Source: an uncultured Acidobacteriia bacterium
GTDB lineage: Bacteria > Acidobacteriota > Terriglobia > Bryobacterales > Bryobacteraceae
Length of the DNA: 64,000 nucleotides
NCBI GenBank assembly: GCA_903907865.1
Contig: CAIVPR010000044.1
Location: 248,001 to 312,000, forward strand
Reading direction: 5' to 3'
In this document: positions 1 through 64,000 of the stretch, piece after piece
How positions within the stretch are numbered: position 1 is the stretch's first letter
How the letters are laid out: each line of letters opens with the position of its first letter
Notes under the pieces: model-generated
Seen by the model: only the letters and a program-made list of their open reading frames with translations
What the model was told of the DNA's origin: nothing
Databases searched by the model: none
Translations under genes and position numbers: made by a program

Positions 1-1
1 C

Positions 2-169
2 ATCGTCTGGATGGCGTTCGGCAAGCCGGACCAAGCGTTGTCCGACGCCGTGGCCCGCACCGAGGCGTTCATCCGCGAAGACCTGGGCGACGCCCGCAGC
101 TTCAGCCTCGACAGTCCGAAGTCCCGCGAGCCCAAGATCGCGGCGATCCGGCAGGGGACGCTGGCATGA
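2..169 (+). CDS. 3' end of an unidentified protein (5' end outside window)
   Basis: An open frame enters from the left edge and ends at a TGA at 167-169, encoding about 55 residues. It contains FIREDLGDARSFSLDSPKSR near its end. I do not recognise the family from this tail. The stop overlaps the ATG of the following deacetylase-like gene in an ATGA arrangement, so the two are probably translationally coupled and in one operon. The frame has the same GC-rich codon pattern as its neighbour. Confidence 0.5.
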   Translation: MVWMAFGKPDQALSDAVARTEAFIREDLGDARSFSLDSPKSREPKIAAIRQGTLA

Positions 170-1083
170 CCGCCTTACTGGCTGATCCCATCTCCAAGCT
201 CCATGACACAGGCCCCGGCCATCCTGAACAGATTGCCCGTTGGGATGCTGCGATCCGGGGACTGGACGGCGTGGGCCTGACCCCGGTCGCGCCACGCGGC
301 GCGACCGTCGAAGAACTCGCCGTCTGCCACACCCGCGACTACATCGGAACCGCGCGGCGGGATGTCGAATCGGGCCGCGACGTCCTTTCGACCGGCGACA
401 CCGACATCTGTGCCCACTCCTATGAGGTAGCGTTGCACGCGGCGGGCACGTGCCTGAATGGCGTTGACCTCGTGATGGGCGGCAAGGCCCGGAACGCGTT
501 CTGCATTGTGCGCCCGCCCGGACACCACGCGTCGCAAGCGCGCGGCATGGGCTTCTGCCTGTTCAACAACATCGCGGTAGCGGCCCGCTATGCGCAGCGG
601 AAATACGGAATCGAACGAGTCGCGATCGCCGACTGGGACGTCCACCATGGCAACGGCACCCAGGACATCTTCTGCCGCGACAAGTCCGTCTTCTTCTTCA
701 GTACCCACCAGAGCCCGTGGTATCCGGGGACCGGCATGCGCACCGAGACGGGCGTGGGCACGACGATGAACCGTCCGTTCCCGGCTGGTGCCGGGCGCGA
801 ACAGATCTTGACCGCCTTCCGCAAGGACTTCGCCCCCAAGATGGACGAGTTCAAGCCCGATCTGGTCCTGATCTCGGCCGGTTTCGACTCCCGGTTGGGC
901 GATCCGCTCGGCCACTTCCGCCTGAGCGACGCCGACTTCGCCGAACTCACCACCATTCTGATGGAGATCGCCGACAAGCACAGCGGAGGGCGGCTGGTTT
1001 CGGTGCTGGAAGGCGGTTACAACCTCGAAGGGCTGACCAAGGCAGTCACCGCCCACAGCAAGGCGCTCCAAAGCGCTACTTGA
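166..1083 (+). CDS. Histone deacetylase-like amidohydrolase (HDAC/AcuC/AphA superfamily)
   Basis: A 305-residue zinc-dependent deacetylase of the arginase/deacetylase fold, probably cytosolic, acting on acetylated amines or acetyl-lysine; the substrate cannot be told from sequence. The family signature is complete: RPPGHHA at residues 116-122 (tandem active-site histidines), DWDVHHGNG from 156 (metal-binding Asp and His), SAGFD at 237-241 (second metal Asp) and EGGYN at 282-286 (Gly-Gly-Tyr). The length is normal for bacterial members (300-380). The ATG overlaps the stop of the upstream gene. Its 3' end overlaps the convergent ThuA-DUF1080 gene by 8 bp. Acetoin-utilisation AcuC and acetylpolyamine amidohydrolase are the main alternatives. 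Confidence 0.93.
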   Translation: MTALLADPISKLHDTGPGHPEQIARWDAAIRGLDGVGLTPVAPRGATVEELAVCHTRDYIGTARRDVESGRDVLSTGDTDICAHSYEVALHAAGTCLNGVDLVMGGKARNAFCIVRPPGHHASQARGMGFCLFNNIAVAARYAQRKYGIERVAIADWDVHHGNGTQDIFCRDKSVFFFSTHQSPWYPGTGMRTETGVGTTMNRPFPAGAGREQILTAFRKDFAPKMDEFKPDLVLISAGFDSRLGDPLGHFRLSDADFAELTTILMEIADKHSGGRLVSVLEGGYNLEGLTKAVTAHSKALQSAT

Positions 1084-2560
1084 TCTCCCGGATTCGCACG
1101 TTGCGGAACATCACGGTTGAGAACCGGTCGTGGAGTTGGAGGCCGATGGGGCCGACTTTGGAACGTCCCGATTCGCCGGGGTATTCGGACACCAGTTCGC
1201 CGTTCAGCCGCACCCGGATGGAGCCGTTACGGGACTCGATGTCCATCGCATTCCAGTCGGCGTGGCGCATCGCACCGACCTTGGCGGAGTCGAAGGTGTA
1301 GACGGAGCCGGTCGGGTACTTTTCGCCGCTTGGATGAAGTGGGTCGTCATCGAGGATCTGGATCTCGTAGCCGATGTGGGCCGGTGTGCTCTTGATCGGT
1401 CCGGCCAGTTCCGGGTGTGTCGTGTCGGGCTCGTTGATGGCGTAGTGGGCACGGGAAAGGTCGCGGATCGAGACTCCGCTGTTTCCTCCGACGGGGAGCC
1501 AGAACTCGACGTGTAGGTCGAATTCGGCGTAGTCGTTGCGGTTGGTGTAGAGCCACGCCTGCGGATTGACCCAGGAGCGGAAGGTGTTGCGGTCGATGGG
1601 CCACTTCTGCGAGGGGTCGGGGTGGGTGCGCTGGCCGAGCAGGGTACCGTCCTTCATGACGGTCCACGTGCATTCGCCCCGGGGCTCCCAGCCGTCGAGG
1701 TTCTTGCCGGTGAACATCGGCTTCCACCCAAGATCGGCGGGAATGGTCACCTTGCCGGATGCTGCCCACTCGGTGCCGCGGGCGAGGAGGGTCTGGAAGT
1801 TGACGTCGTCGAGGTTGGGGTTCGACTCCTTGTCCCACGTGTGACCCAGCATCGTCGTGTAGACCCGGCCGTTGCCGTATTGCTTGGTCCAAGCCATCGG
1901 CTCGCCCTGGTGCGAGACCTCCGAAAAGGCGTAGGTCAGGACGGTCAAGCCCTGCGCCGGGCCGTGTTGGCCGTGCGTGAGCTGCTCGGACGGGTGCAGC
2001 CAGTGGGCGGGCAGGCCGGCGGTGATTGGGTTCGTTTTGTCGAGCGTGAAGACCTCGAAGTCGTGGCGGGGACCGTGGCCGGGCGGCAGGCCGGAACCCT
2101 TCGGGATGGTGATCACCTTGTCGTTGACCACCGCCAGCCCCGCGCCGAAGGTCTTGTCGCGCCAACCGAGGCCGATCATGTCGTTGTACTCGGGCCAGTT
2201 CAGGAAGGCGTTGTTGGCGGCGTGGAAGACCACGAGGCCGCCGCCATTGCGGACGAACTTTTCGAGCGCGACCTCGGTCTCGCGGGGCCAGCGGACGCCG
2301 TCCGGCAGATGCCCGCCGTTAAAATTATTCACCACCACATCGTACTTGGAGAAATCCGGCTTGGCCGGGTAGGTGGAGACATCCACGGTGAATCGTCCCG
2401 TGCCCTCCAGCGTGGTCCGGATGGCGCGAGTCCCGGCGGCCCAGTCGTGGTTGTTCTTGCCGTCAAGGATCAGGGCTGCCAGCTTCTTGGCTGGCGTCTG
2501 CGCCTGGGCTGTAGCGGCCATGAGGGACAGCAGGAGGATGGAAACAGGTCGTTTGGTCAT
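1076..2560 (-). CDS. Secreted ThuA-like / DUF1080 (3-keto-disaccharide hydrolase) fusion protein
   Basis: About 494 residues. An N-terminal signal peptide (hydrophobic run ending AQA near residue 20) is followed by a ThuA-like glutamine-amidotransferase-fold domain (about 25-265; KKLAALILDGKNNHDW, GGGLVVFHAANNAF, a central AMAWTKQYGNGRVYTTMLGH-like segment). A C-terminal DUF1080 concanavalin-type domain follows (about 280-494; GWKPMFTGKNLDGWEP, NSGVSIRD, GPIGLQLHD). Both domains are linked to 3-keto-sugar and trehalose-type glycan use in Acidobacteriota and Planctomycetota. The start is taken at the ATG at 2560, seven bases after AGGAG; a GTG just upstream is less well placed. It is divergent from the Oar-like receptor, suggesting shared regulation of sugar uptake. 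Confidence 0.9.
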   Translation of the reverse strand: MTKRPVSILLLSLMAATAQAQTPAKKLAALILDGKNNHDWAAGTRAIRTTLEGTGRFTVDVSTYPAKPDFSKYDVVVNNFNGGHLPDGVRWPRETEVALEKFVRNGGGLVVFHAANNAFLNWPEYNDMIGLGWRDKTFGAGLAVVNDKVITIPKGSGLPPGHGPRHDFEVFTLDKTNPITAGLPAHWLHPSEQLTHGQHGPAQGLTVLTYAFSEVSHQGEPMAWTKQYGNGRVYTTMLGHTWDKESNPNLDDVNFQTLLARGTEWAASGKVTIPADLGWKPMFTGKNLDGWEPRGECTWTVMKDGTLLGQRTHPDPSQKWPIDRNTFRSWVNPQAWLYTNRNDYAEFDLHVEFWLPVGGNSGVSIRDLSRAHYAINEPDTTHPELAGPIKSTPAHIGYEIQILDDDPLHPSGEKYPTGSVYTFDSAKVGAMRHADWNAMDIESRNGSIRVRLNGELVSEYPGESGRSKVGPIGLQLHDRFSTVMFRNVRIREIK

Positions 2561-2686
2561 CACGTTCTCCTTTACTGTATTGCACGTGCCGTAGATTCAT
2601 CGAGTCGAAACCGATTCCTTGCTACTCTGGGAGCAGTGCTGTACCCGGTCTTTCGACATCACAATCTACTAAGGATAGTCACAACC

Positions 2687-5600
2687 ATGATGAAATCCCT
2701 CTCCGCAGCAGCCCTCGCACTGCTCTTCTCGGTTTCGGCCATGGCACAGGCCACCGCCGGACGCGGTGCCATCAGTGGCACGGTTCTCGACGCTTCCGGC
2801 GCGCCGATCAGCGCGGCCAAAGTCGTCGTCACAAACTCCTCCCTCGGCATCCACCGCGAACTTCCGACGACCGGTGCCGGCACCTTTTCGGCACCCGCTC
2901 TCGCACCTGAAAAAGGCTACGAGGTAGAGGTCACGAAGGAAGGCTTCGCGCCCTACAAGGCCGGCAACCTTACCCTTCAGGTCGGCCAGATTCTGGACCT
3001 CAAGATTTCCCTGACCGTAGGCAGCCTCAGCACCAAAGTAGACGTTACGGACGCCGCGCCCTTGGTAGACGACGTCAAGACCGAAAACTCGACTGTCGTT
3101 TCGAGCGAACAGATCGAAAACCTGCCGGTAAACGGTCGGCGCGTCGACGCGTTTGTCCTGTTGACGCCCGCTGTCACCAAGGATGCCGACTTCGGACTTC
3201 TCACGTTCCGCGGCATGGCCGGCGGCAACAGCTTCCTGGTGGACGGCGTGGACACGACCAACCAGTACTACAACGAGAATTCGGGCCGCACACGCGTGGG
3301 CTCGCAGCTTTCGCAGGACGCGGTGCAGGAATTCCAGGTGCTCAATTCCAGCTACGCCGCCGAATACGGGCGCGCAAGCGGCGGCGTGATCAACACGATC
3401 ACGAAGAGCGGCACCAACGGCCTGCACGCAACCTTCTTCTGGTACTTCCGCAACCGTTCGCTGGATGCGCGCGACCGCTTCGCGGCCATCAACCCGCAGG
3501 ATGTGCGGCATCAGACCGGCGGCACGATTGGGGGACCGATCATCAAGAACAAGCTGTTCGCCTTTTTCGACACGGAAGTACAGCGTCGCCACGAACCGAT
3601 GGTGAGCAGCATTATCAACTCTTCGGTCAACGGCACGTCGCAAACGTGGATCGGCTGCGCGGCCCCCGCGACGCCGGCACAGTGCGCCGCCGCAAACAAT
3701 GTGCTGCCCCGCATGTTCGGCCTTGTGGACCGCCGGGCCGACCAGAACCTCTACTTCCTGAAGCTGGACTATCACCTGAACGACAGAAACAACTTTTCGG
3801 TCAGCCTGAACTACCTCAAGTTCGTCTCGCCCAACGGCATCCAGACAGGGAACACGTCGACCACCGGCTCGGCCCTCGGCACCAACGGCGACGACAGCGT
3901 GCGCGACCGGATCGGCAAATTGTCTTGGACCTTCGTTCCCACCAGTTCGATCGTCAACGAATTCCGATTCGGCTGGTTCAAGGACCGGCAAGCGGACGAC
4001 TTCGACCCGGCGCTCCAAAAGGGACTGCCGATCGGGAACACCTCGCTGTCGGTGGCCGGTGTGGGCACTCTTGGCGGATACAACGTGCTGCCCCGCATCC
4101 AACCCAGCGAAAATCGTTTCCAGATTGCCGACAGCCTCTCTTGGGTGAAGGGTGCCCATACGCTCAAATTCGGCGTCGACATTTCGAAGACGGAAGACTA
4201 CGCGAATGCGCTGAGCAACCGGTATGGGACCTACTCGTATTCGAGCGTTACCAACTTTGCACTCGACTTCACGTCGCCGAAGCCGGGTCCGAGCAACTAT
4301 TCGACCTTCTCGCAGGTTTTTGGAAACCCTATCGTAGACACGCACATTTCCGAAATGGGTTTCTTCGCACAGGACAGTTGGAAGATCAGCTCGCGCTTGA
4401 CCGCCAACTACGGACTGCGCTACGAGTACTCGATACTGCCCCAACCGACGATCGTGAATCCGAACTACGCCCAGACGGGACACATCAATTCGGACAAGAA
4501 GAATTTCGCACCACGGATCGGCTTTGCCTACCGGGTCGACGAGAAGACTGCCGTGCGCGCCGGATTCGGGCTGTACTACGGCCGCTACCATAGCGGTTTG
4601 ATCAACACTCTGTTCACAAGCAACGACGTTTATACGCAGAGCTTGAGCATCACGAGCCCCAGTTCGGCTGGAGCCCCGGTGTTTCCGAACGTGCTCGCGT
4701 CGCCGGCGGGGGCACTCGCCAGCAACCGCAACATCACGTTTGCGGCGCCGGACATGCGCAATCCATACTCGGAGCAGCTGAACGTTGCTGTGGAGCGGGC
4801 GGTCACCAAGACGACCACGCTGACGGTTTCGTACATCATGAACCGCGGCAAGCGGCTCTATACGGTGCGGGATCTGAATATCGGACCGCTCAGTTCGCAG
4901 GTTTACACTTTCACGATTCTGGACAACAACTACCAGCCGACCGGCAAAGTGTTCAGCACCCCGATCTACCTGCTGGCCAACCGGGTCGACACACGTTACG
5001 GACACGTCAACCAAGTGGAGAACGGCGGCAAGCAGTGGTACGACGCCATGGCAGTGCAGTTGAACAAGCGGTTCTCGAAGACTTTCATGGGCACGGTGGC
5101 ATACACCTGGGCGCATGAACTCGACGAAAACCAGGAATCCGGCAACAATGCGCTCTTCTTCAGCAGCGGGCCGATGGGCCTGTACAACGGTGCCTACAGC
5201 AACGACAAGGGCAACGGGAACCTCGATCAGCGCCATCGGCTCGTGACGACTTTCCTTGCGCGGCCTACGCTGTTCAAGGGCAGCAACGGTTTGGCGAAGC
5301 ACCTGTTGAACGGCTGGGAGTGGAACGGGCTGCTGACTCTGGCCAGCGGCCGGCCGTCGTTCGAGTCGGTCAGCTTCTCTTCTACCACCAACCTGCCACA
5401 GGCGTTTACCGGGACCCTGAATGGACTCGGCGGCGACAACCGTGTGCCGTTCCTGCAGAACAATCCGTTGCGGTTGGACGCGACGACGCGGTTCGACACA
5501 CGACTGCAGAAGAGGTTCCAGATCCGCGAGAAGATGAACCTCACGCTGTTGTTCGAAGTCTTCAACCTGACGAACACGATCAGCAACACGAGTGTTTTGG

Positions 5601-5785
5601 CGGCGGGTTTCACGGCGGCCAACAAGGGTACGCTGGCGGCTCCGAACTTCGTGATCGCGCCCTGCACCTCGGCGACCGCGACGTCCTGCACGGCCCAGAC
5701 CCCCGGGTTGGGCACGGCGTCGGGCGGATTCCCGGACGGCACCAATGCTCGGCGCGCGCAGGTTGGATTGCGGTTCGCGTTCTAG
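2687..5785 (+). CDS. Oar-like TonB-dependent outer membrane receptor with N-terminal carboxypeptidase-regulatory-like domain
   Basis: A protein of 1,032 residues. The open frame extends far upstream, but the start is set at the ATG at 2687, nine bases after AAGGATAG. From there a signal peptide begins (MMKSLSAAALALLFSVSAMA). An Ig-like carboxypeptidase-regulatory domain follows (about 27-110; GAISGTVLDASGAPISAAKV), then a plug-like region (INTITKSGTNGLHATFFWYF) and a long beta-barrel ending in the aromatic terminus LRFAF. This is the OmpA-related (Oar) TonB receptor type that is expanded in Acidobacteriota. The substrate is unknown, but the divergent ThuA-DUF1080 gene suggests a glycan or sugar. 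A strong terminator follows 25 bp after the stop. Confidence 0.93.
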   Translation: MMKSLSAAALALLFSVSAMAQATAGRGAISGTVLDASGAPISAAKVVVTNSSLGIHRELPTTGAGTFSAPALAPEKGYEVEVTKEGFAPYKAGNLTLQVGQILDLKISLTVGSLSTKVDVTDAAPLVDDVKTENSTVVSSEQIENLPVNGRRVDAFVLLTPAVTKDADFGLLTFRGMAGGNSFLVDGVDTTNQYYNENSGRTRVGSQLSQDAVQEFQVLNSSYAAEYGRASGGVINTITKSGTNGLHATFFWYFRNRSLDARDRFAAINPQDVRHQTGGTIGGPIIKNKLFAFFDTEVQRRHEPMVSSIINSSVNGTSQTWIGCAAPATPAQCAAANNVLPRMFGLVDRRADQNLYFLKLDYHLNDRNNFSVSLNYLKFVSPNGIQTGNTSTTGSALGTNGDDSVRDRIGKLSWTFVPTSSIVNEFRFGWFKDRQADDFDPALQKGLPIGNTSLSVAGVGTLGGYNVLPRIQPSENRFQIADSLSWVKGAHTLKFGVDISKTEDYANALSNRYGTYSYSSVTNFALDFTSPKPGPSNYSTFSQVFGNPIVDTHISEMGFFAQDSWKISSRLTANYGLRYEYSILPQPTIVNPNYAQTGHINSDKKNFAPRIGFAYRVDEKTAVRAGFGLYYGRYHSGLINTLFTSNDVYTQSLSITSPSSAGAPVFPNVLASPAGALASNRNITFAAPDMRNPYSEQLNVAVERAVTKTTTLTVSYIMNRGKRLYTVRDLNIGPLSSQVYTFTILDNNYQPTGKVFSTPIYLLANRVDTRYGHVNQVENGGKQWYDAMAVQLNKRFSKTFMGTVAYTWAHELDENQESGNNALFFSSGPMGLYNGAYSNDKGNGNLDQRHRLVTTFLARPTLFKGSNGLAKHLLNGWEWNGLLTLASGRPSFESVSFSSTTNLPQAFTGTLNGLGGDNRVPFLQNNPLRLDATTRFDTRLQKRFQIREKMNLTLLFEVFNLTNTISNTSVLAAGFTAANKGTLAAPNFVIAPCTSATATSCTAQTPGLGTASGGFPDGTNARRAQVGLRFAF

Positions 5786-5810
5786 GAGCGGGCCAGGATA
5801 GTTTGATTGG

Positions 5811-5844
5811 AGCCCGACCGCCGATGAGGCGGTCGGGCTTTTTT
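5811..5844 (+). terminator. Rho-independent terminator after the Oar-like receptor
   Basis: A perfect 12-bp GC-rich stem (AGCCCGACCGCC at 5811-5822 with its complement at 5828-5839), a 5-base loop (gatga) and a run of T at 5839-5844. It lies 25 bp past the receptor stop codon, in the right orientation. Confidence 0.93.
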
Positions 5845-5903
5845 CATGGTGGTGGCCTTTCGCCTCGGTTGATACCGTGATGTGCGGGGATACGCTACAC
5901 CAC

Positions 5904-5967
5904 GACGCGCGCCTTGCGGCGCGTGGCGGTGTCGGCGACCCCGCCGCAGGTTGCCAACCTGCCCCAC
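5904..5967 (+). repeat. Dispersed palindromic repeat family R1, copy 1
   Basis: A REP-like element of three successive hairpins: CGCGCC-ttgc-GGCGCG at 5908-5923, GGCGG...CCGCC between 5925 and 5945, and GCAGGTT-gcc-AACCTGC at 5946-5962. A 50-bp core (5918-5967) is identical, base for base, to copy 2 at 21635-21684. It lies between the receptor terminator and the efflux operon. No protein is supported here, although the frames stay open because of the GC content. Confidence 0.85.
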
Positions 5968-6067
5968 AAGACGGGCGAGCGCTGCGGAAAACTGGAAATG
6001 CGAGGTGGGTGCGACGGGTGGAGAGAAGACCAGCCGCATATACTTTATGGAGGTGACCATACGTCCG

Positions 6068-7441
6068 ATGGTCGCGGCGGTGATCGCTTGCGGCCTTTTC
6101 CTCAGCAGTTGTGCGCACTACCAGCCATCGGTGCTGGATCCTGTTCAGGTGGAGTCGCGGTTTGCGGCGCGGGCTCTGGATGCGCCGGGATTGGCGGAGT
6201 TTGCGCGGAGTCAGGCGGGGAATCCAACATTCGCTTGGCCGCCGACCGCGCTGGATCCGGATAACCTGCTGTCGATCGGGCTGTTTTTCAGCACGGATGT
6301 CGAGTTGGCCCGGGCCGAAGTTGCGGCCAAGGAAGCCGCGCTGGTCACGGCCAAGCAGCGGATCAATCCCACAATCACGGTGGATGCCGGGCGGAACAAG
6401 ACGCCCGACTCGGTCGCGACGTATTCGTTCTCGTCGGCATTCACGATTGAGACTGCGGGCAAGCGCGGGTTGCGGATTTTGGAGGCCCAGAAGGCTTTGG
6501 AGGCTGCCCGACTGCGGGTCTGGGAGGCAGCTTGGGCGACCCGGGCCAAGGTCCGGGCGGCGTTGGTTGCTTACTACTTCGCAGGGGTGCGGTTGGAATC
6601 GCTGCGGGCGGAACTGGCGGCTCGGGGCGAGATCGTTACAGTTTGGGAAAAACGGCTGGCGGCTGGCGAGGTCGGTCGGCCGGAGGTTGAGGCGGCGCGG
6701 GCGGACCGGGCTGCGGTGTTGCTGGCAATCGCGAATGCCGACGGCGCGTTGGAGCTTGGGCGCGCGGGGATTGGGGATGCCGTGGGCGTTCCTACCCGGG
6801 CATTGGGGTCGCGGGCGATTGATTTGGGGCGGTTGCGCGATTTGCCGGCCCCCGGGGAGTTGCCGATTGCGGCTGTTCGCAAGGCCGGGTTGGTGCATCG
6901 GGCGGATATCCGGCGTGTGCTGGCGGAGTATGACGCGGCGGATGTCGGACTGCGGCTGCAGTTGGCGGACCGGTATCCGAATGTGTCTTTGAGTCCGTCG
7001 TACTTGTTCCAGGAGGGCTTTCCTTCGTATGTGTTGGGTGCGGCTTTGGAGGCTTTGCCGGTGTTCCATCGGGGCGAGGGACAGGTGGCTGAGCGCAAGG
7101 CGGCTCGGGACAAGATTGCGGTGGAGTTTTTGGCGTTGCAGGCGCATGTCCGGGATGAGACGGATGCGGCTTTGACGAAGTACAGGGCTGCGGTGGCGGA
7201 ATGGTCCAGTGCGGGCGGGGTTTCGGTGCGGTTGCAGAGTCAGCGGGAGGCTTCGGTGGCGGCAGCCTTGAAGGCTGGCGAGGCGGATCGGTTGGAGGTT
7301 TTGGTGTCCAAGTTGGGGGCTTTTGGGGTACAGCGGGCGGAGGTGGATGCTTTGGAGCGGGGTCAGGTGGCTCTGGGGGATCTGGAGGATGCGGTGCAGG
7401 GGGCTTTGGGTGGTTGGATGCGGATGGGAGAGGTGAAGTGA
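6068..7441 (+). CDS. TolC-family outer membrane efflux lipoprotein (RND tripartite system)
   Basis: About 457 residues. The start is placed at the ATG at 6068, downstream of GGAGGTG (6049-6055); an ATG at 6047 in the same frame is possible. The N-terminus is a lipoprotein signal (MVAAVIACGLFLSSC, lipobox LSSC), then a TolC/OEP-type helical protein with two OEP repeats and long coiled segments (ELARAEVAAKEAALVTAKQR; EASVAAALKAGEADRLEVL). It is the first gene of a three-gene operon with the adaptor and the pump, and forms the outer membrane channel. Codons towards the 3' end become strongly G-rich on the coding strand. Confidence 0.88.
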   Translation: MVAAVIACGLFLSSCAHYQPSVLDPVQVESRFAARALDAPGLAEFARSQAGNPTFAWPPTALDPDNLLSIGLFFSTDVELARAEVAAKEAALVTAKQRINPTITVDAGRNKTPDSVATYSFSSAFTIETAGKRGLRILEAQKALEAARLRVWEAAWATRAKVRAALVAYYFAGVRLESLRAELAARGEIVTVWEKRLAAGEVGRPEVEAARADRAAVLLAIANADGALELGRAGIGDAVGVPTRALGSRAIDLGRLRDLPAPGELPIAAVRKAGLVHRADIRRVLAEYDAADVGLRLQLADRYPNVSLSPSYLFQEGFPSYVLGAALEALPVFHRGEGQVAERKAARDKIAVEFLALQAHVRDETDAALTKYRAAVAEWSSAGGVSVRLQSQREASVAAALKAGEADRLEVLVSKLGAFGVQRAEVDALERGQVALGDLEDAVQGALGGWMRMGEVK

Positions 7442-7466
7442 GAGTCGCGTTGATACCCGTAGATGA

Positions 7467-7517
7467 CGGTTATGGCCGCCTGAAAGGCGGCTGCAGCCAA
7501 GAATGGCTGCCCCACAA
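7467..7517 (+). repeat. Dispersed double-hairpin repeat family R2, copy 1
   Basis: Two adjacent hairpins between the TolC-like gene and the adaptor gene: GCCGCCT-gaa-AGGCGGC at 7475-7491 and GCAGCCA-agaa-TGGCTGC at 7493-7510, with flanks CGGTTATG and CC(C/T)ACAA. Copy 2 lies at 22096-22147. The second hairpin is identical in both copies. The first differs by two base-pair swaps that keep the stem intact. Its position inside an operon suggests a possible effect on mRNA processing or stability, but this is inference. Confidence 0.85.
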
Positions 7518-7558
7518 CGGGGTGCAACTGAGGCTGGGGCAGTACTTGGGAGGGCTGG

Positions 7559-8743
7559 ATGAGTAGGTGGATAGTTCTGGTTTTGGCGGCTGGGTTGTTG
7601 GCTGGGTGCAAGGGTGATGACGACAAGAAGAAGGCGGAGGCTCCGGCGGCGGCTAAGGCAAAGGGCGATGACGACGATGCGGGGGGCAGTTCGGGCGTTG
7701 TCACTTTGAAGGAAGATGCCGCCAAGCGGGCCGGGATCAAGGTGGACGACATCGAACTGAGCTCGATTGCTCGCGAGATGGTGGTCTACGGGCGTCTGGA
7801 GGAGGATCCTTCCGCTTCGTTCGCGGTGCGGTCTCCCGCTTCCGGGACTTTGCGGGTGGCGCCTGGTCGGGGTTGGCCGGTGATCGGAGAAAGCTTGGCT
7901 GCTGGGACCGCTTTCGGGGCGGTCGAGGTGCGGTTGGCGGTCACGGACAAGTTGGCGCTGAATACGCAGTTGGTCCAAGCGAAGGCGGAACTCGCGTCCG
8001 CCGAGGCTGCTGCGAATGCCGCCAAGGTGGTCCACGAGAGGCTGCGTCGGCTGAACTCGGACGACAAGAATGTTTCCGACAAGGCCGTCCAAGAGGCTGC
8101 CGCGAAGGTGGTCGCCGAGGAGACCCGCGCGGCTGGGGCTCGGGTGATGATCCAGACTTTGGAATCGGCGGTCGCGTCCACCGGCAACAGTCGGGCGTTG
8201 GTGGCCGAGCGCGCCGGGGACGTGATGGAACTGCTGGCGCAGCCGGGCGAGTCGGTCGAACCGGGCACACCGATCCTGCGGTTGGCGAAGTTGGACCATT
8301 TGCTGGCGCGCGTCGATGTCCCGATGGGGGATCATCTGCCCGTGTCGGCCGCAGCCCGGATTACTCCTGCTGGTTTCGAGGACCGTCCCGCGCTGGTCGG
8401 CGAACGGGTCGGGCAAACGTTGTTCTACAAGGTCGGCGGCGGTGCCGATTTGCGTCCGGGGATGGCGGTCACGGTGCGGTTGCCCCTGCCCGGCGAGGCG
8501 CAGAAGGGGATCGTGATTCCCCGCTCCGCTGTCGTCCAGTGGGACGGCCGCTATTGGGCCTACGTGCGGGACGAGGACGACAGGGACAAGTACGTCCGAC
8601 GCGCGGTGCCCATCGACAGGCCGTTGGGAAATGGCTTCGTGGTCGCCGCGGGCTTCTCCAAGGGCGATGATCTGGTGATTTTGGGCGCGCAAACCCTGCT
8701 CTCCGAGGAGTTCAAATCGCGCAACGAGGCGGATACGAACTAG
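7559..8743 (+). CDS. RND efflux periplasmic adaptor (HlyD/CusB-type lipoprotein)
   Basis: A protein of 394 residues with a lipoprotein signal (LAAGLLAGC) and a charged Asp/Lys-rich linker (GDDDKKKAEAP, KGDDDD). It carries the membrane-fusion-protein layout: beta-barrel and lipoyl halves around a helical hairpin (about residues 135-205; QAKAELASAEAAANAAKVVH) and a C-terminal segment (PRSAVVQWDGRYWAYVRDED). A GGGAGGG ribosome site sits five bases before the ATG. The stop abuts the start of the pump gene, so coupling is tight. It bridges the inner membrane pump and the TolC-like channel. The acidic linker might bind metal, but no specific metal motif is visible. Confidence 0.9.
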   Translation: MSRWIVLVLAAGLLAGCKGDDDKKKAEAPAAAKAKGDDDDAGGSSGVVTLKEDAAKRAGIKVDDIELSSIAREMVVYGRLEEDPSASFAVRSPASGTLRVAPGRGWPVIGESLAAGTAFGAVEVRLAVTDKLALNTQLVQAKAELASAEAAANAAKVVHERLRRLNSDDKNVSDKAVQEAAAKVVAEETRAAGARVMIQTLESAVASTGNSRALVAERAGDVMELLAQPGESVEPGTPILRLAKLDHLLARVDVPMGDHLPVSAAARITPAGFEDRPALVGERVGQTLFYKVGGGADLRPGMAVTVRLPLPGEAQKGIVIPRSAVVQWDGRYWAYVRDEDDRDKYVRRAVPIDRPLGNGFVVAAGFSKGDDLVILGAQTLLSEEFKSRNEADTN

Positions 8744-11700
8744 ATGCTGTCGCGCCTTGTCGAAATTTCGATCCGGTTCCGGGGCATCGTGATGGCGCTG
8801 GCGTGCCTGGTGGCCGCCTACGGGTATTACACGATCCGCAACGCCAAGTTCGACGTCTACCCCGAGTTTTCGCCGCCCCAGGTGGTGGTGCAGACCGAGG
8901 CTCCGGGGCTTTCGTCGCAGGATGTAGAGAGTTTGGTCACGCGGCCCGTCGAATCGGCGCTGAATGGCACGCCGAATCTGGCGGCCCTGCGGTCCAATTC
9001 GATCCAAGGGTTGTCCGTAGTGGTGGCCACATTCGAGGACCAGATCGACGTCTACCGGGCGCGGCAGATGGTTTCCGAGCGGATCGGCGAGGCCGCGACG
9101 CAGTTGCCGCAGGGTGTGCAGCCTCCGGCCATGGCTCCGCTGGTGGGCGCGACCAGTTTGACGCTGATCGTGGGGCTCACTTCCGAAGAGCGGTCGTTGA
9201 TGGAATTGCGGTCGTTCGCCGATTGGACGATGCGGCCACGGCTGCTGGGCGTGAAGGGCGTGGCGCGCGTGGCAATTTTCGGCGGCGAGATCCGGCAGAT
9301 GCAGATCCAGTTGCACCCGGACCGGTTGGCGGCGTTCGGGTTGTCTTTGTCGGATGTCACTGCGGCGGCGAAGAATGCAACCGGGTTGCGCGGGGCCGGG
9401 TTCATCGAGACGGATTCGCAGCGGGTGGTTTTGCAGACCGAGGGGCAGTCGTTGACGGCGGAGCAACTGGGCGATGTGGTGCTGCCGACCAAGGACGCTT
9501 CGAAAGTCGTGCGGATGCGGGACGTGGCGCAGGTGGTGGACGGGGCGGAAGCGAAGATCGGTGATGCCACGATTATGGGCAAGCAGGGTGTGATGATCCA
9601 CATCAGCGGCCAGTACGGGGCGAATACGGTCGAGGTGACCAACGCCATCGAGGCAGCTTTGGAGGAACTGAAACCCGCGATTGCCGCGCACAAGATCCGC
9701 TTGTATGGCGATTTGTTCAAGCCCGCAAATTTCATTGTCGAGGCGATTCGGAACATCGGCAATTCCCTGCTCCTGGGCGCGGTGCTGGTGGGCTTGGTGC
9801 TGCTGCTGTTCCTGTTCAATATCCGGGTGGCGTTCATTTCGTTGACGGCGATTCCGCTGTCGCTGTTTATCGCCGTGATTCTGCTGGACCGCTGGGGGGT
9901 GAGTTTGAATACACTCACGCTGGGCGGGTTGGCGATCGCGATCGGCGAGGTGGTGGACGACGCGATTATCGATGCCGAGAATATCTTCCGGCGTCTGCGG
10001 GAAGCGCCACGTCCGTTGTCGAGGGCCGACATCTTCCGCATTGTGCGCGACGCGTCGATTGAAGTCCGCAGCGCGGTGGTCTACGCGACGTTCGTGGTCG
10101 CGCTGGTTTTCGTGCCGGTGTTGGCGCTTTCGGGCGTGCAAGGTCGGCTGTTCGCGCCGCTGGCGTGGAGCTATATTTTGGCGATCATGGCGTCCCTGGT
10201 GGTCGCACTGACCCTGACCCCCGCGATGTGTTTCGCGATGCTGCCGCCGGTTCTGGACAAGGTCCGGGAGCCGGAGTTCGTGCGGCGGATGAAGCTCGGA
10301 TACGGGCGGCTGGTTGCAGGACTGGCCCGGCACACGCTGGCCATTGTGGGCGTGACGGTGCTGGTGTGCATCGGCGCGGCGGCGTGGGTGCCGTCGATGG
10401 GCGGTGAATTCCTGCCCGAAATGCGCGAGGGCCATTTCATAGTTCATATGAATTTGCTCCCTGGAACTTCGCTCAAGGAGACGGTGCGGGTGGGCGGGAT
10501 CGTGACGCGCGAGCTGCTGACGCATCCGGGCGTGCGGCTGGTGTCGCAGCAGATCGGGCGCGCGGAGCTGGGCGACGACACCGAAGGCGTTCATTCCAGC
10601 GAAATCCACATCGATTTGAAGCCGGGCGTGATCAAGGAACCGGAAGTGACCGAGGACGAGCTGCGCAAGAAGGTGGCGAATGTGCCGGGTCCGGCGGTGT
10701 CGATCAACCCATTTTTGACGGAGCGGATGGATGAAATCATTGCCGGGAGCACGGCGCAGGTGGTGGTGAACGTGTTCGGCGACGATCTGGACGTGCTGGA
10801 CAAGAAGGCTGCCGAGGTGGCGAAGGTGCTGGCGACGGTTAAGGGGGCGGCCGATATCCGGGTGGAGTCGCCGCCGGGGACGCCGCAGATCAATATTCGG
10901 CTGAGGCCGGAGAGGCTGCGGCAGTTCGGGTTGCAGCCGGGGACGGTGCTGGAGGAGATCCAGACGGCGTACCAGGGGTCGGTTGTGGGCGAGGTCCACG
11001 ACAAGGAGCGGGTGTTCACGGTGGCGACGATTTTGGACGATGCGGCGCGGGGGGATTTGGCGTCGATTGGGGCTCTGACGTTCCAGAATGCGGCGGGTTT
11101 GCGGGTGCCGTTGCGGGAGTTGGCGGAGATTGCGCCGGGGTCGGGGCGGTACAACATTCCGCATTCGGGGACGCGGCGGCGGCAGACGGTCGGGTGCGAC
11201 GTGAACGGGCGGGATTTGGAAGGGTTCGTGGCGGAGGTGCGGTCGGCGGTGGCGGCGAAGGTGGTGTTGCCGCCGGGGGCGTACATTTCGGTGGGAGGGG
11301 CGTCACAGGCGAGGGACGCGGCGCAGAAGGAGATCTTGACGTGGTCGCTGGTGGCGGCGGCGGGGATTGTGATGCTGCTGGCGATTGTGTTCCAGAATTG
11401 GCGGAATTTGATGCTGGTGCTGGTGAACATGCCGTTCGCGCTGGTGGGGGGAGTGGCGGCGGTGGCGATGACGGGGAACAATTTGTCGGTGGGGAGTTTG
11501 GTGGGGTTCGTGACGTTGTTCGGGATCACGATGCGGAATTCGATCATGATGATTTCGCACTTCGAGCATTTGGTAAGGGAGGAGGACGAGGTTTGGGGGA
11601 TGGCGGCGGCGGTGCGGGGGGCGTCCGAGAGGCTGACGCCGGTGTTGATGACGGCGATTGTGACGGCGCTGGGGTTGTTGCCGCTGGCGGTGGGGAGCGG

Positions 11701-11836
11701 GGCCGGTCGGGAGATCGAGGGGCCGATGGCGCTGGTGATTCTGGGGGGATTGGGGACTTCGACGGCGTTGAATTTGTTGGTGTTGCCGGCGTTGGCGTTG
11801 CGGTGGGGGCGGTTTTCGGGGGTGTTGGAGGAGTAG
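8744..11836 (+). CDS. RND efflux pump, heavy-metal-efflux-like (CzcA/CusA-type) inner membrane permease
   Basis: A protein of 1,030 residues, the usual length for this family. The N-terminus starts with an RND pattern (MLSRLVEISIRFRGIVMALA). Twelve membrane segments occur in two groups (about 13-33 and 335-560; 530-550 and 860-1020) with two large periplasmic loops. The proton-relay helix 4 reads AIAIGEVVDDAIIDAEN, typical of the HME-like branch. The gene begins directly at the adaptor's stop. Exported substrates (metal ions or organic cations) cannot be decided from sequence. The last 900 bp show strong enrichment of G in wobble positions, unlike the first half. Confidence 0.92.
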   Translation: MLSRLVEISIRFRGIVMALACLVAAYGYYTIRNAKFDVYPEFSPPQVVVQTEAPGLSSQDVESLVTRPVESALNGTPNLAALRSNSIQGLSVVVATFEDQIDVYRARQMVSERIGEAATQLPQGVQPPAMAPLVGATSLTLIVGLTSEERSLMELRSFADWTMRPRLLGVKGVARVAIFGGEIRQMQIQLHPDRLAAFGLSLSDVTAAAKNATGLRGAGFIETDSQRVVLQTEGQSLTAEQLGDVVLPTKDASKVVRMRDVAQVVDGAEAKIGDATIMGKQGVMIHISGQYGANTVEVTNAIEAALEELKPAIAAHKIRLYGDLFKPANFIVEAIRNIGNSLLLGAVLVGLVLLLFLFNIRVAFISLTAIPLSLFIAVILLDRWGVSLNTLTLGGLAIAIGEVVDDAIIDAENIFRRLREAPRPLSRADIFRIVRDASIEVRSAVVYATFVVALVFVPVLALSGVQGRLFAPLAWSYILAIMASLVVALTLTPAMCFAMLPPVLDKVREPEFVRRMKLGYGRLVAGLARHTLAIVGVTVLVCIGAAAWVPSMGGEFLPEMREGHFIVHMNLLPGTSLKETVRVGGIVTRELLTHPGVRLVSQQIGRAELGDDTEGVHSSEIHIDLKPGVIKEPEVTEDELRKKVANVPGPAVSINPFLTERMDEIIAGSTAQVVVNVFGDDLDVLDKKAAEVAKVLATVKGAADIRVESPPGTPQINIRLRPERLRQFGLQPGTVLEEIQTAYQGSVVGEVHDKERVFTVATILDDAARGDLASIGALTFQNAAGLRVPLRELAEIAPGSGRYNIPHSGTRRRQTVGCDVNGRDLEGFVAEVRSAVAAKVVLPPGAYISVGGASQARDAAQKEILTWSLVAAAGIVMLLAIVFQNWRNLMLVLVNMPFALVGGVAAVAMTGNNLSVGSLVGFVTLFGITMRNSIMMISHFEHLVREEDEVWGMAAAVRGASERLTPVLMTAIVTALGLLPLAVGSGAGREIEGPMALVILGGLGTSTALNLLVLPALALRWGRFSGVLEE

Positions 11837-11850
11837 GGGTTGGTGGGGGG

Positions 11851-12435
11851 CTCGGGTTCGTTTGGCAGAAGCTGAATTGCGCGTTGGACGACGGGCTCGG
11901 GTTCCTTTGGCGCATTTTTGGATGTGGGGGTTGGGGCGGTGTCGGGTCCGTTTGGCAGAATCCGAGTTTCGGGTTGGGTGCCGGGCTCGGGTTCCTTTGG
12001 CGTATTTTGGGATTTGGGGGTTGGGGCGGTGCCGGGTCCGTTTGGCAGAATCGGAGTTTCGGGTTGGACGTCGGGCTCAGGTGCCTTTGGCGTATTTTGG
12101 GATGTGGGAGTTGGGGCGGTGTCGGGTCCGTTTGGCAGAATCTGAGTTTCGGGTTGGGCGTCGGGCTCAGGTGCCTTTGGCGTATTTTGGGATGTGGGGG
12201 TTGGCGCGGTGTCGGGTCCGTTTGGCAGAATCTGAATTTTTGGTTGGCCCTGAGGCTCGGGTGCCTTTGGGGCATTTTCGGATGTGCGGTTTGGGGTGGT
12301 GTCGGGTTTATACGGCGACACCTGGACTGTGGGAGCTTCGAGCGTCTCAGGTTCGTGTGGCAGGGTTCCAGATCTCGGGAGCGCGTGGTGCTCGGGTTCC
12401 TTTCGCGCAGAATCATTCTGAATTTGTGACATGGT
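11851..12435. repeat. Phased 45-bp tandem repeat array (90-bp dimeric higher-order unit)
   Basis: Directly after the pump gene, a motif close to TTTGGCAGAA (odd units) or TTTGGCGTA (even units) recurs exactly every 45 bp at 11861, 11906, 11951, 11996, 12041, 12086, 12131, 12176, 12221 and 12266. Degenerate units follow in the same phase at 12311, 12356 and 12401. Alternate units are more alike, giving a 90-bp dimer; units between 11951 and 12235 are nearly identical. The period is a multiple of three, so frames stay open on both strands (a Pro/Asn/Thr-rich 30-residue repeat on the minus strand). No frame has a convincing start or ribosome site, and the open minus frame runs on through the pump gene as antisense. 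I treat it as a non-coding satellite-like array. Confidence 0.9.
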
Positions 12436-12726
12436 CCTGGCGCGGACAGCGGGCACGGGCACGGAAGTGCGGAGCCGTTCGGTGCCAGCCGAGATATGGT
12501 GGACACTTGGGTCGGCAACAGCGTTGAATTCGGATTGGGCGTAGGAATGCATCGGGTCATGATTGTACGCCCGATGGCGATAGATATCAGCCACACATCG
12601 ACCCTAGGACGGTGGCCGACGCCCGCCTTTCCAATTGATTCAGAAGGACTTGTCTAACGGCAGAACAATATTTTCGAGCGCGGTGACTGGGGTTACCGGG
12701 GTAGAAGAAACGCGGGGACTTGGGCT

Positions 12727-13050
12727 ATGAAGACTACCACTGAGGAAAAGCCGCTGCGGATGCTGAACCCGGTCCATCCGGGCCGGTTTCTGCGCTCCGA
12801 AATACTGGACGCTTACGCGCTTTCCGTGACGGACGCGGCGAAGGTGCTTGGGGTGTCGCGGCCTAGGCTGTCGAGCCTGTTGAATGCGAAGGCGGGACTG
12901 TCCGGGGAGATGGCGTTGCGGTTTGAGAAGGCGTTCGGGGTCGATATGGAAGCGCTGATGCGGATGCAGAACTCGTTCGACGTCGCGTCTGCGCGGCGGC
13001 CGGGGGCGGAAGTTGTGGTGGAACGGTTTGTACCTCGCGTGGCTGGCTAG
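12727..13050 (+). CDS. HigA-type antitoxin / XRE-family DNA-binding protein, no visible toxin partner
   Basis: A protein of 107 residues. It contains the VapI/HigA pattern: NPVHPGRFLRSEILDAYALS, then a helix-turn-helix (TDAAKVLGVSRPRLSSLLN, about 36-54), then ALRFEKAFG and a short tail. In HigBA modules the toxin gene lies just upstream, but no HigB-like frame is present in 12435-12726, so this looks orphaned. It converges on zorD, with two bases between the stop codons. It may regulate itself or neighbouring genes. The 290 bp upstream hold no other supported feature. Confidence 0.85.
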   Translation: MKTTTEEKPLRMLNPVHPGRFLRSEILDAYALSVTDAAKVLGVSRPRLSSLLNAKAGLSGEMALRFEKAFGVDMEALMRMQNSFDVASARRPGAEVVVERFVPRVAG

Positions 13051-13052
13051 CG

Positions 13053-16000
13053 CTACTGGAGCGGCTCGGAAGAGTCTGTGCCCAAATCGGCTTCCTCGAA
13101 AGCTTTTCGGCCGTCCGGTGCCTGGAGATCGGCAAAGTCGCTTGGGCTTACGTCGCCAGCCCCATTGAGCATGTCGGACGAAAGCTCCCGCTTCCACTTC
13201 AGGAGTGTGTCCAGCTTGGCGTCGAAGGTTAGGAAATCGGGGGCCACTACGACCGGATAGTAGACGTAAACGTTCTTCTCTTGGCCGATACGATAGGCCC
13301 GGTCAGTGGCTTGATCTTCCTTGGCTGGGTTCCAAGTCCGGGTGAAATGGATCACGTGGTTCGCAGCTTGGATGTTGACCCCAAAGCCCACCGCCAAGGG
13401 CGACAACACGATCACACCGAAACCTGGACTTTGCTGGAACCTCGCGATCCGCCGTTGTCTGCTGTGTGCATTCCCAGACGAGGCAGCGGTGTCCCCATTG
13501 ATGACGTCCGGAGTAAATCCGAAACGTGCCAACACCACCCGTTGGAGTGTTCGCTGTAGGTCGCGGAATTCACAGAAGATGATAGCCTTTTCGCTCCGCT
13601 TTTGGATGACTCCCAATTGGTGCGTCAGCCATGCCATTTTGGGGGAGTGGCGCTCGATCTCCGCAACGGGCTCCGAATCATTGGAGGCATGTCCGGGAGG
13701 CCGCGGATCCGAGCACAATCGCCGCAGGTATTGCAGGAGCCCCAAGGGCGAATTCAGCCCAGTGTTGCTACCACGCTCCCGGCGACGGAACGCCGCGACG
13801 GCATCCGCGTAGTGTCCTCGTTGACGGGCCGAAAGGGTCAGTGTCCGACAGGATTCGACTTCGATCTTGTTGGGCAGGTCTTTGGCAACCTCTGTCTTCA
13901 TTCGACGGAGCTTCTGGGGTTCGATCAGATCGCGAAGTTCTTGAATCCGGGCCTTCTCCTCCTCGGTCCGTGCTTCGATCGGACGACGATAGCGTTCGCC
14001 AAAGTTTTTCAGTGCGCCGAGCAGACCAGGCTGTACGAAGTCGAACAGGCACCAGATGTCGGTGAGTGTATTTTCCACGGGCGTGCCCGTACATGCGATC
14101 TTGAGGCGTGCATTTTGCTTCTTGGCTGCTCGCGTGACCAATGCGTTGGGATTCTTGATTTTTTGCGCCTCATCGCAAATCATCGCGGACCACTGCTGCG
14201 CGGCCAAGGAAAACTCAAGATCGCGCAGGGTTTCGTAGGTGGTCAGGACAAGTTGGGCCGAACCTAGCCAATCCGGAACTAAGAGGGACCTTACGCCCTG
14301 GCTGGTCAACTCAGTGCCCAGATTCCGCCGCTGGACTCGCTTTTTGGTTAGCGCCGGTCCATACAGAGTCAAGACCCGAATGGTCCCTGGCGAAAAGAAC
14401 TTGGAGATCTCTTCGTTCCAGTTCTCCAGCAATGAGACCGGTGCCACGACGAGAAAAGGGTTGCAACCGGGTTCGTGCTCGATCACGCCGGCAATGAATG
14501 CCAAGAGTTGAATCGTCTTGCCGAGGCCCATGTCGTCCGCCAAGAGCGCGCCCCGGCATGCTGATGGTGACAAACGCCAGAGTTGTTGCAACCAACCAAC
14601 GCCGATGATCTGGTGATCCTTGAGACGTACACTTGGTAGGAGCGACGAGGGCAAGCGGGCTGGCGCCCCGGTGGATAGTAGGAGTCCCCTGTTCTCGACA
14701 TAATCGAGCCTATCGACGTTGGGCTTGACGACCAGCCCTCGGCGTTCGGATGTTTGACTGCGGGTTGCGGCCCTCTGCGGGTCGAAGGAATTCTTCTTTA
14801 CGTCCTCGGCGGCCTTGTCCAAGGCTTGGAGCGCTTCTACGGCCTGCCGAACGGGAACCGGCTTGGGGCAACCGGGAAAGTCGAATGTCTCTCGATTTTC
14901 GGCCTCGGCATTCGCAAGCTCGGCACGGAATTTGCTCAGCGCTGGTTGATCAAAGACAATCGCGACCGTGTCGGTTCCGCCGGGAGGCGTGTAGCAGAGG
15001 CCGATGCTCACGTTCTCGGGGAACCATCCCGCATCGTTGCTCTTGCGTGCAATGAAGGGCGAGTAGTAGGGTTTCTCCACGCCAAACCCTTCGACACGTT
15101 CCGAGTATCTGGACAGGTCGAAGATGTCTGTGACCTTGATCCTACGGCCACGTCGCATTTCATCGAGCGCTTCGCGCAAGGTCGCAACCTGGTCGGACGT
15201 GTCACCCAGAATCTCGAGGTCATAGCCTTGCCAGTGACAGCATTGGGCTCCCGACTTCAACCTGCTTTCCAGCTTGCGCACGAACTTCTCGATGTCGTCG
15301 GCACCTTCAAATCGAAGTTCTTCCGATTTGAGTTCGCCGTGTAGCGTCTCTTCGACGAGTAGCGCACAATCGTTTGGATGGCCGTCGTCGTCGTGCCGCA
15401 CTTGGGCCGTAAACCGGGCAAATGAGATGCCCGCATCGTCGCGTGCTTTTTCGAACTGATCCGCGTCAATCACCTTGGAGGCGTCCGGGCCAAGGGCCGC
15501 GAAGGGGTTTCGAACAAAGGCTTCCGCCCGCTCTCCGGCGACGCGGCGACCGGGCATACGGCGCACTTCTTCCAGTACCGTCTTCACCTCTGGCGAGATG
15601 AGGATGTGGACCATTCCGTTGCCGTCGGGAATCTCGTAACGGTCGGGCACGCTGGGCATCCGGTCGAAGAATTCGAGCCAGCGCTCCGGCGCGCCATCGA
15701 AACGCGGCAAGACCTCCACTACGTTGGTTCCGGCCAGATCGCCCTTGCGGAGATCTATACGGAGGCGCTCCGGTGTCAGCACGACGGTCTTGCGGAGGAA
15801 GTCCGCCATGTTTGCAGTGCCGATGGCGTGGGCGCGAATCTCGGCCCAGGCCCTCCGGTTTACGTCGGGCCCACGGGTCGCCGCCGGTTGGCTCCTGAGC
15901 GCGGAAACGGATTCTACGATCCGCCAAACTGCTTCGGGGAGAATCGATGAGCGTTTTCCTGCTGTGACTACGGCTCCGACGATATCCACATTGCCCATGG

Positions 16001-16355
16001 GACGTCGGCCTTCGGAGTCGGACCACTCGGTGATGATTACGGAGAAGTCAGGGTCGGTGAGCGTTCCACGGCTGGCGAGCGATGGACGCCATGCCTCTAT
16101 CGGGGGGAGACCCAGCAGACCTAGGCTGGTTGCGTGGTCGGGCGAAGTTGCGACGCGGTAGAAATCAGCCCAAGACAGCAGCACTGTGTTCTCGTCTTGT
16201 ACCGCATATCCTTCATCCACCAGCTGTCCAAGGAAGAGCAACTTGGCTGTGTCGGGTCCAAATCGAGCGGGTGAAGAGAACCAACCAAAAAATTCCGGTT
16301 CTGATGCAAATTCAATCCCAGGGGCGCTCCACGACGTTCGGATAGCAAAATTCAT
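13053..16355 (-). CDS. zorD: ZorD: SNF2-family helicase/nuclease-like effector of Zorya type I
   Basis: About 1,100 residues, starting at the ATG at 16355 (MNFAIRTSWSAPGIEF), which overlaps the zorC stop. A long N-terminal region (1-570) has no common domain I recognise. The C-terminal half is a Swi2/Snf2 ATPase: DDMGLGKT at 607-614 (Walker A), DEAQ at 728-731 (Walker B), ACTGTPVENTLTDIW (motif III), and a helicase C domain with QATDRAYRIGQEKNVY near residue 1030. Length and architecture match ZorD, the DNA-acting cytosolic effector of type I Zorya. It is the last gene of a four-gene operon with zorA, zorB and zorC. Confidence 0.95.
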   Translation of the reverse strand: MNFAIRTSWSAPGIEFASEPEFFGWFSSPARFGPDTAKLLFLGQLVDEGYAVQDENTVLLSWADFYRVATSPDHATSLGLLGLPPIEAWRPSLASRGTLTDPDFSVIITEWSDSEGRRPMGNVDIVGAVVTAGKRSSILPEAVWRIVESVSALRSQPAATRGPDVNRRAWAEIRAHAIGTANMADFLRKTVVLTPERLRIDLRKGDLAGTNVVEVLPRFDGAPERWLEFFDRMPSVPDRYEIPDGNGMVHILISPEVKTVLEEVRRMPGRRVAGERAEAFVRNPFAALGPDASKVIDADQFEKARDDAGISFARFTAQVRHDDDGHPNDCALLVEETLHGELKSEELRFEGADDIEKFVRKLESRLKSGAQCCHWQGYDLEILGDTSDQVATLREALDEMRRGRRIKVTDIFDLSRYSERVEGFGVEKPYYSPFIARKSNDAGWFPENVSIGLCYTPPGGTDTVAIVFDQPALSKFRAELANAEAENRETFDFPGCPKPVPVRQAVEALQALDKAAEDVKKNSFDPQRAATRSQTSERRGLVVKPNVDRLDYVENRGLLLSTGAPARLPSSLLPSVRLKDHQIIGVGWLQQLWRLSPSACRGALLADDMGLGKTIQLLAFIAGVIEHEPGCNPFLVVAPVSLLENWNEEISKFFSPGTIRVLTLYGPALTKKRVQRRNLGTELTSQGVRSLLVPDWLGSAQLVLTTYETLRDLEFSLAAQQWSAMICDEAQKIKNPNALVTRAAKKQNARLKIACTGTPVENTLTDIWCLFDFVQPGLLGALKNFGERYRRPIEARTEEEKARIQELRDLIEPQKLRRMKTEVAKDLPNKIEVESCRTLTLSARQRGHYADAVAAFRRRERGSNTGLNSPLGLLQYLRRLCSDPRPPGHASNDSEPVAEIERHSPKMAWLTHQLGVIQKRSEKAIIFCEFRDLQRTLQRVVLARFGFTPDVINGDTAASSGNAHSRQRRIARFQQSPGFGVIVLSPLAVGFGVNIQAANHVIHFTRTWNPAKEDQATDRAYRIGQEKNVYVYYPVVVAPDFLTFDAKLDTLLKWKRELSSDMLNGAGDVSPSDFADLQAPDGRKAFEEADLGTDSSEPLQ

Positions 16356-18025
16356 CAATTCTCCACGAACCATCCGCGTGGTGGCCGCGGCCGAAAGCCC
16401 CGCTCCTTTAGCTCTTTTACGACAGTTGGTGAGAACGTCGTCCCGAGCACCCAAAACGCGCCGCCCTTGGCGCGAAGGTCCTCGACCGATAGGCTGTGGA
16501 CAGCCACAAAGGTATGCCATTCGCTCGCCGCCGGACCTCCGGTGTACTTCCTAGAACCCGGTGGCGCTCCCCTTGGCGGCTTTGGTGGTCGACCCAGGAG
16601 GGGGCAGAGGTGCGAGTCGAATTTCTGCTCCCAGCTTTCAGAGCGTGAATCTATGTGCCTGAGAGGTTTTTCACATTCCAGCCGCCGGAGGTCGTTGTGG
16701 CTGATTCGTTCAGCGGCCTTTCCCGTCAGTGCGGCTTCTACTGTTGAATCGAGCGATGACCATTTGAAAAGACGGCCCCCGCTGCCATACTCGCCAAACT
16801 CCACTGCGAGGTATTCGCCGATGCGCATCAAGAAAGCATTGTTCACAGCGGTCGAGTTCTCAAGGAACAGGCGGCGACCGCTGGCACTCCGTTTGAATTC
16901 CAAAAAGTGTTCGTCGTTTCGCATTTGAGCGTCGCGACCCAAGGCAAACCACATGTCGTCGATTAGCGGCTCGAACCGGAGCCAGTAGTCCAAGCGTCTC
17001 GCGTCGCCAGTACCGTCGGCGCTGAGGAGTTCAAAGAAGTCGGTGATGAGGCGGCGCTTGAGCCAGCCGTTGACCATTTCGCGGGCGACGTCGTTCGGCT
17101 TGCCCGTCCCGTCAACCACGTGTGCGTCCCATTTCACTCGCTGCAGCCATGGATTGCCGATTACGAGGACGGCGGCATCGCGGAGCCCAACGTGTTCGGG
17201 CCTATCGGCACACTTTGCGTACCGGGAGACCAACCGCGCAACGCAGCGAATGCGGAGTGACTGGCTGATCTCCACGCCACTTTTGCCGAGCGCAATGGCT
17301 AGAAGGCGATCAAGTGTCTCGTGGAAGGCATCATCAAGGAGAGCTGAGGCCGCACGGATTTGTTCGAGGATTGCCTTTACCGGGACCCACGAGGACCTTG
17401 GGATAGCGAGGCTGTTGATGGCATCGTTGAGCCCTGAGGCGTCGCCGACCAAGAGAGCCGCGCCGATTTTCCCGCAAGGCTCATCGCTCAGCAAGTCCAC
17501 GTGACGGGTGAGCGCCGCGAACCAGGAAGGCTTCGGCTCTTCATTGCTGGCAATCAGTTCGCGTTCGGACCGCAGCCATTTCCGGAGCACGCGCCAGCCT
17601 TGCCTTGCGTCCTCGGACACGGTCGTATTATCGAAGAGCGGGAAGGTCCAGTAACTCGAGAGCAGAGCTTGGAAAGCGCGAAGGCGACGACGCCATTCGG
17701 ATTGACCATCCGCCAAGCCGAACAGGTGCCATCTCAGCGTAGGATCAGCAAGCACGCACCAACCAGAGGCGTCGACGATTCCCGCTCCCAAGCAAACGTA
17801 CATGAGGTCCCGGAAGCTTTCGATGGTGCCTAAGCGCCGAAAATCCGTGATCGCAGCCATAATCGAGCGTGGATCGGTCGCGATTCCAGCGCCCCCCTGT
17901 TCCCGCTGGACACGGGCAAGGGCCTTGGTCATTCCGCCCTGGTCTGCCCAATTCTCAGGGGCATGGGCTAATTTGGGAAATGACAGCGACAGCTTAAGGC
18001 GCAGATCGAGTAAGGAGTCGTTCAT
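16355..18025 (-). CDS. zorC: ZorC: EH-signature protein of Zorya type I
   Basis: About 556 residues, from the ATG at 18025 (MNDSLLDLRLKLSLSF) that overlaps the zorB stop as ATGA; its own stop overlaps the zorD start. It is largely helical. Towards the C-terminus it carries the EH-signature region (RRLFLENSTAVNNAFLMRIG, then EYLAVEFGEYGSGGRLFKW, then a His-containing segment). Proteins of this family are found with ZorA and ZorB, and are thought to be cytosolic DNA-binding effectors. The four gene junctions overlap or nearly touch, so expression is probably coupled. The assignment rests on gene order and the EH motif together. Confidence 0.93.
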   Translation of the reverse strand: MNDSLLDLRLKLSLSFPKLAHAPENWADQGGMTKALARVQREQGGAGIATDPRSIMAAITDFRRLGTIESFRDLMYVCLGAGIVDASGWCVLADPTLRWHLFGLADGQSEWRRRLRAFQALLSSYWTFPLFDNTTVSEDARQGWRVLRKWLRSERELIASNEEPKPSWFAALTRHVDLLSDEPCGKIGAALLVGDASGLNDAINSLAIPRSSWVPVKAILEQIRAASALLDDAFHETLDRLLAIALGKSGVEISQSLRIRCVARLVSRYAKCADRPEHVGLRDAAVLVIGNPWLQRVKWDAHVVDGTGKPNDVAREMVNGWLKRRLITDFFELLSADGTGDARRLDYWLRFEPLIDDMWFALGRDAQMRNDEHFLEFKRSASGRRLFLENSTAVNNAFLMRIGEYLAVEFGEYGSGGRLFKWSSLDSTVEAALTGKAAERISHNDLRRLECEKPLRHIDSRSESWEQKFDSHLCPLLGRPPKPPRGAPPGSRKYTGGPAASEWHTFVAVHSLSVEDLRAKGGAFWVLGTTFSPTVVKELKERGFRPRPPRGWFVEN

Positions 18026-18750
18026 CGAGTTGTCGGGGAATCGTTCGGACAGGTGGTGTCGTCGTCCCACTTGATCTCCCGCGCTAGTTCTTGCGGGGCA
18101 CCAAGGTCGCGGAACTCCAATTTCAATTCCACACGACGCATCTCGGCTGGGCTCTTCGAAACAGTATTGAACGACGAGCCGCCCGTGAGGAAGAGTGTGC
18201 GGACCTGTTTCCGGTCCGCTAGAGAAAGCGCGTTATCGGCGTGAGAATTCAGGACTGCGCACAGAACGCGTTGGGATCGGAGAAAACTTAGATTCAGGTT
18301 GTATAAATACGAGCCCTCCTGGCTCGCGAAGCCTTCTACAACGACTCGTTTCAGCCACTTCTTGCAACTATCCTGTCGCGCCACGTCCAATACCTTGGGG
18401 ACGAAGGCACGAACAAAGTGCTCTTGGGCCGCGTCCAGCCTGTGGTCGTTGTTCCTGAACTCGGCCAGAGTGCCAAACTCTATCGAATAGCCCCTGAGAA
18501 GAACACCCTTGAACTCATCCCTCTTCGCAAGCGCGCCCATGTCGACCATGCAGCTGCTAATCGTCTCATCTCTCGCTTGTCCTTCTTTCTTGATCTTCGC
18601 CAAACCTTGGGTCACTGCCATCAGTGCCACGGCCATGGCGACGAGGAAGAGGACCATCAGGGCGGTCATGAGGTCCGAGAACGAGATCCAAAATGGTTTC
18701 TCTGCCTCATCCTTTCCCCGTCGATTCCGTCTGCCTTGGATTCCAAACAT
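18022..18750 (-). CDS. zorB: ZorB: MotB/OmpA-like motor subunit of Zorya type I
   Basis: A protein of 242 residues with a short cytosolic N-terminus and one membrane helix (FWISFSDLMTALMVLFLVAM, about 20-45). This carries Asp26 at the place of the proton-binding aspartate of MotB. A periplasmic OmpA-like peptidoglycan-binding domain follows (about 80-225; VVVEGFASQEGSYLYNLNLS, SQRV). With ZorA it would form a proton-driven stator-like complex anchored to the cell wall. The start lies two bases after the zorA stop. Confidence 0.95.
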   Translation of the reverse strand: MFGIQGRRNRRGKDEAEKPFWISFSDLMTALMVLFLVAMAVALMAVTQGLAKIKKEGQARDETISSCMVDMGALAKRDEFKGVLLRGYSIEFGTLAEFRNNDHRLDAAQEHFVRAFVPKVLDVARQDSCKKWLKRVVVEGFASQEGSYLYNLNLSFLRSQRVLCAVLNSHADNALSLADRKQVRTLFLTGGSSFNTVSKSPAEMRRVELKLEFRDLGAPQELAREIKWDDDTTCPNDSPTTR

Positions 18751-18752
18751 AC

Positions 18753-20753
18753 TTAGCGCTTCCTTGGGGGCAGACTTTCGACGGTGTCCCCCAGATCCTT
18801 GATGGCACCTGAAAGCAGCTGGACCGCCGTTGACAGCTCGCCTTGAAACTGCCGGTTGCCCTCACGGAGCGTACGCTCGACACTCTGGGCGAACTTCTCA
18901 TGCGCCTCAACTAGAACATCATTGATGCCTTCAAGATACTCCTGGGACTGTCCTTGGGCCTTCGCCAGTTGGGTCGTGGCTGCTTCGATGCGTCCGATCA
19001 ACTCGGACGTCATGGATGCATCCTTCTTCGCATTCTCCACTGTCGCCTTCAAGTCCGCCACCATAACCGCAAACGTGCTGCGCGTCCGTCCGTAATCGTC
19101 GAGGATGCCCTTGGTGCCGGTTGTTGCCAAGGCGAGTTGGGTTGACGCGGCCTTGATGGTTTCGACTGCCGCTGCCGATGACCGCATCGTTTCCGAGACG
19201 CCTTGTCCGGCCTTGGCGAAATCGCTGGAAGCAATGTACAGCATTTCCGCACCGGAGTTCATTCCCGAGATTGCCTTGTCGGTAGCCGCAGCCAGAAGGG
19301 CGACCGTGTTCTGCAAGGATTTGTTCGTTTCCACGGACTGGCGGAGTAGGCTGTCGGTCTGGGCTGAAAGGGAGCCAATCACGTCGCCCGTGCTCTTTTC
19401 AAAGCGCTGTTGACGGTCGCCTTGCGATTCCGCCGACGCCTCGGCTTGTTTCCGCAATTCTTCCACAACTCCCGAAACCTGCGTGCCGAGGGCTGCCAAG
19501 ACTTCCTGGAGCTTCTTCGAGGACTCGCTTTGGGACTCGGACACCAGGGCGCGGATCTGATCCACGAAGGCGCCCATCTGGGTGTTCATGACGTTTTGAC
19601 GGGCTTCCATGGCTTCCAGCGCGCGATTCATCCGCTCTCCCATGGCTTCCACCGTCCCGGTACCGGCAGCGTCCATGTTCGCGGCAAGCTGGCCGAACTG
19701 CTGGGCAGTGGCTTGCATCGATGCGCTCGTCTGTCTAAGGAGTTCAGCCATGCCTTCCATTTGTCCGCCGAAGATTCTGCGCATCTCCTCCGCGAAACTT
19801 GCAAGGACATCGGTCAGCAGTCGGTTGACAGCCTCGCCCTGACTAGCACCAACACCGCGGACCGCAACTGCGATGTCAGTCATCGGTCCGCCCAAGCTTT
19901 CGCTGATGGCCTTGCCTACATCCCCCGACATCTGGCTCGTCTGGCGGGACTGGGCTTCAATCTGGCGGTTGGTAATTTCGTCCAAGATCAGCTTGAGGTC
20001 GGTGACCAGAGAGTCTTTGATGTGAGCGGCCTGGGTCGCAGAGATTTCCGAGGCTTCGGCCAAGCGTTTTAGGTATTCCTCGCCGGCACCAACCTCGAAA
20101 AGACTGTCGATCAGTTCACAGATTTGACCGACTCGCCTATAGAGGCGGGCAATCACGAGCTTTTCGGTCAATGTAAATGCCATCGCCAAGGCAATCGCCG
20201 TGGCGGAGACCCAGAAGGCGTGGGAGACCGAACTGAGCAATTGGCCGAGCTGGGCTTGGACCTCTGTAACGGCATTCTTATCCGAAACCTTAAACTGGCT
20301 TAGACCCGAGATGAGCCCGCCAAATGTCCCGATGATCCCGAGACCGGTGGCAAGGCCGGGCAGGTGCTTGTAAAACTCGGTCTGCAGCGGCGTGTCAACC
20401 AGTGCCTGTTCGGTAAAGAAGGTCTCAGCCAACGCGGTCGCCCGCCACTGGACGATTCGGCTTTGGCCGCTGCCGTCGTCAGCGCTTTGGGGGTGGAGCG
20501 TCTTGACGTATTCCTTCCAGATTTTGGTCAACGTCGCGCCGTCCATAGCCTCGGCGATACCGTCCAGATCGACCACATGGCCCGTTGGCGTTTTGATTGC
20601 GTGGAGGGCTTCGCTGGATCGAGCCAACTCCCTCCGGGTACGCCAAGCAGAAGGAAGAAAAGCTCCAACGAAGACAATCGCAAAAGCGAGCAAGAAGCCG
20701 CCAACTAGGAATAGGTGCCAGTAGTTGGAGAGGACGCCGGTGAGTTCAGTCAT
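18753..20753 (-). CDS. zorA: ZorA: MotA/ExbB-like motor subunit of Zorya type I with long helical tail
   Basis: A protein of 666 residues with membrane helices near 12-33, 131-152 (LPGLATGLGIIGTFGGLISG) and 175-196 (HAFWVSATAIALAMAFTLTE), matching the MotA/TolQ/ExbB proton channel. From about residue 240 to the end it is a long coiled-coil tail (repeated Ala/Gln/Glu heptads) reaching into the cytosol, a feature reported for ZorA and needed for signal transfer. It is the first gene of the zorABCD operon. Upstream, a TATAGG-like sequence lies 6-12 bases before the ATG, but no clear Shine-Dalgarno is seen. Confidence 0.95.
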   Translation of the reverse strand: MTELTGVLSNYWHLFLVGGFLLAFAIVFVGAFLPSAWRTRRELARSSEALHAIKTPTGHVVDLDGIAEAMDGATLTKIWKEYVKTLHPQSADDGSGQSRIVQWRATALAETFFTEQALVDTPLQTEFYKHLPGLATGLGIIGTFGGLISGLSQFKVSDKNAVTEVQAQLGQLLSSVSHAFWVSATAIALAMAFTLTEKLVIARLYRRVGQICELIDSLFEVGAGEEYLKRLAEASEISATQAAHIKDSLVTDLKLILDEITNRQIEAQSRQTSQMSGDVGKAISESLGGPMTDIAVAVRGVGASQGEAVNRLLTDVLASFAEEMRRIFGGQMEGMAELLRQTSASMQATAQQFGQLAANMDAAGTGTVEAMGERMNRALEAMEARQNVMNTQMGAFVDQIRALVSESQSESSKKLQEVLAALGTQVSGVVEELRKQAEASAESQGDRQQRFEKSTGDVIGSLSAQTDSLLRQSVETNKSLQNTVALLAAATDKAISGMNSGAEMLYIASSDFAKAGQGVSETMRSSAAAVETIKAASTQLALATTGTKGILDDYGRTRSTFAVMVADLKATVENAKKDASMTSELIGRIEAATTQLAKAQGQSQEYLEGINDVLVEAHEKFAQSVERTLREGNRQFQGELSTAVQLLSGAIKDLGDTVESLPPRKR

Positions 20754-20967
20754 TGTGACGCCTATATCGCAGTGCCAGCGCGCTTCATCAGTTGATTACA
20801 TCACAGGGCACGGGGCGATCAGGCCTTCGCCGTCAGTCCCCCAAGGACTACGGAAGATCCGACGCGTCTTGACTGCGATTTCTAGGAGCCTTGAGCCCGT
20901 CGGCAGGGGGCCCTAACGGCCCAAGCGCAGGTTGTGCGACAGTGATGGTAGAACCGTGGCGCGGGTG

Positions 20968-21239
20968 ATGCGTTTTTGATTCGACGTCGAGAAGAACCGA
21001 GCGGTCCTGCGGGAGCATGGTGTCAGCCTTGAACAGGCACGGGCCGTATGTGACCAAGTCTACCTGGTCGACAGGAAGAGCGACGACCCCGAGCCATTCC
21101 GCGCCATCGGCTGGGCAGGTGGGCGGTTGTGCTCAGCTGTCTTCGAGATTCGACGCGACGCTGAAGGGCAGTTCTATCGCTTGATCGCCGCTTGGAAGGC
21201 GACAAACAGGAAGAGGATGTCTATGCCGAACAAGTCTAA
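20968..21239 (+). pseudogene. Decayed BrnT-like (DUF497) toxin gene
   Basis: The frame from 20980 reads FDVEKNRAVLREHGVSLEQA, then AIGWAGGRL and VFEIRRDAEGQFYRLIAAWK, which is the BrnT/DUF497 pattern. Two lesions break it. A TGA at 20977-20979 falls at codon 4 after the natural ATG at 20968. Near 21203 one A is missing, so the frame runs on into the antitoxin; restoring that base gives the expected ending KQEEDVYAEQV and a stop at 21237-21239. The ancestral gene would overlap the downstream antitoxin start by 17 bp. The toxin is very probably dead. The 215 bp between zorA and this remnant hold no gene I can support. Confidence 0.78.
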
Positions 21240-21492
21240 ACCTTCGCCGTCGGTGGACGAGATCGCCGAGATGGCTACACGGGGCGAGGATGTCTCCGGG
21301 TTCTTCACCAACGAGTTCACGGTGGTGCGTCCTGTGCGGCGGGTCAACGTGGATCTGACGCCGGGACTGCTTCGTGAACTCGACGAACGCGCGGCGCGGT
21401 TGAACGTCAGTCGGCAGGCGGTTGTCAAGACGTTGTTGCTCCAGGCGTTGGATCAGGGTGGTGGTGGTCGGGCCACGTCGGAGCGCAGGTAG
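21223..21492 (+). CDS. CopG-type (ribbon-helix-helix) antitoxin, partner toxin decayed
   Basis: A protein of 89 residues. The ATG at 21223 lies six bases after GGAAGAGG. After a short N-terminal arm (DEIAEMATRGEDVSGFFTNE) comes a ribbon-helix-helix domain (RRVNVDLTPGLLRELDERAA, RLNVSRQAVVKTLLLQALDQ). This is the standard antitoxin for DUF497-like toxins, and its 5' end overlaps the remains of such a toxin. The antitoxin is intact, so it may persist as a repressor or as an anti-addiction gene against a related toxin, such as the BrnT 2 kb away. Confidence 0.85.
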   Translation: MPNKSKPSPSVDEIAEMATRGEDVSGFFTNEFTVVRPVRRVNVDLTPGLLRELDERAARLNVSRQAVVKTLLLQALDQGGGGRATSERR

Positions 21493-21542
21493 GGTAGGTA
21501 GAATGGGGGCGTGAATTGCCTCCGACGGTAGAAAAGTACGCG

Positions 21543-21563
21543 CCCTTGCGGTCGCGGCTCGGT
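21543..21563 (+). repeat. Dispersed repeat family R3, copy 1
   Basis: A short GC-rich element, CCCTTGCGGTCGCGGCTCGG followed by T. A near-identical copy (one mismatch in 21) lies at 50154-50174, and a more diverged candidate at 53514-53534. It sits 50 bp past the CopG gene, in a 270-bp intergenic stretch that also holds R1 copy 2. Confidence 0.7.
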
Positions 21564-21623
21564 TGCGTTGGAAACGTCGATGTGGTGGGTGGCTTTGGTA
21601 AGGCAGCAGAGCCGTAACCAACT

Positions 21624-21684
21624 CGCGCCTTCAAGGCGCGTGGCGGTGTCGGCGACCCCGCCGCAGGTTGCCAACCTGCCCCAC
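21624..21684 (+). repeat. Dispersed palindromic repeat family R1, copy 2
   Basis: The same three-hairpin element as at 5904-5967. The first stem is CGCGCC-ttcaa-GGCGCG (21624-21640). The following 50-bp core (21635-21684) is identical to copy 1. The intergenic space around it (21493-21762) has no supported gene. Confidence 0.85.
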
Positions 21685-21762
21685 ACGGGGCAATCGTTGT
21701 AAGCTGCGACGATTTTGCGCTCGGGTAATACAACGGAGGCTGCGTGAATTGGTAGTACTGGG

Positions 21763-22032
21763 CTACGCGGCGAGGCGTGCCTGAGGCTCGACGACATCAA
21801 CATAGGCGAAGAGCAGGTCGCGGAAGTCTGGATTTGCGAGGTGGATGGAGACGTCCTGCGGGGGCGGTACGGTCATTCCGGCTTCGTGATAGGCGTCGAG
21901 GTTGATCCGAATCGCCTCGAGCGCCGCGCGCTTGGCGTCTTGTAGCGTCTCGCCGTGCGTCACGATTGCCAAGTCCGGGGCCTGCACGGAAAAGCCGGTC
22001 TCGGTCTGCTCCAGCATGATCAAGCAACGCAT
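21763..22032 (-). CDS. HicB-family antitoxin, no HicA partner seen
   Basis: A protein of 89 residues with the HicB fold pattern: a partial RNase-H-like start (CLIMLEQTETGFSVQAPDLA), GETLQDAKRAALEAIRINLD, and a Pro-rich tail motif (MTVPPPQDV). GGAG lies nine bases before the ATG. HicA toxins are small double-stranded-RNA-binding-like proteins usually next to hicB. No such frame is found in 21493-21762 or 22033-22214, so this is an orphan or a solitary HicB-like regulator. Confidence 0.82.
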   Translation of the reverse strand: MRCLIMLEQTETGFSVQAPDLAIVTHGETLQDAKRAALEAIRINLDAYHEAGMTVPPPQDVSIHLANPDFRDLLFAYVDVVEPQARLAA

Positions 22033-22095
22033 GATTCATTCTCCAACCTGATCTTTCGGAGAGTCAATGGTTGCTGGCTGGCGCTACCGAGATTG

Positions 22096-22147
22096 CGGTT
22101 ATGGCGACCTAAAAGGTCGCAGCAGCCAAGAATGGCTGCCCTACAAG
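22096..22147 (+). repeat. Dispersed double-hairpin repeat family R2, copy 2
   Basis: Hairpins GCGACCT-aaa-AGGTCGC at 22104-22120 and GCAGCCA-agaa-TGGCTGC at 22122-22139. Relative to copy 1, the first stem carries a C-G to G-C change and a G-C to A-T change, each compensated on the other arm. It lies between hicB and the putAbiC-like gene, in 180 bp without a gene. Confidence 0.85.
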
Positions 22148-22214
22148 TGTGCATAACGTGCTACCAGAGTCTGACGGGAAGGGCGGCCGAGGGCAGGCAA
22201 TACACAAAACGCGG

Positions 22215-23108
22215 TTAGCCGGTTTGTTCCCATTCGAAGTAGTCGGGGCAATCCCGGAAGAGCGCCTTGACGTCAAGTTGCTTCTTTGGGAAGAAATCCT
22301 CGGGCAGGTTGGACACCAGGTGGTAGCGCTTGATGAGCGACTGGTTGCGGGGCTCGCGGATGCCCCAGTCGCGACCTACGAGGATCAGACTGTCGAGGAG
22401 GAGAACGGCCTGCTCATGGTTCGAGAGTTGCGCGCGCAGCGTCTTCACGTACGCGTACTTGGTTTGCTGGTCGAATTGTTGCTGGTCCGCGTAGCAAACC
22501 GCTTGGTAAAAGTGCCTGTAGTAGTGGCCGAGCTGGTACTCCAGCCCTGGTTGGTAGAGTCCCTCGCGCCGAAGATCCGCAAGCAGGTGCTCCATCTCGG
22601 TCCTGCGTCCCGATTCCGACTCCAGCCTCCGCAGAGCCCGCTCCGGCTGAAGGGCCCAAGCCTCGTGGCCGTAGAAAAGATAGTCGAAGGCCGCCGCGTA
22701 GGGGTTCTCCCAGCCGCGGTCGGCGATGATTTCGGCTATCTTCCTGGCGCGGTCCACAACGACCGTGAAAAATTCGTTCGTCGAGTTGCCGCCGACCTGC
22801 AGGTCGCGGACATTCTGGCGGTGGATTTCAAGGAGGAAGAAGAACTTGGTTTCAAAGCTCTGGCGATCCAAGGCTTCACGCTGGGTGCGCAAGGTGCGGA
22901 ACAGCAGAAAGGCATTGGCGAGGGCGATGATCGAGCCCAAATAGCCCGCGACGAAACTCCCGACATGGTCGGCGGCCTCCCGGTCGGCCGCCGAATGTTG
23001 GAAAGTTAGCGCGTAGAAGAATATCGAGATGACGACGACGCCAATCAGCCAGCCGACCAGTTCCCAGGACCACGTGGCGCGACTGATTTTGACGCGGGAC
23101 TTCTTCAT
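22215..23108 (-). CDS. Putative phage abortive infection protein (putAbiC-like)
   Basis: A protein of 297 residues with two N-terminal membrane helices (about 16-36, WELVGWLIGVVVISIFFYAL; and 49-73, GYLGSIIALANAFLLFRTL). A charged coil follows (RTQREALDRQSFETKFFFLL), then a cytosolic helical domain with GHYYRHFYQAVCYAD and YVKTLRAQLSNHEQAVLLL. This combination matches the putAbiC family of membrane-linked abortive infection proteins, in which the His-Tyr-x-Arg and RAQLS motifs are conserved. The match is from memory of the family, not a search. It lies in an island with Zorya and several toxin-antitoxin genes, which supports a defence role. The start is four bases from a PQQ-dehydrogenase remnant. 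Confidence 0.8.
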   Translation of the reverse strand: MKKSRVKISRATWSWELVGWLIGVVVISIFFYALTFQHSAADREAADHVGSFVAGYLGSIIALANAFLLFRTLRTQREALDRQSFETKFFFLLEIHRQNVRDLQVGGNSTNEFFTVVVDRARKIAEIIADRGWENPYAAAFDYLFYGHEAWALQPERALRRLESESGRRTEMEHLLADLRREGLYQPGLEYQLGHYYRHFYQAVCYADQQQFDQQTKYAYVKTLRAQLSNHEQAVLLLDSLILVGRDWGIREPRNQSLIKRYHLVSNLPEDFFPKKQLDVKALFRDCPDYFEWEQTG

Positions 23109-23112
23109 CCGA

Positions 23113-23196
23113 TTAATCCGGCAGGCCGAATGACAAACTCGTCACGTCGGCAGCGACCGCGATCCGCTCCTTGCCGTCGAACTGGTACGCCATCGG
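23113..23196 (-). pseudogene. 3'-end remnant of a second PQQ dehydrogenase gene
   Basis: Read on the minus strand, this encodes PMAYQFDGKERIAVAADVTS and then LSFGLPD with a TAA stop. This matches the last residues of the intact PQQ dehydrogenase (23828-23911) at 77 of 84 bases by eye. Homology stops abruptly at 23196, just before the brnA stop. The two copies therefore flank the BrnT/BrnA module as direct repeats. The differences look like those of diverged paralogues rather than a fresh duplication. Confidence 0.85.
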
Positions 23197-23214
23197 AACT
23201 TTGATGCCAGCCAC

Positions 23215-23541
23215 TTACGAGGGGAGTCGCTTCGACTCCACGTATGCCCGCAAAGCGCTGTTCATGAGCGCTTGGTAACCTTGGCCGTTGGATCGGAACC
23301 ACTGCATGACGTCATGGTCCACAGGCAAATGGATGTGCTCCTTGCGCGGCGGGAGGCCACGTACCGCGTTCGTCCAGTCCAACTCCCAGTGGATGTCGTC
23401 CGGGTCTGCCTGAATCGACGACTCGAGTTCGGATTCTGTGGTCGCGTTGATCTTGGCCCAATCGGTGCGGTCTTCCTCCCGCTCGAGCATCGCGCGGACT
23501 TGCTCAATTGGATAACTTACGATACTGCTGTTCTTCGCCAT
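23215..23541 (-). CDS. brnA: BrnA-family antitoxin
   Basis: About 108 residues from the ATG at 23541 (MAKNSSIVSYPIEQVRAMLE). It carries the BrnA layout: SIVSY, REEDRTDWAKINATTESELE, and a C-terminal ribbon-helix-helix-like part (HIHLPVDHDVMQWFRSNGQG, ALMNSALRAYVESKR). Its start overlaps the end of the BrnT toxin gene by 38 bp; overlap of this type is usual in brnTA operons. The antitoxin binds BrnT and the promoter. Confidence 0.88.
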   Translation of the reverse strand: MAKNSSIVSYPIEQVRAMLEREEDRTDWAKINATTESELESSIQADPDDIHWELDWTNAVRGLPPRKEHIHLPVDHDVMQWFRSNGQGYQALMNSALRAYVESKRLPS

Positions 23542-23776
23542 TCCTAGCCCTCCTCGCTGTGATGATTCGGATGCCACCATCCCGTTCGGTCCAGACGACG
23601 GCGAAAACTTTGCCGTCAACCTCGCCGACGCTGACGAACCGCACCTCGCCTTCCCGCGACGAATGCGAGGTGAGGATGAGCCGTCCATCGAACAAGGCCG
23701 CGGCCAGACGGACAAAGTCGATCCCGCGCGCAACTCGTACCCGCTCCCTTTTCGCTTCGTCCCAACTGAGATCCAA
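23504..23776 (-). CDS. brnT: BrnT-family ribonuclease toxin
   Basis: A protein of 90 residues of the BrnT/DUF497 RelE-like fold: LSWDEAKRERVRVARGIDF at the N-terminus, GEVRFVSVGEVDGKVFAVVW in the sheet, and the catalytic-side tail RIITARRARNGEEQQY. BrnT cleaves RNA and blocks translation; BrnA neutralises it. The gene appears intact. The promoter should lie in 23777-23827, the gap before the PQQ dehydrogenase stop. Confidence 0.88.
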   Translation of the reverse strand: MDLSWDEAKRERVRVARGIDFVRLAAALFDGRLILTSHSSREGEVRFVSVGEVDGKVFAVVWTERDGGIRIITARRARNGEEQQYRKLSN

Positions 23777-23827
23777 CCCTGATTATAGCCAAGTTTGTGC
23801 GAGTTCGAATCCGCACAGGGCTGGAAG

Positions 23828-25822
23828 TTAATCCGGCAGGCCGAATGACAAAATCGTCCCGCCCGCCGCCACCGCGATCCGTTCCTTGCCGTCGAACTGG
23901 TACGCCATCGGCGACGCCTTCCAGTTCTGGCTGGTCTGGAACGACCACAGCAGCTTTCCGGTCACAGCGTCGGCCGCCGCGAAGGCACCGCTGTCGTCGC
24001 AGAAGAACACGAGGCCGTTCGACGTGGCGAGCGTTCCGCCCCACGACTCGGCGCGTCCCTGCTGCGGCAATTCCCACTTCACGGCGCCGGTCTGGATATC
24101 CAGCGCGCGGAGGATGCGTTGCGACTTGCTCTTCAGGTCGGTGCGCTCGGCACCGCCGAGGAACGGGCGGCCCGCTTCCCAGCCGCCGGTCGGGCGCAGG
24201 CTGTAGATGGAGCATTTTTCGTTGGTCTGCATGTAGAACAGGCCGGTGGCGGGGTTGTAGGAGGGCGAATACCAGTTGGTCGCGCCGTCCTGCGAGGGGC
24301 AGACGCGGGTGCCGGCGGCGGTCGGTTCCTGACCGGCGACGCGGACGGGCTTGCCGTCGGGGCCGATACCGGTGGACCAGGTCAGTTCATTGATGAACTT
24401 CTTGGCGAGGAGGAGCTTGCCGTCGGTGCGGTCAAAGATGTAGAAGTAGCCGTTGCGGTTGCCGTGCAGGAGGAGTTTGCGGGGTTTGCCCTGCCAGGTG
24501 GCGTTGACGACGATGGGGGTTTCGGTTGTGTCCCAATCCCACTGGTCGTGGGGGGTGGTTTGGTAGTACCACTTCATCTTGCCGGTTTTGGCGTCGAGGG
24601 CGAGCATGGAGTCGGTGTAGAGGTTGTCGCCGCCACGCTCGTCGGCGTTGTAGTCGGGGCCGGGGTTGCCGGTCTGCCAGAAGATGGTGTCGGTGTCGGC
24701 GTCGTAGACACCGGTGAACCAGGCTGCGCCGCCGCCGTGGGTGATGCCGTTGCCCTTCCAGGTTTCGGAACCCTTCTCGCCGGCGGCGGGAACGGTCCAG
24801 ATGAGCCAAACGCGCTCGCCGGTGGATTGCTTGTAGGCGGAGATGAAGCCGCGGACGCCCTCCTCGCCACCAGCGGTGCCGGAGACGACCATGTCGCCGA
24901 CGACGATGGGGGCGGAAGTGGCGTTGTAGTTCTGGTGCCAGTCGGCCATTTCCTTGTCCCAGAGGAGGGTGCCGTCGGCGCGGTTGAGGGCGATGAGGTG
25001 GGCGTTGTCGGTCACCATGAAGACCTTGTCGCCCGCCACCGCCACGCCGCGGTTGTTGCCGCCGGCCGCGTTGCCGATCAGGTTGCGGGTGCGGGGACGC
25101 TGGTAGTGCCAGATCACGCGGCCGCTGCCGGCGTCGAGCGCGTAGCATTCATTGGCGTTGGTGACGAACATGACGCCCTGGGATACGACGGGCGTGCCTT
25201 GAAGCGCCGACCCGCTGGGCAGCGTGAAGCTCCAGCGCGGGCCCACCTGGCGCACGTTCAGCTTGCTGATTTGCGTCATGGTGGTGTAACGGTTGCCGGT
25301 GACGGAGCCGTTGTAGGTGGCCCAGTCGACTTCGGAGGTCACTTCACGGAATTTGTTGCCGTCGGCGCGGCGGAGCAGGTGGAGCCTGTTGTCGGATGAG
25401 ACCATCTGGACGTCGGTCAGGCTCTCGTTGAGGACGGTGCCTTCGACGGTCTTGCCGGTGGTGAGCGAGGCCTTGAGGGTGTACTTCTTGAAGCCGGTGT
25501 CGGCGGGCTCCATGAGCTTCAGGAAACCCGCGAGCTTGGCGAGCTCGGCAGCGGGGAGGTTGAAGGCTGGCATGCCCTTGGTGGGGACGCCGTTCTTGAC
25601 GACGGCGGCGATCTGCGCGTCGGTCAGATTGCGGACGCGGGCACCGGCGATGGGCGGGCCGAGTTCACCGCCGTTGGCGTCGGAACCGTGGCAGCCGGAG
25701 CAGCGGTTCTCAAAAGTGGTGCGGGCGACGGCGATGTCGGCGTCGGAAAGTTGGGGCGTCTGCGCCTGGACTAGGGCGGCAGTTGCGAGGAGGGCAAGGA
25801 GGGACTTCGACGGCATGGTCAT
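23828..25822 (-). CDS. PQQ-dependent dehydrogenase with N-terminal cytochrome c domain
   Basis: A protein of 664 residues. A signal peptide (SLLALLATAALVQAQ) is followed by a small cytochrome c domain with CSGCH at 41-45, and then an eight-bladed quinoprotein propeller (about 150-660). Recognisable pieces include GTAGGEEGVRGFISAYKQST, a PGPDYNADERGGDNLYTDSM-type segment and HDQWDWD. It is a periplasmic quinoprotein alcohol/sugar dehydrogenase; in this fusion the haem comes before the propeller, unlike type II alcohol dehydrogenases where it comes after. It lacks the adjacent Cys-Cys of methanol dehydrogenase. The last 84 bp are duplicated at 23113-23196. It is divergent from the TPR/UnbV gene, with 59 bp between the starts. 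Confidence 0.92.
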   Translation of the reverse strand: MTMPSKSLLALLATAALVQAQTPQLSDADIAVARTTFENRCSGCHGSDANGGELGPPIAGARVRNLTDAQIAAVVKNGVPTKGMPAFNLPAAELAKLAGFLKLMEPADTGFKKYTLKASLTTGKTVEGTVLNESLTDVQMVSSDNRLHLLRRADGNKFREVTSEVDWATYNGSVTGNRYTTMTQISKLNVRQVGPRWSFTLPSGSALQGTPVVSQGVMFVTNANECYALDAGSGRVIWHYQRPRTRNLIGNAAGGNNRGVAVAGDKVFMVTDNAHLIALNRADGTLLWDKEMADWHQNYNATSAPIVVGDMVVSGTAGGEEGVRGFISAYKQSTGERVWLIWTVPAAGEKGSETWKGNGITHGGGAAWFTGVYDADTDTIFWQTGNPGPDYNADERGGDNLYTDSMLALDAKTGKMKWYYQTTPHDQWDWDTTETPIVVNATWQGKPRKLLLHGNRNGYFYIFDRTDGKLLLAKKFINELTWSTGIGPDGKPVRVAGQEPTAAGTRVCPSQDGATNWYSPSYNPATGLFYMQTNEKCSIYSLRPTGGWEAGRPFLGGAERTDLKSKSQRILRALDIQTGAVKWELPQQGRAESWGGTLATSNGLVFFCDDSGAFAAADAVTGKLLWSFQTSQNWKASPMAYQFDGKERIAVAAGGTILSFGLPD

Positions 25823-25881
25823 GGACAGTATTAAACCAATCTAGCGCAACGGGAATCGATATCCTATAGAAGACTGTTTCC

Positions 25882-28839
25882 ATGACAACCAGACACCATG
25901 TTTTGTGGGTTGCGGGCTCGCTGGCCGCCCTTTGCGCCGCGGGACTCTTCACCGGGAGTGCGCCCGCCGCGGCTCCGTCGACCGAGGAGAGGTTGGAGCA
26001 GTTCCGCAACCTCGGCAAGGCGTTCTATGAGAACCCCACGACGGCGAACGAGTCGGTGGCGGAGTTCAAGAAGGCGCTCGAGCTGGCTCCGAAGTCCAAC
26101 CGCGAGAAGCTGAACTACGCGCTGGCGCTGATGCACGCGGGCAAGCAGGATCAGGGCGTGCCGCTGCTGCGGGAGGTCCAGAAGGCCGACCCCAAGCTGC
26201 CGCACACATGGTTCAACCTGGGAATCCACTTCCGCAAGAACGGCGACGCGGAACTGGCGATCGCGCAGTTCGAGGCGATGCAGAAGCTGACGCCGGAGGA
26301 GCCGGTCGTGCACTACCAGTTGGGCGCGCTGTACAAGCAGGTGGGCAAGATGGCGGAATCGACGGCTCAGTTCGAGGAGACGATCCGGCTGAATCCGCTG
26401 CTCGCGGGTGCGCACTTCCAGTTGTACAACCTGTACAGGCAGTCGGGAAAGTCGTCGGAGGCGGCGGAGCAGTTGAAGACGTTTCAGGCGCTGAAGAAGT
26501 CGCAGGAGGGGGCGGCGGTGGCCGAGGATGTGGATTGGTGCAATTACGCGGAGATTTATGATCCGCCGCGCCCGTCCGCGCCGTTGCCGGTTGATCCGGC
26601 GCCGGTTTGGGCGGATACGGTGCTGCCGGGGGCGGTGGACGCGAAGTCGGCGGGGATGGCGCTGATCGATTCGACGGGCAAAGGTCGGACAGATCTGCTG
26701 GTGTGGTCGTTGAAGGGGATCGCGCTGTACCGCGACGGGGCGCAGTTGGCGGCGGATTCGGGGTTGGCGGAGCTGAAGGGCGTCTTGGATGCGGCTCCGG
26801 GGGATTTTGACAATGACGGGCTGATGGACCTCTGCATCCTGACGGAGTCGGGGCCGGCGATCTACCGGAATACGGGCGGGAAGTTCGTGAAGGCGGCGGT
26901 GGAATTGCCGGCGCGCCGTTTCGAGCGAGCGGTGTGGGTCGATTACGACCACGATTACGACTTGGATCTGCTGCTGCTGGGCGACTCCCCCGCCCTGATA
27001 AGGAACCAGGGGACGGCGGGTTTTGCGGATCGGACGGGGGATTTCCCGTTTGCGGCGGGCAAAGTGGTGGACGCCTACAAGCTGCGGTCGGTGCCGGATA
27101 CGAAGGCGTTCGATGTGGCGGTTCTCTATGCGGACAGGAAACCGGCGATTTATCTGGACCAGTTGGGTGGACGGTATACGGTCGGGGCGTTTGACGGGAA
27201 ACCCCGTGCCGCCGGTGAGCTGGCTGCCGATTTCGATGGCTCGGGGAAGGTGGACCGGGTACGCGTTGCGGACGACGGGTCGGTGCACCGGTTGCGGAAC
27301 CAGGCGAAGTCGTCACGACGTTGGATCCGGGTGCAGTTGGCGGGGGTGAAGAGTTTGAAGCTGGGGCAGGACGCCGAGGTTGAAGTCAAGGCCGGGACGC
27401 TGTATCGCAAGGCGATGTACACGGGTGTGCCGATGACGTTCGACTTGGGTGAGTACCCCGAGGTCGACACGGTGCGCATCACTTGGATGAACGGGTTGGT
27501 GCAGAACGAGACCAAGCTGGCGGCGGGCAAGACGCACCGGATCGAGGAGGCGCAGCGGCTATCGGGGTCGTGCCCGATGATCTGGACGTGGAACGGCACG
27601 GAGTACGAGTTCATTACGGACGTGCTGGGGGTCGCGCCGCTGGGGGCGGCGGACGGCGACGGGTCGTACTTCCCGGTGGACCACGACGAGTACGTGTCGA
27701 TTCCGGGTCGGGCGCTGAAGGCGGTCGGCGGAGTTTACAACGTGCGGGTGACAGAGGAGTTGAGCGAGGTTTCGTATCTGGATCAGATCCGGTTGTTCGC
27801 GCTGGACCATCCGGCCGGGGTGGAGGTGTTCACGAACGAGAAGTTCAAGGCACCGCCATATCCCGAGTTCAAGTTGTATCCGGTTGCGCGGCGGGTGTAT
27901 CCGGTGGCGGCGGTTTCGAAGGGTCGCGACGTTCTGGGGGCGGTGCTGAAGACGGACGGCGTGTACCCGGACAATTTCGCGCGCACGGAGTCGGGTGTGG
28001 CGGAGAAGCATGCGCTGGATCTGGAGTTTCCGGCGGGGACGGCGAAGTCGGGGGAGGCGGTGCTGTTGCTGCGGGGTTGGGTGGATTGGCCGGACGGCAG
28101 CACGTTCCGGGCGGCGTCGCAGGAGATGAAGTCGGGGTTGGAGACGCCGGTGTTGCAGGTGCAGGACGCGTCGGGGGCTTGGAGGACGGTGGACGCAGAT
28201 ATGGGGATGCCGGCGGGGAAGCCGAAGACCATCGCGGTGCCGGTGAAGTTCCTGTCGGCGAGCAGGAAGGTGCGGATCGTGACCAACCTGTGCGTGTATT
28301 GGGACGAGATCTTCCTGTCGGAGGGCGGTGGCGGTATTCAGCAGCCGGTGCTGACGGAGGTCGCTGCCGGCTCCGCGGAACTCCACTTCCGGGGCTTTTC
28401 GGAAGCGCGGATCGACGCATTGCGGAAGCAGCCGGACACGTATTTCTATGGGAAGGTTGCGGCGACGTCGTTCTGGAACCCGACGCCGGGGCTGTATACG
28501 CGGTATGGGGATGTGCAGGAACTGCTGGAAACGGTGGACGACCGGATGGTGCTGATGGGGTCGGGCGACGAGGTGGCGCTGCGGTTCCCGGAGGCGGGGT
28601 TGCCGCCGCTGAAGGCGGGTTGGACGCGGGATTTCCTGCTGAAGGTGGATGGGTGGGCGAAGGACCGGGATCCGAACACGGCGTTTTCGACGTCGGTGGA
28701 GCCGCTGCCTTTCCATGGGATGTCGGTGTATCCGTATCCGGCGAAGGAGCGGTTTCCGGTGGACGCGGCGCATGAGGCTTGGCGAAGGGAGTACAACACG
28801 CGGCCGGCGTTGCGGTTGCTGCGAGGGTTGACGGAGTAG
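25882..28839 (+). CDS. Secreted TPR - FG-GAP/VCBS - ASPIC/UnbV protein
   Basis: A protein of 985 residues. After a signal peptide come four to five TPR repeats (about 40-210; GIHFRKNGDAELAIAQFEAM, GALYKQVGKMAESTAQFEET). FG-GAP-like beta-propeller units follow (APGDFDNDGLMDLCILTESG, VDYDHDYDLDLLLLGDS), then an ASPIC/UnbV domain (LGQDAEVEVKAGTLYRKAMY, RITWMNGLVQNETKLAAGKT). A roughly 400-residue C-terminal region I do not recognise completes it. Such proteins are secreted or periplasmic and abundant in Acidobacteriota; no enzyme activity is established. The coding strand becomes markedly G-rich towards the 3' end. Confidence 0.85.
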   Translation: MTTRHHVLWVAGSLAALCAAGLFTGSAPAAAPSTEERLEQFRNLGKAFYENPTTANESVAEFKKALELAPKSNREKLNYALALMHAGKQDQGVPLLREVQKADPKLPHTWFNLGIHFRKNGDAELAIAQFEAMQKLTPEEPVVHYQLGALYKQVGKMAESTAQFEETIRLNPLLAGAHFQLYNLYRQSGKSSEAAEQLKTFQALKKSQEGAAVAEDVDWCNYAEIYDPPRPSAPLPVDPAPVWADTVLPGAVDAKSAGMALIDSTGKGRTDLLVWSLKGIALYRDGAQLAADSGLAELKGVLDAAPGDFDNDGLMDLCILTESGPAIYRNTGGKFVKAAVELPARRFERAVWVDYDHDYDLDLLLLGDSPALIRNQGTAGFADRTGDFPFAAGKVVDAYKLRSVPDTKAFDVAVLYADRKPAIYLDQLGGRYTVGAFDGKPRAAGELAADFDGSGKVDRVRVADDGSVHRLRNQAKSSRRWIRVQLAGVKSLKLGQDAEVEVKAGTLYRKAMYTGVPMTFDLGEYPEVDTVRITWMNGLVQNETKLAAGKTHRIEEAQRLSGSCPMIWTWNGTEYEFITDVLGVAPLGAADGDGSYFPVDHDEYVSIPGRALKAVGGVYNVRVTEELSEVSYLDQIRLFALDHPAGVEVFTNEKFKAPPYPEFKLYPVARRVYPVAAVSKGRDVLGAVLKTDGVYPDNFARTESGVAEKHALDLEFPAGTAKSGEAVLLLRGWVDWPDGSTFRAASQEMKSGLETPVLQVQDASGAWRTVDADMGMPAGKPKTIAVPVKFLSASRKVRIVTNLCVYWDEIFLSEGGGGIQQPVLTEVAAGSAELHFRGFSEARIDALRKQPDTYFYGKVAATSFWNPTPGLYTRYGDVQELLETVDDRMVLMGSGDEVALRFPEAGLPPLKAGWTRDFLLKVDGWAKDRDPNTAFSTSVEPLPFHGMSVYPYPAKERFPVDAAHEAWRREYNTRPALRLLRGLTE

Positions 28840-28869
28840 GGCGGAAGGCGGTCGGTGTAGATTAGAGGC

Positions 28870-29118
28870 ATGAACTCGGAACTGCAACGACGGCTTGGTG
28901 AACTGGTATGGGTAGATCCGGACCGGTTTTCAGGTGCTCCCTGCTTTCGGGGGACACGGATTCCTGTGCGGATGCTGATCGAGCATCTGGCGGACGGGTA
29001 TTCGCTGGATGAGTTCCTCGATACCGTACCAACATTGGACCGTAGCCAAGCCCGGCAATTCATTGAACTGAGCGGCGAGCAGATGAACGAATGCGCATCC
29101 TCCTTGACGAGTGCGTAA
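28870..29118 (+). CDS. DUF433 (VapB-type) antitoxin
   Basis: A protein of 82 residues. The DUF433 helix-turn-helix core is clear: GAPCFRGTRIPVRMLIEHLA, DGYSLDEFLDTVPTLDRSQA. AGAGG precedes the ATG. Its 3' end overlaps the DUF5615 gene by 28 bp. DUF433 and DUF5615 proteins form common toxin-antitoxin-like pairs, with DUF433 as the DNA-binding antitoxin. Confidence 0.88.
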   Translation: MNSELQRRLGELVWVDPDRFSGAPCFRGTRIPVRMLIEHLADGYSLDEFLDTVPTLDRSQARQFIELSGEQMNECASSLTSA

Positions 29119-29432
29119 ATCCGCGCCTCCGATTGGCCTTCCCCGGCGACCAAGTGCGGAGGGTCGCCCAAATGGGATGGCTGTCACTGTTGAACGGTGC
29201 CCTGCTCCGTCAAGCCTCACCGGATTTCGATGTGTTCGTTACGCTGGACCAAAACCTCCAGTATCAAAATCCTGTCGCCAAATACCCGATTGGGATCTTG
29301 GTGCTGGTTACCCGGTCCAACCACATCGACGCTTACCGACGGCATTTCGAGGAGATTCGAAGGGCCGCAATGGATTCGCAACCAGGCACCGTGACGGTGT
29401 TGAGACTCGGCTCAGATTTGACTGTAGTCTAA
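29091..29432 (+). CDS. DUF5615 PIN-like toxin
   Basis: A protein of 113 residues of the Mut7-C/PIN-like fold: MRILLDECVNPRLRLAF with the first acidic residues, DFDVFVTLDQNLQYQN with the second acidic cluster, and LVLVTRSNHIDAYRRHF. It is presumed to be a ribonuclease neutralised by the overlapping DUF433 protein. The last bases of the gene include the inverted repeat and -35 box of the downstream fur-like gene. Confidence 0.88.
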   Translation: MRILLDECVNPRLRLAFPGDQVRRVAQMGWLSLLNGALLRQASPDFDVFVTLDQNLQYQNPVAKYPIGILVLVTRSNHIDAYRRHFEEIRRAAMDSQPGTVTVLRLGSDLTVV

Positions 29433-29447
29433 GGAAAGAGCTATTCT
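29417..29447 (+). promoter_or_regulatory. Promoter and possible Fur-family operator of the fur-like gene
   Basis: A -35 box TTGACT (29418-29423), an 18-base spacer and a -10 box TATTCT (29442-29447) place transcription start at or next to the ATG at 29454, so the mRNA is probably leaderless; no Shine-Dalgarno is present. An inverted repeat TTTGACT-GT-AGTCTAA at 29417-29432 overlaps the -35 box, as expected for an autoregulatory operator. The pairing of box and protein is inference. Confidence 0.55.
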
Positions 29448-29453
29448 AATCCA

Positions 29454-29882
29454 ATGGAGCAGGATCTCGAACAGCACTTCCGCGATAGCGGCATCCGTCG
29501 CACCGCGCAGCGCTACGGCATCCTCGAATACCTCAGCCAGAACGCTGTCCACGCCACCGCCGACGAGATTTTCGCCGCCCTCAACGACCGGTTTCCGCTC
29601 GTTTCCCGCGCAACTGTGTACAACACGCTCCGGGATCTCACCCGCGCGGGGCTGGTCCGGGAACTTCCGTGGGAAGGCAAGGCCGCCCGCTACGACGCCA
29701 ATCTCCACCAGCACCACCATTTCGTCTGCGACACCTGCGGGCGGGTAGAGGATGTGGCGTGGTTCGACGTGCCCGCGCTCCCCGGCGACGCCGCTGGGCC
29801 CGGGCGGGAAGTTCGGTCGTACGAGGTTACGATCCGGGGTTTGTGCGGTGGCTGCAACGGGTCGGACGGGCGGCTGAATTAG
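29454..29882 (+). CDS. Fur-family metalloregulator (PerR/Fur-like)
   Basis: A protein of 142 residues. An N-terminal winged helix ([40 protein letters not shown]) is followed by a dimerisation and metal domain with [20 protein letters not shown] and a second cysteine pair (CGGC), the structural zinc site. Among the family the His-rich stretch and short length fit PerR or Fur; the sensed metal cannot be assigned. The gene ends with a 4-bp overlap against the convergent UxaA-type gene. Confidence 0.9.
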
Positions 29883-31402
29883 GTCACCGGGCCGGGGTTG
29901 AACAGGGCAAGGGCGTTGTGGAGTTTCCACTGCTCCGCCCACGTCTTCTTGCCGCTGGCGACGTTCAAGATCGTTCGGAATAGGTCCCAGCCCACGTCTT
30001 CGATGGTCGCGGTCCCAGAAGCTATGCGGCCAGCGTCGAGGTCGATCAAATCCGGCCACTTTTCGGCGAGCGCAGTCCTCGACGACACCTTTACTACCGG
30101 GGCCAAGGCGAGTCCGTAGGGCGTACCCTCGCCGGTCGTGAACACGTGCACGTTCATCGACGCCGCAAGCTGCAAGGTCCCGCAAATGAAATCGCTGGCG
30201 GGGGTTGCAGCGAACACCAAGCCTTTGGCCGTCACCTTTTCGCCGTGCGACGACACTGCCGAGAGCGCCGACGTCCCCGACTTCGCCACCGATCCTAACG
30301 CCTTCTCGACGATATTCGCCAGCCCGCCGCGCTTGTTGCCGGGCGTGGTGTTGGCGCTCCGGTCGGCGCGGCCTTGGGCCAGATATTCGTCGTACCAGCG
30401 CATTTCACGGATCAGATCCAGCGCCACTTCCCGGGTGGCAGCGCGGGCGGTCAACAGGTGCACGGCGTCGCGGACCTCGGTGACTTCCGAAAACATGACG
30501 GTCGCTCCGGCGCGCACCAGCAGGTCCGCCGCGAAACCGACCGCCGGATTGCAGGTGATCCCCGAAAACGCGTCGCTGCCGCCGCACTGCGTACCGACGA
30601 CCAGCCCGGAAGCCGGGCATTTCGTCCGCTGGCGGCGGTTCAATTCTTCCAGCCGCTGTTCCGCTGCGCGCATGATGGCCGCGACCGTGTCCTGGAATCC
30701 GCGTTTGTCCTGTAGCCGGATCACGCCGGGGTCTTGCTGCAGGACCGGCAGATCGTTCGAAAACAACCGGACAGGCTGGAGCTTCTCGCAGCCCAAGCTC
30801 ACCACCAGCGGCGCGCCGCCGAAGTTCGGATTGCTGGCGATGTTGCGGATGGTGCGGATCGGAACGATTGCGCCGGGTGCATCGATAGCCACACCGCAGC
30901 CGTAGGTGTGGGTCACGGCAACCACGTCGTCTACGTTGCGGTAGCGAGGCAGAATCTCGGCGCGGATCCGCTGGACGGCGAAATCCACGGTCGGTGCGAC
31001 GCACTGCACGGTTGTCGTCAGCCCCAGGATGTTGCGGGTGCCGTAGGTGCCGTCCGGATTCGCATACCCGTCGAAGGTGTAGCCTCCGAGCAGCGGTAGC
31101 GGAGCCGGGGTCGCGGTCGCCAATGGCAGGTTGTCGAGCGAGGGCGCCTCCGGCATGTCGAGCAACTGCTCGCGCACCCAGGCGCCTTGTGGAATGGCCC
31201 GGTTGGCGTAGCCGATAACGGCACCATAGCGGAGCACGGGCTCGCCTTCGGCCAAGTCGCGGAGTGCGATCTTGTGGGATTGTGGAATGGCCTCGCCCGC
31301 CGTCAGGCCCGACGCAAATTCAGAGCCAGACTGGACGCCTTCGGCATTCACCACTACGCCCACGTTATCGCGGGCGTCGATTCGAACGTAAAGAGGTTTC
31401 AC
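29879..31402 (-). CDS. UxaA-family sugar-acid dehydratase (altronate/galactarate dehydratase-like)
   Basis: A protein of 507 residues, the usual size for full-length members. An N-terminal SAF domain (about 1-95; [20 protein letters not shown]) is followed by the D-galactarate dehydratase/altronate hydrolase core ([72 protein letters not shown]). These enzymes use iron to dehydrate sugar acids to 2-keto-3-deoxy acids, cytosolic. The sugar isomerase-like gene lies just upstream on the same strand, so they may be co-transcribed. The PfkB kinase at 39.1 kb could act on the product, but it is not adjacent. Confidence 0.9.
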
Positions 31403-31422
31403 GTCTGCCTATGCGCCTCGGA

Positions 31423-32271
31423 TTAAGCAACGATGCGGCGGAAGTTCGCCAGGCACTTCTCGGCAGTTTCGAACTCCGAGAAGTCGCTGCCTTCCTGTTC
31501 GATGAGGACGAAGTCGAGGCCACCCGTTTGGACAGCCTGGTTGATGATGTCCTTCCAAGGAGCGGCGCTCTCGCCGAAGAGAACGCGGTAGCCCTTCTCC
31601 TTGTTCCAATCCTTCAGGTGCATGGAGTTGATGCGGCCGGGGTTGTCCTTGATCCACTTGATGGGGTCGGAGCCCATTTCGAGACAAGTGCCGACATCGA
31701 ACTGCATCATGAAGTCGCGCGGGGTGCCGGCAGCGAGCACTTCGACCGGCCGCTTGCCCTCGACAGGCGTGAATTCGGCCTGGTGGTTGTGGTAGCCGCC
31801 CCGGAGACCGGCGGGCTTCAGCCGTCCATGGCCGTCGGACAGGGAGTCGGCAACTGCTTTCCAGCCATCCAGCGTGGTCGGGCGACCGGCGCTGGCGACA
31901 ACCACAAACCGCGAACCCAGCGTTCCGTTGTAGTCGATCGCCTTCTGGACGTTTTCGGGCTTGTAGTTGGTGAGGTTGTTGTGGGTCGAAAGACAGCGCA
32001 CACCGAGGTCGTCCATCAGCTTGCGGACGTCCTTGACCTGGTCGGCGGTCCAAGTGTAATAGGGGGCGTAGAACTCCATGTCCTCGTAGCCCATCTTGGC
32101 GACGGCGCGGATGGTGCCCATCAAGTCCGTGGCGAGCGCCTTGCGGACGGAGTACATCTCCAAGCCGACGGGAATCTTCTTCTGGGCGGCGGCGGTGCCG
32201 ACAGCGAATGGGGCCACAGAGGCTGCGGCGAGGAAATTGCGGCGGGTGATCGGCGTGCTGGGAAGTGACAT
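31423..32271 (-). CDS. TAT-exported sugar phosphate isomerase/epimerase-like protein (xylose isomerase-like TIM barrel)
   Basis: About 282 residues, from the ATG at 32271. The N-terminus is a twin-arginine signal (TRRNFLAAASVAPFAVGTAA). The remainder is an AP-endonuclease-2/xylose-isomerase-like barrel (KKIPVGLEMYSVRKALATDL, HNNLTNYKPENVQKAIDYNG, RGGYHNHQAEFTPVEGKRPV, QFDVGTCLEMGSDPIKWIKD, HLKDWNKEK) with Glu/His/Asp ligands in the expected strands. It is probably periplasmic. TAT export of this family is common in Acidobacteriota and Planctomycetota. The substrate is unknown. Confidence 0.88.
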   Translation of the reverse strand: MSLPSTPITRRNFLAAASVAPFAVGTAAAQKKIPVGLEMYSVRKALATDLMGTIRAVAKMGYEDMEFYAPYYTWTADQVKDVRKLMDDLGVRCLSTHNNLTNYKPENVQKAIDYNGTLGSRFVVVASAGRPTTLDGWKAVADSLSDGHGRLKPAGLRGGYHNHQAEFTPVEGKRPVEVLAAGTPRDFMMQFDVGTCLEMGSDPIKWIKDNPGRINSMHLKDWNKEKGYRVLFGESAAPWKDIINQAVQTGGLDFVLIEQEGSDFSEFETAEKCLANFRRIVA

Positions 32272-32336
32272 GGGTTTTGATTCAGTCCTTGCTACTGAAA
32301 ACATTATCATGTCTCGATGGCGGGGACGCTACTCTG

Positions 32337-34643
32337 GTGCGAGTGCTCCCGATTGATTCCTTGTTGCCCGAGATCCTCGCCAGCCTTCGGCAAGGCCCGA
32401 ATCTGGTGATCGAGGCGGCCCCCGGTGCCGGAAAAACGACGCGTGTCCCCCCTGCCCTGCTGCGCATGCCGGGCGATGTGTTGGTGTTGGAGCCGCGCCG
32501 GATTGCAGCCCGCATGGCGGCGCGGCGCGTGGCCGAGGAGATGGGCGAGCAGGTCGGGGGGACGGTCGGGTACCAAGTCAGATTCGAGGAGAGCGCGGGG
32601 CCAGGCACGCGGTTGAAATTCCTGACCGAGGGGGTGCTGACACGGCGGATGATGTCCGACCCGGAGCTAAGGGGCGTCGGCACGGTGATTCTGGACGAAT
32701 TCCACGAACGCCATTTGGAGACGGACCTCGCGCTGGCATTGCTGACACGACTGCAGAAGACCAAGCGGCCGGATTTGCGGATTGTGGTGATGTCGGCTAC
32801 CCTCGACGCGCTTCCGGTGGCGCGGTTCTTGGGGGGATGCCCTTCCCTGAAGTCGGAGGGGCGGCTGTTCGAACTCACGGTCGAGCATTCGCCCTACTCA
32901 GTGGCTACGCTCGAGGACCAAGTGGCGCAGGCCGTTGAACGCGTCATCGACCGGGGCGATGTCCTCGTGTTCCTGCCTGGCGCGGCGGAGATCCAGCGCG
33001 CGTCGCGGGCCTGCGAGGCACTGGCACGCCGTCGCGATCTGGTGATCGCCCCGCTGTACGGCGACCTCACGCCTGCCGAACAGGATTTGGCGGTCCAGCC
33101 GGGGCCAAGACGCAAGATCGTGCTCGCGACCAACATCGCCGAGAGCTCAATCACCATTGAAGGCGTCCGCGCTGTGGTCGATTCCGGTGTCGCGCGCGTC
33201 GCCAGCGATTCGCCGTGGACCGGACTGCCCCGTTTGGAGGTGAAGCGGGTCAGCAAGGCGTCGGCGCGGCAGAGGGCGGGACGCGCGGGACGGACCGGTC
33301 CGGGCCACGTGATCCGCCTTTACACCGCCGAGGATTTCCAGCGCCGCCCCGACCAGGACGATCCCGAAATCCTGCGGCGAGAGCTGTCGCAAATGTGTTT
33401 GCAGTTGGAGGCTGCGGGCATCAGTGATCTGCTGGAGCTGGATTGGCTCGACGCTCCGCCCCACGCAGCCCTTTTGGCCGCTGAAACCCTGCTCACCCGA
33501 CTGCGGGCGCGCGGTTCGGAGGCCAAGCGGATGTCGAAACTGCCGGTTGCGCCCCGTTTGGCCCGGTTGATGCTGGACGCCGAGCAGGCAGGCGCGGGAG
33601 AAGCGGGCTGCCGGGTGGCGGCGCTGTTGAGCTCCGGCCAGAGGTTGCGGACGCTAGACGACGAACCAGATCCGCGGACCCGCCAGGTGCGCGACCAGTT
33701 GCGGCGGTTTGTGAAACCAGGCCGCGCTGTGGATTCCGACCGCACTGTCGCCCGAGCTCTGCTGGCCGCGTTCCCAGACCGCGTCGGGCGCTGGCGGACC
33801 GGAGGCACGGTGCTGCTGTCGGGAGGCGGATCGGCGACGATGGAGCGGGCACCGGGTGAATTCCTGGTCGCAGTTGATGTAGAGGAGCGGAATGACAAAC
33901 CGGCCCCCATTATCCGCGTTGCGTGCGCCATCGAGCCCGAGGACCTGATCGACCTGTTCCCGGAGTCGGTCCAGGAGCGCAACACCGTCGAGTGGAACAA
34001 GAAGGCCGAGCGCGTGGAGGCAGTCAGCGCGCTGGTCTACGGGGAATTGGTGATCGAAGAGAGCCGCGGCGGCGTGATGGACGACGAGGAGGCCGCGCGA
34101 ATGCTGGCCGCAAAGGTCGCCGAGGCGGGGATCGAGCGCTTTGCCGATGCCGAGGAGTTGCACGCGTTCCTGGCGCGGGTGGAGTTCGCGGCGGGACACT
34201 CGGGGATCCGGTCGTTGTCTGAGTCGGACGTCGCGGCGGCCTTGACGGAGATCTGCTACGGTCTGCGAAGCTTCGCGGATGTTGAGAAAGCCGCGGCGGG
34301 GATCATTCCGGGGCTGGAGCGGAAGGTCGATTCTTCGCAGCTGGAGCGGATCGCCCCGGTGCGGTTGCGACTGCCCGCCGGGCGCAACGTGAAGGTGAAT
34401 TACGAGTCGGGGAAGGCTCCGTGGGTGGCGTCGCGCTTGCAGGATTTCTTCGGGATGACCGAAACGCCGAGGATCGCGGGCGGGTCGGTGGCGCTGACGG
34501 TCCATTTACTGGCCCCTAACCAGCGGCCCGTGCAGACCACGAACGACTTGGCGGGGTTCTGGGAAAGGTTGTATCCGCAGGTGCGGCGGGAGTTGGGGCG
34601 GCGGTATCCGCGGCATGCCTGGCCGGAGAGCCCGCTGGGTTAG
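32337..34643 (+). CDS. hrpB: HrpB: ATP-dependent DEAH-type helicase
   Basis: About 768 residues. The first plausible start is the GTG at 32337, with another GTG at 32343; the frame is open further up but runs into the divergent gene's start. Motifs: EAAPGAGKTTRVP (Walker A), ILDEFHERHLETDLALALL (the DEFH form typical of HrpB), VMSATLD (motif III), KIVLATNIAESSITIEGVRA, SARQRAGRAGRTGPG (motif VI). The C-terminus carries the HrpB-specific domain (KVNYESGKAPWVASRLQDFF, then MTETPRIAGGSVALTVHLLA). It is a cytosolic RNA helicase-like protein of unclear role. The 3' part is G-rich on the coding strand. Confidence 0.9.
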   Translation: MRVLPIDSLLPEILASLRQGPNLVIEAAPGAGKTTRVPPALLRMPGDVLVLEPRRIAARMAARRVAEEMGEQVGGTVGYQVRFEESAGPGTRLKFLTEGVLTRRMMSDPELRGVGTVILDEFHERHLETDLALALLTRLQKTKRPDLRIVVMSATLDALPVARFLGGCPSLKSEGRLFELTVEHSPYSVATLEDQVAQAVERVIDRGDVLVFLPGAAEIQRASRACEALARRRDLVIAPLYGDLTPAEQDLAVQPGPRRKIVLATNIAESSITIEGVRAVVDSGVARVASDSPWTGLPRLEVKRVSKASARQRAGRAGRTGPGHVIRLYTAEDFQRRPDQDDPEILRRELSQMCLQLEAAGISDLLELDWLDAPPHAALLAAETLLTRLRARGSEAKRMSKLPVAPRLARLMLDAEQAGAGEAGCRVAALLSSGQRLRTLDDEPDPRTRQVRDQLRRFVKPGRAVDSDRTVARALLAAFPDRVGRWRTGGTVLLSGGGSATMERAPGEFLVAVDVEERNDKPAPIIRVACAIEPEDLIDLFPESVQERNTVEWNKKAERVEAVSALVYGELVIEESRGGVMDDEEAARMLAAKVAEAGIERFADAEELHAFLARVEFAAGHSGIRSLSESDVAAALTEICYGLRSFADVEKAAAGIIPGLERKVDSSQLERIAPVRLRLPAGRNVKVNYESGKAPWVASRLQDFFGMTETPRIAGGSVALTVHLLAPNQRPVQTTNDLAGFWERLYPQVRRELGRRYPRHAWPESPLG

Positions 34644-34664
34644 GTGGGGATGGGAATATGAGGG

Positions 34665-35324
34665 TTGCCTTCTCTTTCCGACCTCCTGTTGATCTTCGAC
34701 CTCGACGGCACGCTCATCGATTCGCGCCTGGACTTGGCTCATGCCGTGAATGCAGCGCGCATCCACACGGGCCGTCCGGAACTGGACCATCCGACGATCT
34801 TTTCGTATGTCGGCAACGGCGCGCCGGTCCTGATCCGCAGGGCGCTGGGCGATGCGGCACCGCAGTCCGAGGTGGATTCGGCCTTGGAGTTCTTCTTGGA
34901 GTACTACCGGCACCACGCGGTGGACTACACCGAGCTGTATCCTGGAGTGAGGGAATCGATCCAGCAACTCAGTGCCTCCGGGGCCAAGATGGCGGTGCTG
35001 ACGAACAAGCCGGTACGGATCAGCAAGTTCATCCTCGACCACCTCGACCTCTCCCCCGCCCTGTTCCAGGTCTATGGCGGGAATAGTTTCGCGCAGAAGA
35101 AGCCGCATCCGGTGGGCATCGACACGCTGCGGGCAGAGGCGGGCGTGGAACGGGATAAGACGTGGATGATCGGCGACAGCCATGTCGATATCGAGACCGC
35201 GCGCAATGCCGGGGTAGCGTCGTGCGGGATCACGTGGGGCTTCCAGCCGGAAAGCCTACAGCGCGTGCCGCCGGATGTCCTGGTGGATACTCTGGGCGAG
35301 TTCGTGGCCCAAATCATGCGGTAG
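34665..35324 (+). CDS. gph: HAD-family phosphoglycolate phosphatase-like hydrolase
   Basis: A protein of 219 residues starting with TTG at 34665; an in-frame stop at 34659 rules out an earlier start, and GGGGATGGGA lies about ten bases before it. HAD motifs: FDLDGTLIDSRLDLAHAVNA (motif I), VLTNKPVRISKF (II), KKPHPVGID (III) and MIGDSHVDIETARNAGV (IV). It is a Gph-like phosphatase (2-phosphoglycolate and similar substrates). The last coding bases resemble a fragment at 35642-35692. Confidence 0.88.
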   Translation: MPSLSDLLLIFDLDGTLIDSRLDLAHAVNAARIHTGRPELDHPTIFSYVGNGAPVLIRRALGDAAPQSEVDSALEFFLEYYRHHAVDYTELYPGVRESIQQLSASGAKMAVLTNKPVRISKFILDHLDLSPALFQVYGGNSFAQKKPHPVGIDTLRAEAGVERDKTWMIGDSHVDIETARNAGVASCGITWGFQPESLQRVPPDVLVDTLGEFVAQIMR

Positions 35325-35716
35325 ACTCGTCTCAAGGAACCTGATGGAGGGTATGTTGAATCACCTTTGTCGGACACTAGCCGACGCGTAGTTCGAAGAC
35401 GAGTCCATTAGCCTTGACGAGCAGGTTGGAACAGGCCATGCCCGTGAATGGCGCCGACACCACGACCCCATTCCGCACCAAACGGTTCTAGCTGAATTTG
35501 GCCTGACAATCGCGGAGTTTGCAAGGATGGCGCAGACCCCGACAGCCTCCGAACTTGCAGAACAACCGACAGAGGACAGCACGATCCGATAGTCGGCGAA
35601 AAGACCCATGACGAAGAGCATCACCTGGACAGAGCACGGCAGATGTCCAGGTGAACACGCTGGGCGGGCATGTGGTCCAAACCATGCGGTAACGCAGTGC
35701 CTGAAATAATCCGGGT
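35325..35716. other. Gene-free stretch holding fragments of decayed genes
   Basis: 392 bp with no intact gene. On the minus strand at about 35377-35465 there is a C-terminal-looking fragment (APFTGMACSNLLVKANGLVF, then ELRVG and stop) of a protein I do not recognise. On the plus strand at 35642-35692 lies a gph tail remnant, listed separately. Confidence 0.5.
35642..35692 (+). pseudogene. 3'-end remnant of a second gph-like gene
   Basis: This reads DVQVNTLGGHVVQTMR and a TAA stop, against DVLVDTLGEFVAQIMR at the end of the intact phosphatase (35274-35324). Over the last 33 bases about 26 match by eye, with substitutions falling in a coding-like pattern. It is the second case in the window of a diverged gene tail beside its intact paralogue. 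Confidence 0.65.
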
Positions 35717-37558
35717 ATGTACCGCCCTTACCGCCTGTTCCCTGCCGCATTCCTGCTGGCTGCCAGCATCCTCCAAGCGCAGAAGCCGACAGACTCCCGG
35801 TTGATCACGAGCGGCTCCGTAATTCCGGACGAAGGCTACTCGGACCAGCCCTACATTGTGAAAACCTCCGACGGCGCCTGGTTGTGCGTCATCACAACAG
35901 GTCCGGGCGTGGAAGGAGCGGGTGGCCAGCATGTGGTCACGCGCCGGAGCATGGACCGCGGGCAAACATGGTCGGACGCCGTGCCGGTCGAGCCTTCCGA
36001 TGGCCCCGAGGCTTCCTACGCGGTGCTGCTCGCAACCCCGTACGGGAGGGTCTACGTTTTCTACAACCACAATACGGACAACGTGCGCGAGGTGATCGGG
36101 GACAAACCGACATACAAGGACGGGCTGGTGCGGCGCGTGGACAGCCAAGGGCATTTCGTGTTCAAGTATTCGGATGACAACGGTCGGACGTGGTCGGCGC
36201 GGCGGTATGAAGTGCCTCAGAGAGATTTCGAGATCGACCGCAACAACCCCTACCACGGGCGGATCAAGTACTTCTGGAACGTGGGCAAGGCGTTCACGCT
36301 GAAAGGCGCGGGGTATGTGCCGCTGCACAAGGTGGGCGGCTTCGGCGAGGGGTTCTTTACGTCGAGCGAAGGTGTGCTGCTGCGCAGCGGGAATATACTC
36401 ACCGAGCGCGATCCAACCGAACTGCGATGGGAAACGTTGCCGGACGGCGATGTCGGGATCCGCGCGCCGGTCGGGGGCGGGCCGATTGCCGAGGAACAGT
36501 CGTTTTCGCTGCTGAGTGACGGGTCCATCTTCTGTGTTTTCCGCACCATCGACGGGCACTCCGCCTTCACCTACAGCCGCGATGGCGGGCATACGTGGGA
36601 GCCCTCGCAGTACATGCGCTACGCCAACGGGCGGTTGATGAAGCATCCACGCGCGGCGAACTTCTCCTGGCGCTGCGAGAACGGCAAGTTTCTGTACTGG
36701 TTCCACAACCACGGGGGGCGGTTCATACGGGAGCACCCGAACAGGCGGACGATTGCTTACGAGGACCGGAATCCAGTCTGGCTCGTAGGGGGCGTGGAGG
36801 CGGACGGACCGACCGGCAAGGTGATCCGGTGGTCGCAACCGGAGATCGCGATCTACGACGACGACCCGGTGATCCGCATGAGCTACCCGGACCTGGTGGA
36901 AGACGGCGGCAAGTACTTCCTGACGGAAACGCAAAAGGACGTGGCGCGGGTGCACGAGGTGGACCGGGGCTTGCTGGAGGGGATGTGGAACCAGTTGGAC
37001 GCGGCTGGAGCGCCCTCGAACGGGCTGGTTCTGGACACCGGGAAGGATACCAAGATGCCTACGCTGCCATTGTTTGCGCAACGGTCCAAACGGGCGGATC
37101 TAGGGCGAGAGGATTTGCGCAACGGATTCACGCTGGAATTGTGGCTGGACGCCGGAACTGTGGTTCCCGGGAAGGTACTCGCGGACAACCGGACCGCCGA
37201 GGGCAAGGGTTTCGCGCTGGTTGCGAGCGGGAGCCACTCGGTGGAGCTGATCCTAAACGACGGACGGACGGAAAGCCGGTGGACGTCGGATCCGGGGCTG
37301 CTGACCGATGGAGCGCGGCACCATGTAATGGCGGTTGTGGACGGCGGACCGAAGATCATCAGCTTCGTGGTGGACGGTGTCTTCAACGACGGGGCGGACG
37401 ACCGCCAGTTCGGGTGGGGCCGGTTCAATCCGAATCTGGTTTCGGCCAACGGGGGGCCGGGTGTGCGGGTCGGGAACGGTGTCGCAAAACTAAGGGTCTA
37501 CAACCGGGCGCTACGGACATCGGAGGCCGTTGCAGCGTTCCGGGCCGGAGGGAAGTAG
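35717..37558 (+). CDS. Secreted BNR/sialidase-like protein with C-terminal LamG-type domain
   Basis: A protein of 613 residues with a signal peptide (YRLFPAAFLLAASILQAQ). A six-bladed sialidase-type propeller follows with three Asp boxes: SMDRGQTW at 78-85, SDDNGRTW at 152-159 and SRDGGHTW at 287-294. A concanavalin/LamG-like domain occupies about 460-613 (GFTLELWLDAGTVVPGKVLA, KLRVYNRALRTSEAV). Such proteins may be glycoside hydrolases or carbohydrate-binding; the arginine triad of true sialidases is not clearly identifiable, so sialic acid specificity is not claimed. Confidence 0.85.
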   Translation: MYRPYRLFPAAFLLAASILQAQKPTDSRLITSGSVIPDEGYSDQPYIVKTSDGAWLCVITTGPGVEGAGGQHVVTRRSMDRGQTWSDAVPVEPSDGPEASYAVLLATPYGRVYVFYNHNTDNVREVIGDKPTYKDGLVRRVDSQGHFVFKYSDDNGRTWSARRYEVPQRDFEIDRNNPYHGRIKYFWNVGKAFTLKGAGYVPLHKVGGFGEGFFTSSEGVLLRSGNILTERDPTELRWETLPDGDVGIRAPVGGGPIAEEQSFSLLSDGSIFCVFRTIDGHSAFTYSRDGGHTWEPSQYMRYANGRLMKHPRAANFSWRCENGKFLYWFHNHGGRFIREHPNRRTIAYEDRNPVWLVGGVEADGPTGKVIRWSQPEIAIYDDDPVIRMSYPDLVEDGGKYFLTETQKDVARVHEVDRGLLEGMWNQLDAAGAPSNGLVLDTGKDTKMPTLPLFAQRSKRADLGREDLRNGFTLELWLDAGTVVPGKVLADNRTAEGKGFALVASGSHSVELILNDGRTESRWTSDPGLLTDGARHHVMAVVDGGPKIISFVVDGVFNDGADDRQFGWGRFNPNLVSANGGPGVRVGNGVAKLRVYNRALRTSEAVAAFRAGGK

Positions 37559-37639
37559 GGCCCCGGACTTGGTCTGGCGGATGGAGTGGGCCGCCCGGAT
37601 AGAATGGAAGTTTGCGTCGCCATTAGGCACAGGAGAAAT

Positions 37640-39094
37640 ATGCAGGCAACTTGTGACATCGGACTGATCGGGTTGGCAGTCATGGGCCAGAATCTGGTCC
37701 TCAACATGAACGACCACGGCTACAAGGTGGCCGTCTTCAACCGCACCGTTTCCAAAGTCGACGACTTCGTCAACAACGAGGCCAAGGGTACCGATGTTGT
37801 CGGGGCCCACTCCATCGAAGAGTTCGTCTCCTTGTTGAAGCGTCCCCGCCGAGCCATGCTCATGGTCAAAGCTGGCGACACGGTCGACCAGATGATCGAT
37901 GCGCTGCTGCCGCACCTCGAGGAAGGCGACATCATCATCGACGGCGGCAATTCGCTGTTCACCGACTCCAACCGCCGGACCAAGGCCCTCCGCGAGAAGG
38001 GCATCCTGTTCATCGGCACCGGTGTTTCCGGCGGCGAGGAAGGTGCCCGCAAGGGTCCCTCGATCATGCCCGGCGGCGCGCCCGAGGCTTGGCCGTATGT
38101 CAAGGAAATCTTCCAGTCCATCGCCGCAAAGGTCGAAGACGGCACCCCCTGCTGCGACTGGGTGGGCGAAGACGGCGCGGGCCACTACGTGAAGATGGTG
38201 CACAACGGCATTGAGTACGGCGACATGCAGCTCATCTGCGAGGCCTACCAGTTGCTCAAGGACGGCATCGGCGCAACGCCCGACGAACTGCACGAAATCT
38301 TCGGCGAGTGGAACAAGGGCGAACTCGACAGCTACCTGATCGAAATCAGCACGGAGATCTTCGCCAAAAAGGACGAGGATGGCCAGCCGCTGGTTGACAA
38401 GATCCTCGACGCCGCGGGCCAAAAGGGAACAGGCAAATGGACTTGCATCAGTGCGCTCGACACCGGCATGCCGGTCACGCTGATCGGCGAGGCGGTGTTC
38501 GCTCGCTGCCTCTCGGCGTTGAAGAATGAACGGGTTCAGGCGTCGTCGGTGTTGACAGGGCCGTCGAAGGCACAAGCCACCGACCGCGCGGAGTTCATCG
38601 AGGACGTCCGCCGGGCGCTGTACTGCTCGAAGATCATTTCGTACGCCCAGGGCTACATGCTGTTGGAGGCGGCGGCGAAGGAGCAGGGCTGGCACCTCAA
38701 CTTCGGCGGCATCGCGTTAATGTGGCGCGGCGGTTGCATCATCCGCAGCCGGTTCCTCGGCAAGATCAAGGACGCGTTCGACAAGAACCCGAACCTCTCG
38801 AACCTGTTGCTGGACGAGTTCTTCAGCGAAACGCTGAACAAGTACCAAGGCGGCTGGCGTCGCGGCGTGATCCGGGCCATCGAATACGGCGTTCCGACAC
38901 CCGCGTTCTCCACGGCGCTTTCGTTCTACGACGGCTTCCGGACCGCGCGCCTGCCCGCCAACCTGTTGCAGGCCCAGCGCGACTTCTTCGGCGCCCACAC
39001 CTACGAGCGCGTCGACCATCCCCGTGGCCAGTTCTTCCACACCAACTGGACCGGGCGCGGCGGTCGCGTCAGTTCGACCACATATAACGTATAG
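37640..39094 (+). CDS. gnd: 6-phosphogluconate dehydrogenase, decarboxylating
   Basis: A protein of 484 residues, starting at the ATG at 37640 after AGGAGAA. NADP-binding motif IGLIGLAVMGQNLVLNMNDH, catalytic and substrate motifs GTGVSGGEEGARKGPSIMPG, DGAGHYVKMVHNGIEYGDMQ (catalytic Lys in YVKMVHNGIEY), and a C-terminal all-helical domain ending in YERVDHPRGQFFHTNWTGRG. It oxidises 6-phosphogluconate to ribulose-5-phosphate in the pentose phosphate pathway. This is the long form. The PfkB kinase follows 13 bp later, probably co-transcribed. Confidence 0.97.
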   Translation: MQATCDIGLIGLAVMGQNLVLNMNDHGYKVAVFNRTVSKVDDFVNNEAKGTDVVGAHSIEEFVSLLKRPRRAMLMVKAGDTVDQMIDALLPHLEEGDIIIDGGNSLFTDSNRRTKALREKGILFIGTGVSGGEEGARKGPSIMPGGAPEAWPYVKEIFQSIAAKVEDGTPCCDWVGEDGAGHYVKMVHNGIEYGDMQLICEAYQLLKDGIGATPDELHEIFGEWNKGELDSYLIEISTEIFAKKDEDGQPLVDKILDAAGQKGTGKWTCISALDTGMPVTLIGEAVFARCLSALKNERVQASSVLTGPSKAQATDRAEFIEDVRRALYCSKIISYAQGYMLLEAAAKEQGWHLNFGGIALMWRGGCIIRSRFLGKIKDAFDKNPNLSNLLLDEFFSETLNKYQGGWRRGVIRAIEYGVPTPAFSTALSFYDGFRTARLPANLLQAQRDFFGAHTYERVDHPRGQFFHTNWTGRGGRVSSTTYNV

Positions 39095-39107
39095 TCAGGA
39101 CAATCAC

Positions 39108-40214
39108 ATGAGTCACGGTTTGAACATCAAGGCCCCCGCCGTAGGCGGCCTCGACTTCGTCTCCCTGGGAGCGCTCGTGCACCGGCTGGATCCGGGCATC
39201 ATCCCGTTCCGCAAGGCGGCCAACTTCGACGTCCACGTCAGCGGCGGCGAATTCAACACGTCCGCCAACCTGTCGGACTGCTTCGGGCTCGCCACGGGCG
39301 TCACGACCGCCATGGTCAACTACCCGATCGGCGACCTGATCCACGAGCGCGTCCGCGCGATGGGCGTCCGCCCCTTCTACAAGCGCTTCGAGCACAACGG
39401 TGTCAACGGCCCCAATATGGCCACCGTATTCAGTGATCGCGGTCACGGCGTGCGCGGGCCTGTCGTGTTCTACAACCGGTCCAACGAGGCCGGTGCGCAA
39501 CTGAAGCCGGGCGATTTCGACTGGGACGCCATCTTCGGCGACAACAATGTGCGCTGGTTCCACTCGGGCGGCATCTTCGCAGCCCTGTCGGAAACCACCG
39601 GCGAGTTGATCATCGAGGCGATGAAGGCGGCCAAGAAGCACGGCGTCGTGACGTCTCTGGATCTGAACTACCGCGAAAAGCTGTGGAAGATCTCGGGCGG
39701 GGCGCACCGTGCGGTCAGCACACTGAGCCGGATCGTCGAAAATGTCGACGTGCTGGTGGGTAACGAGGAAGATCTGCAGAAGGGCCTCGGCATCGAGGGA
39801 CCGGCGGTGGAGACGTCCTCCAAACTAGACATCGGCATGTTCGCGGGCATGATGGACGACGTGGTCCGCAAGTTCCCGAACGTCAAGGTTGTGGCAACCA
39901 CGCTGCGCGAGGTGCACTCGACGTCGCACCACACGTGGAGCGCGGTGGCGTACTTTATGGGCAAGGACGGTTCCGGGGAGATGATCCAGGCGCCGGAATG
40001 CGAACTCAACGTTATCGACCGCGTGGGCGGCGGCGACGGTTTCGCTTCCGGCTTCATCTATGGACTTCTGGCGGGCGAGACGGCGCATCAGGCGGTCAAG
40101 CTCGGATGGGCGCACGGCGCGCTGCTGACCACTTTCCCGGGCGACACCAGCATGGCGACTTTGGACCAGGTGAAGGCGTTCGCCAAGGGCGGTTCGGCGC
40201 GTATCCAGCGGTAG
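39108..40214 (+). CDS. PfkB-family carbohydrate kinase (2-keto-3-deoxygluconate kinase-like)
   Basis: A protein of 368 residues from the ATG at 39108. PfkB landmarks: DFVSLGALVHRLDPGIIPFR, GGEFNTSANLSDCFGLATGV, NVDVLVGNEEDLQ, and the catalytic region DRVGGGDGFASGFIYGLLAG (base Asp in the GGGD motif). It resembles sugar kinases annotated as 2-dehydro-3-deoxygluconokinase. A role with UxaA (keto-deoxy acid) or with Gnd (sugar phosphate pool) is plausible. It is probably in an operon with gnd. Confidence 0.88.
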   Translation: MSHGLNIKAPAVGGLDFVSLGALVHRLDPGIIPFRKAANFDVHVSGGEFNTSANLSDCFGLATGVTTAMVNYPIGDLIHERVRAMGVRPFYKRFEHNGVNGPNMATVFSDRGHGVRGPVVFYNRSNEAGAQLKPGDFDWDAIFGDNNVRWFHSGGIFAALSETTGELIIEAMKAAKKHGVVTSLDLNYREKLWKISGGAHRAVSTLSRIVENVDVLVGNEEDLQKGLGIEGPAVETSSKLDIGMFAGMMDDVVRKFPNVKVVATTLREVHSTSHHTWSAVAYFMGKDGSGEMIQAPECELNVIDRVGGGDGFASGFIYGLLAGETAHQAVKLGWAHGALLTTFPGDTSMATLDQVKAFAKGGSARIQR

Positions 40215-40216
40215 TT

Positions 40217-40690
40217 CTATTCGTTTTCGGCAGTGAGGGACTCGACCTTGGAGAGTGCTGACTTCACCAGCAGCCTCTCCAAGCGTTCGAGCTCACCTCG
40301 AAGCTGGTCGCGGTGTTCGGGCGAAGTTAGCGAACTTGCCAAGGCGTGTTCCAAATCGGTCTTGAGCTGGGTACTGAGGGATGCGAGGCGGTGTTGGCGC
40401 ACTAGCCCCTGAATCTCCACGGTTACCCAGGAAACCAGTCCGGTGATCGATACTGACAGGACAGGGGTCAAGAGCAGGAGCCAGAATTTCCACGGATTGG
40501 AATCGGGCAACCGGTTGGCGACAGCGACCAGAACGGTTCCAATAAAGCTGCCCGCAACGCCCGATTGAACCGCTACTGTCCGCCGACCAAAGGGTATGCC
40601 ATGTCGCTTGGAACGAGCGCCCGACTGAGTCCGGGAGCTCTCGGACTCGAGGTGGGGCACCCGTCCTCCGCTCTCACCATGCACGGGCAC
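40217..40690 (-). CDS. Small membrane protein of unknown function (pair member B)
   Basis: Up to 157 residues; the start is uncertain, between the GTG at 40690, four bases after the upstream stop, and the GTG at 40660, which follows GGAGG. Two hydrophobic segments (SGVAGSFIGTVLVAVANRL; WLLLLTPVLSVSITGLVSWV) are followed by an amphipathic, charged C-terminal coil (HRLASLSTQLKTDLEHALAS, LRGELERLERLLVKSALSKV). I do not recognise the family. It is coupled to the small gene upstream, and both are convergent with the PfkB kinase. Confidence 0.6.
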   Translation of the reverse strand: MPVHGESGGRVPHLESESSRTQSGARSKRHGIPFGRRTVAVQSGVAGSFIGTVLVAVANRLPDSNPWKFWLLLLTPVLSVSITGLVSWVTVEIQGLVRQHRLASLSTQLKTDLEHALASSLTSPEHRDQLRGELERLERLLVKSALSKVESLTAENE

Positions 40691-40693
40691 TGA

Positions 40694-40948
40694 TTATCCG
40701 TGCACCGCCCCGGTTTGATGCGCAACGGCCTTCTCGAAGATGTCCAAGACCTTGAGTGCGGTCTGTTCGTCCATGGGGCCCGGCGGAACCACGACCGACT
40801 CGTCGCCAAAACGGACGACGAGGGACCTCTTCCTGCCGAATAATTCTTCGGCAAACTGCCGAAACAGGGGCCAAAACAGACTAGCCATGCTAAGCAGCGA
40901 GCCAGCCACACCGATCAGCATGGCAAGGGTGTCGATCCGATGGTCCAT
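40694..40948 (-). CDS. Small one-helix membrane protein of unknown function (pair member A)
   Basis: A protein of 84 residues: one membrane helix (TLAMLIGVAGSLLSMASLFW, about 7-28), then a short soluble domain (RKRSLVVRFGDESVVVPPGP, then TALKVLDIFEKAVA). The soluble part looks like a compact beta-strand pair plus helix. No named family is recognised. Together with the downstream gene it forms a two-gene membrane unit. Confidence 0.6.
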   Translation of the reverse strand: MDHRIDTLAMLIGVAGSLLSMASLFWPLFRQFAEELFGRKRSLVVRFGDESVVVPPGPMDEQTALKVLDIFEKAVAHQTGAVHG

Positions 40949-41025
40949 ACAATTCCGAGTTTACCACCTTTTGCTTGCTCGATCTGACCGCAACCTTCTG
41001 TCCAAGGACCGCATCTCGGTAACAG

Positions 41026-41547
41026 ATGCGAAATCTCGTTCTTGCAACGTTGCTGGCGTCTGCGTGTGCCTCTGCCCAGCAGTATGAGGGCCTCTGGCAG
41101 GGTTATGGTCCCGAGTGGGATCATGCCATGAGCCAAATGATCCGCCTCGCCGAGGCAACGCCGCAGGAGAAGTTTGACTGGCGCCCCGCTGCTGGTGTGC
41201 GTTCCTTCAGCGAAGTTTGCATGCACGTTGCCCTTTCCAACTACATGCTGTTGGGCGCGGTGGGCGTCACTCAACCGACTGGCCTCCACGGAAGCATGGA
41301 GAAATCCGTCATCGTGAAGTCCGATGTGGTGGAGTGGCTCAAGCGCTCGACCGACGCCGTCCGGCTCGCCCATGCGAAAGCCACTCCGGCAGACTTACAG
41401 CGACGCGTTAAGATCAGCGAGACAACAGCCACAATCGAAGGGATTTACCTCCGCATCCTCGTGCACGCGAACGAGCACATGGGCCAGCTGATTGCATATG
41501 CCCGAACCATCGGCGTTGTCCCACCTTGGACAGAACAATCGAAATGA
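41026..41547 (+). CDS. DinB-family protein with signal peptide
   Basis: A protein of 173 residues. The N-terminus is hydrophobic (NLVLATLLASACASAQ) and looks exported. The rest is a DinB/YfiT-type four-helix bundle with putative metal histidines (VCMHVALSN; RILVHANEHMGQLIAYART). The family includes thiol transferases and enzymes of unknown role. Its stop overlaps the ATG of the next gene (ATGA), so translation is coupled to the LigB-like dioxygenase. Confidence 0.85.
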   Translation: MRNLVLATLLASACASAQQYEGLWQGYGPEWDHAMSQMIRLAEATPQEKFDWRPAAGVRSFSEVCMHVALSNYMLLGAVGVTQPTGLHGSMEKSVIVKSDVVEWLKRSTDAVRLAHAKATPADLQRRVKISETTATIEGIYLRILVHANEHMGQLIAYARTIGVVPPWTEQSK

Positions 41548-42302
41548 CACCAACCCTCTTCGTCTCCCATGGATCCCCGTCCCTCATGCTTGAGACCGGC
41601 GGATCCCGCGACTTCCTCGCCGGACTAGGTGCTCAGATTGGTCGGCCCAAGGCCATCGTCTGTGTCTCAGGGCATTGGGAGACAGTGAATCCTGTCGTCA
41701 GCCTCGCCGTCCAGCCCGAAACTATCCACGATTTCTACGGCTTCCCACCGGAAATGTACCGGATGCGCTACCCTGCCCCCGGCGACCCGGCCCTCGGACA
41801 GCGGATCCTATCACTTTTCGCCGAAGCCGGCATCAAGGCAACCGGCGACGCCGCTCGTGGGTTCGACCATGGCGTTTGGTCGCCGCTCGCCTTGATGTAT
41901 CCGGAGGCTGACATCCCCGTTGTCGAAGTCTCGGTGCAACCGGGACTGGGTTTCGATCACCACCTCGCCGTGGGACGGGCCTTGCTACCGCTGAGAAACG
42001 ATGGCATTCTGATCATGGGCAGCGGCTCCGTCACGCACAACCTGAGGGAAATGGGTCGCAGCACGCCTCATTCGGTCGCATTCGAGGACTGGCTAGTCCG
42101 GGCTGCGCAGGAAGGCCGAGCCGAGGACGTTGTGAACGCCGAGACGCTCGCACCTTTCTACCATCGCAACCATCCGTCGCCCGAGCATTTCCTGCCGATC
42201 TTTGCTCCCATGGGTGCTGCAGGCAACGGCGCGAGGGCCGAGGCTCTGAACCGGGTTTTCGAATACGGATCACTCTCGATGGCGGCGCTGCGATGGCGCT
42301 AG
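41544..42302 (+). CDS. 4,5-DOPA dioxygenase extradiol-like protein (LigB/YgiD family)
   Basis: A protein of 252 residues from the ATG at 41544. LigB-class features: FVSHGSPSLMLE (metal His), ICVSGHWETV-like strand (VCVSGHWETVNPVVSLA), FDHGVWSPLALMYPEADIPV and GSGSVTHNLREMG. These are the usual His and Glu ligands of non-haem iron or zinc extradiol dioxygenases. The substrate is unknown. Coupled to the DinB-like gene. Confidence 0.9.
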   Translation: MTPTLFVSHGSPSLMLETGGSRDFLAGLGAQIGRPKAIVCVSGHWETVNPVVSLAVQPETIHDFYGFPPEMYRMRYPAPGDPALGQRILSLFAEAGIKATGDAARGFDHGVWSPLALMYPEADIPVVEVSVQPGLGFDHHLAVGRALLPLRNDGILIMGSGSVTHNLREMGRSTPHSVAFEDWLVRAAQEGRAEDVVNAETLAPFYHRNHPSPEHFLPIFAPMGAAGNGARAEALNRVFEYGSLSMAALRWR

Positions 42303-42410
42303 GTCCGCCGTTCCTTTCTTACTGATACACTCATTCAACCGGGTGCTGTCGTCCTAATCCAACGACCATCGCCTTGTTGTTGGACTTTGTGTCTGGGGGA
42401 CGGAATAACG

Positions 42411-43991
42411 GTGCGTGTCCATTTGGTGAATCCGAGCGACATCTCGTTCGGAACAGCGGTGATTACTCCGCGCTGGCTCTTTGTGCTGGCGGCGGCAACT
42501 CCTTCAAATTTTGGCGACCCCATCCTTTGCGATGAGACGCTGGCCCAACTCGATGTCACGACGATCCAGTCGGGCGACATCGTAGGGATTGGCATCCATA
42601 CCAGCAACGCCCTCCGGGGTTATGCGCTGGGACGCGAACTGCGCGCTCGTGGCGCGTGGGTCGTCTTTGGCGGCATCCATGCCACCCTCTATCCGCAGGA
42701 ATCCATTGAGCGGGGCGGCGCGCACGCCGTGGTTAAAGGGGACGGCGACGTTGCTTGGGGCCAGGTCATTCGCGACTGTGCCGCAGGAGCGCCCGGCGGC
42801 GAAGGTGGCGTCTACGACGGCGGCCGCATCGACGCCAGCAAGTTCCGCGCAGCCCGCTGGGACCTCATCCCCGACGGTGCCTACATGTGGGCCTCGGTCC
42901 AGACCGTCCGTGGCTGTCCAAAACACTGCTCCTTCTGCTCCGTCTGGCGGACCGACGGCCAGAAGCCCCGCCAACGCGGCACCGACGTGGTGGTCCAGGA
43001 GATCGTGGAACTGCGCCGCAAGGGCTTCCGCTTCATCGCGCTGGCCGACGACAACTTCTACCCGGTCTCGCTGACCGACATCCGGCTCGCCGAACGCCAG
43101 AACAACCAAGCCCGCGTCGAGCAGCTAAAGGCCACCCGCGCCGAACGGTTTGAATTCATGGAGCAACTCTCCAAGCTGCCCAAGGACATGGTGATGTTCA
43201 CGCAAATCACCATGGAGGCCGCCGAGGACCCGGCGTTCCTGCAAGCCATGAAAAAGGCCCGCATCCGCGGCGCATTGGTCGGCGTCGAGGCCGTCACCCC
43301 CGAGGGTCTGAAGTCTGTCTACAAGGACTTCAACTACGTCGGCGAAGAACTGGTGAAGCGCCTCCAGGTATTCAAGGAGAACGGCGTCCACGTGCTGGGC
43401 TCGTTCATCTTCGGCCTGCCCACGGACCGCGCCGACACCTTCAAGGCCACCTGTGATGTTGCCGAACGCGCCGGGGTTACTTTCGCGCAGTTCGTCATGT
43501 TGACACCGTTCGCTGGGACCGTCGACTTCGAGCACTGGGAAAAGTCGCTCGGGCCGACGCCGCCGACAGTGGACGGCATTCCGATCACGCGCCACTGGCT
43601 GATCCCGCAGGACAAGCGTCCGAAGATGTTCATGCCGCACCCGACGATGAGTTCGGAGGAGATGCGGGAGCGCACCCAGGGCGTCTGGGACCGATTCTAC
43701 AACTGGGGCAACGTCTGGAAACGCTCGGTGTGCTGCCCGACGTTCAAGTCGCGCATAGCGTTCGTGCTGATTTCGCGGCTGTACCGCGAAATGTACGCCA
43801 GCACTGGTATCGCCACTGACAGTGCCCGGAAGAAGAAGGCCAACCGCTGGGCATCGATTCTCGCCAAGCAGGTGCGGAACTTCTTCGTGTCGGCTCCAAT
43901 GCCGGAATTGCTGGCACCAGAGCCCGTTGGTGTTGCCGCCCCGCTGTTCGAGGTGCCGGTAACCGAAGCGGCATTCAAGTTGGTCGGGTAG
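42411..43991 (+). CDS. B12-binding-domain radical SAM protein
   Basis: About 526 residues from the GTG at 42411, ten bases after a GGGGGA ribosome site; a TTG at 42387 is an alternative. The N-terminus is a Rossmann-like B12-binding domain (GDIVGIGIHTSNALRGYALG, VVFGGIHATLYPQESI). The radical SAM cluster motif is RGCPKHCSFC at 167-176 (Cys169, Cys173, Cys176), followed by FIALADDNFYPVS and GSFIFGLPTDRADTF. The C-terminus contains DUF4070-like elements. The family carries out methylations or rearrangements of unknown substrate. No lipid or pigment cluster is adjacent, so the product is open. Confidence 0.9.
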   Translation: MRVHLVNPSDISFGTAVITPRWLFVLAAATPSNFGDPILCDETLAQLDVTTIQSGDIVGIGIHTSNALRGYALGRELRARGAWVVFGGIHATLYPQESIERGGAHAVVKGDGDVAWGQVIRDCAAGAPGGEGGVYDGGRIDASKFRAARWDLIPDGAYMWASVQTVRGCPKHCSFCSVWRTDGQKPRQRGTDVVVQEIVELRRKGFRFIALADDNFYPVSLTDIRLAERQNNQARVEQLKATRAERFEFMEQLSKLPKDMVMFTQITMEAAEDPAFLQAMKKARIRGALVGVEAVTPEGLKSVYKDFNYVGEELVKRLQVFKENGVHVLGSFIFGLPTDRADTFKATCDVAERAGVTFAQFVMLTPFAGTVDFEHWEKSLGPTPPTVDGIPITRHWLIPQDKRPKMFMPHPTMSSEEMRERTQGVWDRFYNWGNVWKRSVCCPTFKSRIAFVLISRLYREMYASTGIATDSARKKKANRWASILAKQVRNFFVSAPMPELLAPEPVGVAAPLFEVPVTEAAFKLVG

Positions 43992-43995
43992 TCGC

Positions 43996-44403
43996 CTAGA
44001 CTGCCCGCATGCGGTTGTTCCGGGGGTTGTCTTCGACTTCGGCCAGTCCGAGGACTTTGAGGACCATCGGGACATACATGCCGAAGCGGCCCCTATAGCC
44101 CTTCCTGAGCCCGTACCACCCGCCGACCGGGTTCTCCGGCGAGCGGCCCCAACATTCCACCGTGCCTTCGGCTGCGGGCTTCAGCTCGTCCGCGCTGCCG
44201 AGGAGTACCCAGTCGCCGCGCTCCTTCAACATCGCGTGCAGGTCTTCGATGCAACGCAAGTGGTACTTCAGTTGTGTGGTGCCCACTTGCACGACGAGCG
44301 CGGGCGGGGTGGCGGCCTCATCGCGGTAGGCTTCGAACTCCGAGGTTCCCGGCGGCGTCTTCAGCTTCCAGGGATTTTCTTTGGTGCCGGTGTTGGATTC
44401 CAT
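43996..44403 (-). CDS. Conserved small protein of unknown function (GTKENPWKL family)
   Basis: A protein of 135 residues from the ATG at 44403 (MESNTGTKENPWKLKTPPGT). It keeps the pattern of a conserved soluble family seen in many bacteria: LKYHLRCIEDLHAMLKERGD, LLGSADELKPAAEGTVECWG, RSPENPVGGWYGLRKGYRGR, EVEDNPRNNRMRAV. I believe it is a named DUF, possibly DUF6855, but the number is from memory. No enzymatic motif is evident. The gene is convergent with the radical SAM gene. Confidence 0.75.
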   Translation of the reverse strand: MESNTGTKENPWKLKTPPGTSEFEAYRDEAATPPALVVQVGTTQLKYHLRCIEDLHAMLKERGDWVLLGSADELKPAAEGTVECWGRSPENPVGGWYGLRKGYRGRFGMYVPMVLKVLGLAEVEDNPRNNRMRAV

Positions 44404-44478
44404 TCTCTGCTCCTGTAGGACCATTCTCACGTTCGTCTCACTGACCTGTCAACGAACCGGAAAGTGCGCTGGGGGATT

Positions 44479-44772
44479 CTAGGCCGCCGGCCGAAGGTGC
44501 ATGCCCCAACTCAGCAGACTGGTGAACGTTGGCATGAGCCCTTGCCCCAGTACCGTGAGTTGATACCGTGCCACCGGACCGATCCCGGGATCGCGGGCGA
44601 CCAATCCCGCACCCACCAGTTCGCGCAAATTGCGTGTCAGTTCCTTCGCGCTGATCTCCCTGACGGTCCCCAGCATCTCGTTGTACCGCTGCGGCCCGTT
44701 GAGCAAGAGCGACCGCAACACGAGCAATTTCCATTTGCCGCCAATCACTTGGATCGCGGCTTCGACGGACAC
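44479..44772 (-). CDS. HxlR-family transcriptional regulator with a 5' frameshift
   Basis: The open frame from the GTG at 44772 encodes 97 residues of an HxlR winged helix (VEAAIQVIGGKWKLLVLRSL, RYNEMLGTVREISAKELTRN, LRELVGAGLVAR). HxlR proteins normally begin with a Cys-Pro-Val-Glu segment. Here an ATG at 44792 opens MPQKVDWCP in another frame; adding one base between 44766 and 44767 joins it to VEAAIQVIGG exactly. So either the gene lost its N-terminal Cys through a 1-bp deletion and now starts at GTG, or it is a pseudogene. Confidence 0.8.
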   Translation of the reverse strand: MSVEAAIQVIGGKWKLLVLRSLLLNGPQRYNEMLGTVREISAKELTRNLRELVGAGLVARDPGIGPVARYQLTVLGQGLMPTFTSLLSWGMHLRPAA

Positions 44773-44799
44773 CAGTCTACTTTTTGGGGCATGCGACCG

Positions 44800-46554
44800 C
44801 TATCTTCCCGCAAGCCAGTCGTTCAGCTTCTGTTCCAGCACGCTCAGTGGAAGGGCACCGCCGTCTAGCACTGCCTCATGGAACGCGCGGATGTCGAAGC
44901 GGTCACCCAGCTTTTCCTTCGCCTTGGCCCGCATACGCAGGATTGTCATTTCCCCCAACTTGTAGCTCAGCGCCTGGCCGGGCCATGCGATGTAGCGGTC
45001 CACCTCGGTGACGATGTTCTGGTCGTCCATGGCAGTGTGCTGGTGGAAGAAATCGATCATCTGCTGGCGCGTCCAGTGCTTGGAGTGCACCCCGGTGTCC
45101 ACCACCAGCCGAATCGACCGCCACATCAGGTTCTGCAGCCGCCCGTACTCGCTGTACGGGTCCTGGTAGAAGCCCATCTCGTGGGCCAGCGTCTCGGAGT
45201 ACAGCGCCCAACCCTCCACGAAAGAGGTGTAGTCGGCGTACCGCCGGAAAGCGGGCAGGGACTGCGTCTCCTGGGCCATCGAGATCTGCAGATGGTGCCC
45301 CGGCACGCCCTCGTGGTACGCGATGGCTTCGGCATTCAGCAGCAGCCGATGGGTCGGGTCGTACTGGTTGACGTTGATCCGGCCCGGTCGCGACCCGTCG
45401 CCTGCGCCTGCAGAGTAGTCGGCGGGCACCGCGTTCGCGGCGCGGAAATCCTCCATCGGTGTCACGACCAGCTTGTTTTTCGGCAGCCGCGAGAAATAGA
45501 GCGGGAGCTTGGCGTACATCTGGTCGGCGTACTTCTGGTAGAGCCCGAGCACTTGGGCACCGCTGACGCCGTAGAACTGCTTCGATTCCCGGATGTGCCG
45601 GTTGAACGATGGCACGTCGGCAAACCCTTGCTTCTTCGCCAGTTCCAGCATCCGCGTTTCAATCTCTGCCACTTGTTGAAGCCCGAGCGCGTGCAGCTCA
45701 TCCGGCGAAGCGTCCCTGCTGGTCCGCTCGCGGATGTTTTGGCGGTAGCGGGCGGCTCCGTCCTTCAGCGCCCAGATACCAAACTCGGCGCGGCCCTTGG
45801 GCGCGTACTCTTCTTTGACGAAGCGCCCGAACTTGGCATAGGCGGGCAGCACCAAGGTCGCAACGACGCGCGTGAGTTCCTCGGCCAGCCGCGTCCGGTC
45901 ATTGGGCGCCACACCCGACGGGAAGCGCTTCAGCGGCTCGGTGAACAGGCTCTGCTCCGGGGCTTTTCCGGCGATCTCCAACGCCTGCGTGGCCGCAACC
46001 TCAAGAAGATACCGGGGCGGCATCAGGCGGTCCCGCATGCCGAGCCTCATGTTGGCTGTCGTTTGGTCCAGGACGTTGGGTAGGGCGCGGAGGCGCTTGA
46101 TGTAGTTCTCGTAGTCGGCGGTGTCGGCGAACGGAGTGTCCTGCGGTAGGCTGGCGTAGGCAAGGTGCGGGCTCGCGTCCATCTGGTCCACCGGCATTTC
46201 CCATTGCCGGAAGCGCGCCCCGTCGACACTAACGCCCAGTTGCTCCAGCATGAGGGCCAGATTGACCTTGTCTTCGGGCGTGAGGCCGGTCTGGGGAATC
46301 CGGCGGAAGGCGGCGAGCGCAGCCCGGTCGTGCGCAGCCCGACGGCTGTATGCGGCTGCGGAATAGTCGGCTAGACGATCATTGAAGCGTTTGTCGCCCG
46401 TCAGCGTGGCAAGCTCAGGAGAATCTTGGAGGCGGTACTGCCACTCGCGTTCAATCAGCGCATTCAGCCGCTCGTGGCTGGAAGGCGCAGCGGCACCGAG
46501 ACAACACGCAAACAACAAGAGGCAAGACGACAGGCGGACGAGTTTGGGAACCAT
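44800..46554 (-). CDS. DUF885-family secreted metallopeptidase-like protein
   Basis: A protein of 584 residues from the ATG at 46554, with a signal peptide (LVRLSSCLLLFACCLGAAAP). DUF885 is related to M3/M32-type zinc peptidases, and the active site reads YHEGVPGHHLQIS with HEGVPGHH at 414-421, followed by FVEGWALYSETLAHE carrying the downstream glutamate. Other landmarks are FFHQHTAMDDQNIVTEVDRY and WPGQALSYKLG. Probably periplasmic peptidase activity, though the substrate is not established. Upstream lies the tRNA-Lys gene. Confidence 0.9.
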   Translation of the reverse strand: MVPKLVRLSSCLLLFACCLGAAAPSSHERLNALIEREWQYRLQDSPELATLTGDKRFNDRLADYSAAAYSRRAAHDRAALAAFRRIPQTGLTPEDKVNLALMLEQLGVSVDGARFRQWEMPVDQMDASPHLAYASLPQDTPFADTADYENYIKRLRALPNVLDQTTANMRLGMRDRLMPPRYLLEVAATQALEIAGKAPEQSLFTEPLKRFPSGVAPNDRTRLAEELTRVVATLVLPAYAKFGRFVKEEYAPKGRAEFGIWALKDGAARYRQNIRERTSRDASPDELHALGLQQVAEIETRMLELAKKQGFADVPSFNRHIRESKQFYGVSGAQVLGLYQKYADQMYAKLPLYFSRLPKNKLVVTPMEDFRAANAVPADYSAGAGDGSRPGRINVNQYDPTHRLLLNAEAIAYHEGVPGHHLQISMAQETQSLPAFRRYADYTSFVEGWALYSETLAHEMGFYQDPYSEYGRLQNLMWRSIRLVVDTGVHSKHWTRQQMIDFFHQHTAMDDQNIVTEVDRYIAWPGQALSYKLGEMTILRMRAKAKEKLGDRFDIRAFHEAVLDGGALPLSVLEQKLNDWLAGR

Positions 46555-46605
46555 TCTTGAAATCAAGGGTACCAAGAACGGAGGTTCGAGGGGATTTCAC
46601 AAGGA

Positions 46606-46681
46606 TGGTGAGCCGGCCGGGGCTCGAACCCGGGACCACCGCATTAAAAGTGCGATGCTCTACCAACTGAGCTACCGGCTC
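46606..46681 (-). tRNA. tRNA-Lys (anticodon UUU)
   Basis: Reading on the minus strand, the gene folds as a full cloverleaf: acceptor GAGCCGG/CCGGCTC, D arm GCTCAGTTGGTAGAGC, anticodon stem ending in loop CTTTTAA (anticodon TTT), and T arm with GGTTCGAGCC. The discriminator base is A, and CCA is encoded at 46608-46606. Confidence 0.97.
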
Positions 46682-46729
46682 CCATGGGGACAAGGGAAAT
46701 GCAGTCCCAAGAGGACCGACTCCCTTAGG

Positions 46730-46757
46730 TTACCACGCGACCCCAAAGCGCTATAAT
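46730..46757 (+). promoter_or_regulatory. Probable sigma-70 promoter of tRNA-Leu
   Basis: A perfect -10 box TATAAT at 46752-46757 lies 22 bases before the tRNA. TTACCA at 46730-46735 gives a 16-base spacer and matches four of six bases of TTGACA. Such exact -10 boxes are rare in this GC-rich window. Confidence 0.6.
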
Positions 46758-46779
46758 CGAACAAGCCAGCAACTCGTAT

Positions 46780-46866
46780 GCGAACGTGGCGGAATTGGCA
46801 GACGCTCTGGATTTAGGTTCCAGCGCCCGAAAGGGCATGGGGGTTCGACCCCCCCCGTTCGCACCA
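46780..46866 (+). tRNA. tRNA-Leu (anticodon UAG)
   Basis: A class II tRNA with acceptor GCGAACG/CGTTCGC, anticodon stem CTGGA/TCCAG enclosing loop TTTAGGT (anticodon TAG), a long variable arm (CGCCCGAAAGGGCA) and T arm GGTTCGACC. CCA is encoded at 46864-46866. It is divergent from tRNA-Lys. Confidence 0.97.
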
Positions 46867-46881
46867 TGCTCTTGAAGAACT

Positions 46882-46960
46882 AGCGCAAGCTAACGCCGCC
46901 GGGCCCGGCTGAACGGGAGTTCCTAAGACCTTTGGCGCCGGGCCCGGCGGCTCTTGCGCT
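46882..46960. repeat. Long imperfect inverted repeat after tRNA-Leu
   Basis: The left arm (46882-46908) is AGCGCAAG, a 5-base insert, then GCCGCCGGGCCCGG; the right arm (46938-46960) is the complement, CCGGGCCCGGCGGC, one base, CTTGCGCT. This gives 22 paired positions around a 29-base loop. It lies between tRNA-Leu and the thioesterase and could act as a transcription terminator or be a mobile palindrome; there is no T run. Confidence 0.75.
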
Positions 46961-46970
46961 CTCCAGTCCT

Positions 46971-47471
46971 GTGAAACCACCGAAGCTCTCTACAGCGCAG
47001 ATCCGCGAACTCGGGGATCCCATTTACCGCACCACCATTCCGGATTCGTGGGCCGACACCAACGGCCACGTCAACGTCCGCTGGTATGCCGTGGTCTACG
47101 ACGACGCGGGCGACGTCCTGCATGACCTGCATGGATTGACCCACGCATCGCACAGGGCGCGGAACAGCGGCACGATGGACCTGGAGCACCACACGCATTT
47201 CATCAGCGAGGTGATGCCCGGAGAGTCGGTCGCAGTCTACGTCCGGGCGCTCGAAGTGAATGCCAAGCGGCTGCACTACCTGATGTTCCTGGTGAATGAA
47301 ACCGGCGACCGGCTGGCGTCGATCTTCGAGTGCATCAACGCCTTCGTCGACCTGAATGTGCGCAAGACGGCTCCTTGGCCGGACGAAAGCCGCCGGTTGA
47401 TGGAGGAGATGATCTCGGCGAGCGCGCAAGTCGAGTGGCCCGCGCCGACCACCGGCGTCATGTCGGTATAG
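46971..47471 (+). CDS. Acyl-CoA thioesterase-like hotdog protein
   Basis: About 166 residues from the GTG at 46971; the frame is open further up but enters the inverted repeat. The 4-hydroxybenzoyl-CoA thioesterase pattern is clear: IPDSWADTNGHVNVRWYAVV (catalytic Asp and Asn/His), GTMDLEHHTHFISEVMPGES, AKRLHYLMFLVNETGDRLAS. A hotdog fold is expected, with one domain. The thioester substrate is unknown. No Shine-Dalgarno is apparent. Confidence 0.85.
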   Translation: MKPPKLSTAQIRELGDPIYRTTIPDSWADTNGHVNVRWYAVVYDDAGDVLHDLHGLTHASHRARNSGTMDLEHHTHFISEVMPGESVAVYVRALEVNAKRLHYLMFLVNETGDRLASIFECINAFVDLNVRKTAPWPDESRRLMEEMISASAQVEWPAPTTGVMSV

Positions 47472-47476
47472 GAAAC

Positions 47477-47690
47477 CTACAGCGGCCGTCCGATTTCCCA
47501 GTGGTGACCGAACGGATCGACGACCCGGCCCAGCCGCCATCCGTACTGCTCGCGGACGGGACTTACGATATTGGCACCAGCCAGGACCGCTTGGTCGAAG
47601 ACGGAATCGGGATCGCCCACGGTCAGCACCATCCGCACCGTTCCCCCACCCAGCGACTCAGGGCTGAAGTTTCCGTGATCGGGCGACTCG
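47477..47690 (-). pseudogene. 5'-truncated glyoxalase/VOC-family gene
   Basis: The frame encodes the C-terminal half of a PhnB-like VOC protein: ESPDHGNFSPESLGGGTVRM, AVLAGANIVSPVREQYGWRL, GRVVDPFGHHWEIGRP. Upstream of about 47690 the frame stays open but loses all similarity to the family, and the N-terminal half with its metal ligands is missing. No plausible start is present. It is probably a fragment left by a deletion. The sequence up to the glycosyltransferase start (about 150 bp) shows nothing else. Confidence 0.75.
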
Positions 47691-47844
47691 TCCGCCCCTG
47701 TGCCCCGCGTCGCAGGGAAAGCATGGCGGCCAAGGTCGTGGGATAACACGCAATTTGCATCCCTCACATTGTGGCATTCGTTTCGGGGTGCATGTTTTTG
47801 GGGTCGTAATACGCCCGTAACCATCCGCACGCTATCCTTCCGAT

Positions 47845-49032
47845 GTGGGCCGAATTCCTCGTGTCGCGTTCTTCACCGACACTTTCGAAGAGATCAACGG
47901 CGTTGCTCTCACCAGTCGCCAACTGACCGACTATGCGCGTCGTCACGGGCATCCGTTCTTCTGCGTGCGCGGCGGGCCGGAAATGCGCGACTGGAAGGAG
48001 GGCAACCTCCAGCACGTAGAGTTGAAACGGGGCGCACTGGCGTTCGAACTCGACAAGGGCCTCCAGCAGGATCCGATGCTGTGGCGGCAAGCCGCACGTA
48101 TCGGCCAGATGCTGGAAGAGTTCAAGCCCGACATCGTCCACATTGTGAGCCCCGGCGACGTCAGCTTGATCGGTCTGCAACTGGCCAAGCAGATGAAACT
48201 GCCGCTTGCGATCTCCTGGCACACCAACCTCCACGATTTCGGGGCCATGCGCTTCGACAAGGCCATATCCTGGGCTCCAGACCCGGCACGCGAGTCCGTG
48301 TCGTCCGCCATGTCGCAGACCATCCTGGCCATTGTACTGGCGTTCTACAAGCTCGGCGACGTGCTTTACGCCCCCAACGACGAACTGGTGCAGATGATCC
48401 ACGAGCGCACCGGCAAGCCGGTTTTCCTGATGAAGCGCGGCATCGACACCCAGCTCTACAATCCGGCGCGGCGCACGGCCCACGACGGCATCCTGCGGCT
48501 CGGCTACGTTGGCCGTATCACGCCTGAAAAAAGTGTGCGATTCCTGCGGGAACTTGAGATCGGCTTGCAGGAGGCCGGCGCGCCCCCATTCAAGTTCACG
48601 GTCATCGGGGACGGCAGCGAACTGGAATGGCTCAAGGAAAACCTGGAGTCGGCGGACCTCCCCGGCATCCAACGAGGCGACGGACTGGCCGACTGGTACG
48701 CCAATATGGACGTCTTCGTCTTCCCTTCCCGCACCGACACGTTCGGCAACGTGGTGCTGGAGGCTTTCGCGTCGGGAGTTCCGGCGGTGGTGACCGACTC
48801 CGGCGGGCCCAAGTTCATCGTGCGGGACGGTGTTTCCGGATTCGTGGCAGCGTCGAATGCCGACTTCATCGCGCACACGGCACGACTGCTCAAGGATGCC
48901 GAGTTGCGCAGGAAGATGGCCGACGCAGCGCGCCAGCAAGCCTGTGCTGAATCCTGGGACGCGGTCTTCGAAAAGGTCTACGAAGGCTACAACGTCGGAA
49001 TGGAAGCGCGGGCCTCACTAGACGGCAAGTGA
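47845..49032 (+). CDS. GT4-family glycosyltransferase
   Basis: A protein of 395 residues starting at the GTG at 47845. The GT-B fold is seen: VAFFTDTFEEINGVALTSRQ at the N-terminus, acceptor-side motif HIVSPGDVSLIGLQLAKQMK, the donor-binding core GYVGRITPEKSVRFLRELE, and FVFPSRTDTFGNVVLEAFAS (Glu of the EX7E motif). This resembles glycolipid mannosyltransferases and other GT4 members. The methyltransferase that follows 10 bp later is probably in the same operon, suggesting synthesis of a decorated glycolipid or surface glycan. Confidence 0.9.
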   Translation: MGRIPRVAFFTDTFEEINGVALTSRQLTDYARRHGHPFFCVRGGPEMRDWKEGNLQHVELKRGALAFELDKGLQQDPMLWRQAARIGQMLEEFKPDIVHIVSPGDVSLIGLQLAKQMKLPLAISWHTNLHDFGAMRFDKAISWAPDPARESVSSAMSQTILAIVLAFYKLGDVLYAPNDELVQMIHERTGKPVFLMKRGIDTQLYNPARRTAHDGILRLGYVGRITPEKSVRFLRELEIGLQEAGAPPFKFTVIGDGSELEWLKENLESADLPGIQRGDGLADWYANMDVFVFPSRTDTFGNVVLEAFASGVPAVVTDSGGPKFIVRDGVSGFVAASNADFIAHTARLLKDAELRRKMADAARQQACAESWDAVFEKVYEGYNVGMEARASLDGK

Positions 49033-49042
49033 TAATAGTGTT

Positions 49043-50137
49043 TTGTCCCTGCTTGATCGATTCTTCCGAAATTCGCCCGCCGACCAATTGAAGCGCCGCT
49101 TGGACGCGATCCGCAAACGGCTCCGGCCCGAGCCCGACGGCTGGTACCGTTTCCACACTTTCGCGAACCTGACCCAGTTCGAGGCCATCCTCGACAACGG
49201 CTTCGACTCGGCTCTGAAGCTTGCGGGAGACGAGCCGGTGGCGGACCTCGGCGCGGGCGACGGCGATCTTTCGTTCCTGTTCGAGTCCAGCGGCTGCCAG
49301 GTAACGGCGATGGACTGGCCCGGAACCAACGCCAATCAAATGAAAGGCCTGGAGATCCTGAAGCGGGAACTGGGGTCGTCCATCGGAATCCGGGCGGTGG
49401 AGTTCGACGACCAGTTCCGTCTCGACGGCGAACGCTACGGCCTCGTACTGGCTCTGGGCCTACTCTACCACCTGAAGAACCCGTATTATTTCATGGAGAG
49501 GATCGCCCAGCACGGCCGCTATTGCATCTTTTCCACCCGAATCCTGCCCGACGCCACGCTGGGACCGATCGCGGAACTGGTGCGCGAGCGGGAACTGATC
49601 AACGACCCCACCAACTACTGGATCTTCTCGGAAGCCGGCATGCGGAGGCTGATGGAACGCTGCGGGTGGGACATCGTGCGGGCCAACGTGACCGGAGACG
49701 GGGTCGACAACCGCTTCTTCTGCGTCGCCGAGAGCCGGATCGCGAAGACGGAGCCGACGATTCGCCTGACCGGTGGATGGCACGAGATCGAGAACCAAGC
49801 TTGGCGCTGGACCAGCCGGGAATGTAGCGCCGTGGTGGAGAACACGGTAGGGGCGGACCGGTTCGAGTTGCGATTCCACGTCCCGACGGCCCGCCTGTTG
49901 ACCATCCAGGCCGAGGTCAACGGACAATCGCTGCCGGAGCGCGAATACTCCATTGCCGGTGACCATGTCTATTCGGAGGCAATCACACCGGCGGGGAAGC
50001 GGAATGCGATCCGGCTGCGCATCGGCGGGGAAATGGCAACGGACGGCCATCGGGAACTGGGAGTGATTGTGCGGCTGCCGCTGACGACGATTCTGGACGA
50101 GGAATCGGGCATCCGGATGACGGTAGGTTCCCAGTGA
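49043..50137 (+). CDS. Class I SAM-dependent methyltransferase with C-terminal beta domain
   Basis: A protein of 364 residues from the TTG at 49043. SAM motif I is PVADLGAGDGDLSFLFES, followed by the acidic strand (VTAMDWPGTN) and the post-motif region ALGLLYHLKNPYYFMERI. This is related to the CmoB/DUF1698-like methyltransferases. Residues beyond about 245 form an added beta-rich domain (WHEIENQAWRWTSRECSAVV, ERFELRFHVPTARLLTIQAE-like). The target is unknown; the preceding glycosyltransferase suggests a glycan or lipid. Confidence 0.85.
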   Translation: MSLLDRFFRNSPADQLKRRLDAIRKRLRPEPDGWYRFHTFANLTQFEAILDNGFDSALKLAGDEPVADLGAGDGDLSFLFESSGCQVTAMDWPGTNANQMKGLEILKRELGSSIGIRAVEFDDQFRLDGERYGLVLALGLLYHLKNPYYFMERIAQHGRYCIFSTRILPDATLGPIAELVRERELINDPTNYWIFSEAGMRRLMERCGWDIVRANVTGDGVDNRFFCVAESRIAKTEPTIRLTGGWHEIENQAWRWTSRECSAVVENTVGADRFELRFHVPTARLLTIQAEVNGQSLPEREYSIAGDHVYSEAITPAGKRNAIRLRIGGEMATDGHRELGVIVRLPLTTILDEESGIRMTVGSQ

Positions 50138-50153
50138 CATACGAATAAACGCT

Positions 50154-50174
50154 CCCTCGCGGTCGCGGCTCGGT
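50154..50174 (+). repeat. Dispersed repeat family R3, copy 2
   Basis: CCCTCGCGGTCGCGGCTCGG followed by T, differing from copy 1 (21543) by one base. It sits in the 60 bp between the methyltransferase and MFS stop codons (convergent genes). Confidence 0.7.
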
Positions 50175-50199
50175 CAAATCAACCTGTTACCGGAGTGCT

Positions 50200-51429
50200 T
50201 TAGCCTCCGACCTCGAGAAATCGGCACCGCCGCTCCAACACCCGCCACAACATATATCCGACTACCGGGAACACTGTCGCCATCTGGAACGCCGTCGCGT
50301 AGCCGGAGTGGTCGAACAACCGTCCGAATTCCGGGCTGGTTAGTGCCACCACGGCGCTCCACGACCCAGCGCCGATGCCGGATAGCAACCCAGAATGCTC
50401 GGACGGGAACACCCGCGTGACCCACGCCACCGACAAGACGACGAATCCGGCCAACGCGAACATCGCCACGAACATCTCCGCCAGCACCAACCCCGCCGAC
50501 GGCATCGAGTGCATCCAGGCCAGCGGCAGGCTCAGCAGCGTGCAGGCCAGGAACATCCCACGAAACCTCGGTCCGATCCGGTCCAGGATGATCCCCCAGA
50601 AGAAGTAACTCACCTCCCAGCCGAGCGGCGGGATCCAAAGCACGCGACCCAACATCGCCTGGTCATAGTGGAAACGCGCCTTCAGGTAGAGGGATGCGTA
50701 GTAGAGGATCATGCCGAGCGGCGCAGCCCCCAGCGCGTAGGCCGAGATGTAGGCCCAGACCGCCGGGTGCTTCCATGAAGGTCCCCCAACCGATGGCTTC
50801 CGGGCTTCGGCGGAAGGCCGCACATCCACGTTCCGACCCGCGAAGTACCACAGGATCAACCAGATGAACCCGAATGACGACGTCGCGAGGAACGCCCCCT
50901 GCCAGCCGAATCGCAGTGCCAACGGGGTGACGATGAGCGGCGTAATCATCGCGCCCAATGACCCGCCACTATACGCGATGGCGAGTCCCCTGCCCCGCTT
51001 CGACGGCGGCAGCGTCTGCGTCACCGTCCGTAGCCCGCCAGGGAAAGTCGCCCCTTCCCCCGCGCCCAGCACTGCCCGCGCAACACCGAAACTCCAAAAC
51101 CCGTTGGCCCAGGCATGGGCTCCGGCCGCCAAACTCCATAGCCCGACTGCCGCCGTCATGCCGCGGCGCACGCCGACACGGTCCAGAATCCGCCCCCAGA
51201 CCGGATTTCCCACCATGTAGGCAATGGAGAAGCAGGAAATGATGAACCCGTACTGCTCAGCGTTCAGGTGCGTGTCGGCGAGGATTTTCGGGGCCAAAAT
51301 CGCGAGCGTGTTGCGGTCGATGTAGCTGATCAGCGACACCAGAAGCATCGAAAAAGCGGGGAGCCAGGAGGGTCCGCCCGCTGGGGTGGGTTTGTCGTTT
51401 GTTGGACGCAATAACCATAGATGATACAC
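50200..51429 (-). CDS. MFS transporter (ACS-like sugar-acid/organic anion symporter type)
   Basis: Up to 409 residues with twelve predicted membrane helices. The MFS loop 2-3 motif is GRILDRVGVRRGMTAAVG, and other segments read ISYIDRNTLAILAPKILADT, ARAVLGAGEGATFPGGLRTV and SLGAMITPLIVTPLALRFGW. The RAxxGxGEGxxFP segment is typical of hexuronate, galactonate and similar anion:H+ symporters. The start is set at the GTG at 51429, but the divergent DUF507 promoter overlaps it, so a TTG or ATG slightly downstream may be used. Confidence 0.88.
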   Translation of the reverse strand: MYHLWLLRPTNDKPTPAGGPSWLPAFSMLLVSLISYIDRNTLAILAPKILADTHLNAEQYGFIISCFSIAYMVGNPVWGRILDRVGVRRGMTAAVGLWSLAAGAHAWANGFWSFGVARAVLGAGEGATFPGGLRTVTQTLPPSKRGRGLAIAYSGGSLGAMITPLIVTPLALRFGWQGAFLATSSFGFIWLILWYFAGRNVDVRPSAEARKPSVGGPSWKHPAVWAYISAYALGAAPLGMILYYASLYLKARFHYDQAMLGRVLWIPPLGWEVSYFFWGIILDRIGPRFRGMFLACTLLSLPLAWMHSMPSAGLVLAEMFVAMFALAGFVVLSVAWVTRVFPSEHSGLLSGIGAGSWSAVVALTSPEFGRLFDHSGYATAFQMATVFPVVGYMLWRVLERRCRFLEVGG

Positions 51430-51430
51430 T
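51402..51430 (+). promoter_or_regulatory. Probable sigma-70 promoter of the DUF507 gene
   Basis: TTGGAC at 51402-51407, a 17-base spacer and TACACT at 51425-51430, 30 bases before the ATG at 51461. It overlaps the first codons assigned to the divergent MFS gene. Confidence 0.5.
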
Positions 51431-51460
51431 GGCCCTCAGACAGTCCGAAAATCAACAAGG

Positions 51461-52048
51461 ATGCTTCTACCCCGCGAATTCGTCACCTACCTCGGCCGCC
51501 AGATTGCGCGACGGCTGATCCCCGGCACGATTGAGACTGCGGTTCCCGAGCGTGTCACGGAAATCGTAGTCAACCTCGTCACGTCCGAAATGGACGCCGA
51601 AGACAAGCTGAATGACGAGGTGCGCGAGCTCCTCGACCAGTACAGCGACTACATGAAGCGCGAAGGCGTCGGTTACCAGGACATGTTCCGCAAGATCAAG
51701 AACACCATGATCAAGGAACGGAAGATCGTCCGGGCATCGGGTCGCGAGGCCAACGACGGCATGAAACTGTCGCGCGACAAGATCACCGACATCTCGCACA
51801 AGCTGGTCACGGAGTTGCGGAAATCGCGCGAAGTGCGTCTGAAGCGCGACCAGAACGACGTGCGCCTGGAGATCGTGAAGGCGTTCACGGCCATCCTCCA
51901 ACTTGAGGAGAAGGCTGACAAGGCCGGTCGCGACAAGGTCCGCTCCATGAAGAAGGACATCCCGGAGGGCAGCGAGGAGTGGGACATCCTCTCCAAGCGC
52001 TTCTACCAGGAAGAGCTCAAAAAGTACGGCATCGACACTACCAAGTAG
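51461..52048 (+). CDS. DUF507 family protein
   Basis: A protein of 195 residues made of helices with many charged residues: ITDISHKLVTELRKSREVRL, VRLEIVKAFTAILQLEEKAD, SEEWDILSKRFYQEELKKYG. The start LLPREFVTYLGRQIARRL fits the DUF507 family. This is a conserved cytosolic family in Acidobacteriota and related phyla with no known function. Ribokinase follows 8 bp downstream. Confidence 0.88.
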   Translation: MLLPREFVTYLGRQIARRLIPGTIETAVPERVTEIVVNLVTSEMDAEDKLNDEVRELLDQYSDYMKREGVGYQDMFRKIKNTMIKERKIVRASGREANDGMKLSRDKITDISHKLVTELRKSREVRLKRDQNDVRLEIVKAFTAILQLEEKADKAGRDKVRSMKKDIPEGSEEWDILSKRFYQEELKKYGIDTTK

Positions 52049-52055
52049 CGGACTT

Positions 52056-52985
52056 ATGCGGTCCGGCGTGGTGGTCGTTGGGAGCCTGAACATGGATTTC
52101 GTCGTGCGCACGGGGCACCTGCCCGTGGCGGGAGAGACTGTTCTGGGCCACGCCTTCCGCACCATTCCCGGCGGCAAGGGCGCAAACCAGGCGGTTTCGG
52201 CGGCCAAGCTGGCTGCGGGCAGGATGCCGGTGAAGATGATCGGGCGTGTCGGCTTGGATGCCTACGGGGACAGGCTGAAGGCTGGATTGGCTGGCGCGGG
52301 CGTCGATGTCTCCGCCGTGGGAGCTTCCCGCACACAGCCGACGGGCGTCGCGTTCATCACTGTCGACCAGGAGGGAGCCAACCAGATTGTCGTCGCGCCC
52401 GGTGCAAATGCGGATATCCAGCCGGGGGATGCCGAGGCCATACGCCGGGTCTTCCGGGGCGCTGGAGTTGCGTTGTTCCAGTTGGAGACGCCACTCGAGG
52501 TGGTTGCCGCCGCGATGCGGATTGCGCGGGAAGAGGGGTTGCTGACAATCCTCGACCCGGCACCTGCCTGTCCCCTCCCCGACGGCTTCCTCAAGGACGT
52601 AGACATTGTCACCCCGAACGAGACCGAGGCTGCGGCTCTCGCGGGTGTAGGCGCCGAGGATCCCTTGGAATGCGCACGGCGGATTGCCTCGCTCGGGGCG
52701 GGAACCGTCATCCTGAAGCTTGGCGCGAATGGTTGTTTCGCCCTCAGCGACGGTGAGGGTTTCCACGTCCCCGGCTTTGCGGTCGAGGCTGTCGACACGA
52801 CCGCCGCCGGAGACACTTTCAACGGCGCGCTTGCGGTCGCTTTGGCGGAAGGTACGGAACTTCGTGAGGCACTGCGTTTCGCCAACGCCGCCGCCGCGAT
52901 CAGTGTCACCCGGGAGGGCGCGCAGCCTTCGGTGCCCACGCGCGCCGAACTCGACGCCTTCCTGTCAACCCATTCCGCGCTATGA
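52056..52985 (+). CDS. rbsK: Ribokinase (PfkB family)
   Basis: A protein of 309 residues. Motifs: VVVGSLNMDFVVRTGHLPVA, the Gly-rich FRTIPGGKGANQAVSAAKLA that marks ribokinase, DIVTPNETEAAALAGV, and AVDTTAAGDTFNGALAVALA with catalytic Asp in TAAGD. It phosphorylates ribose or a similar sugar in the cytosol. Eight bases separate it from DUF507, so they share a transcript. Confidence 0.93.
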   Translation: MRSGVVVVGSLNMDFVVRTGHLPVAGETVLGHAFRTIPGGKGANQAVSAAKLAAGRMPVKMIGRVGLDAYGDRLKAGLAGAGVDVSAVGASRTQPTGVAFITVDQEGANQIVVAPGANADIQPGDAEAIRRVFRGAGVALFQLETPLEVVAAAMRIAREEGLLTILDPAPACPLPDGFLKDVDIVTPNETEAAALAGVGAEDPLECARRIASLGAGTVILKLGANGCFALSDGEGFHVPGFAVEAVDTTAAGDTFNGALAVALAEGTELREALRFANAAAAISVTREGAQPSVPTRAELDAFLSTHSAL

Positions 52986-52992
52986 TGGCCCC

Positions 52993-53502
52993 ATGGGCGT
53001 CGCAACACTGATTTCGCTGGACGAATACCTTGCCACCAGTTACCGGCCGGATTGCGATTTCATCGACGGCGAAGTATTGGAACGGAACGTGGGAAAGAAG
53101 AAGCACGCATACGCGCAATCAGCCATCGTCTTGTGGCTGGGACGCAATACGGACATGTCACGAGTCCATCCATTTACGGAAGCCCGGATGCGGGTGTCGC
53201 GGACGCGAGTCCGCATTCCCGATGTAATTCTCGTCGAGCGGCCTTTTCCCGACGAGGAAGTCTTCACGGCGGCACCCTACCTCTGCATCGAAGTTCTGTC
53301 CCCCGACGACACTACCCGTACTATGCAAGCCCGGCTCGACGACTACCTGGACATCGGAGTTCCCAACATCTGGGTCGTCGATCCCTGGAGTCACCGCGGC
53401 TGGCGCATCACTGCCACGTCGTGGGAACCAGCTTCCGATGGTATCCTGCGGACCTCCGACGGAAAGATCCAAATGCCACTGGCCGAAGTCCTGCTGGCCT
53501 AA
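52993..53502 (+). CDS. Uma2-family (DUF820) putative restriction endonuclease-like protein
   Basis: A protein of 169 residues from the ATG at 52993. The PD-(D/E)XK-type Uma2 pattern is present: SLDEYLATSYRPDCDFIDGE, VRIPDVILVERPFP (metal Asp), PYLCIEVLSPDDTTRTMQAR (Glu of the active site), LDDYLDIGVPNIWVVDPWSH. Many copies occur in cyanobacteria and Acidobacteriota; the role is unproven. Confidence 0.88.
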   Translation: MGVATLISLDEYLATSYRPDCDFIDGEVLERNVGKKKHAYAQSAIVLWLGRNTDMSRVHPFTEARMRVSRTRVRIPDVILVERPFPDEEVFTAAPYLCIEVLSPDDTTRTMQARLDDYLDIGVPNIWVVDPWSHRGWRITATSWEPASDGILRTSDGKIQMPLAEVLLA

Positions 53503-53513
53503 CGAAATAGTAC

Positions 53514-53534
53514 CCCTCCCGGTTGCGGGCCGCA
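53514..53534 (+). repeat. Possible degenerate copy of repeat family R3
   Basis: CCCTCCCGGTTGCGGGCCGC followed by A, agreeing with the R3 copies at about 15 of 21 positions. It lies in the 48-bp gap between Uma2 and the next gene. Confidence 0.35.
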
Positions 53535-53550
53535 TCCTACAGTGGTCAGG

Positions 53551-54072
53551 ATGCGCATAATGATTCCAGTTCTCGTCGCTGCGACTGCGGCGCTCGGCCA
53601 GTCCCCCGCCCCGCGGGTGTTCCCCAAGATCACCGCCGCCAACCTAAGCGGCAAGTCCTTTGCGATGCCCGGAGCCTTTGAGGGCGACCTGAACGTGGTC
53701 CTGATCGCGTTCGAACGCGACCAACAAAAGGACCTCGACACTTGGCTGGCGGTCCTCCCCCAGTTGCTGGCGCCGTTCCCCAAGGTCGGCTACTACGAGC
53801 TGCCCACAATCGCGAAACTCAACGGCATGACACGCTGGTTCATCGACACCGGCATGCGCAGCGGCATCAAGGACAAGGCCCAGCGTGATCGCACCATCAC
53901 GCTTTTCATCGACAAAAAGCCGTTCAAAGAGTCACTCGGGATCGACTCCGAGAAGACGGTGTACGCCATGCTGCTCGACCACGCGGGCAATGTGCTGTGG
54001 CGCGTCGACGGCACCGCGGATGCCGGGAAGACTGCGGCCCTCAAGGCAGCCTTGGAGAAGGCCACGAAGTGA
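53551..54072 (+). CDS. Secreted protein of unknown function, possibly ATP10/thioredoxin-like
   Basis: A protein of 173 residues from the ATG at 53551 (signal peptide RIMIPVLVAATAALGQ). The body reads KITAANLSGKSFAMPGAFEG, LNVVLIAFERDQQKDLDTWL, VGYYELPTIAKLNGMTRWFI, DRTITLFIDKKPFKESLGI and ends with a strand-helix LLDHAGNVLWRVDGTADAGK. The layout resembles thioredoxin-fold proteins and ATP10-like proteins, but no CXXC is present. Function unassigned. Confidence 0.65.
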   Translation: MRIMIPVLVAATAALGQSPAPRVFPKITAANLSGKSFAMPGAFEGDLNVVLIAFERDQQKDLDTWLAVLPQLLAPFPKVGYYELPTIAKLNGMTRWFIDTGMRSGIKDKAQRDRTITLFIDKKPFKESLGIDSEKTVYAMLLDHAGNVLWRVDGTADAGKTAALKAALEKATK

Positions 54073-54105
54073 GATGAACGCCCGAGCCGTCCCCGCTACA
54101 ATGGG

Positions 54106-55425
54106 ATGAGCACAGTGGAAAAGACCTTTTACATCGAGACCTTTGGCTGCCAGATGAACGCGCACGACTCCGAGAAGGTGGTCGGTACGCTTGTGCATGA
54201 GGGCTACAACCAGGTCGCGACGCCCGAGCAGGCCAACTACATCTTCTACAACACCTGCAGCATCCGCGACAAGGCCGAGCAGAAGGTTTACAACAAGCTC
54301 CAGCACTTCAAGAATTCGGGCAAGGGGAAGGTGATAGGCCTGCTCGGCTGCGTGGCCCAGCAGGAGGGCAGCAAGATTTTCGACCGGGCCCCGCACGTCA
54401 GCCTCGTGGCCGGGTCTGCCAGCTACGCCAAACTGCCGGAGATGCTGGTGCAGATCGAATCGGGCAACCGCCGCGTCACGGGCCTAGACTTCGACAATCC
54501 GGAAGCCTTCGATACACCCTACACCCGCCGCGACAACCCGTTCCGCACGTTCCTAACGATCATCGAGGGTTGCGACAAGGCCTGCGCCTACTGCGTGGTG
54601 CCGTTTACGCGCGGGCCGGAGCGCAGCCGCACCTCGGAGAGCGTGATGGAGGAGGCCCGGCGGCTCGCCGATTCCGGCATCACCGAACTCACGCTGCTGG
54701 GGCAGAACGTCAACAGCTACCGCGACCCGTCGCCCGTCGGCTGGGATTTTGCCACGATCCTGAACGAGGTCGGGCGCATTCCGGGTATCCGGCGCGTGCG
54801 GTTCACCACTTCGCACCCGCGCGATTTCGTCAAGCCGATCATCGACGCCATCGACTCGAACCCCAACCTCTGCGACCACGTGCATCTGCCGGTGCAGTCA
54901 GGCTCGACGCAGGTTCTCGACGGCATGCGCAGGCTCTATACGCGCGAGCAGTACATGGAGCGGATCGGGTGGATGAAGGCCGCCAAGCGCGATATCGCGA
55001 TCACGACGGATATCATCGTCGGATTCCCCGGCGAGACCGAGCGCGATTTCGAGGATACGCTGGACCTGCTGGAGGATGTGCAATACGACGCGATTTTCGC
55101 GTTCAAGTACTCGCAAAGGCCGAATACGTCGGCGCTGGCGATGGGCGACCACATCCCGGAGGAGGAGAAGACGCGCCGGATCATGCTGTTGAACGAGAGG
55201 CAGCGGGCGATCCAGATCCGACGGCATTCGCAGTTGATCGGGTCGCTGGAGGAAGTGCACGTGGAGGGTCGCCACGAGTCGTTGAACCAGTGGATGGGGA
55301 AGACGTCGCAGCACCGGACGCTGAATTTCACCGGGCGGGATGCGGAGGCGTTGGCGGGGGCTTACGTGCCGGTGCGGGTGACGCGGGCAGGTCCGAATTC
55401 GCTTGTGGGGGAAGCGGTGGTTTAG
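54106..55425 (+). CDS. miaB: MiaB: tRNA-2-methylthio-N6-dimethylallyladenosine synthase
   Basis: A protein of 439 residues, the normal length. The N-terminal methylthiotransferase cluster uses Cys15 (TFGCQMNAHDSEK), Cys51 (NTCSIRD) and Cys82 (LGCVAQQEG). The radical SAM cluster is CDKACAYC at 156-163. A TRAM domain closes the protein (EEVHVEGRHESLNQWMGKTS). It adds the 2-methylthio group to A37 of tRNAs reading U-starting codons. The tail of the gene is G-rich. Confidence 0.96.
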   Translation: MSTVEKTFYIETFGCQMNAHDSEKVVGTLVHEGYNQVATPEQANYIFYNTCSIRDKAEQKVYNKLQHFKNSGKGKVIGLLGCVAQQEGSKIFDRAPHVSLVAGSASYAKLPEMLVQIESGNRRVTGLDFDNPEAFDTPYTRRDNPFRTFLTIIEGCDKACAYCVVPFTRGPERSRTSESVMEEARRLADSGITELTLLGQNVNSYRDPSPVGWDFATILNEVGRIPGIRRVRFTTSHPRDFVKPIIDAIDSNPNLCDHVHLPVQSGSTQVLDGMRRLYTREQYMERIGWMKAAKRDIAITTDIIVGFPGETERDFEDTLDLLEDVQYDAIFAFKYSQRPNTSALAMGDHIPEEEKTRRIMLLNERQRAIQIRRHSQLIGSLEEVHVEGRHESLNQWMGKTSQHRTLNFTGRDAEALAGAYVPVRVTRAGPNSLVGEAVV

Positions 55426-55441
55426 ACAATCCGCACCGACC

Positions 55442-55822
55442 TCAGATGGGCACTACCGGCACATCGCCGCCGGCGGCTGCGACGAGGCGTTGTATATCGT
55501 CCGTATCGCTGGTCAGAACCACCGCCTTGTGGCGCAGAGCCACCGTGACCACGACCGCATCAACAACATCCGCTGTCCTAGCCATTGCCAAGAGGCGGCC
55601 CGCTTCGTGCGCCTCGATCTCTCCCATTGGCACGATCCTGCAACCTCTCAGGAAACGCCGCAACTGGGCTTGTCGCGGGGAGCGGCTGACTTGGGCGACG
55701 ACTGGTGCAGGAACCAAGGGAATCGAGCCCAGCTCCAGACGAGCCTTGTGTTCAGCCCATACATGGCTTTCACTTCTCTCCGCAGCCACGAGGACAGCGG
55801 CGTCATAGACGACGAACCTCAT
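55442..55822 (-). CDS. PIN-domain ribonuclease toxin (VapC-like)
   Basis: About 126 residues from the ATG at 55822 (MRFVVYDAAVLVAAER); an ATG at 55858 would overlap the upstream gene by 20 bp. The PIN acidic residues are visible: Asp in VVYDAAVLVAAERS, Glu/Asp in GEIEAHEAGRLLAMARTADV, VDAVVVTVA, and TSDTDDIQRL. It forms a toxin-antitoxin pair with the gene just upstream. Ends near the convergent miaB stop. Confidence 0.85.
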   Translation of the reverse strand: MRFVVYDAAVLVAAERSESHVWAEHKARLELGSIPLVPAPVVAQVSRSPRQAQLRRFLRGCRIVPMGEIEAHEAGRLLAMARTADVVDAVVVTVALRHKAVVLTSDTDDIQRLVAAAGGDVPVVPI

Positions 55823-55838
55823 GCCAAGAAAAAACCCG

Positions 55839-56111
55839 TCATACCGGTAGCCGGTCATTTCGAGTCGCTCCGAGCTGTGCTAGAATCTTGCGGCGAGCGG
55901 CATCCATCTCCTCAGTGGTGAAGTGACCGTGCTCCTCCTCCCACTCAGCCACAGCCGCCAACCCCGCCCTCCGGTGGAGCGCCTCGCTCGCGGCCATGCT
56001 CATCCAGGCTGATACACTCAACCCGTCGTGAGCAGCAGCGATAAGAACGCCTTCGTGAACCAGAGGGTCAATCGTAATAGCGAGCTTCGGTGAAGGGTTG
56101 CCTCGGGGCAT
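55839..56111 (-). CDS. VapB-like ribbon-helix-helix antitoxin of the PIN toxin
   Basis: A protein of 90 residues: SPKLAITIDPLVHEGVLIAA, HDGLSVSAWMSMAASEALHR (a ribbon-helix-helix start with an SAWM-type helix), and a toxin-binding tail EEMDAARRKILAQLG. Gene order antitoxin then PIN toxin is the vapBC order. The region 56112-56168 before the amidase end has no gene. Confidence 0.8.
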   Translation of the reverse strand: MPRGNPSPKLAITIDPLVHEGVLIAAAHDGLSVSAWMSMAASEALHRRAGLAAVAEWEEEHGHFTTEEMDAARRKILAQLGATRNDRLPV

Positions 56112-56168
56112 AGAAGTATCCTACTACTATAGGACACAGAAAACAAGCGGTAGAACGTACGACCCTAG

Positions 56169-57914
56169 CTACGAAGTCTGCAACACCGGATGTTGCTTGT
56201 GCCAGTCCGTGGCCTGCTCGTACGCCAGTGCCAGCCGCATCGGCGTCCCCTCCTCGTACAACCGCCCGGTGAACAGCAACCCCTGCGGCAAGCCGTCGAC
56301 GAAACCGCACGGCACCACCACCTGCGGATGCCCAGTCAAATTCGTCGCGGTCAGGCTCTGGCTGCCAGTGGGCGAAACGAACGCGTCCCACTGCCCCATC
56401 AGCTGCTGGAACTTCTCCATGTAGATCGTCCGCGCGCGCTGGGCCCGGATGTACTCGACCGCCGGGATCAACCTCGACGACCGGAACTGGTTCGGCCAAT
56501 CACCCGGAGTCTGGCCCGAGAGCTGGTCCAGACCACCCGGAGTCCGCGTCAGATCGTCGAACGCGGCGGCGGCCTCGGCGTCGAGCACGAAGCGGATCGC
56601 GTTCAACGGGAATTCCGGCAACTGAATCGCCTCCAGCTTCACTCCGGCCTTGCGCAGCGCCTCCAACGCCGCGTCCAGCACCGGCTTGTTTTTTTCATTT
56701 GCCCGCTCGAACTCGGCTGCCAAGTACCCGACCTTCAGCGACTTCAACGGCTTCCGCGCGTCCCACGCCAGTGGCGCGTTGACTACCGTCAGATCCTTGC
56801 CGTCGGGTCCGGCGATGGCGCGCAGCACCTCGGCGCAATCGGCCACCGACCGGCAGATGGGCCCGATCTTGTCCATGGTCCAGCTCAGCGCCATCGCCCC
56901 GTGGCGGCTGACGCGTCCGAAGGTGGGGCGCACGCCCGCGACTCCGCAGCGCGTACTGGGCGACACGATGGACCCCAGCGTCTCGGTGCCGATGGAAAAG
57001 CCCACCAGCCCCGCCGAGGTCGCCGAGCCGGACCCGGCCGACGATCCGCTCGACGTCATATCGTAGTTCCAAGGTGTCTTGGTCATGCCGCCGAACCACT
57101 GCCCACCCTGCGCCAGCGCGCCCATAGAGAGCTTAGCGACCAATACCGCGCCGGATGCACGCAATTTCTCGATCACCGTCGCGTCGGAATCCGGCACGCG
57201 CTGCTTGTAGGGCTCCGCGCCCCAAGTCGTGAGGATCCCCTTGGTGTCGAAGAGGTCCTTCGCGCCAAAGGGAACGCCATGCAGCGGACTCGTCCGGCGT
57301 CCGCGCCGGATAGCAGCGTCGGCGGCCTTGGCCTGTTCGAGCGCCAAATCCTCGGTCAAAGTGATCACGCAATTGAGCCTGGGGGCGTAGGTTTTGAGCC
57401 GCTCCAAGTACATCTTGGTCAGGGATTCCGAGGTGATCCGTCTTGCCTTCACCATGGCACCCAGTTCCACGGCGTTGAGAAACGCCAGTTCCTCGGGTTG
57501 CTTGAAGCGGACGAGGGCGGGTGCCTTCGGCGGGCGGTAGGCCCCCGTGCCCTTGGGAAGTTGGAAGCCTGGGAGGATGGCCGAGAACGAGATCGACGGC
57601 GCGGTATCGAGCGGCACATCGATCTTGCGCAGTTGCTCGTAGGTCACTAGTGCCCGGTTGACCACAGGCTGGGCCATCTCCAACTCCGCTTCCGTATAGG
57701 TCAGCCCCAGGATGGCCAGCGCGGCAATCATCTGATCCTTGGTGACCCGCTGCGGGATCTGTTCTCCGCGACCGCGACCGCGCCCCTGCGGGGTCGGGGC
57801 AGGAGTAGGCACCGGCGCGGCCTGTTCCGCAAGCACCGGGGCCGTGGTGGCCAGCACCGACACTAGCTGCATCAGCGTTCTTCGGTTGAAGGATTTCGTG
57901 TTTTCGCGTGGCAT
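56169..57914 (-). CDS. Exported amidase (amidase signature family)
   Basis: A protein of 581 residues with an N-terminal Tat-like or Sec signal (NRRTLMQLVSVLATTAPVLA), then a Pro-rich linker. The amidase signature domain shows catalytic Lys219 (GAKDLFDTKG), the Ser-rich SSGSSAGSGSATSAG (about 288-302, with the cis-Ser) and the nucleophile Ser315 (GTETLGSI). Additional motifs are DKIGPICRSVADCAEVLRAI and GHPQVVVPCGFVDGLPQGLL. The substrate (aryl or peptide amides) is unknown. It starts 44 bp upstream of nothing else on this strand; PPK2 genes precede it. Confidence 0.92.
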   Translation of the reverse strand: MPRENTKSFNRRTLMQLVSVLATTAPVLAEQAAPVPTPAPTPQGRGRGRGEQIPQRVTKDQMIAALAILGLTYTEAELEMAQPVVNRALVTYEQLRKIDVPLDTAPSISFSAILPGFQLPKGTGAYRPPKAPALVRFKQPEELAFLNAVELGAMVKARRITSESLTKMYLERLKTYAPRLNCVITLTEDLALEQAKAADAAIRRGRRTSPLHGVPFGAKDLFDTKGILTTWGAEPYKQRVPDSDATVIEKLRASGAVLVAKLSMGALAQGGQWFGGMTKTPWNYDMTSSGSSAGSGSATSAGLVGFSIGTETLGSIVSPSTRCGVAGVRPTFGRVSRHGAMALSWTMDKIGPICRSVADCAEVLRAIAGPDGKDLTVVNAPLAWDARKPLKSLKVGYLAAEFERANEKNKPVLDAALEALRKAGVKLEAIQLPEFPLNAIRFVLDAEAAAAFDDLTRTPGGLDQLSGQTPGDWPNQFRSSRLIPAVEYIRAQRARTIYMEKFQQLMGQWDAFVSPTGSQSLTATNLTGHPQVVVPCGFVDGLPQGLLFTGRLYEEGTPMRLALAYEQATDWHKQHPVLQTS

Positions 57915-57960
57915 GGATTTTGTCAGGGTAGCAGAGCACCCCCTACAAATTCCGGGCCTG

Positions 57961-58716
57961 TTATTTCCGGACCGGCTTGTCCTTCAGGAAGGACGGGTCG
58001 GCAGGCTTGTAGTCCAATTCGGAAGACAGTGCCTCCACAAGCCTGGTCAGTATCTTGATCCGGGCGAAATACTTGTCGTTGCCTTCCACCATGGTCCATG
58101 GAGCGGGCCTGGTGCTGGTTTTGAGCAGCATTTCCTCGACCGCTTCCTCGTACATGGGCCACTTTTCACGGTTGCGCCAATCTTCCTCGGTCAGCTTCCA
58201 GGCCTTGTAGTGGGTCGCGCGGCGCTCCTCGAAACGGCGAAGTTGCTCCTCGCGGGAGATGTGGAGCCAGAATTTGACCACGATGGTCCCGTAGTCGCGC
58301 ATCTGGCGCTCGAAGGAATTGATTTCGCGGTACGCGCGCTTCCACTCCGCAGGGGTCGCGAAACCTTCCACGCGCTCAACCAGGACACGACCGTACCAAC
58401 TGCGGTCGAAGATGGCGATCTGGCCATCCTCCGGATAGCGCAGCCAGAAACGGTAGAGGTAGTGGCGCGATTTTTCCTCCGCGGTAGGAGCGCTGATCGG
58501 GAACACGGAATAGCCTCGCGGGTCCATCTTTTCGGTAATCCGCTTGATGGCACCGCCCTTGCCGGCGGAATCCCAACCCTCGAAGACGATCATCACCGAG
58601 CGCTTGCGCGCGTAGACTTGCAGCGCAAGCTCGCGCAGTTGGACTTGGCGCCGGGTCAACTCGGCGGCGTATTCGTCGCGGGGGATGGAAAGGGAGAGAT
58701 CCAGGTTTTCGAGCAT
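57961..58716 (-). CDS. PPK2-family polyphosphate kinase / nucleotide phosphotransferase, copy 1
   Basis: About 251 residues from the ATG at 58716 (MLENLDLSLSIPRDEYAAEL). Walker A-like FEGWDSAGKGGAIKRITEKM, lid-type YRFWLRYPEDGQIAIFDRSW, and Walker B FDRSWYGRVLVERV. The tail has WTMVEGNDKYFARIKI. PPK2 enzymes phosphorylate AMP, ADP or GDP with polyphosphate. With its neighbour (58736-59539) this looks like the two halves of polyphosphate:AMP phosphotransferase in separate genes, 19 bp apart. Confidence 0.92.
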   Translation of the reverse strand: MLENLDLSLSIPRDEYAAELTRRQVQLRELALQVYARKRSVMIVFEGWDSAGKGGAIKRITEKMDPRGYSVFPISAPTAEEKSRHYLYRFWLRYPEDGQIAIFDRSWYGRVLVERVEGFATPAEWKRAYREINSFERQMRDYGTIVVKFWLHISREEQLRRFEERRATHYKAWKLTEEDWRNREKWPMYEEAVEEMLLKTSTRPAPWTMVEGNDKYFARIKILTRLVEALSSELDYKPADPSFLKDKPVRK

Positions 58717-58735
58717 GGCGTTTTCCAGGATGACC

Positions 58736-59539
58736 CTAGGACTCCCCGCCGTCGTCCAACGGCTCGATCGCGTCAACGGACTCGGCGTCGGCAGCAGCGG
58801 CCTGCTCTGGAGTCTCCATGGGCGGCGTGAGTGTCCCCAGCCGCTGTTCCAGGGCGGCGATCACCGCCCGCAGAATCTTGGTGCGGGCCCAGCGGCGCGA
58901 GGTGGCCTCCACGATGGTCCAGGAGGCGTGGGACTCCTCCGTGCGGTCAAGAATGTCCTCGGAGGCCGCGAGGTATTCCGCGTACTTCTTGTGGCGCGCC
59001 CAATCGGACTTGGTGACGCGCCACGCTTCCAGCGGATTTGCCTCGATGGCCTTGAAGCGCTTCTCCTGCTCCTTGCGACTGATGTGGAGGAAGAACTTGA
59101 CGATAACGGTACCGTCGTCGGCAAGCGTGCGCTCAAAGTCGATGATGTCGCTGTAGGCCGCGCGCCAATCTTTTTCGGGCACCAAGCCTTCGACCCGCTC
59201 CGCAAGAACGCGGCTGTACCAGCTTTGGTCGAAGATGGCCATTTCACCGGCGGGTGGAACCAGGAGCCAGAAGCGTCGCAGCCAGGGCCGGTTGAGTTCG
59301 AAGGCCCTGGGGGCGGAAATGGAGTGTAGCTTGAAGCCACGCGGATCGAGGCGCTGGGTAAGGGTGGAAATAGCTGTGCCTTTGCCCGCGGCATCCCAGC
59401 CCTCGAAGACGATGATCGAGGAAATTCGGTGATCCCAGCAGGTCTTTTCAAGGTCGTACAGGCGACGCTGTAGGCCCGGCAGGACGCTCGCGTACTCTGC
59501 GTCCGACAGTTTCCGTTTCAAGTTGACGTTTTCGAGCAT
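58736..59539 (-). CDS. PPK2-family polyphosphate kinase / nucleotide phosphotransferase, copy 2
   Basis: A protein of 267 residues (MLENVNLKRKLSDAEYASVL): FEGWDAAGKGTAISTLTQRL (Walker A), MAIFDQSWYSRVLAERV (Walker B, with Gln where copy 1 has Arg), WTIVEATSRRWARTKILRAV and an acidic tail (EQAAAADAESVDAIEPLDDG). Both proteins begin with MLEN and share layout, so they arose by duplication. One may be catalytic and one structural, as in fused PPK2 proteins, but this cannot be told here. Confidence 0.92.
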   Translation of the reverse strand: MLENVNLKRKLSDAEYASVLPGLQRRLYDLEKTCWDHRISSIIVFEGWDAAGKGTAISTLTQRLDPRGFKLHSISAPRAFELNRPWLRRFWLLVPPAGEMAIFDQSWYSRVLAERVEGLVPEKDWRAAYSDIIDFERTLADDGTVIVKFFLHISRKEQEKRFKAIEANPLEAWRVTKSDWARHKKYAEYLAASEDILDRTEESHASWTIVEATSRRWARTKILRAVIAALEQRLGTLTPPMETPEQAAAADAESVDAIEPLDDGGES

Positions 59540-59646
59540 GAACGCGGGTGCCGATTGGAAGGATAGCAGGTGGGCACAGCCGGTCGATCACTCGTTCGAC
59601 TCGGAAGGTCGGCAGACCTAGGCCCTTCCGAGTAGAATGCAGAGTA

Positions 59647-60602
59647 GTGGACCTGATTGCGCTCCTCAGCCAGACCGAAGGCAAGACGCTCGAATTCAAG
59701 CGGGATCTGTCAACCCGATGGAGTCCTGAAGGCTCTGGTGGCCTTCGCGAACACGTCGGGCGGTGTTCTTGTCTTAGGAGTGGAAGACGCGACCAAAGAA
59801 GTGAAGGGCATTGGCAACATCCTCGCCGAGGAGGAGCGACTAGCCAATCTGATTGCGGACCAGCTCGCGCCAAAACTGGTTCCGTCAATCGACGTGATCC
59901 CATGGCGCAAGACGCACGTGCTCACGGTCGAAATCGTTTCTTCCAGCAGCATCCGAGGACGTAGTTCTGTTTCTCAGGAAGCACATGTCCAAGGAATCCG
60001 TCATCGGACCGGTCCGACGTACCGACGTGTGGACGTTTCCCCCGGTCGTGCTCCGGGAGGCAATCATGAACGCAATCGTCCATGCAGATTATGCACAGCC
60101 GGGCGCGCCGATCCGAGTGGCCATGTTCGATGACCGGATCGAAATCGAGAATCCTGGTCTTTTACCTTTCGGTCTGACGATTGACGATATCCGGCGGGGG
60201 ATCTCCAAGCTACGAAACCGGGTCATTGGCAGGGTTTTCCAAGAACTTGGTCTGATCGAACAGTGGGGGAGCGGAATCCAGCGCATGGTTGAAGCCTGTC
60301 GGGAACAGGGGCTGGTGGAGCCTCGGTTCGAGGAGATTGGAACCCATTTCCGGGTCACCTTGTCGGCAAAACGCGTCACGGACCCTGATCGCGATGAGCG
60401 GGACCGGGCCGTGTTGGAAGCGCTTGCCGACGGGCCCGGAGGACTGTCCACGTCGCAGGTGGCAAATCGAATCGGCGTTTCCGCGCGGACAGCCAGAACT
60501 CGGCTGGCGGCTCTCGTGGGGCGTGGTCTGGTGGCCGAGGTCGGGAGCAATCCACAGGATCCCAATCGGCGGTATTTCTTGTCACGATCCGCTGGAAACT
60601 GA
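59647..60602 (+). pseudogene. Broken AlbA_2-domain (Schlafen AlbA-2 / ATP-dependent) transcriptional regulator
   Basis: Three frames must be joined. Frame 1 (GTG at 59647): DLIALLSQTEGKTLEFKRDL. One extra A near 59711 shifts to frame 2: PDGVLKALVAFANTSGGVLV, LGVEDATKEVKGIGNILAEE. Near 59953 it shifts to frame 3: EDVVLFLRKHMSKESVIGPV, then PPVVLREAIMNAIVHADYAQ, LPFGLTIDDIRRGISKLRNR, and a C-terminal winged helix. About 150 residues expected between frames 2 and 3 are absent. The start, end and residue conservation are good, so the inactivation looks recent. The M1 peptidase gene follows. Confidence 0.85.
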
Positions 60603-60647
60603 GACCGCCGGATGGAATGCCCTCGTGCGGTGCGTTACGTTGGAACG

Positions 60648-62231
60648 ATGCCCACCCTCTTTCGGACTGGATTCGTTGTGCTAGCCTTGGCCAGTGGTCT
60701 GGCCGCGGATACATATCCGCGCCAGGCGTCCATCCGACCGGAGCACTACCAATTCCGGGTCACGCTGCGCGACGACTCCAACGAGATTTCCGGTGAAACC
60801 ACGTTGCGGGTCCAAGTCCTTCGGCACGGTCCGCAGCAGTCGTTTTGGCTGGATCTGGCCGACTCGATGGTAGTGGGCGAGATTTCGTCCCGAGGCAAGC
60901 CGGTCGGCTTCCGGCACAGCGGCGGACGGCTGGAAATGGATCTCCCGGCGACAGAGGGGCTCGCCGAGTTTACTGTGCGCTACCACGGCATACCGCGGTC
61001 GGGCCTCTTCATCGGCAAGAACCGCCATGGCAACCGCGCCTTCTTCAGTGTCAACTGGCCCGACAATGCGCGGCAATGGCTGCCAGTGGTGGACCACCCC
61101 TCTGCCAAGGCAACCAGCGAGTTCTGGGTGACGGCACCCGCGCACTACCAAGTTGTGTCCAACGGACTGCTGTCAGACCAGACGGACCTTCCAGACGGGA
61201 TGCGTTTGACGCACTGGGTGCAGTCCATTCCCATCGCGCCTTGGCTGAACGCGCTCGGAGTGGCGGAATTTGCGTCGAAGACGTTCGGAGCGGCGGCCGG
61301 GGTGCCATTGCAGAGCTGGGTCTTCCGCGAGGACAAGGTGCCCGCCGCACCCGCGCTGGAATCCCCCATGCGCCGGGCTGTTTCCTACTTTGCGGAGTAC
61401 GTGGGGCCTTACCCCTACGAGAAACTGGCGGGTGTCCAAGCCCTCGGGTTCGGCGGCGGCATGGAACTCGCGAGTTCGATCTTCTACGGGGAGCAGAACC
61501 TCCTTGTCCAGAGTGTGGATTCGTTGGTGGCGCACGAAGTCGCCCACCAATGGTTTGGCGATTCCGTGACGGAGAAGGATTGGGACGACGTCTGGCTGAG
61601 CGAGGGTTTCGCCACCTACTTCGCGCTTCTGTATCGCGAACACTACGAGGGACGTGACGGCTTCGCCGATGGCCTGCGGAGAAGCCGCGAAGTGGTCCTC
61701 GACCTGGAGCCGAAATTGCCGGGAGCAGCGGTTCGGCATGGCAACCTGTCGGACATGTCGAAGGTGCTGAACCGCATCGTGTATGAAAAGGGCGCGTGGG
61801 TCCTGCACATGCTGCGGATCCGGTTGGGCGACGAGGTGTTCCGTACCGGCATCCGCGAATACTACCGCCGATACCGTGACTCCAACGCCTCCACCGCCGA
61901 ACTTCGGCAGGTCATGGAGCAGGCGTCGGGACAGGATTTAGGCTGGTTCTTCGAACAGTGGTTGAATCGCGCGGGGTCGCCGAAGGTGTCCGGACGCTGG
62001 AGGTTCGACTCGGCCAAGGGTACGGTCGAAATCGACTTGGCACAGACGCAGCCGGGCCCGGCCTACCGGCTGGATTTCGACTTCGCACCAGCGTCTGGCG
62101 TGGGACACGCGGAAATGACGGAGAAGCGGCAGCACTTCTCCGTCAAGGTCGCGAAGGATCCGGGCAAGCTGGAGTTGGACCCGCTGTTGCGGGTCCTCGC
62201 CGGCCTCGGGGAGTTCACCCGGTCAAACTGA
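60648..62231 (+). CDS. Secreted M1-family (gluzincin) aminopeptidase
   Basis: About 527 residues from the ATG at 60648, with a signal peptide (LFRTGFVVLALASGLAA). The zinc site is HEVAHQWFGD (HEXXH at 296-300) with Glu319 in WLSEGFATYF. The family exopeptidase signature is degenerate here (GFGGGMELASS at 268-278 replaces GXMEN), which is common in some M1 branches. It cleaves N-terminal residues from peptides, probably in the periplasm. It converges on the ParA-like gene with two bases between stops. Confidence 0.92.
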   Translation: MPTLFRTGFVVLALASGLAADTYPRQASIRPEHYQFRVTLRDDSNEISGETTLRVQVLRHGPQQSFWLDLADSMVVGEISSRGKPVGFRHSGGRLEMDLPATEGLAEFTVRYHGIPRSGLFIGKNRHGNRAFFSVNWPDNARQWLPVVDHPSAKATSEFWVTAPAHYQVVSNGLLSDQTDLPDGMRLTHWVQSIPIAPWLNALGVAEFASKTFGAAAGVPLQSWVFREDKVPAAPALESPMRRAVSYFAEYVGPYPYEKLAGVQALGFGGGMELASSIFYGEQNLLVQSVDSLVAHEVAHQWFGDSVTEKDWDDVWLSEGFATYFALLYREHYEGRDGFADGLRRSREVVLDLEPKLPGAAVRHGNLSDMSKVLNRIVYEKGAWVLHMLRIRLGDEVFRTGIREYYRRYRDSNASTAELRQVMEQASGQDLGWFFEQWLNRAGSPKVSGRWRFDSAKGTVEIDLAQTQPGPAYRLDFDFAPASGVGHAEMTEKRQHFSVKVAKDPGKLELDPLLRVLAGLGEFTRSN

Positions 62232-62233
62232 GA

Positions 62234-62986
62234 CTACTTCAGCAGGTCGGCAACCGGATCGAGAGCCGCGAAGCACTCCCGCAACCAAGTGCGGCAATAG
62301 CGCTTCTCGGTGAAGCCACCATGGGTCCCGGCCGATTCGGCATAGGTCGAGAATGCCAGGCTGGAGCGGTCGACGGACTGGTAGACGGCACCGTCGAGCG
62401 GCGGCAGTGCGATTTCCCGAGCCCCGGCGGCCAACACATCCTTGCGGATGCTCGAATTGTCGTAGATCTCGAACTTCTGCGCCACGCCAAAATTGCGGAT
62501 GATGACGTAGTTGACGTCGCGGCCCAACTGCTGGAAGCATTCCTTCAAATGCCCGACGCTGTCGACGGCCCCGCCGAGCACGTAGACCACGGTGATCCCG
62601 AGTCCGCCGGAACCGGCTTCCTCCAGCGCGCCGCCCTTGTAGAGCCAAGTGCGGAGGTCTTCGCCCGAACGCGCGCCAAGGTCCACCAGCGCGATCCGGT
62701 GGCCGCCCTCCATGACGTAGTCGAGGACCGGAGCAATCCCGGTGGAATCGCCGACGTCCACCGAGGAGGTCTCGTTCTTGTGGAAGCGGAGGAGCTGCCC
62801 GGTGTTGCCCTCGGCGTCGAACGCGCGGTAAGAGAGCTTGCGGGCGTTGAGATAGTCGGCCAGGACGCGGGCGACGGTGGTCTTGCCGACGCCGCCCTTT
62901 TCACCGTGCGTCAGGATGAGGCGCGGCTTCTCGGCGGAAGCGGCCTTGGCTGTATCGTTTGCGATGGCGTTGTTTTCAGTGCTCAT
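62234..62986 (-). CDS. ParA/MinD-like P-loop ATPase
   Basis: A protein of 250 residues from the ATG at 62986. The deviant Walker A is EKGGVGKTTVARVLADYL (29-46). Other landmarks: YRAFDAEGNTGQLLRFHKNE, then VDLGARSGEDLRTWLYKGGA, YVLGGAVDSVGHLKECFQQL and IRNFGVAQKFEIYDNSSIRK. It lacks an obvious ParB. A helix-turn-helix gene lies four bases upstream in the same operon. Similar proteins occur in mobile and conjugative elements, and in plasmid segregation; a role here is open. Confidence 0.82.
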   Translation of the reverse strand: MSTENNAIANDTAKAASAEKPRLILTHGEKGGVGKTTVARVLADYLNARKLSYRAFDAEGNTGQLLRFHKNETSSVDVGDSTGIAPVLDYVMEGGHRIALVDLGARSGEDLRTWLYKGGALEEAGSGGLGITVVYVLGGAVDSVGHLKECFQQLGRDVNYVIIRNFGVAQKFEIYDNSSIRKDVLAAGAREIALPPLDGAVYQSVDRSSLAFSTYAESAGTHGGFTEKRYCRTWLRECFAALDPVADLLK

Positions 62987-62990
62987 GTTC

Positions 62991-63551
62991 TTATAAGTCC
63001 TCAATGCGGGAGAAGGGATGGACCGACCCTTTTTGGGGGCTGGTCCCGAAGATTCTTGCAACGGCGACCGCTGCGGCACCCCCTGCCGGGGTTGGCAGTG
63101 GTGCGAGCTGCGGCGGCGGGAGTGGAGTGGAGGCACGTTCGGGCTCCGGAATCAAGGGTTCTCGCTGCGCGGCAACGGCCACCGGAGGCGCAGGCACCGG
63201 CGCGGCTTCCCTGGCGGCTTCCCCGACCGCTTCGGGCCGGAGATCCAGCAGCGGTGCCAACAGCGAGTCCGATCCGATTGCGGACTTGAGCAGCCGACGT
63301 CGCTCCGTCAAACTCATGCGCCGGTAAAGCCGGAGCGTGGTGACCGCCAGCCGCGGAACGGGAGCGCCACCGGTCAGCCAATCTTCCACGGTGGCCACCG
63401 GGTACTCGAGAACCAGCGCCGCGTCGGCCAGCGTCAGTTCGCAACCGTCCATTTCCCTGCGGAGTGTTTCGGAGCTCGCTACGGGCATGAATTTGGTACG
63501 CAGGGCCTCAAGACCGGCTTCCAAGGCATCAAGCTTTTCAAGTGTAGTCAA
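62991..63551 (-). CDS. Helix-turn-helix-like protein with proline-rich tail, partner of the ParA-like ATPase
   Basis: About 186 residues if the TTG at 63551 is used; the frame is open to 63635 and the start is uncertain. The first part (LTTLEKLDALEAGLEALRTK, then CELTLADAALVLEYPVATVE, DWLTGGAPVPRLAVTTLRLY) is consistent with a small helix-turn-helix. The C-terminal half is Ala/Pro-rich and probably disordered. It ends four bases before the ATPase start, so the two are coupled. No family recognised. Confidence 0.6.
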   Translation of the reverse strand: MTTLEKLDALEAGLEALRTKFMPVASSETLRREMDGCELTLADAALVLEYPVATVEDWLTGGAPVPRLAVTTLRLYRRMSLTERRRLLKSAIGSDSLLAPLLDLRPEAVGEAAREAAPVPAPPVAVAAQREPLIPEPERASTPLPPPQLAPLPTPAGGAAAVAVARIFGTSPQKGSVHPFSRIEDL

Positions 63552-63675
63552 TGGATGTTGAAAGCTGATTACAGACGGAACGAGGCCGGACGGGATCGAC
63601 CAACTTTCAGGCCTCCAAAACAAAAGGTAGCACAACTGTTTTGGACATGGGTTGCTGGAGAGTGGTGATGCTGTT

Positions 63676-63701
63676 GCGGAACGGCCCGAAGACCGTTCCG
63701 C
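63676..63701. terminator. Hairpin between amidohydrolase and HTH genes
   Basis: A perfect 9-bp stem (GCGGAACGG / CCGTTCCGC) with an 8-base loop, 15 bp past the amidohydrolase stop. No T run follows on either strand, so it is only a possible terminator. The gap 63552-63716 holds nothing else. Confidence 0.4.
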
Positions 63702-63716
63702 CGAAGGGGTGGAGCA

Positions 63717-64000
63717 CTACTTGGGCTGGCTGTCGTCGCGCCGGATCCACTTGTAGGCCGCCAGCGAGTTCTTCCAGAAGTACTTCTCCGCAGCCGCCTT
63801 GCCCTTGGCCTCGAAGTAGCCGCGGACGATCTTCAGTTCGACCGGGTATTCTGCCCAGAGGTCGCTGTTCGGCCAGTCGCTGCCGTAGATCAGGCGGTCT
63901 TCGCCGAAGGTGGCCCACATCTCGTCGATGGTGGCCTTGTAGAAGTTGTAGTCGTCGGGCACCTTGCCGTTGACCTTCTTGGCGACGCCGGAAACCTTGG
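63717..64000 (-). CDS. Amidohydrolase (amidohydrolase-2 type), 5' end outside window
   Basis: The last 94 residues of a TIM-barrel amidohydrolase are present: FGEDRLIYGSDWPNSD, with the conserved Asp of the final strand, EYPVELKIVRGYFEAKGKA and the tail EKYFWKNSLAAYKWIRR. The stop is at 63717-63719. The rest lies beyond the window edge. This type of protein hydrolyses or decarboxylates small substrates such as lactones and carboxylates. Confidence 0.85.
   Translation of the reverse strand, partial: KVSGVAKKVNGKVPDDYNFYKATIDEMWATFGEDRLIYGSDWPNSDLWAEYPVELKIVRGYFEAKGKAAAEKYFWKNSLAAYKWIRRDDSQPK

Follow-up and report, generated by a model that had tools for sequence, protein, structure and literature searches.

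Zorya type I is a well-known anti-phage system, and the only unusual part of the copy described here is a missing Mrr domain in its ZorD protein. The solved structures 8qyd (ZorAB), 8r68 (ZorC), and 8qy7 (ZorD), which we take to be those of the type I system of E. coli, comprise the same four components as our locus, with proteins that are distant in sequence from ours. Two other type I loci, from a Rhodoferax MAG (L030) and from Collimonas sp. OK412 (L033), have the same gene order as ours, and their ZorC proteins are 53-54% and 50-52% identical to ours, respectively. Their ZorD proteins are 1,256 and 1,257 aa long and carry a C-terminal Mrr_cat domain, whereas our ZorD has 1,100 aa and no such domain. 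The ZorD of the Rhodoferax MAG is also the one most identical to ours in the ZorD tree (69% over 1,065 columns).

According to one paper (PMC11890865), ZorD has an Mrr-like nuclease domain. Yet the solved chain 8qy7 of ZorD has only 1,080 residues, which leave no room for a C-terminal Mrr, as is the case for our ZorD. With a probability of roughly 85%, we interpret our locus as a type I Zorya anti-phage operon that an acidobacterium acquired horizontally and that probably works.

Gene content and family assignment

Open frames of the window (the whole stretch of 64,000 nucleotides that was analysed) reveal four touching, intact genes in the order zorA-zorB-zorC-zorD on the minus strand (20753-13053; Table 1). 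Read directly from the sequence, the zorA stop is followed after 2 nt by zorB, zorB and zorC overlap in a common ATGA, and zorC and zorD overlap in a common TGATG. Frames and junctions bear out the initial annotation, in which four genes overlapped or nearly touched in this order. It had named a broken frame as evidence to the contrary; zorA through zorD are all open in the window sequence, and a search for internal stops found none in any of the four frames. The zorC frame is also open at an alternative GTG start 45 nt upstream of the ATG. The length of zorD is counted from the ATG that shares 1 nt with the zorC stop, and its open frame reaches 55 codons further upstream, to an ATG at 16520 (1,155-aa frame).

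Table 1. Coordinates of the zor genes and two neighbouring genes in the window
Feature	Position	Strand	Description
zorA	18753..20753	-	666 aa; MotA/ExbB-like motor subunit with long C-terminal tail
zorB	18022..18750	-	242 aa; MotB/OmpA-like, Asp26 at the ion-binding position
zorC	16355..18025	-	556 aa counted from ATG; EH-signature protein
zorD	13053..16355	-	1,100 aa; N-terminal ZorD region and SNF2 helicase core
HTH gene (HigA-like)	12727..13050	+	Pfam HTH_3, 4.9e-08; neighbour, outside the Zorya system
putAbiC-family protein (putative phage abortive infection)	22215..23108	-	Pfam putAbiC, 1.4e-15; PADLOC AbiC, 2.2e-07

The same annotation had read the locus as Zorya type I and proposed a check with ZorA-D profiles, which we ran with PADLOC. 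All four genes are placed in type I by matches that exceed chance by far (E-values of 5.8e-238 for ZorA1, 2.7e-87 for ZorB1, 1.8e-174 for ZorC1, and 0 for ZorD1). The best family of each gene is its own type I Zorya family, neither zorC nor zorD is assigned to an unrelated family, and the four genes occur together as one operon in type I order. ZorE, ZorF, and ZorG of types II/III had no PADLOC match among the four genes (for ZorD, among the best 25 of 38 families) or in the 10 neighbouring ORFs scanned. In a scan of the window proteins alone, all four missed the NCBIfam equivalog cut-offs, which are curated naming thresholds (ZorA1, 371.5 against 750; ZorB1, 209.4 against 400; ZorC, 130.5 against 490; ZorD, 1115.2 against 1500). 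The sole NCBIfam cut-off passed by the zor proteins was that of the ZorA_3 subfamily model (443 against 250). Across the four proteins, there is a single departure from columns that are at least 95% conserved, A416G in ZorC. This conservation was judged over the other rows of alignments that, with the window included, have 69, 73, 73, and 67 rows for ZorA, ZorB, ZorC, and ZorD, respectively (66-72 relatives per gene).

The long tail ascribed to ZorA is upheld by the PADLOC ZorA1 model, which matches residues 7-663 of 666, and by a match to 8qyd_A, the best PDB match of the protein (phmmer, 2.9e-80). Residues T143 and S183 of ZorA are identical in 69 of 69 rows, and no Pfam match was found for the protein at E<=0.001. 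ZorB best matches 8qyd_F in the PDB (8.4e-47, covering 6-227) and also matches Pfam MotB_plug (3.6e-06). Its Asp26, singled out in the initial annotation, is indeed present and, like R158 and R206, invariant in 73 of 73 rows, window included. ZorC matches Pfam EH_Signature (PF15611, 1.6e-26; 94 bits against a cut-off of 27.5), and its E409 and H457 are unchanged in all 73 rows. A fold search with its AlphaFold2 model (pLDDT 87.3) gave a single PDB match at E<=0.001, ZorC 8r68, and the sequence alignment to the solved Zorya structure covers only 131-561 (2.5e-26). The matching of the conserved Zor residues to published mutants is our own reading. We found no relatives of ZorC in viral contigs and phage records.

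ZorD matches Pfam PF00176 (4.7e-60) and PF00271 (3e-13). Counting from the ATG of the 1,100-aa zorD, Walker A (DDMGLGKT) lies at 607-614 and DEAQ at 728-731, exactly as annotated earlier. The solved 8qy7, which is not part of the ZorD trees, aligns through its residues 48-1075 to positions 95-1131 of the window's 1,155-aa frame. The model of ZorD (pLDDT 79.7, pTM 0.48) is usable for fold family and unreliable for domain placement. Because the PADLOC DpdE model PDLC02854 also matches the protein at 7.4e-252 (836.6 bits) and a DrmD model at 3.7e-25 (86.2 bits), we considered that the helicase might be part of the Dpd or DISARM defence systems and not of Zorya. This has a negligible probability and is refuted by the scores and the operon: ZorD1 scores higher (1,486.6 bits, along almost the full protein), the DpdE model of NCBIfam reaches only 39.7 bits, and the gene lies directly behind zorC. 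Furthermore, ZorD 8qy7 is both the best PDB match (5.2e-247) and the top match of the fold search (9.2e-87).

Host lineage and origin of the operon

The genome had been described as acidobacterium-like, which agrees with its sharing a genus with G008. The Zorya contig of G008 (C277, our locus L031) is letter-for-letter equal to a contig of "Terriglobia bacterium isolate WB8_3_068". Because this congener is a Terriglobia MAG, we assign the host lineage to Acidobacteriota. The L031 contig is only 3,150 bp long and breaks off inside zorC and zorD. Neither zorA nor the end of zorD was found elsewhere in the G008 genome, where the other zorD matches are lower-scoring SNF2 helicases. Counting the window's own genome, ZorC occurs in 2 of 19 genomes of the genus, and in 1 of 101 and 1 of 396 genomes sampled from the family and the phylum, respectively.

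The GC3 of the zor genes is 0.67-0.70, versus 0.82 (sd 0.03) in 22 other window genes hand-picked from the longer frames. DNA similarity to congeners ends at about 11,800 and 23,825, and congeners with contigs running past those limits hold other sequence there. A search for direct repeats of at least 15 nt in 12400-21600 found two pairs, all within zor genes, and none flanking the block. Wrong binning of the MAG contigs is possible. In the ZorC tree, which does not include L102 and, like the ZorD trees, is unrooted, the window protein nests in an 11-row clade (98*), 7 rows of which are Betaproteobacteria.

Within this clade, the window ZorC groups with two other acidobacterial ZorCs, its sister L031 (98*; 58-59% identical) and L029 (93); the contigs of both break off in or close to zorD. 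Such grouping would suit vertical descent of the operon in Acidobacteriota, with the odd composition having another cause. We consider vertical descent unlikely, since GC3 is low to much the same degree in each of the four zor genes, including those for soluble proteins, and since ZorC is rare in the phylum. Moreover, the next wider ZorC clades add the Rhodoferax MAG (96*) and then six members of the Betaproteobacteria (98*); L043 falls outside the group of four that holds the window, and L044 lies beyond the 11-row clade. The zor genes are compositionally foreign, and the operon was probably borrowed from other bacteria.

The HTH gene is convergent with zorD, their stops being 2 nt apart; the name HigA is our reading. 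The putAbiC neighbour has a host-like composition (GC3 of 0.80). Two BrnT-like stretches match Pfam BrnT. An accessory gene common to Zorya loci was rejected: the AbiC-like, HigA-like, BrnA-end, HicB, and RHH neighbours had no match (E<=1e-3) in the ORFs of 77 related loci, with the sole exception of one HigA-like match in L096.

The Mrr domain of ZorD

The initial annotation called the system complete, which holds for the gene set, subject to one reservation: ZorD lacks the C-terminal Mrr-like nuclease carried by its nearest full-length relatives. The window ZorD ends ahead of the Mrr_cat domain that 40 of 66 relatives carry and 26 do not, and an unfiltered search for an Mrr remnant in six frames of the window found nothing at E<=10. 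Two further Mrr_cat matches in the genome (345- and 347-aa frames on other contigs) were considered as an Mrr acting in trans and rejected, as they have no link to Zorya. ZorA length is likewise not tied to Mrr state (medians of 686 in 25 short loci and 678 in 37 Mrr-bearing loci).

Of 78 sources (74 genome loci, 3 plasmid loci, and the window), 67 have a closed frame >1,000 aa and make up a 67-row ZorD tree, a quick one that comes with a warning about two long branches, L028 and L098, joining each other. The Mrr group consists of 39 long-tailed proteins plus L041, included because its domain sits downstream in another frame. The other 27 are short, window included, although the label is doubtful for L098, whose stop is unusually early (10 residues past RIGQ). 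L038, with zorD in pieces and Mrr present, is outside this tree. A 25-row tree was built from rows chosen after viewing the 67-row tree, without L028, L089, L098, and L100. Its AU tests compare two groups that were likewise named after viewing a tree.

The window ZorD falls in a 7-row clade (100/99*), in which all six other rows (L030, L033, L034, L035, L036, and L037) have Pfam Mrr_cat, and it pairs weakly with L030 (82/58). Other short ZorDs cluster separately in the 67-row tree, in a 13-row and a 7-row group. Pfam Mrr_cat was not found in L026, L042, L044, and L050. Given that the nearest relatives have Mrr, the domain was very likely lost from ZorD in the window lineage; because the trees are unrooted, the choice between loss and repeated gain rests on the window's place among Mrr-bearing rows.

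Without the nuclease domain, the system may have lost its function. Under a scenario of decay, deletion of Mrr disabled the system too recently for the rest to have eroded, as the lack of any remnant and the retention of Mrr in the closest full-length relatives would allow; Mrr columns E33, D63, Q80, and K82 are invariant in all 39 aligned tails. Yet each of the frames is open, almost every conserved residue is in place, short ZorDs elsewhere make up separate groups, and the solved 8qy7 is short as well, which makes decay improbable in our view. Because 8qy7 is short too, Mrr loss need not mean inactivity; nor do we take the domain, which 8qy7 and the 26 relatives lack, as defining type I.

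Proposed mode of action and implications

It is reasonable to regard the type I operon as possibly functional. The sequence itself shows two motor subunits, ZorA and ZorB, with the ion-binding Asp in place, a ZorC bearing the EH signature, and a ZorD whose SNF2 ATPase core is intact. By analogy with published work on relatives, an injecting phage would disturb the envelope, upon which ZorB would bind peptidoglycan. Ion flow would then drive ZorA, the long ZorA tail would recruit ZorC and ZorD, and ZorD would attack the incoming DNA. With the Mrr-type nuclease absent from the window copy, any cleavage must be the work of the ZorD core or of some other source.

A bolder and rather doubtful conjecture is that Mrr is a detachable ZorD module, lost (or gained) many times, and that the acidobacterial system now operates with no nuclease dedicated to it. 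In that case, ZorC together with a SNF2 translocase would suffice to block phage DNA, or another nuclease of the cell would be recruited. If this is true, the window holds a natural deletion mutant for tracing the source of Zorya I cleavage activity.

Our findings add a lineage in which Zorya is rare to the range of this well-characterised system. Because relatives with 69% identical ZorD cores differ by a whole nuclease domain, their comparison bears on the role of Mrr in type I defence.

Operon layout and assignment to type I Zorya

The spacing between zorA and zorB is 2 nt, and the zorB/zorC and zorC/zorD overlaps are ATGA and TGATG, respectively. The initial annotation had correctly recognized a Zorya system and had proposed a search with ZorA to ZorD profiles; in PADLOC, the best family of each gene is its own type I Zorya family (E-values of 5.8e−238 for zorA, 2.7e−87 for zorB, 1.8e−174 for zorC and 0 for zorD). 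The top matches among sequences of solved structures are the Zorya chains 8qyd (ZorA and ZorB), 8r68 (ZorC) and 8qy7 (ZorD) from Escherichia coli. The AlphaFold2 model of ZorC (pLDDT 87.3) has ZorC 8r68 as its sole PDB match at E ≤ 0.001, and the ZorD model (pLDDT 79.7, pTM 0.48) matches 8qy7 best (9.2e−87). All four proteins miss the NCBIfam type I equivalog cutoffs (371.5/750, 209.4/400, 130.5/490 and 1115.2/1500, ZorA to ZorD), and the only NCBIfam cutoff passed is that of the ZorA_3 subfamily (443 of 250). The sub-cutoff scores speak against a close match, and we read them as divergence from the proteins behind those models. The operon is an ordinary but rare case of a known system, with a probable domain loss.

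Features of the operon and its flanks
Feature	Position	Strand	Remark
zorA, zorB, zorC, zorD	20753-13053	minus	four long frames, in that order
zorB	18022-18750	minus	
zorD	13053-16355	minus	
BrnT-like toxin reading, then RHH antitoxin-like gene	20968-21492		Pfam BrnT_toxin 4.5e−09 (part behind stop)
~90-bp repeat, ~5 tandem copies	11833-12307		directly behind RND pump gene
Short interspersed repeat	22075-22150		at least 42 matches in genome
Another copy of this repeat	7461-7517		
PQQ dehydrogenase gene end, 84 bp	23113-23196, 23828-23911		present twice, 91.7% identical

Excerpts of Mariano et al. (PMC11890865) describe ZorA5B2 as an ion-driven motor and report that type I protection is abolished by deletion of each component and needs the ZorB Asp, peptidoglycan binding and the ZorA tail. 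The residues with which the excerpted literature on type I function is concerned (PMC11890865, PMC12904381) are intact in the window. D26 of ZorB and both E409 and H457 of ZorC, the presumed Glu and His of the EH signature, occur in 73/73 alignment rows, and the GKT (612-614) and DEAQ of ZorD in 67/67. The Walker A (607-614) and DEAQ (728-731) positions of the initial annotation are exact if the ATG at 16355 is taken as the zorD start. Where conservation among the other rows reaches 95% or more, the window deviates at a single column, A416G in ZorC. In ZorB, cysteines C164 and C234, possibly a disulfide, are identical in 73/73 rows. The PADLOC DpdE model PDLC02854 scores 836.6 bits against ZorD, and the NCBIfam DpdE model only 39.7; the former may include ZorD-like helicases.

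Rarity and probable horizontal acquisition

The host genome (7.5 Mb, 98% complete) is assembled in 186 contigs. It had been guessed to be acidobacterial, and this holds because the 3,150-bp Zorya contig of a congener (G008, locus L031) is identical, in reverse complement, to RGPS01000348.1 ("Terriglobia bacterium isolate WB8_3_068"). ZorC is rare in the genus (2/19 genomes; protein search, E ≤ 0.001), in the family (1/101 sampled genomes) and in the phylum (1/396 sampled genomes; ZorC profile, E ≤ 1e−15 for both), with the window's own genome counted each time. Scanning named genomes with the ZorC alignment gave 213 pattern matches and, from these, 74 loci, 4 of which (L029, L031, L043 and L044) bear acidobacterial titles (Acidobacteria, Acidobacteriaceae or Terriglobia). 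Matches were found in 24 of 72,556 plasmid records, and no relative in the viral contigs and phage records searched.

Horizontal acquisition of the operon is well supported. In a ZorC tree of 77 rows built by a quick method, 46 rows carry a Betaproteobacteria label, and the window pairs with L031 (98*), a pair joined first by L029 (93) and next by a Rhodoferax MAG (96*); the surrounding 11-row clade (98*) also takes in six Betaproteobacteria and L043. GC3 of the zor genes is 0.665-0.697 versus a mean of 0.823 (sd 0.028) in 22 other window genes, with neighboring AbiC-like, HicB and HigA-like genes at 0.78-0.80 and BrnA at 0.76. DNA similarity to congeners stops at ~11,800 (RND pump gene end) and ~23,825 (PQQ dehydrogenase gene end). 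On the pump side, contigs of G003, G006, G010 and G016 continue with different sequence and that of G015 terminates. The pump is most similar in G015 and G018 (97%), which also have the stretch behind the PQQ gene in common (in G015, a globin-ankyrin gene, a universal stress protein and multiheme cytochromes). Because the best matches of the pump and PQQ genes in G006 lie on separate large contigs, an empty site bounded by both flanks was not observed among the congeners compared. The exact insertion of the operon is not well supported.

The flanks hold further elements (see the table). At or near the tandem repeat, contigs of two close congeners stop (G015:C57 at the pump gene end, G018:C933 inside the pump gene). 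The BrnT-like gene looks broken because its fourth codon after the ATG is TGA. Between the 84-bp copies lie a BrnA gene and a BrnT gene (Pfam BrnT 2.1e−19), as if inserted at the 3′ end of the PQQ gene.

ZorD tails with and without Mrr_cat

Across 67 ZorD rows, the window among them, whose frames are closed and exceed 1,000 aa, the stretch between the RIGQ motif and the C terminus falls into two length classes (204-225 residues in 39 rows, 10-91 in 28). Pfam Mrr_cat was found in the tails of 8/8 long ZorDs scanned (L027, L030, L033, L073 and L034-L037), in 0/5 short relatives scanned (L041, L026, L042, L044 and L050) and not in the window ZorD. Since L041, a Zoogloea MAG locus, has an Mrr domain downstream of ZorD in another frame, 40 rows were scored as with the domain and 27 as without. 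E33, D63, Q80 and K82 (alignment numbering), presumably the PD-(D/E)XK pattern, are present in 39/39 long tails. Similarity between the window ZorD and its relatives extends into the linker (...DVSPSDFADLQAPDGRKAF...), after which the window protein ends; an unfiltered six-frame search of the entire 64 kb with a long-tail profile detected no Mrr remnant at E ≤ 10. Among the relatives, a frame change splits ZorD ahead of its Mrr domain at L041:11714-15386, and zorB and zorD are in pieces in Burkholderia cenocepacia NCTC13227 (L038:5975-19850).

Across a quick ZorD tree with the tail left out, Mrr state switches 7 times; starred branches force 6 or more of these switches, and the tree carries a long-branch warning. 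A more careful tree of 25 selected rows has 4 changes, at least 3 forced, and places the window with six Mrr-bearing rows in a 7-row clade (100/99*). The trees are unrooted and cannot prove direction; their simplest account is that Mrr was lost in the window's own lineage. Two groupings, each named after a tree had been seen, were rejected: a single clade of all nine short rows (p-AU 3.5e−34) and one uniting the window with L044 (p-AU 1.2e−4), which has the other short ZorD of acidobacterial origin.

Possible function without the Mrr domain

Excerpts of Mariano et al. (PMC11890865) restate that ZorD has an Mrr-like nuclease domain. The 8qy7 chain leaves no room for one, because it has 1,080 residues and is alignable to the window ZorD up to 1075 in its own numbering; like the window ZorD, it lacks a C-terminal Mrr domain. 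The protein of 8qy7 reportedly has nuclease activity, according to the Zorya structure paper. If so, a short ZorD can function, and the window ZorD likely works in the same way. The portions consulted of papers naming both ZorD and Mrr contain no account of ZorDs with versus without the domain, and the probable domain loss in the window offers a clean experimental comparison.
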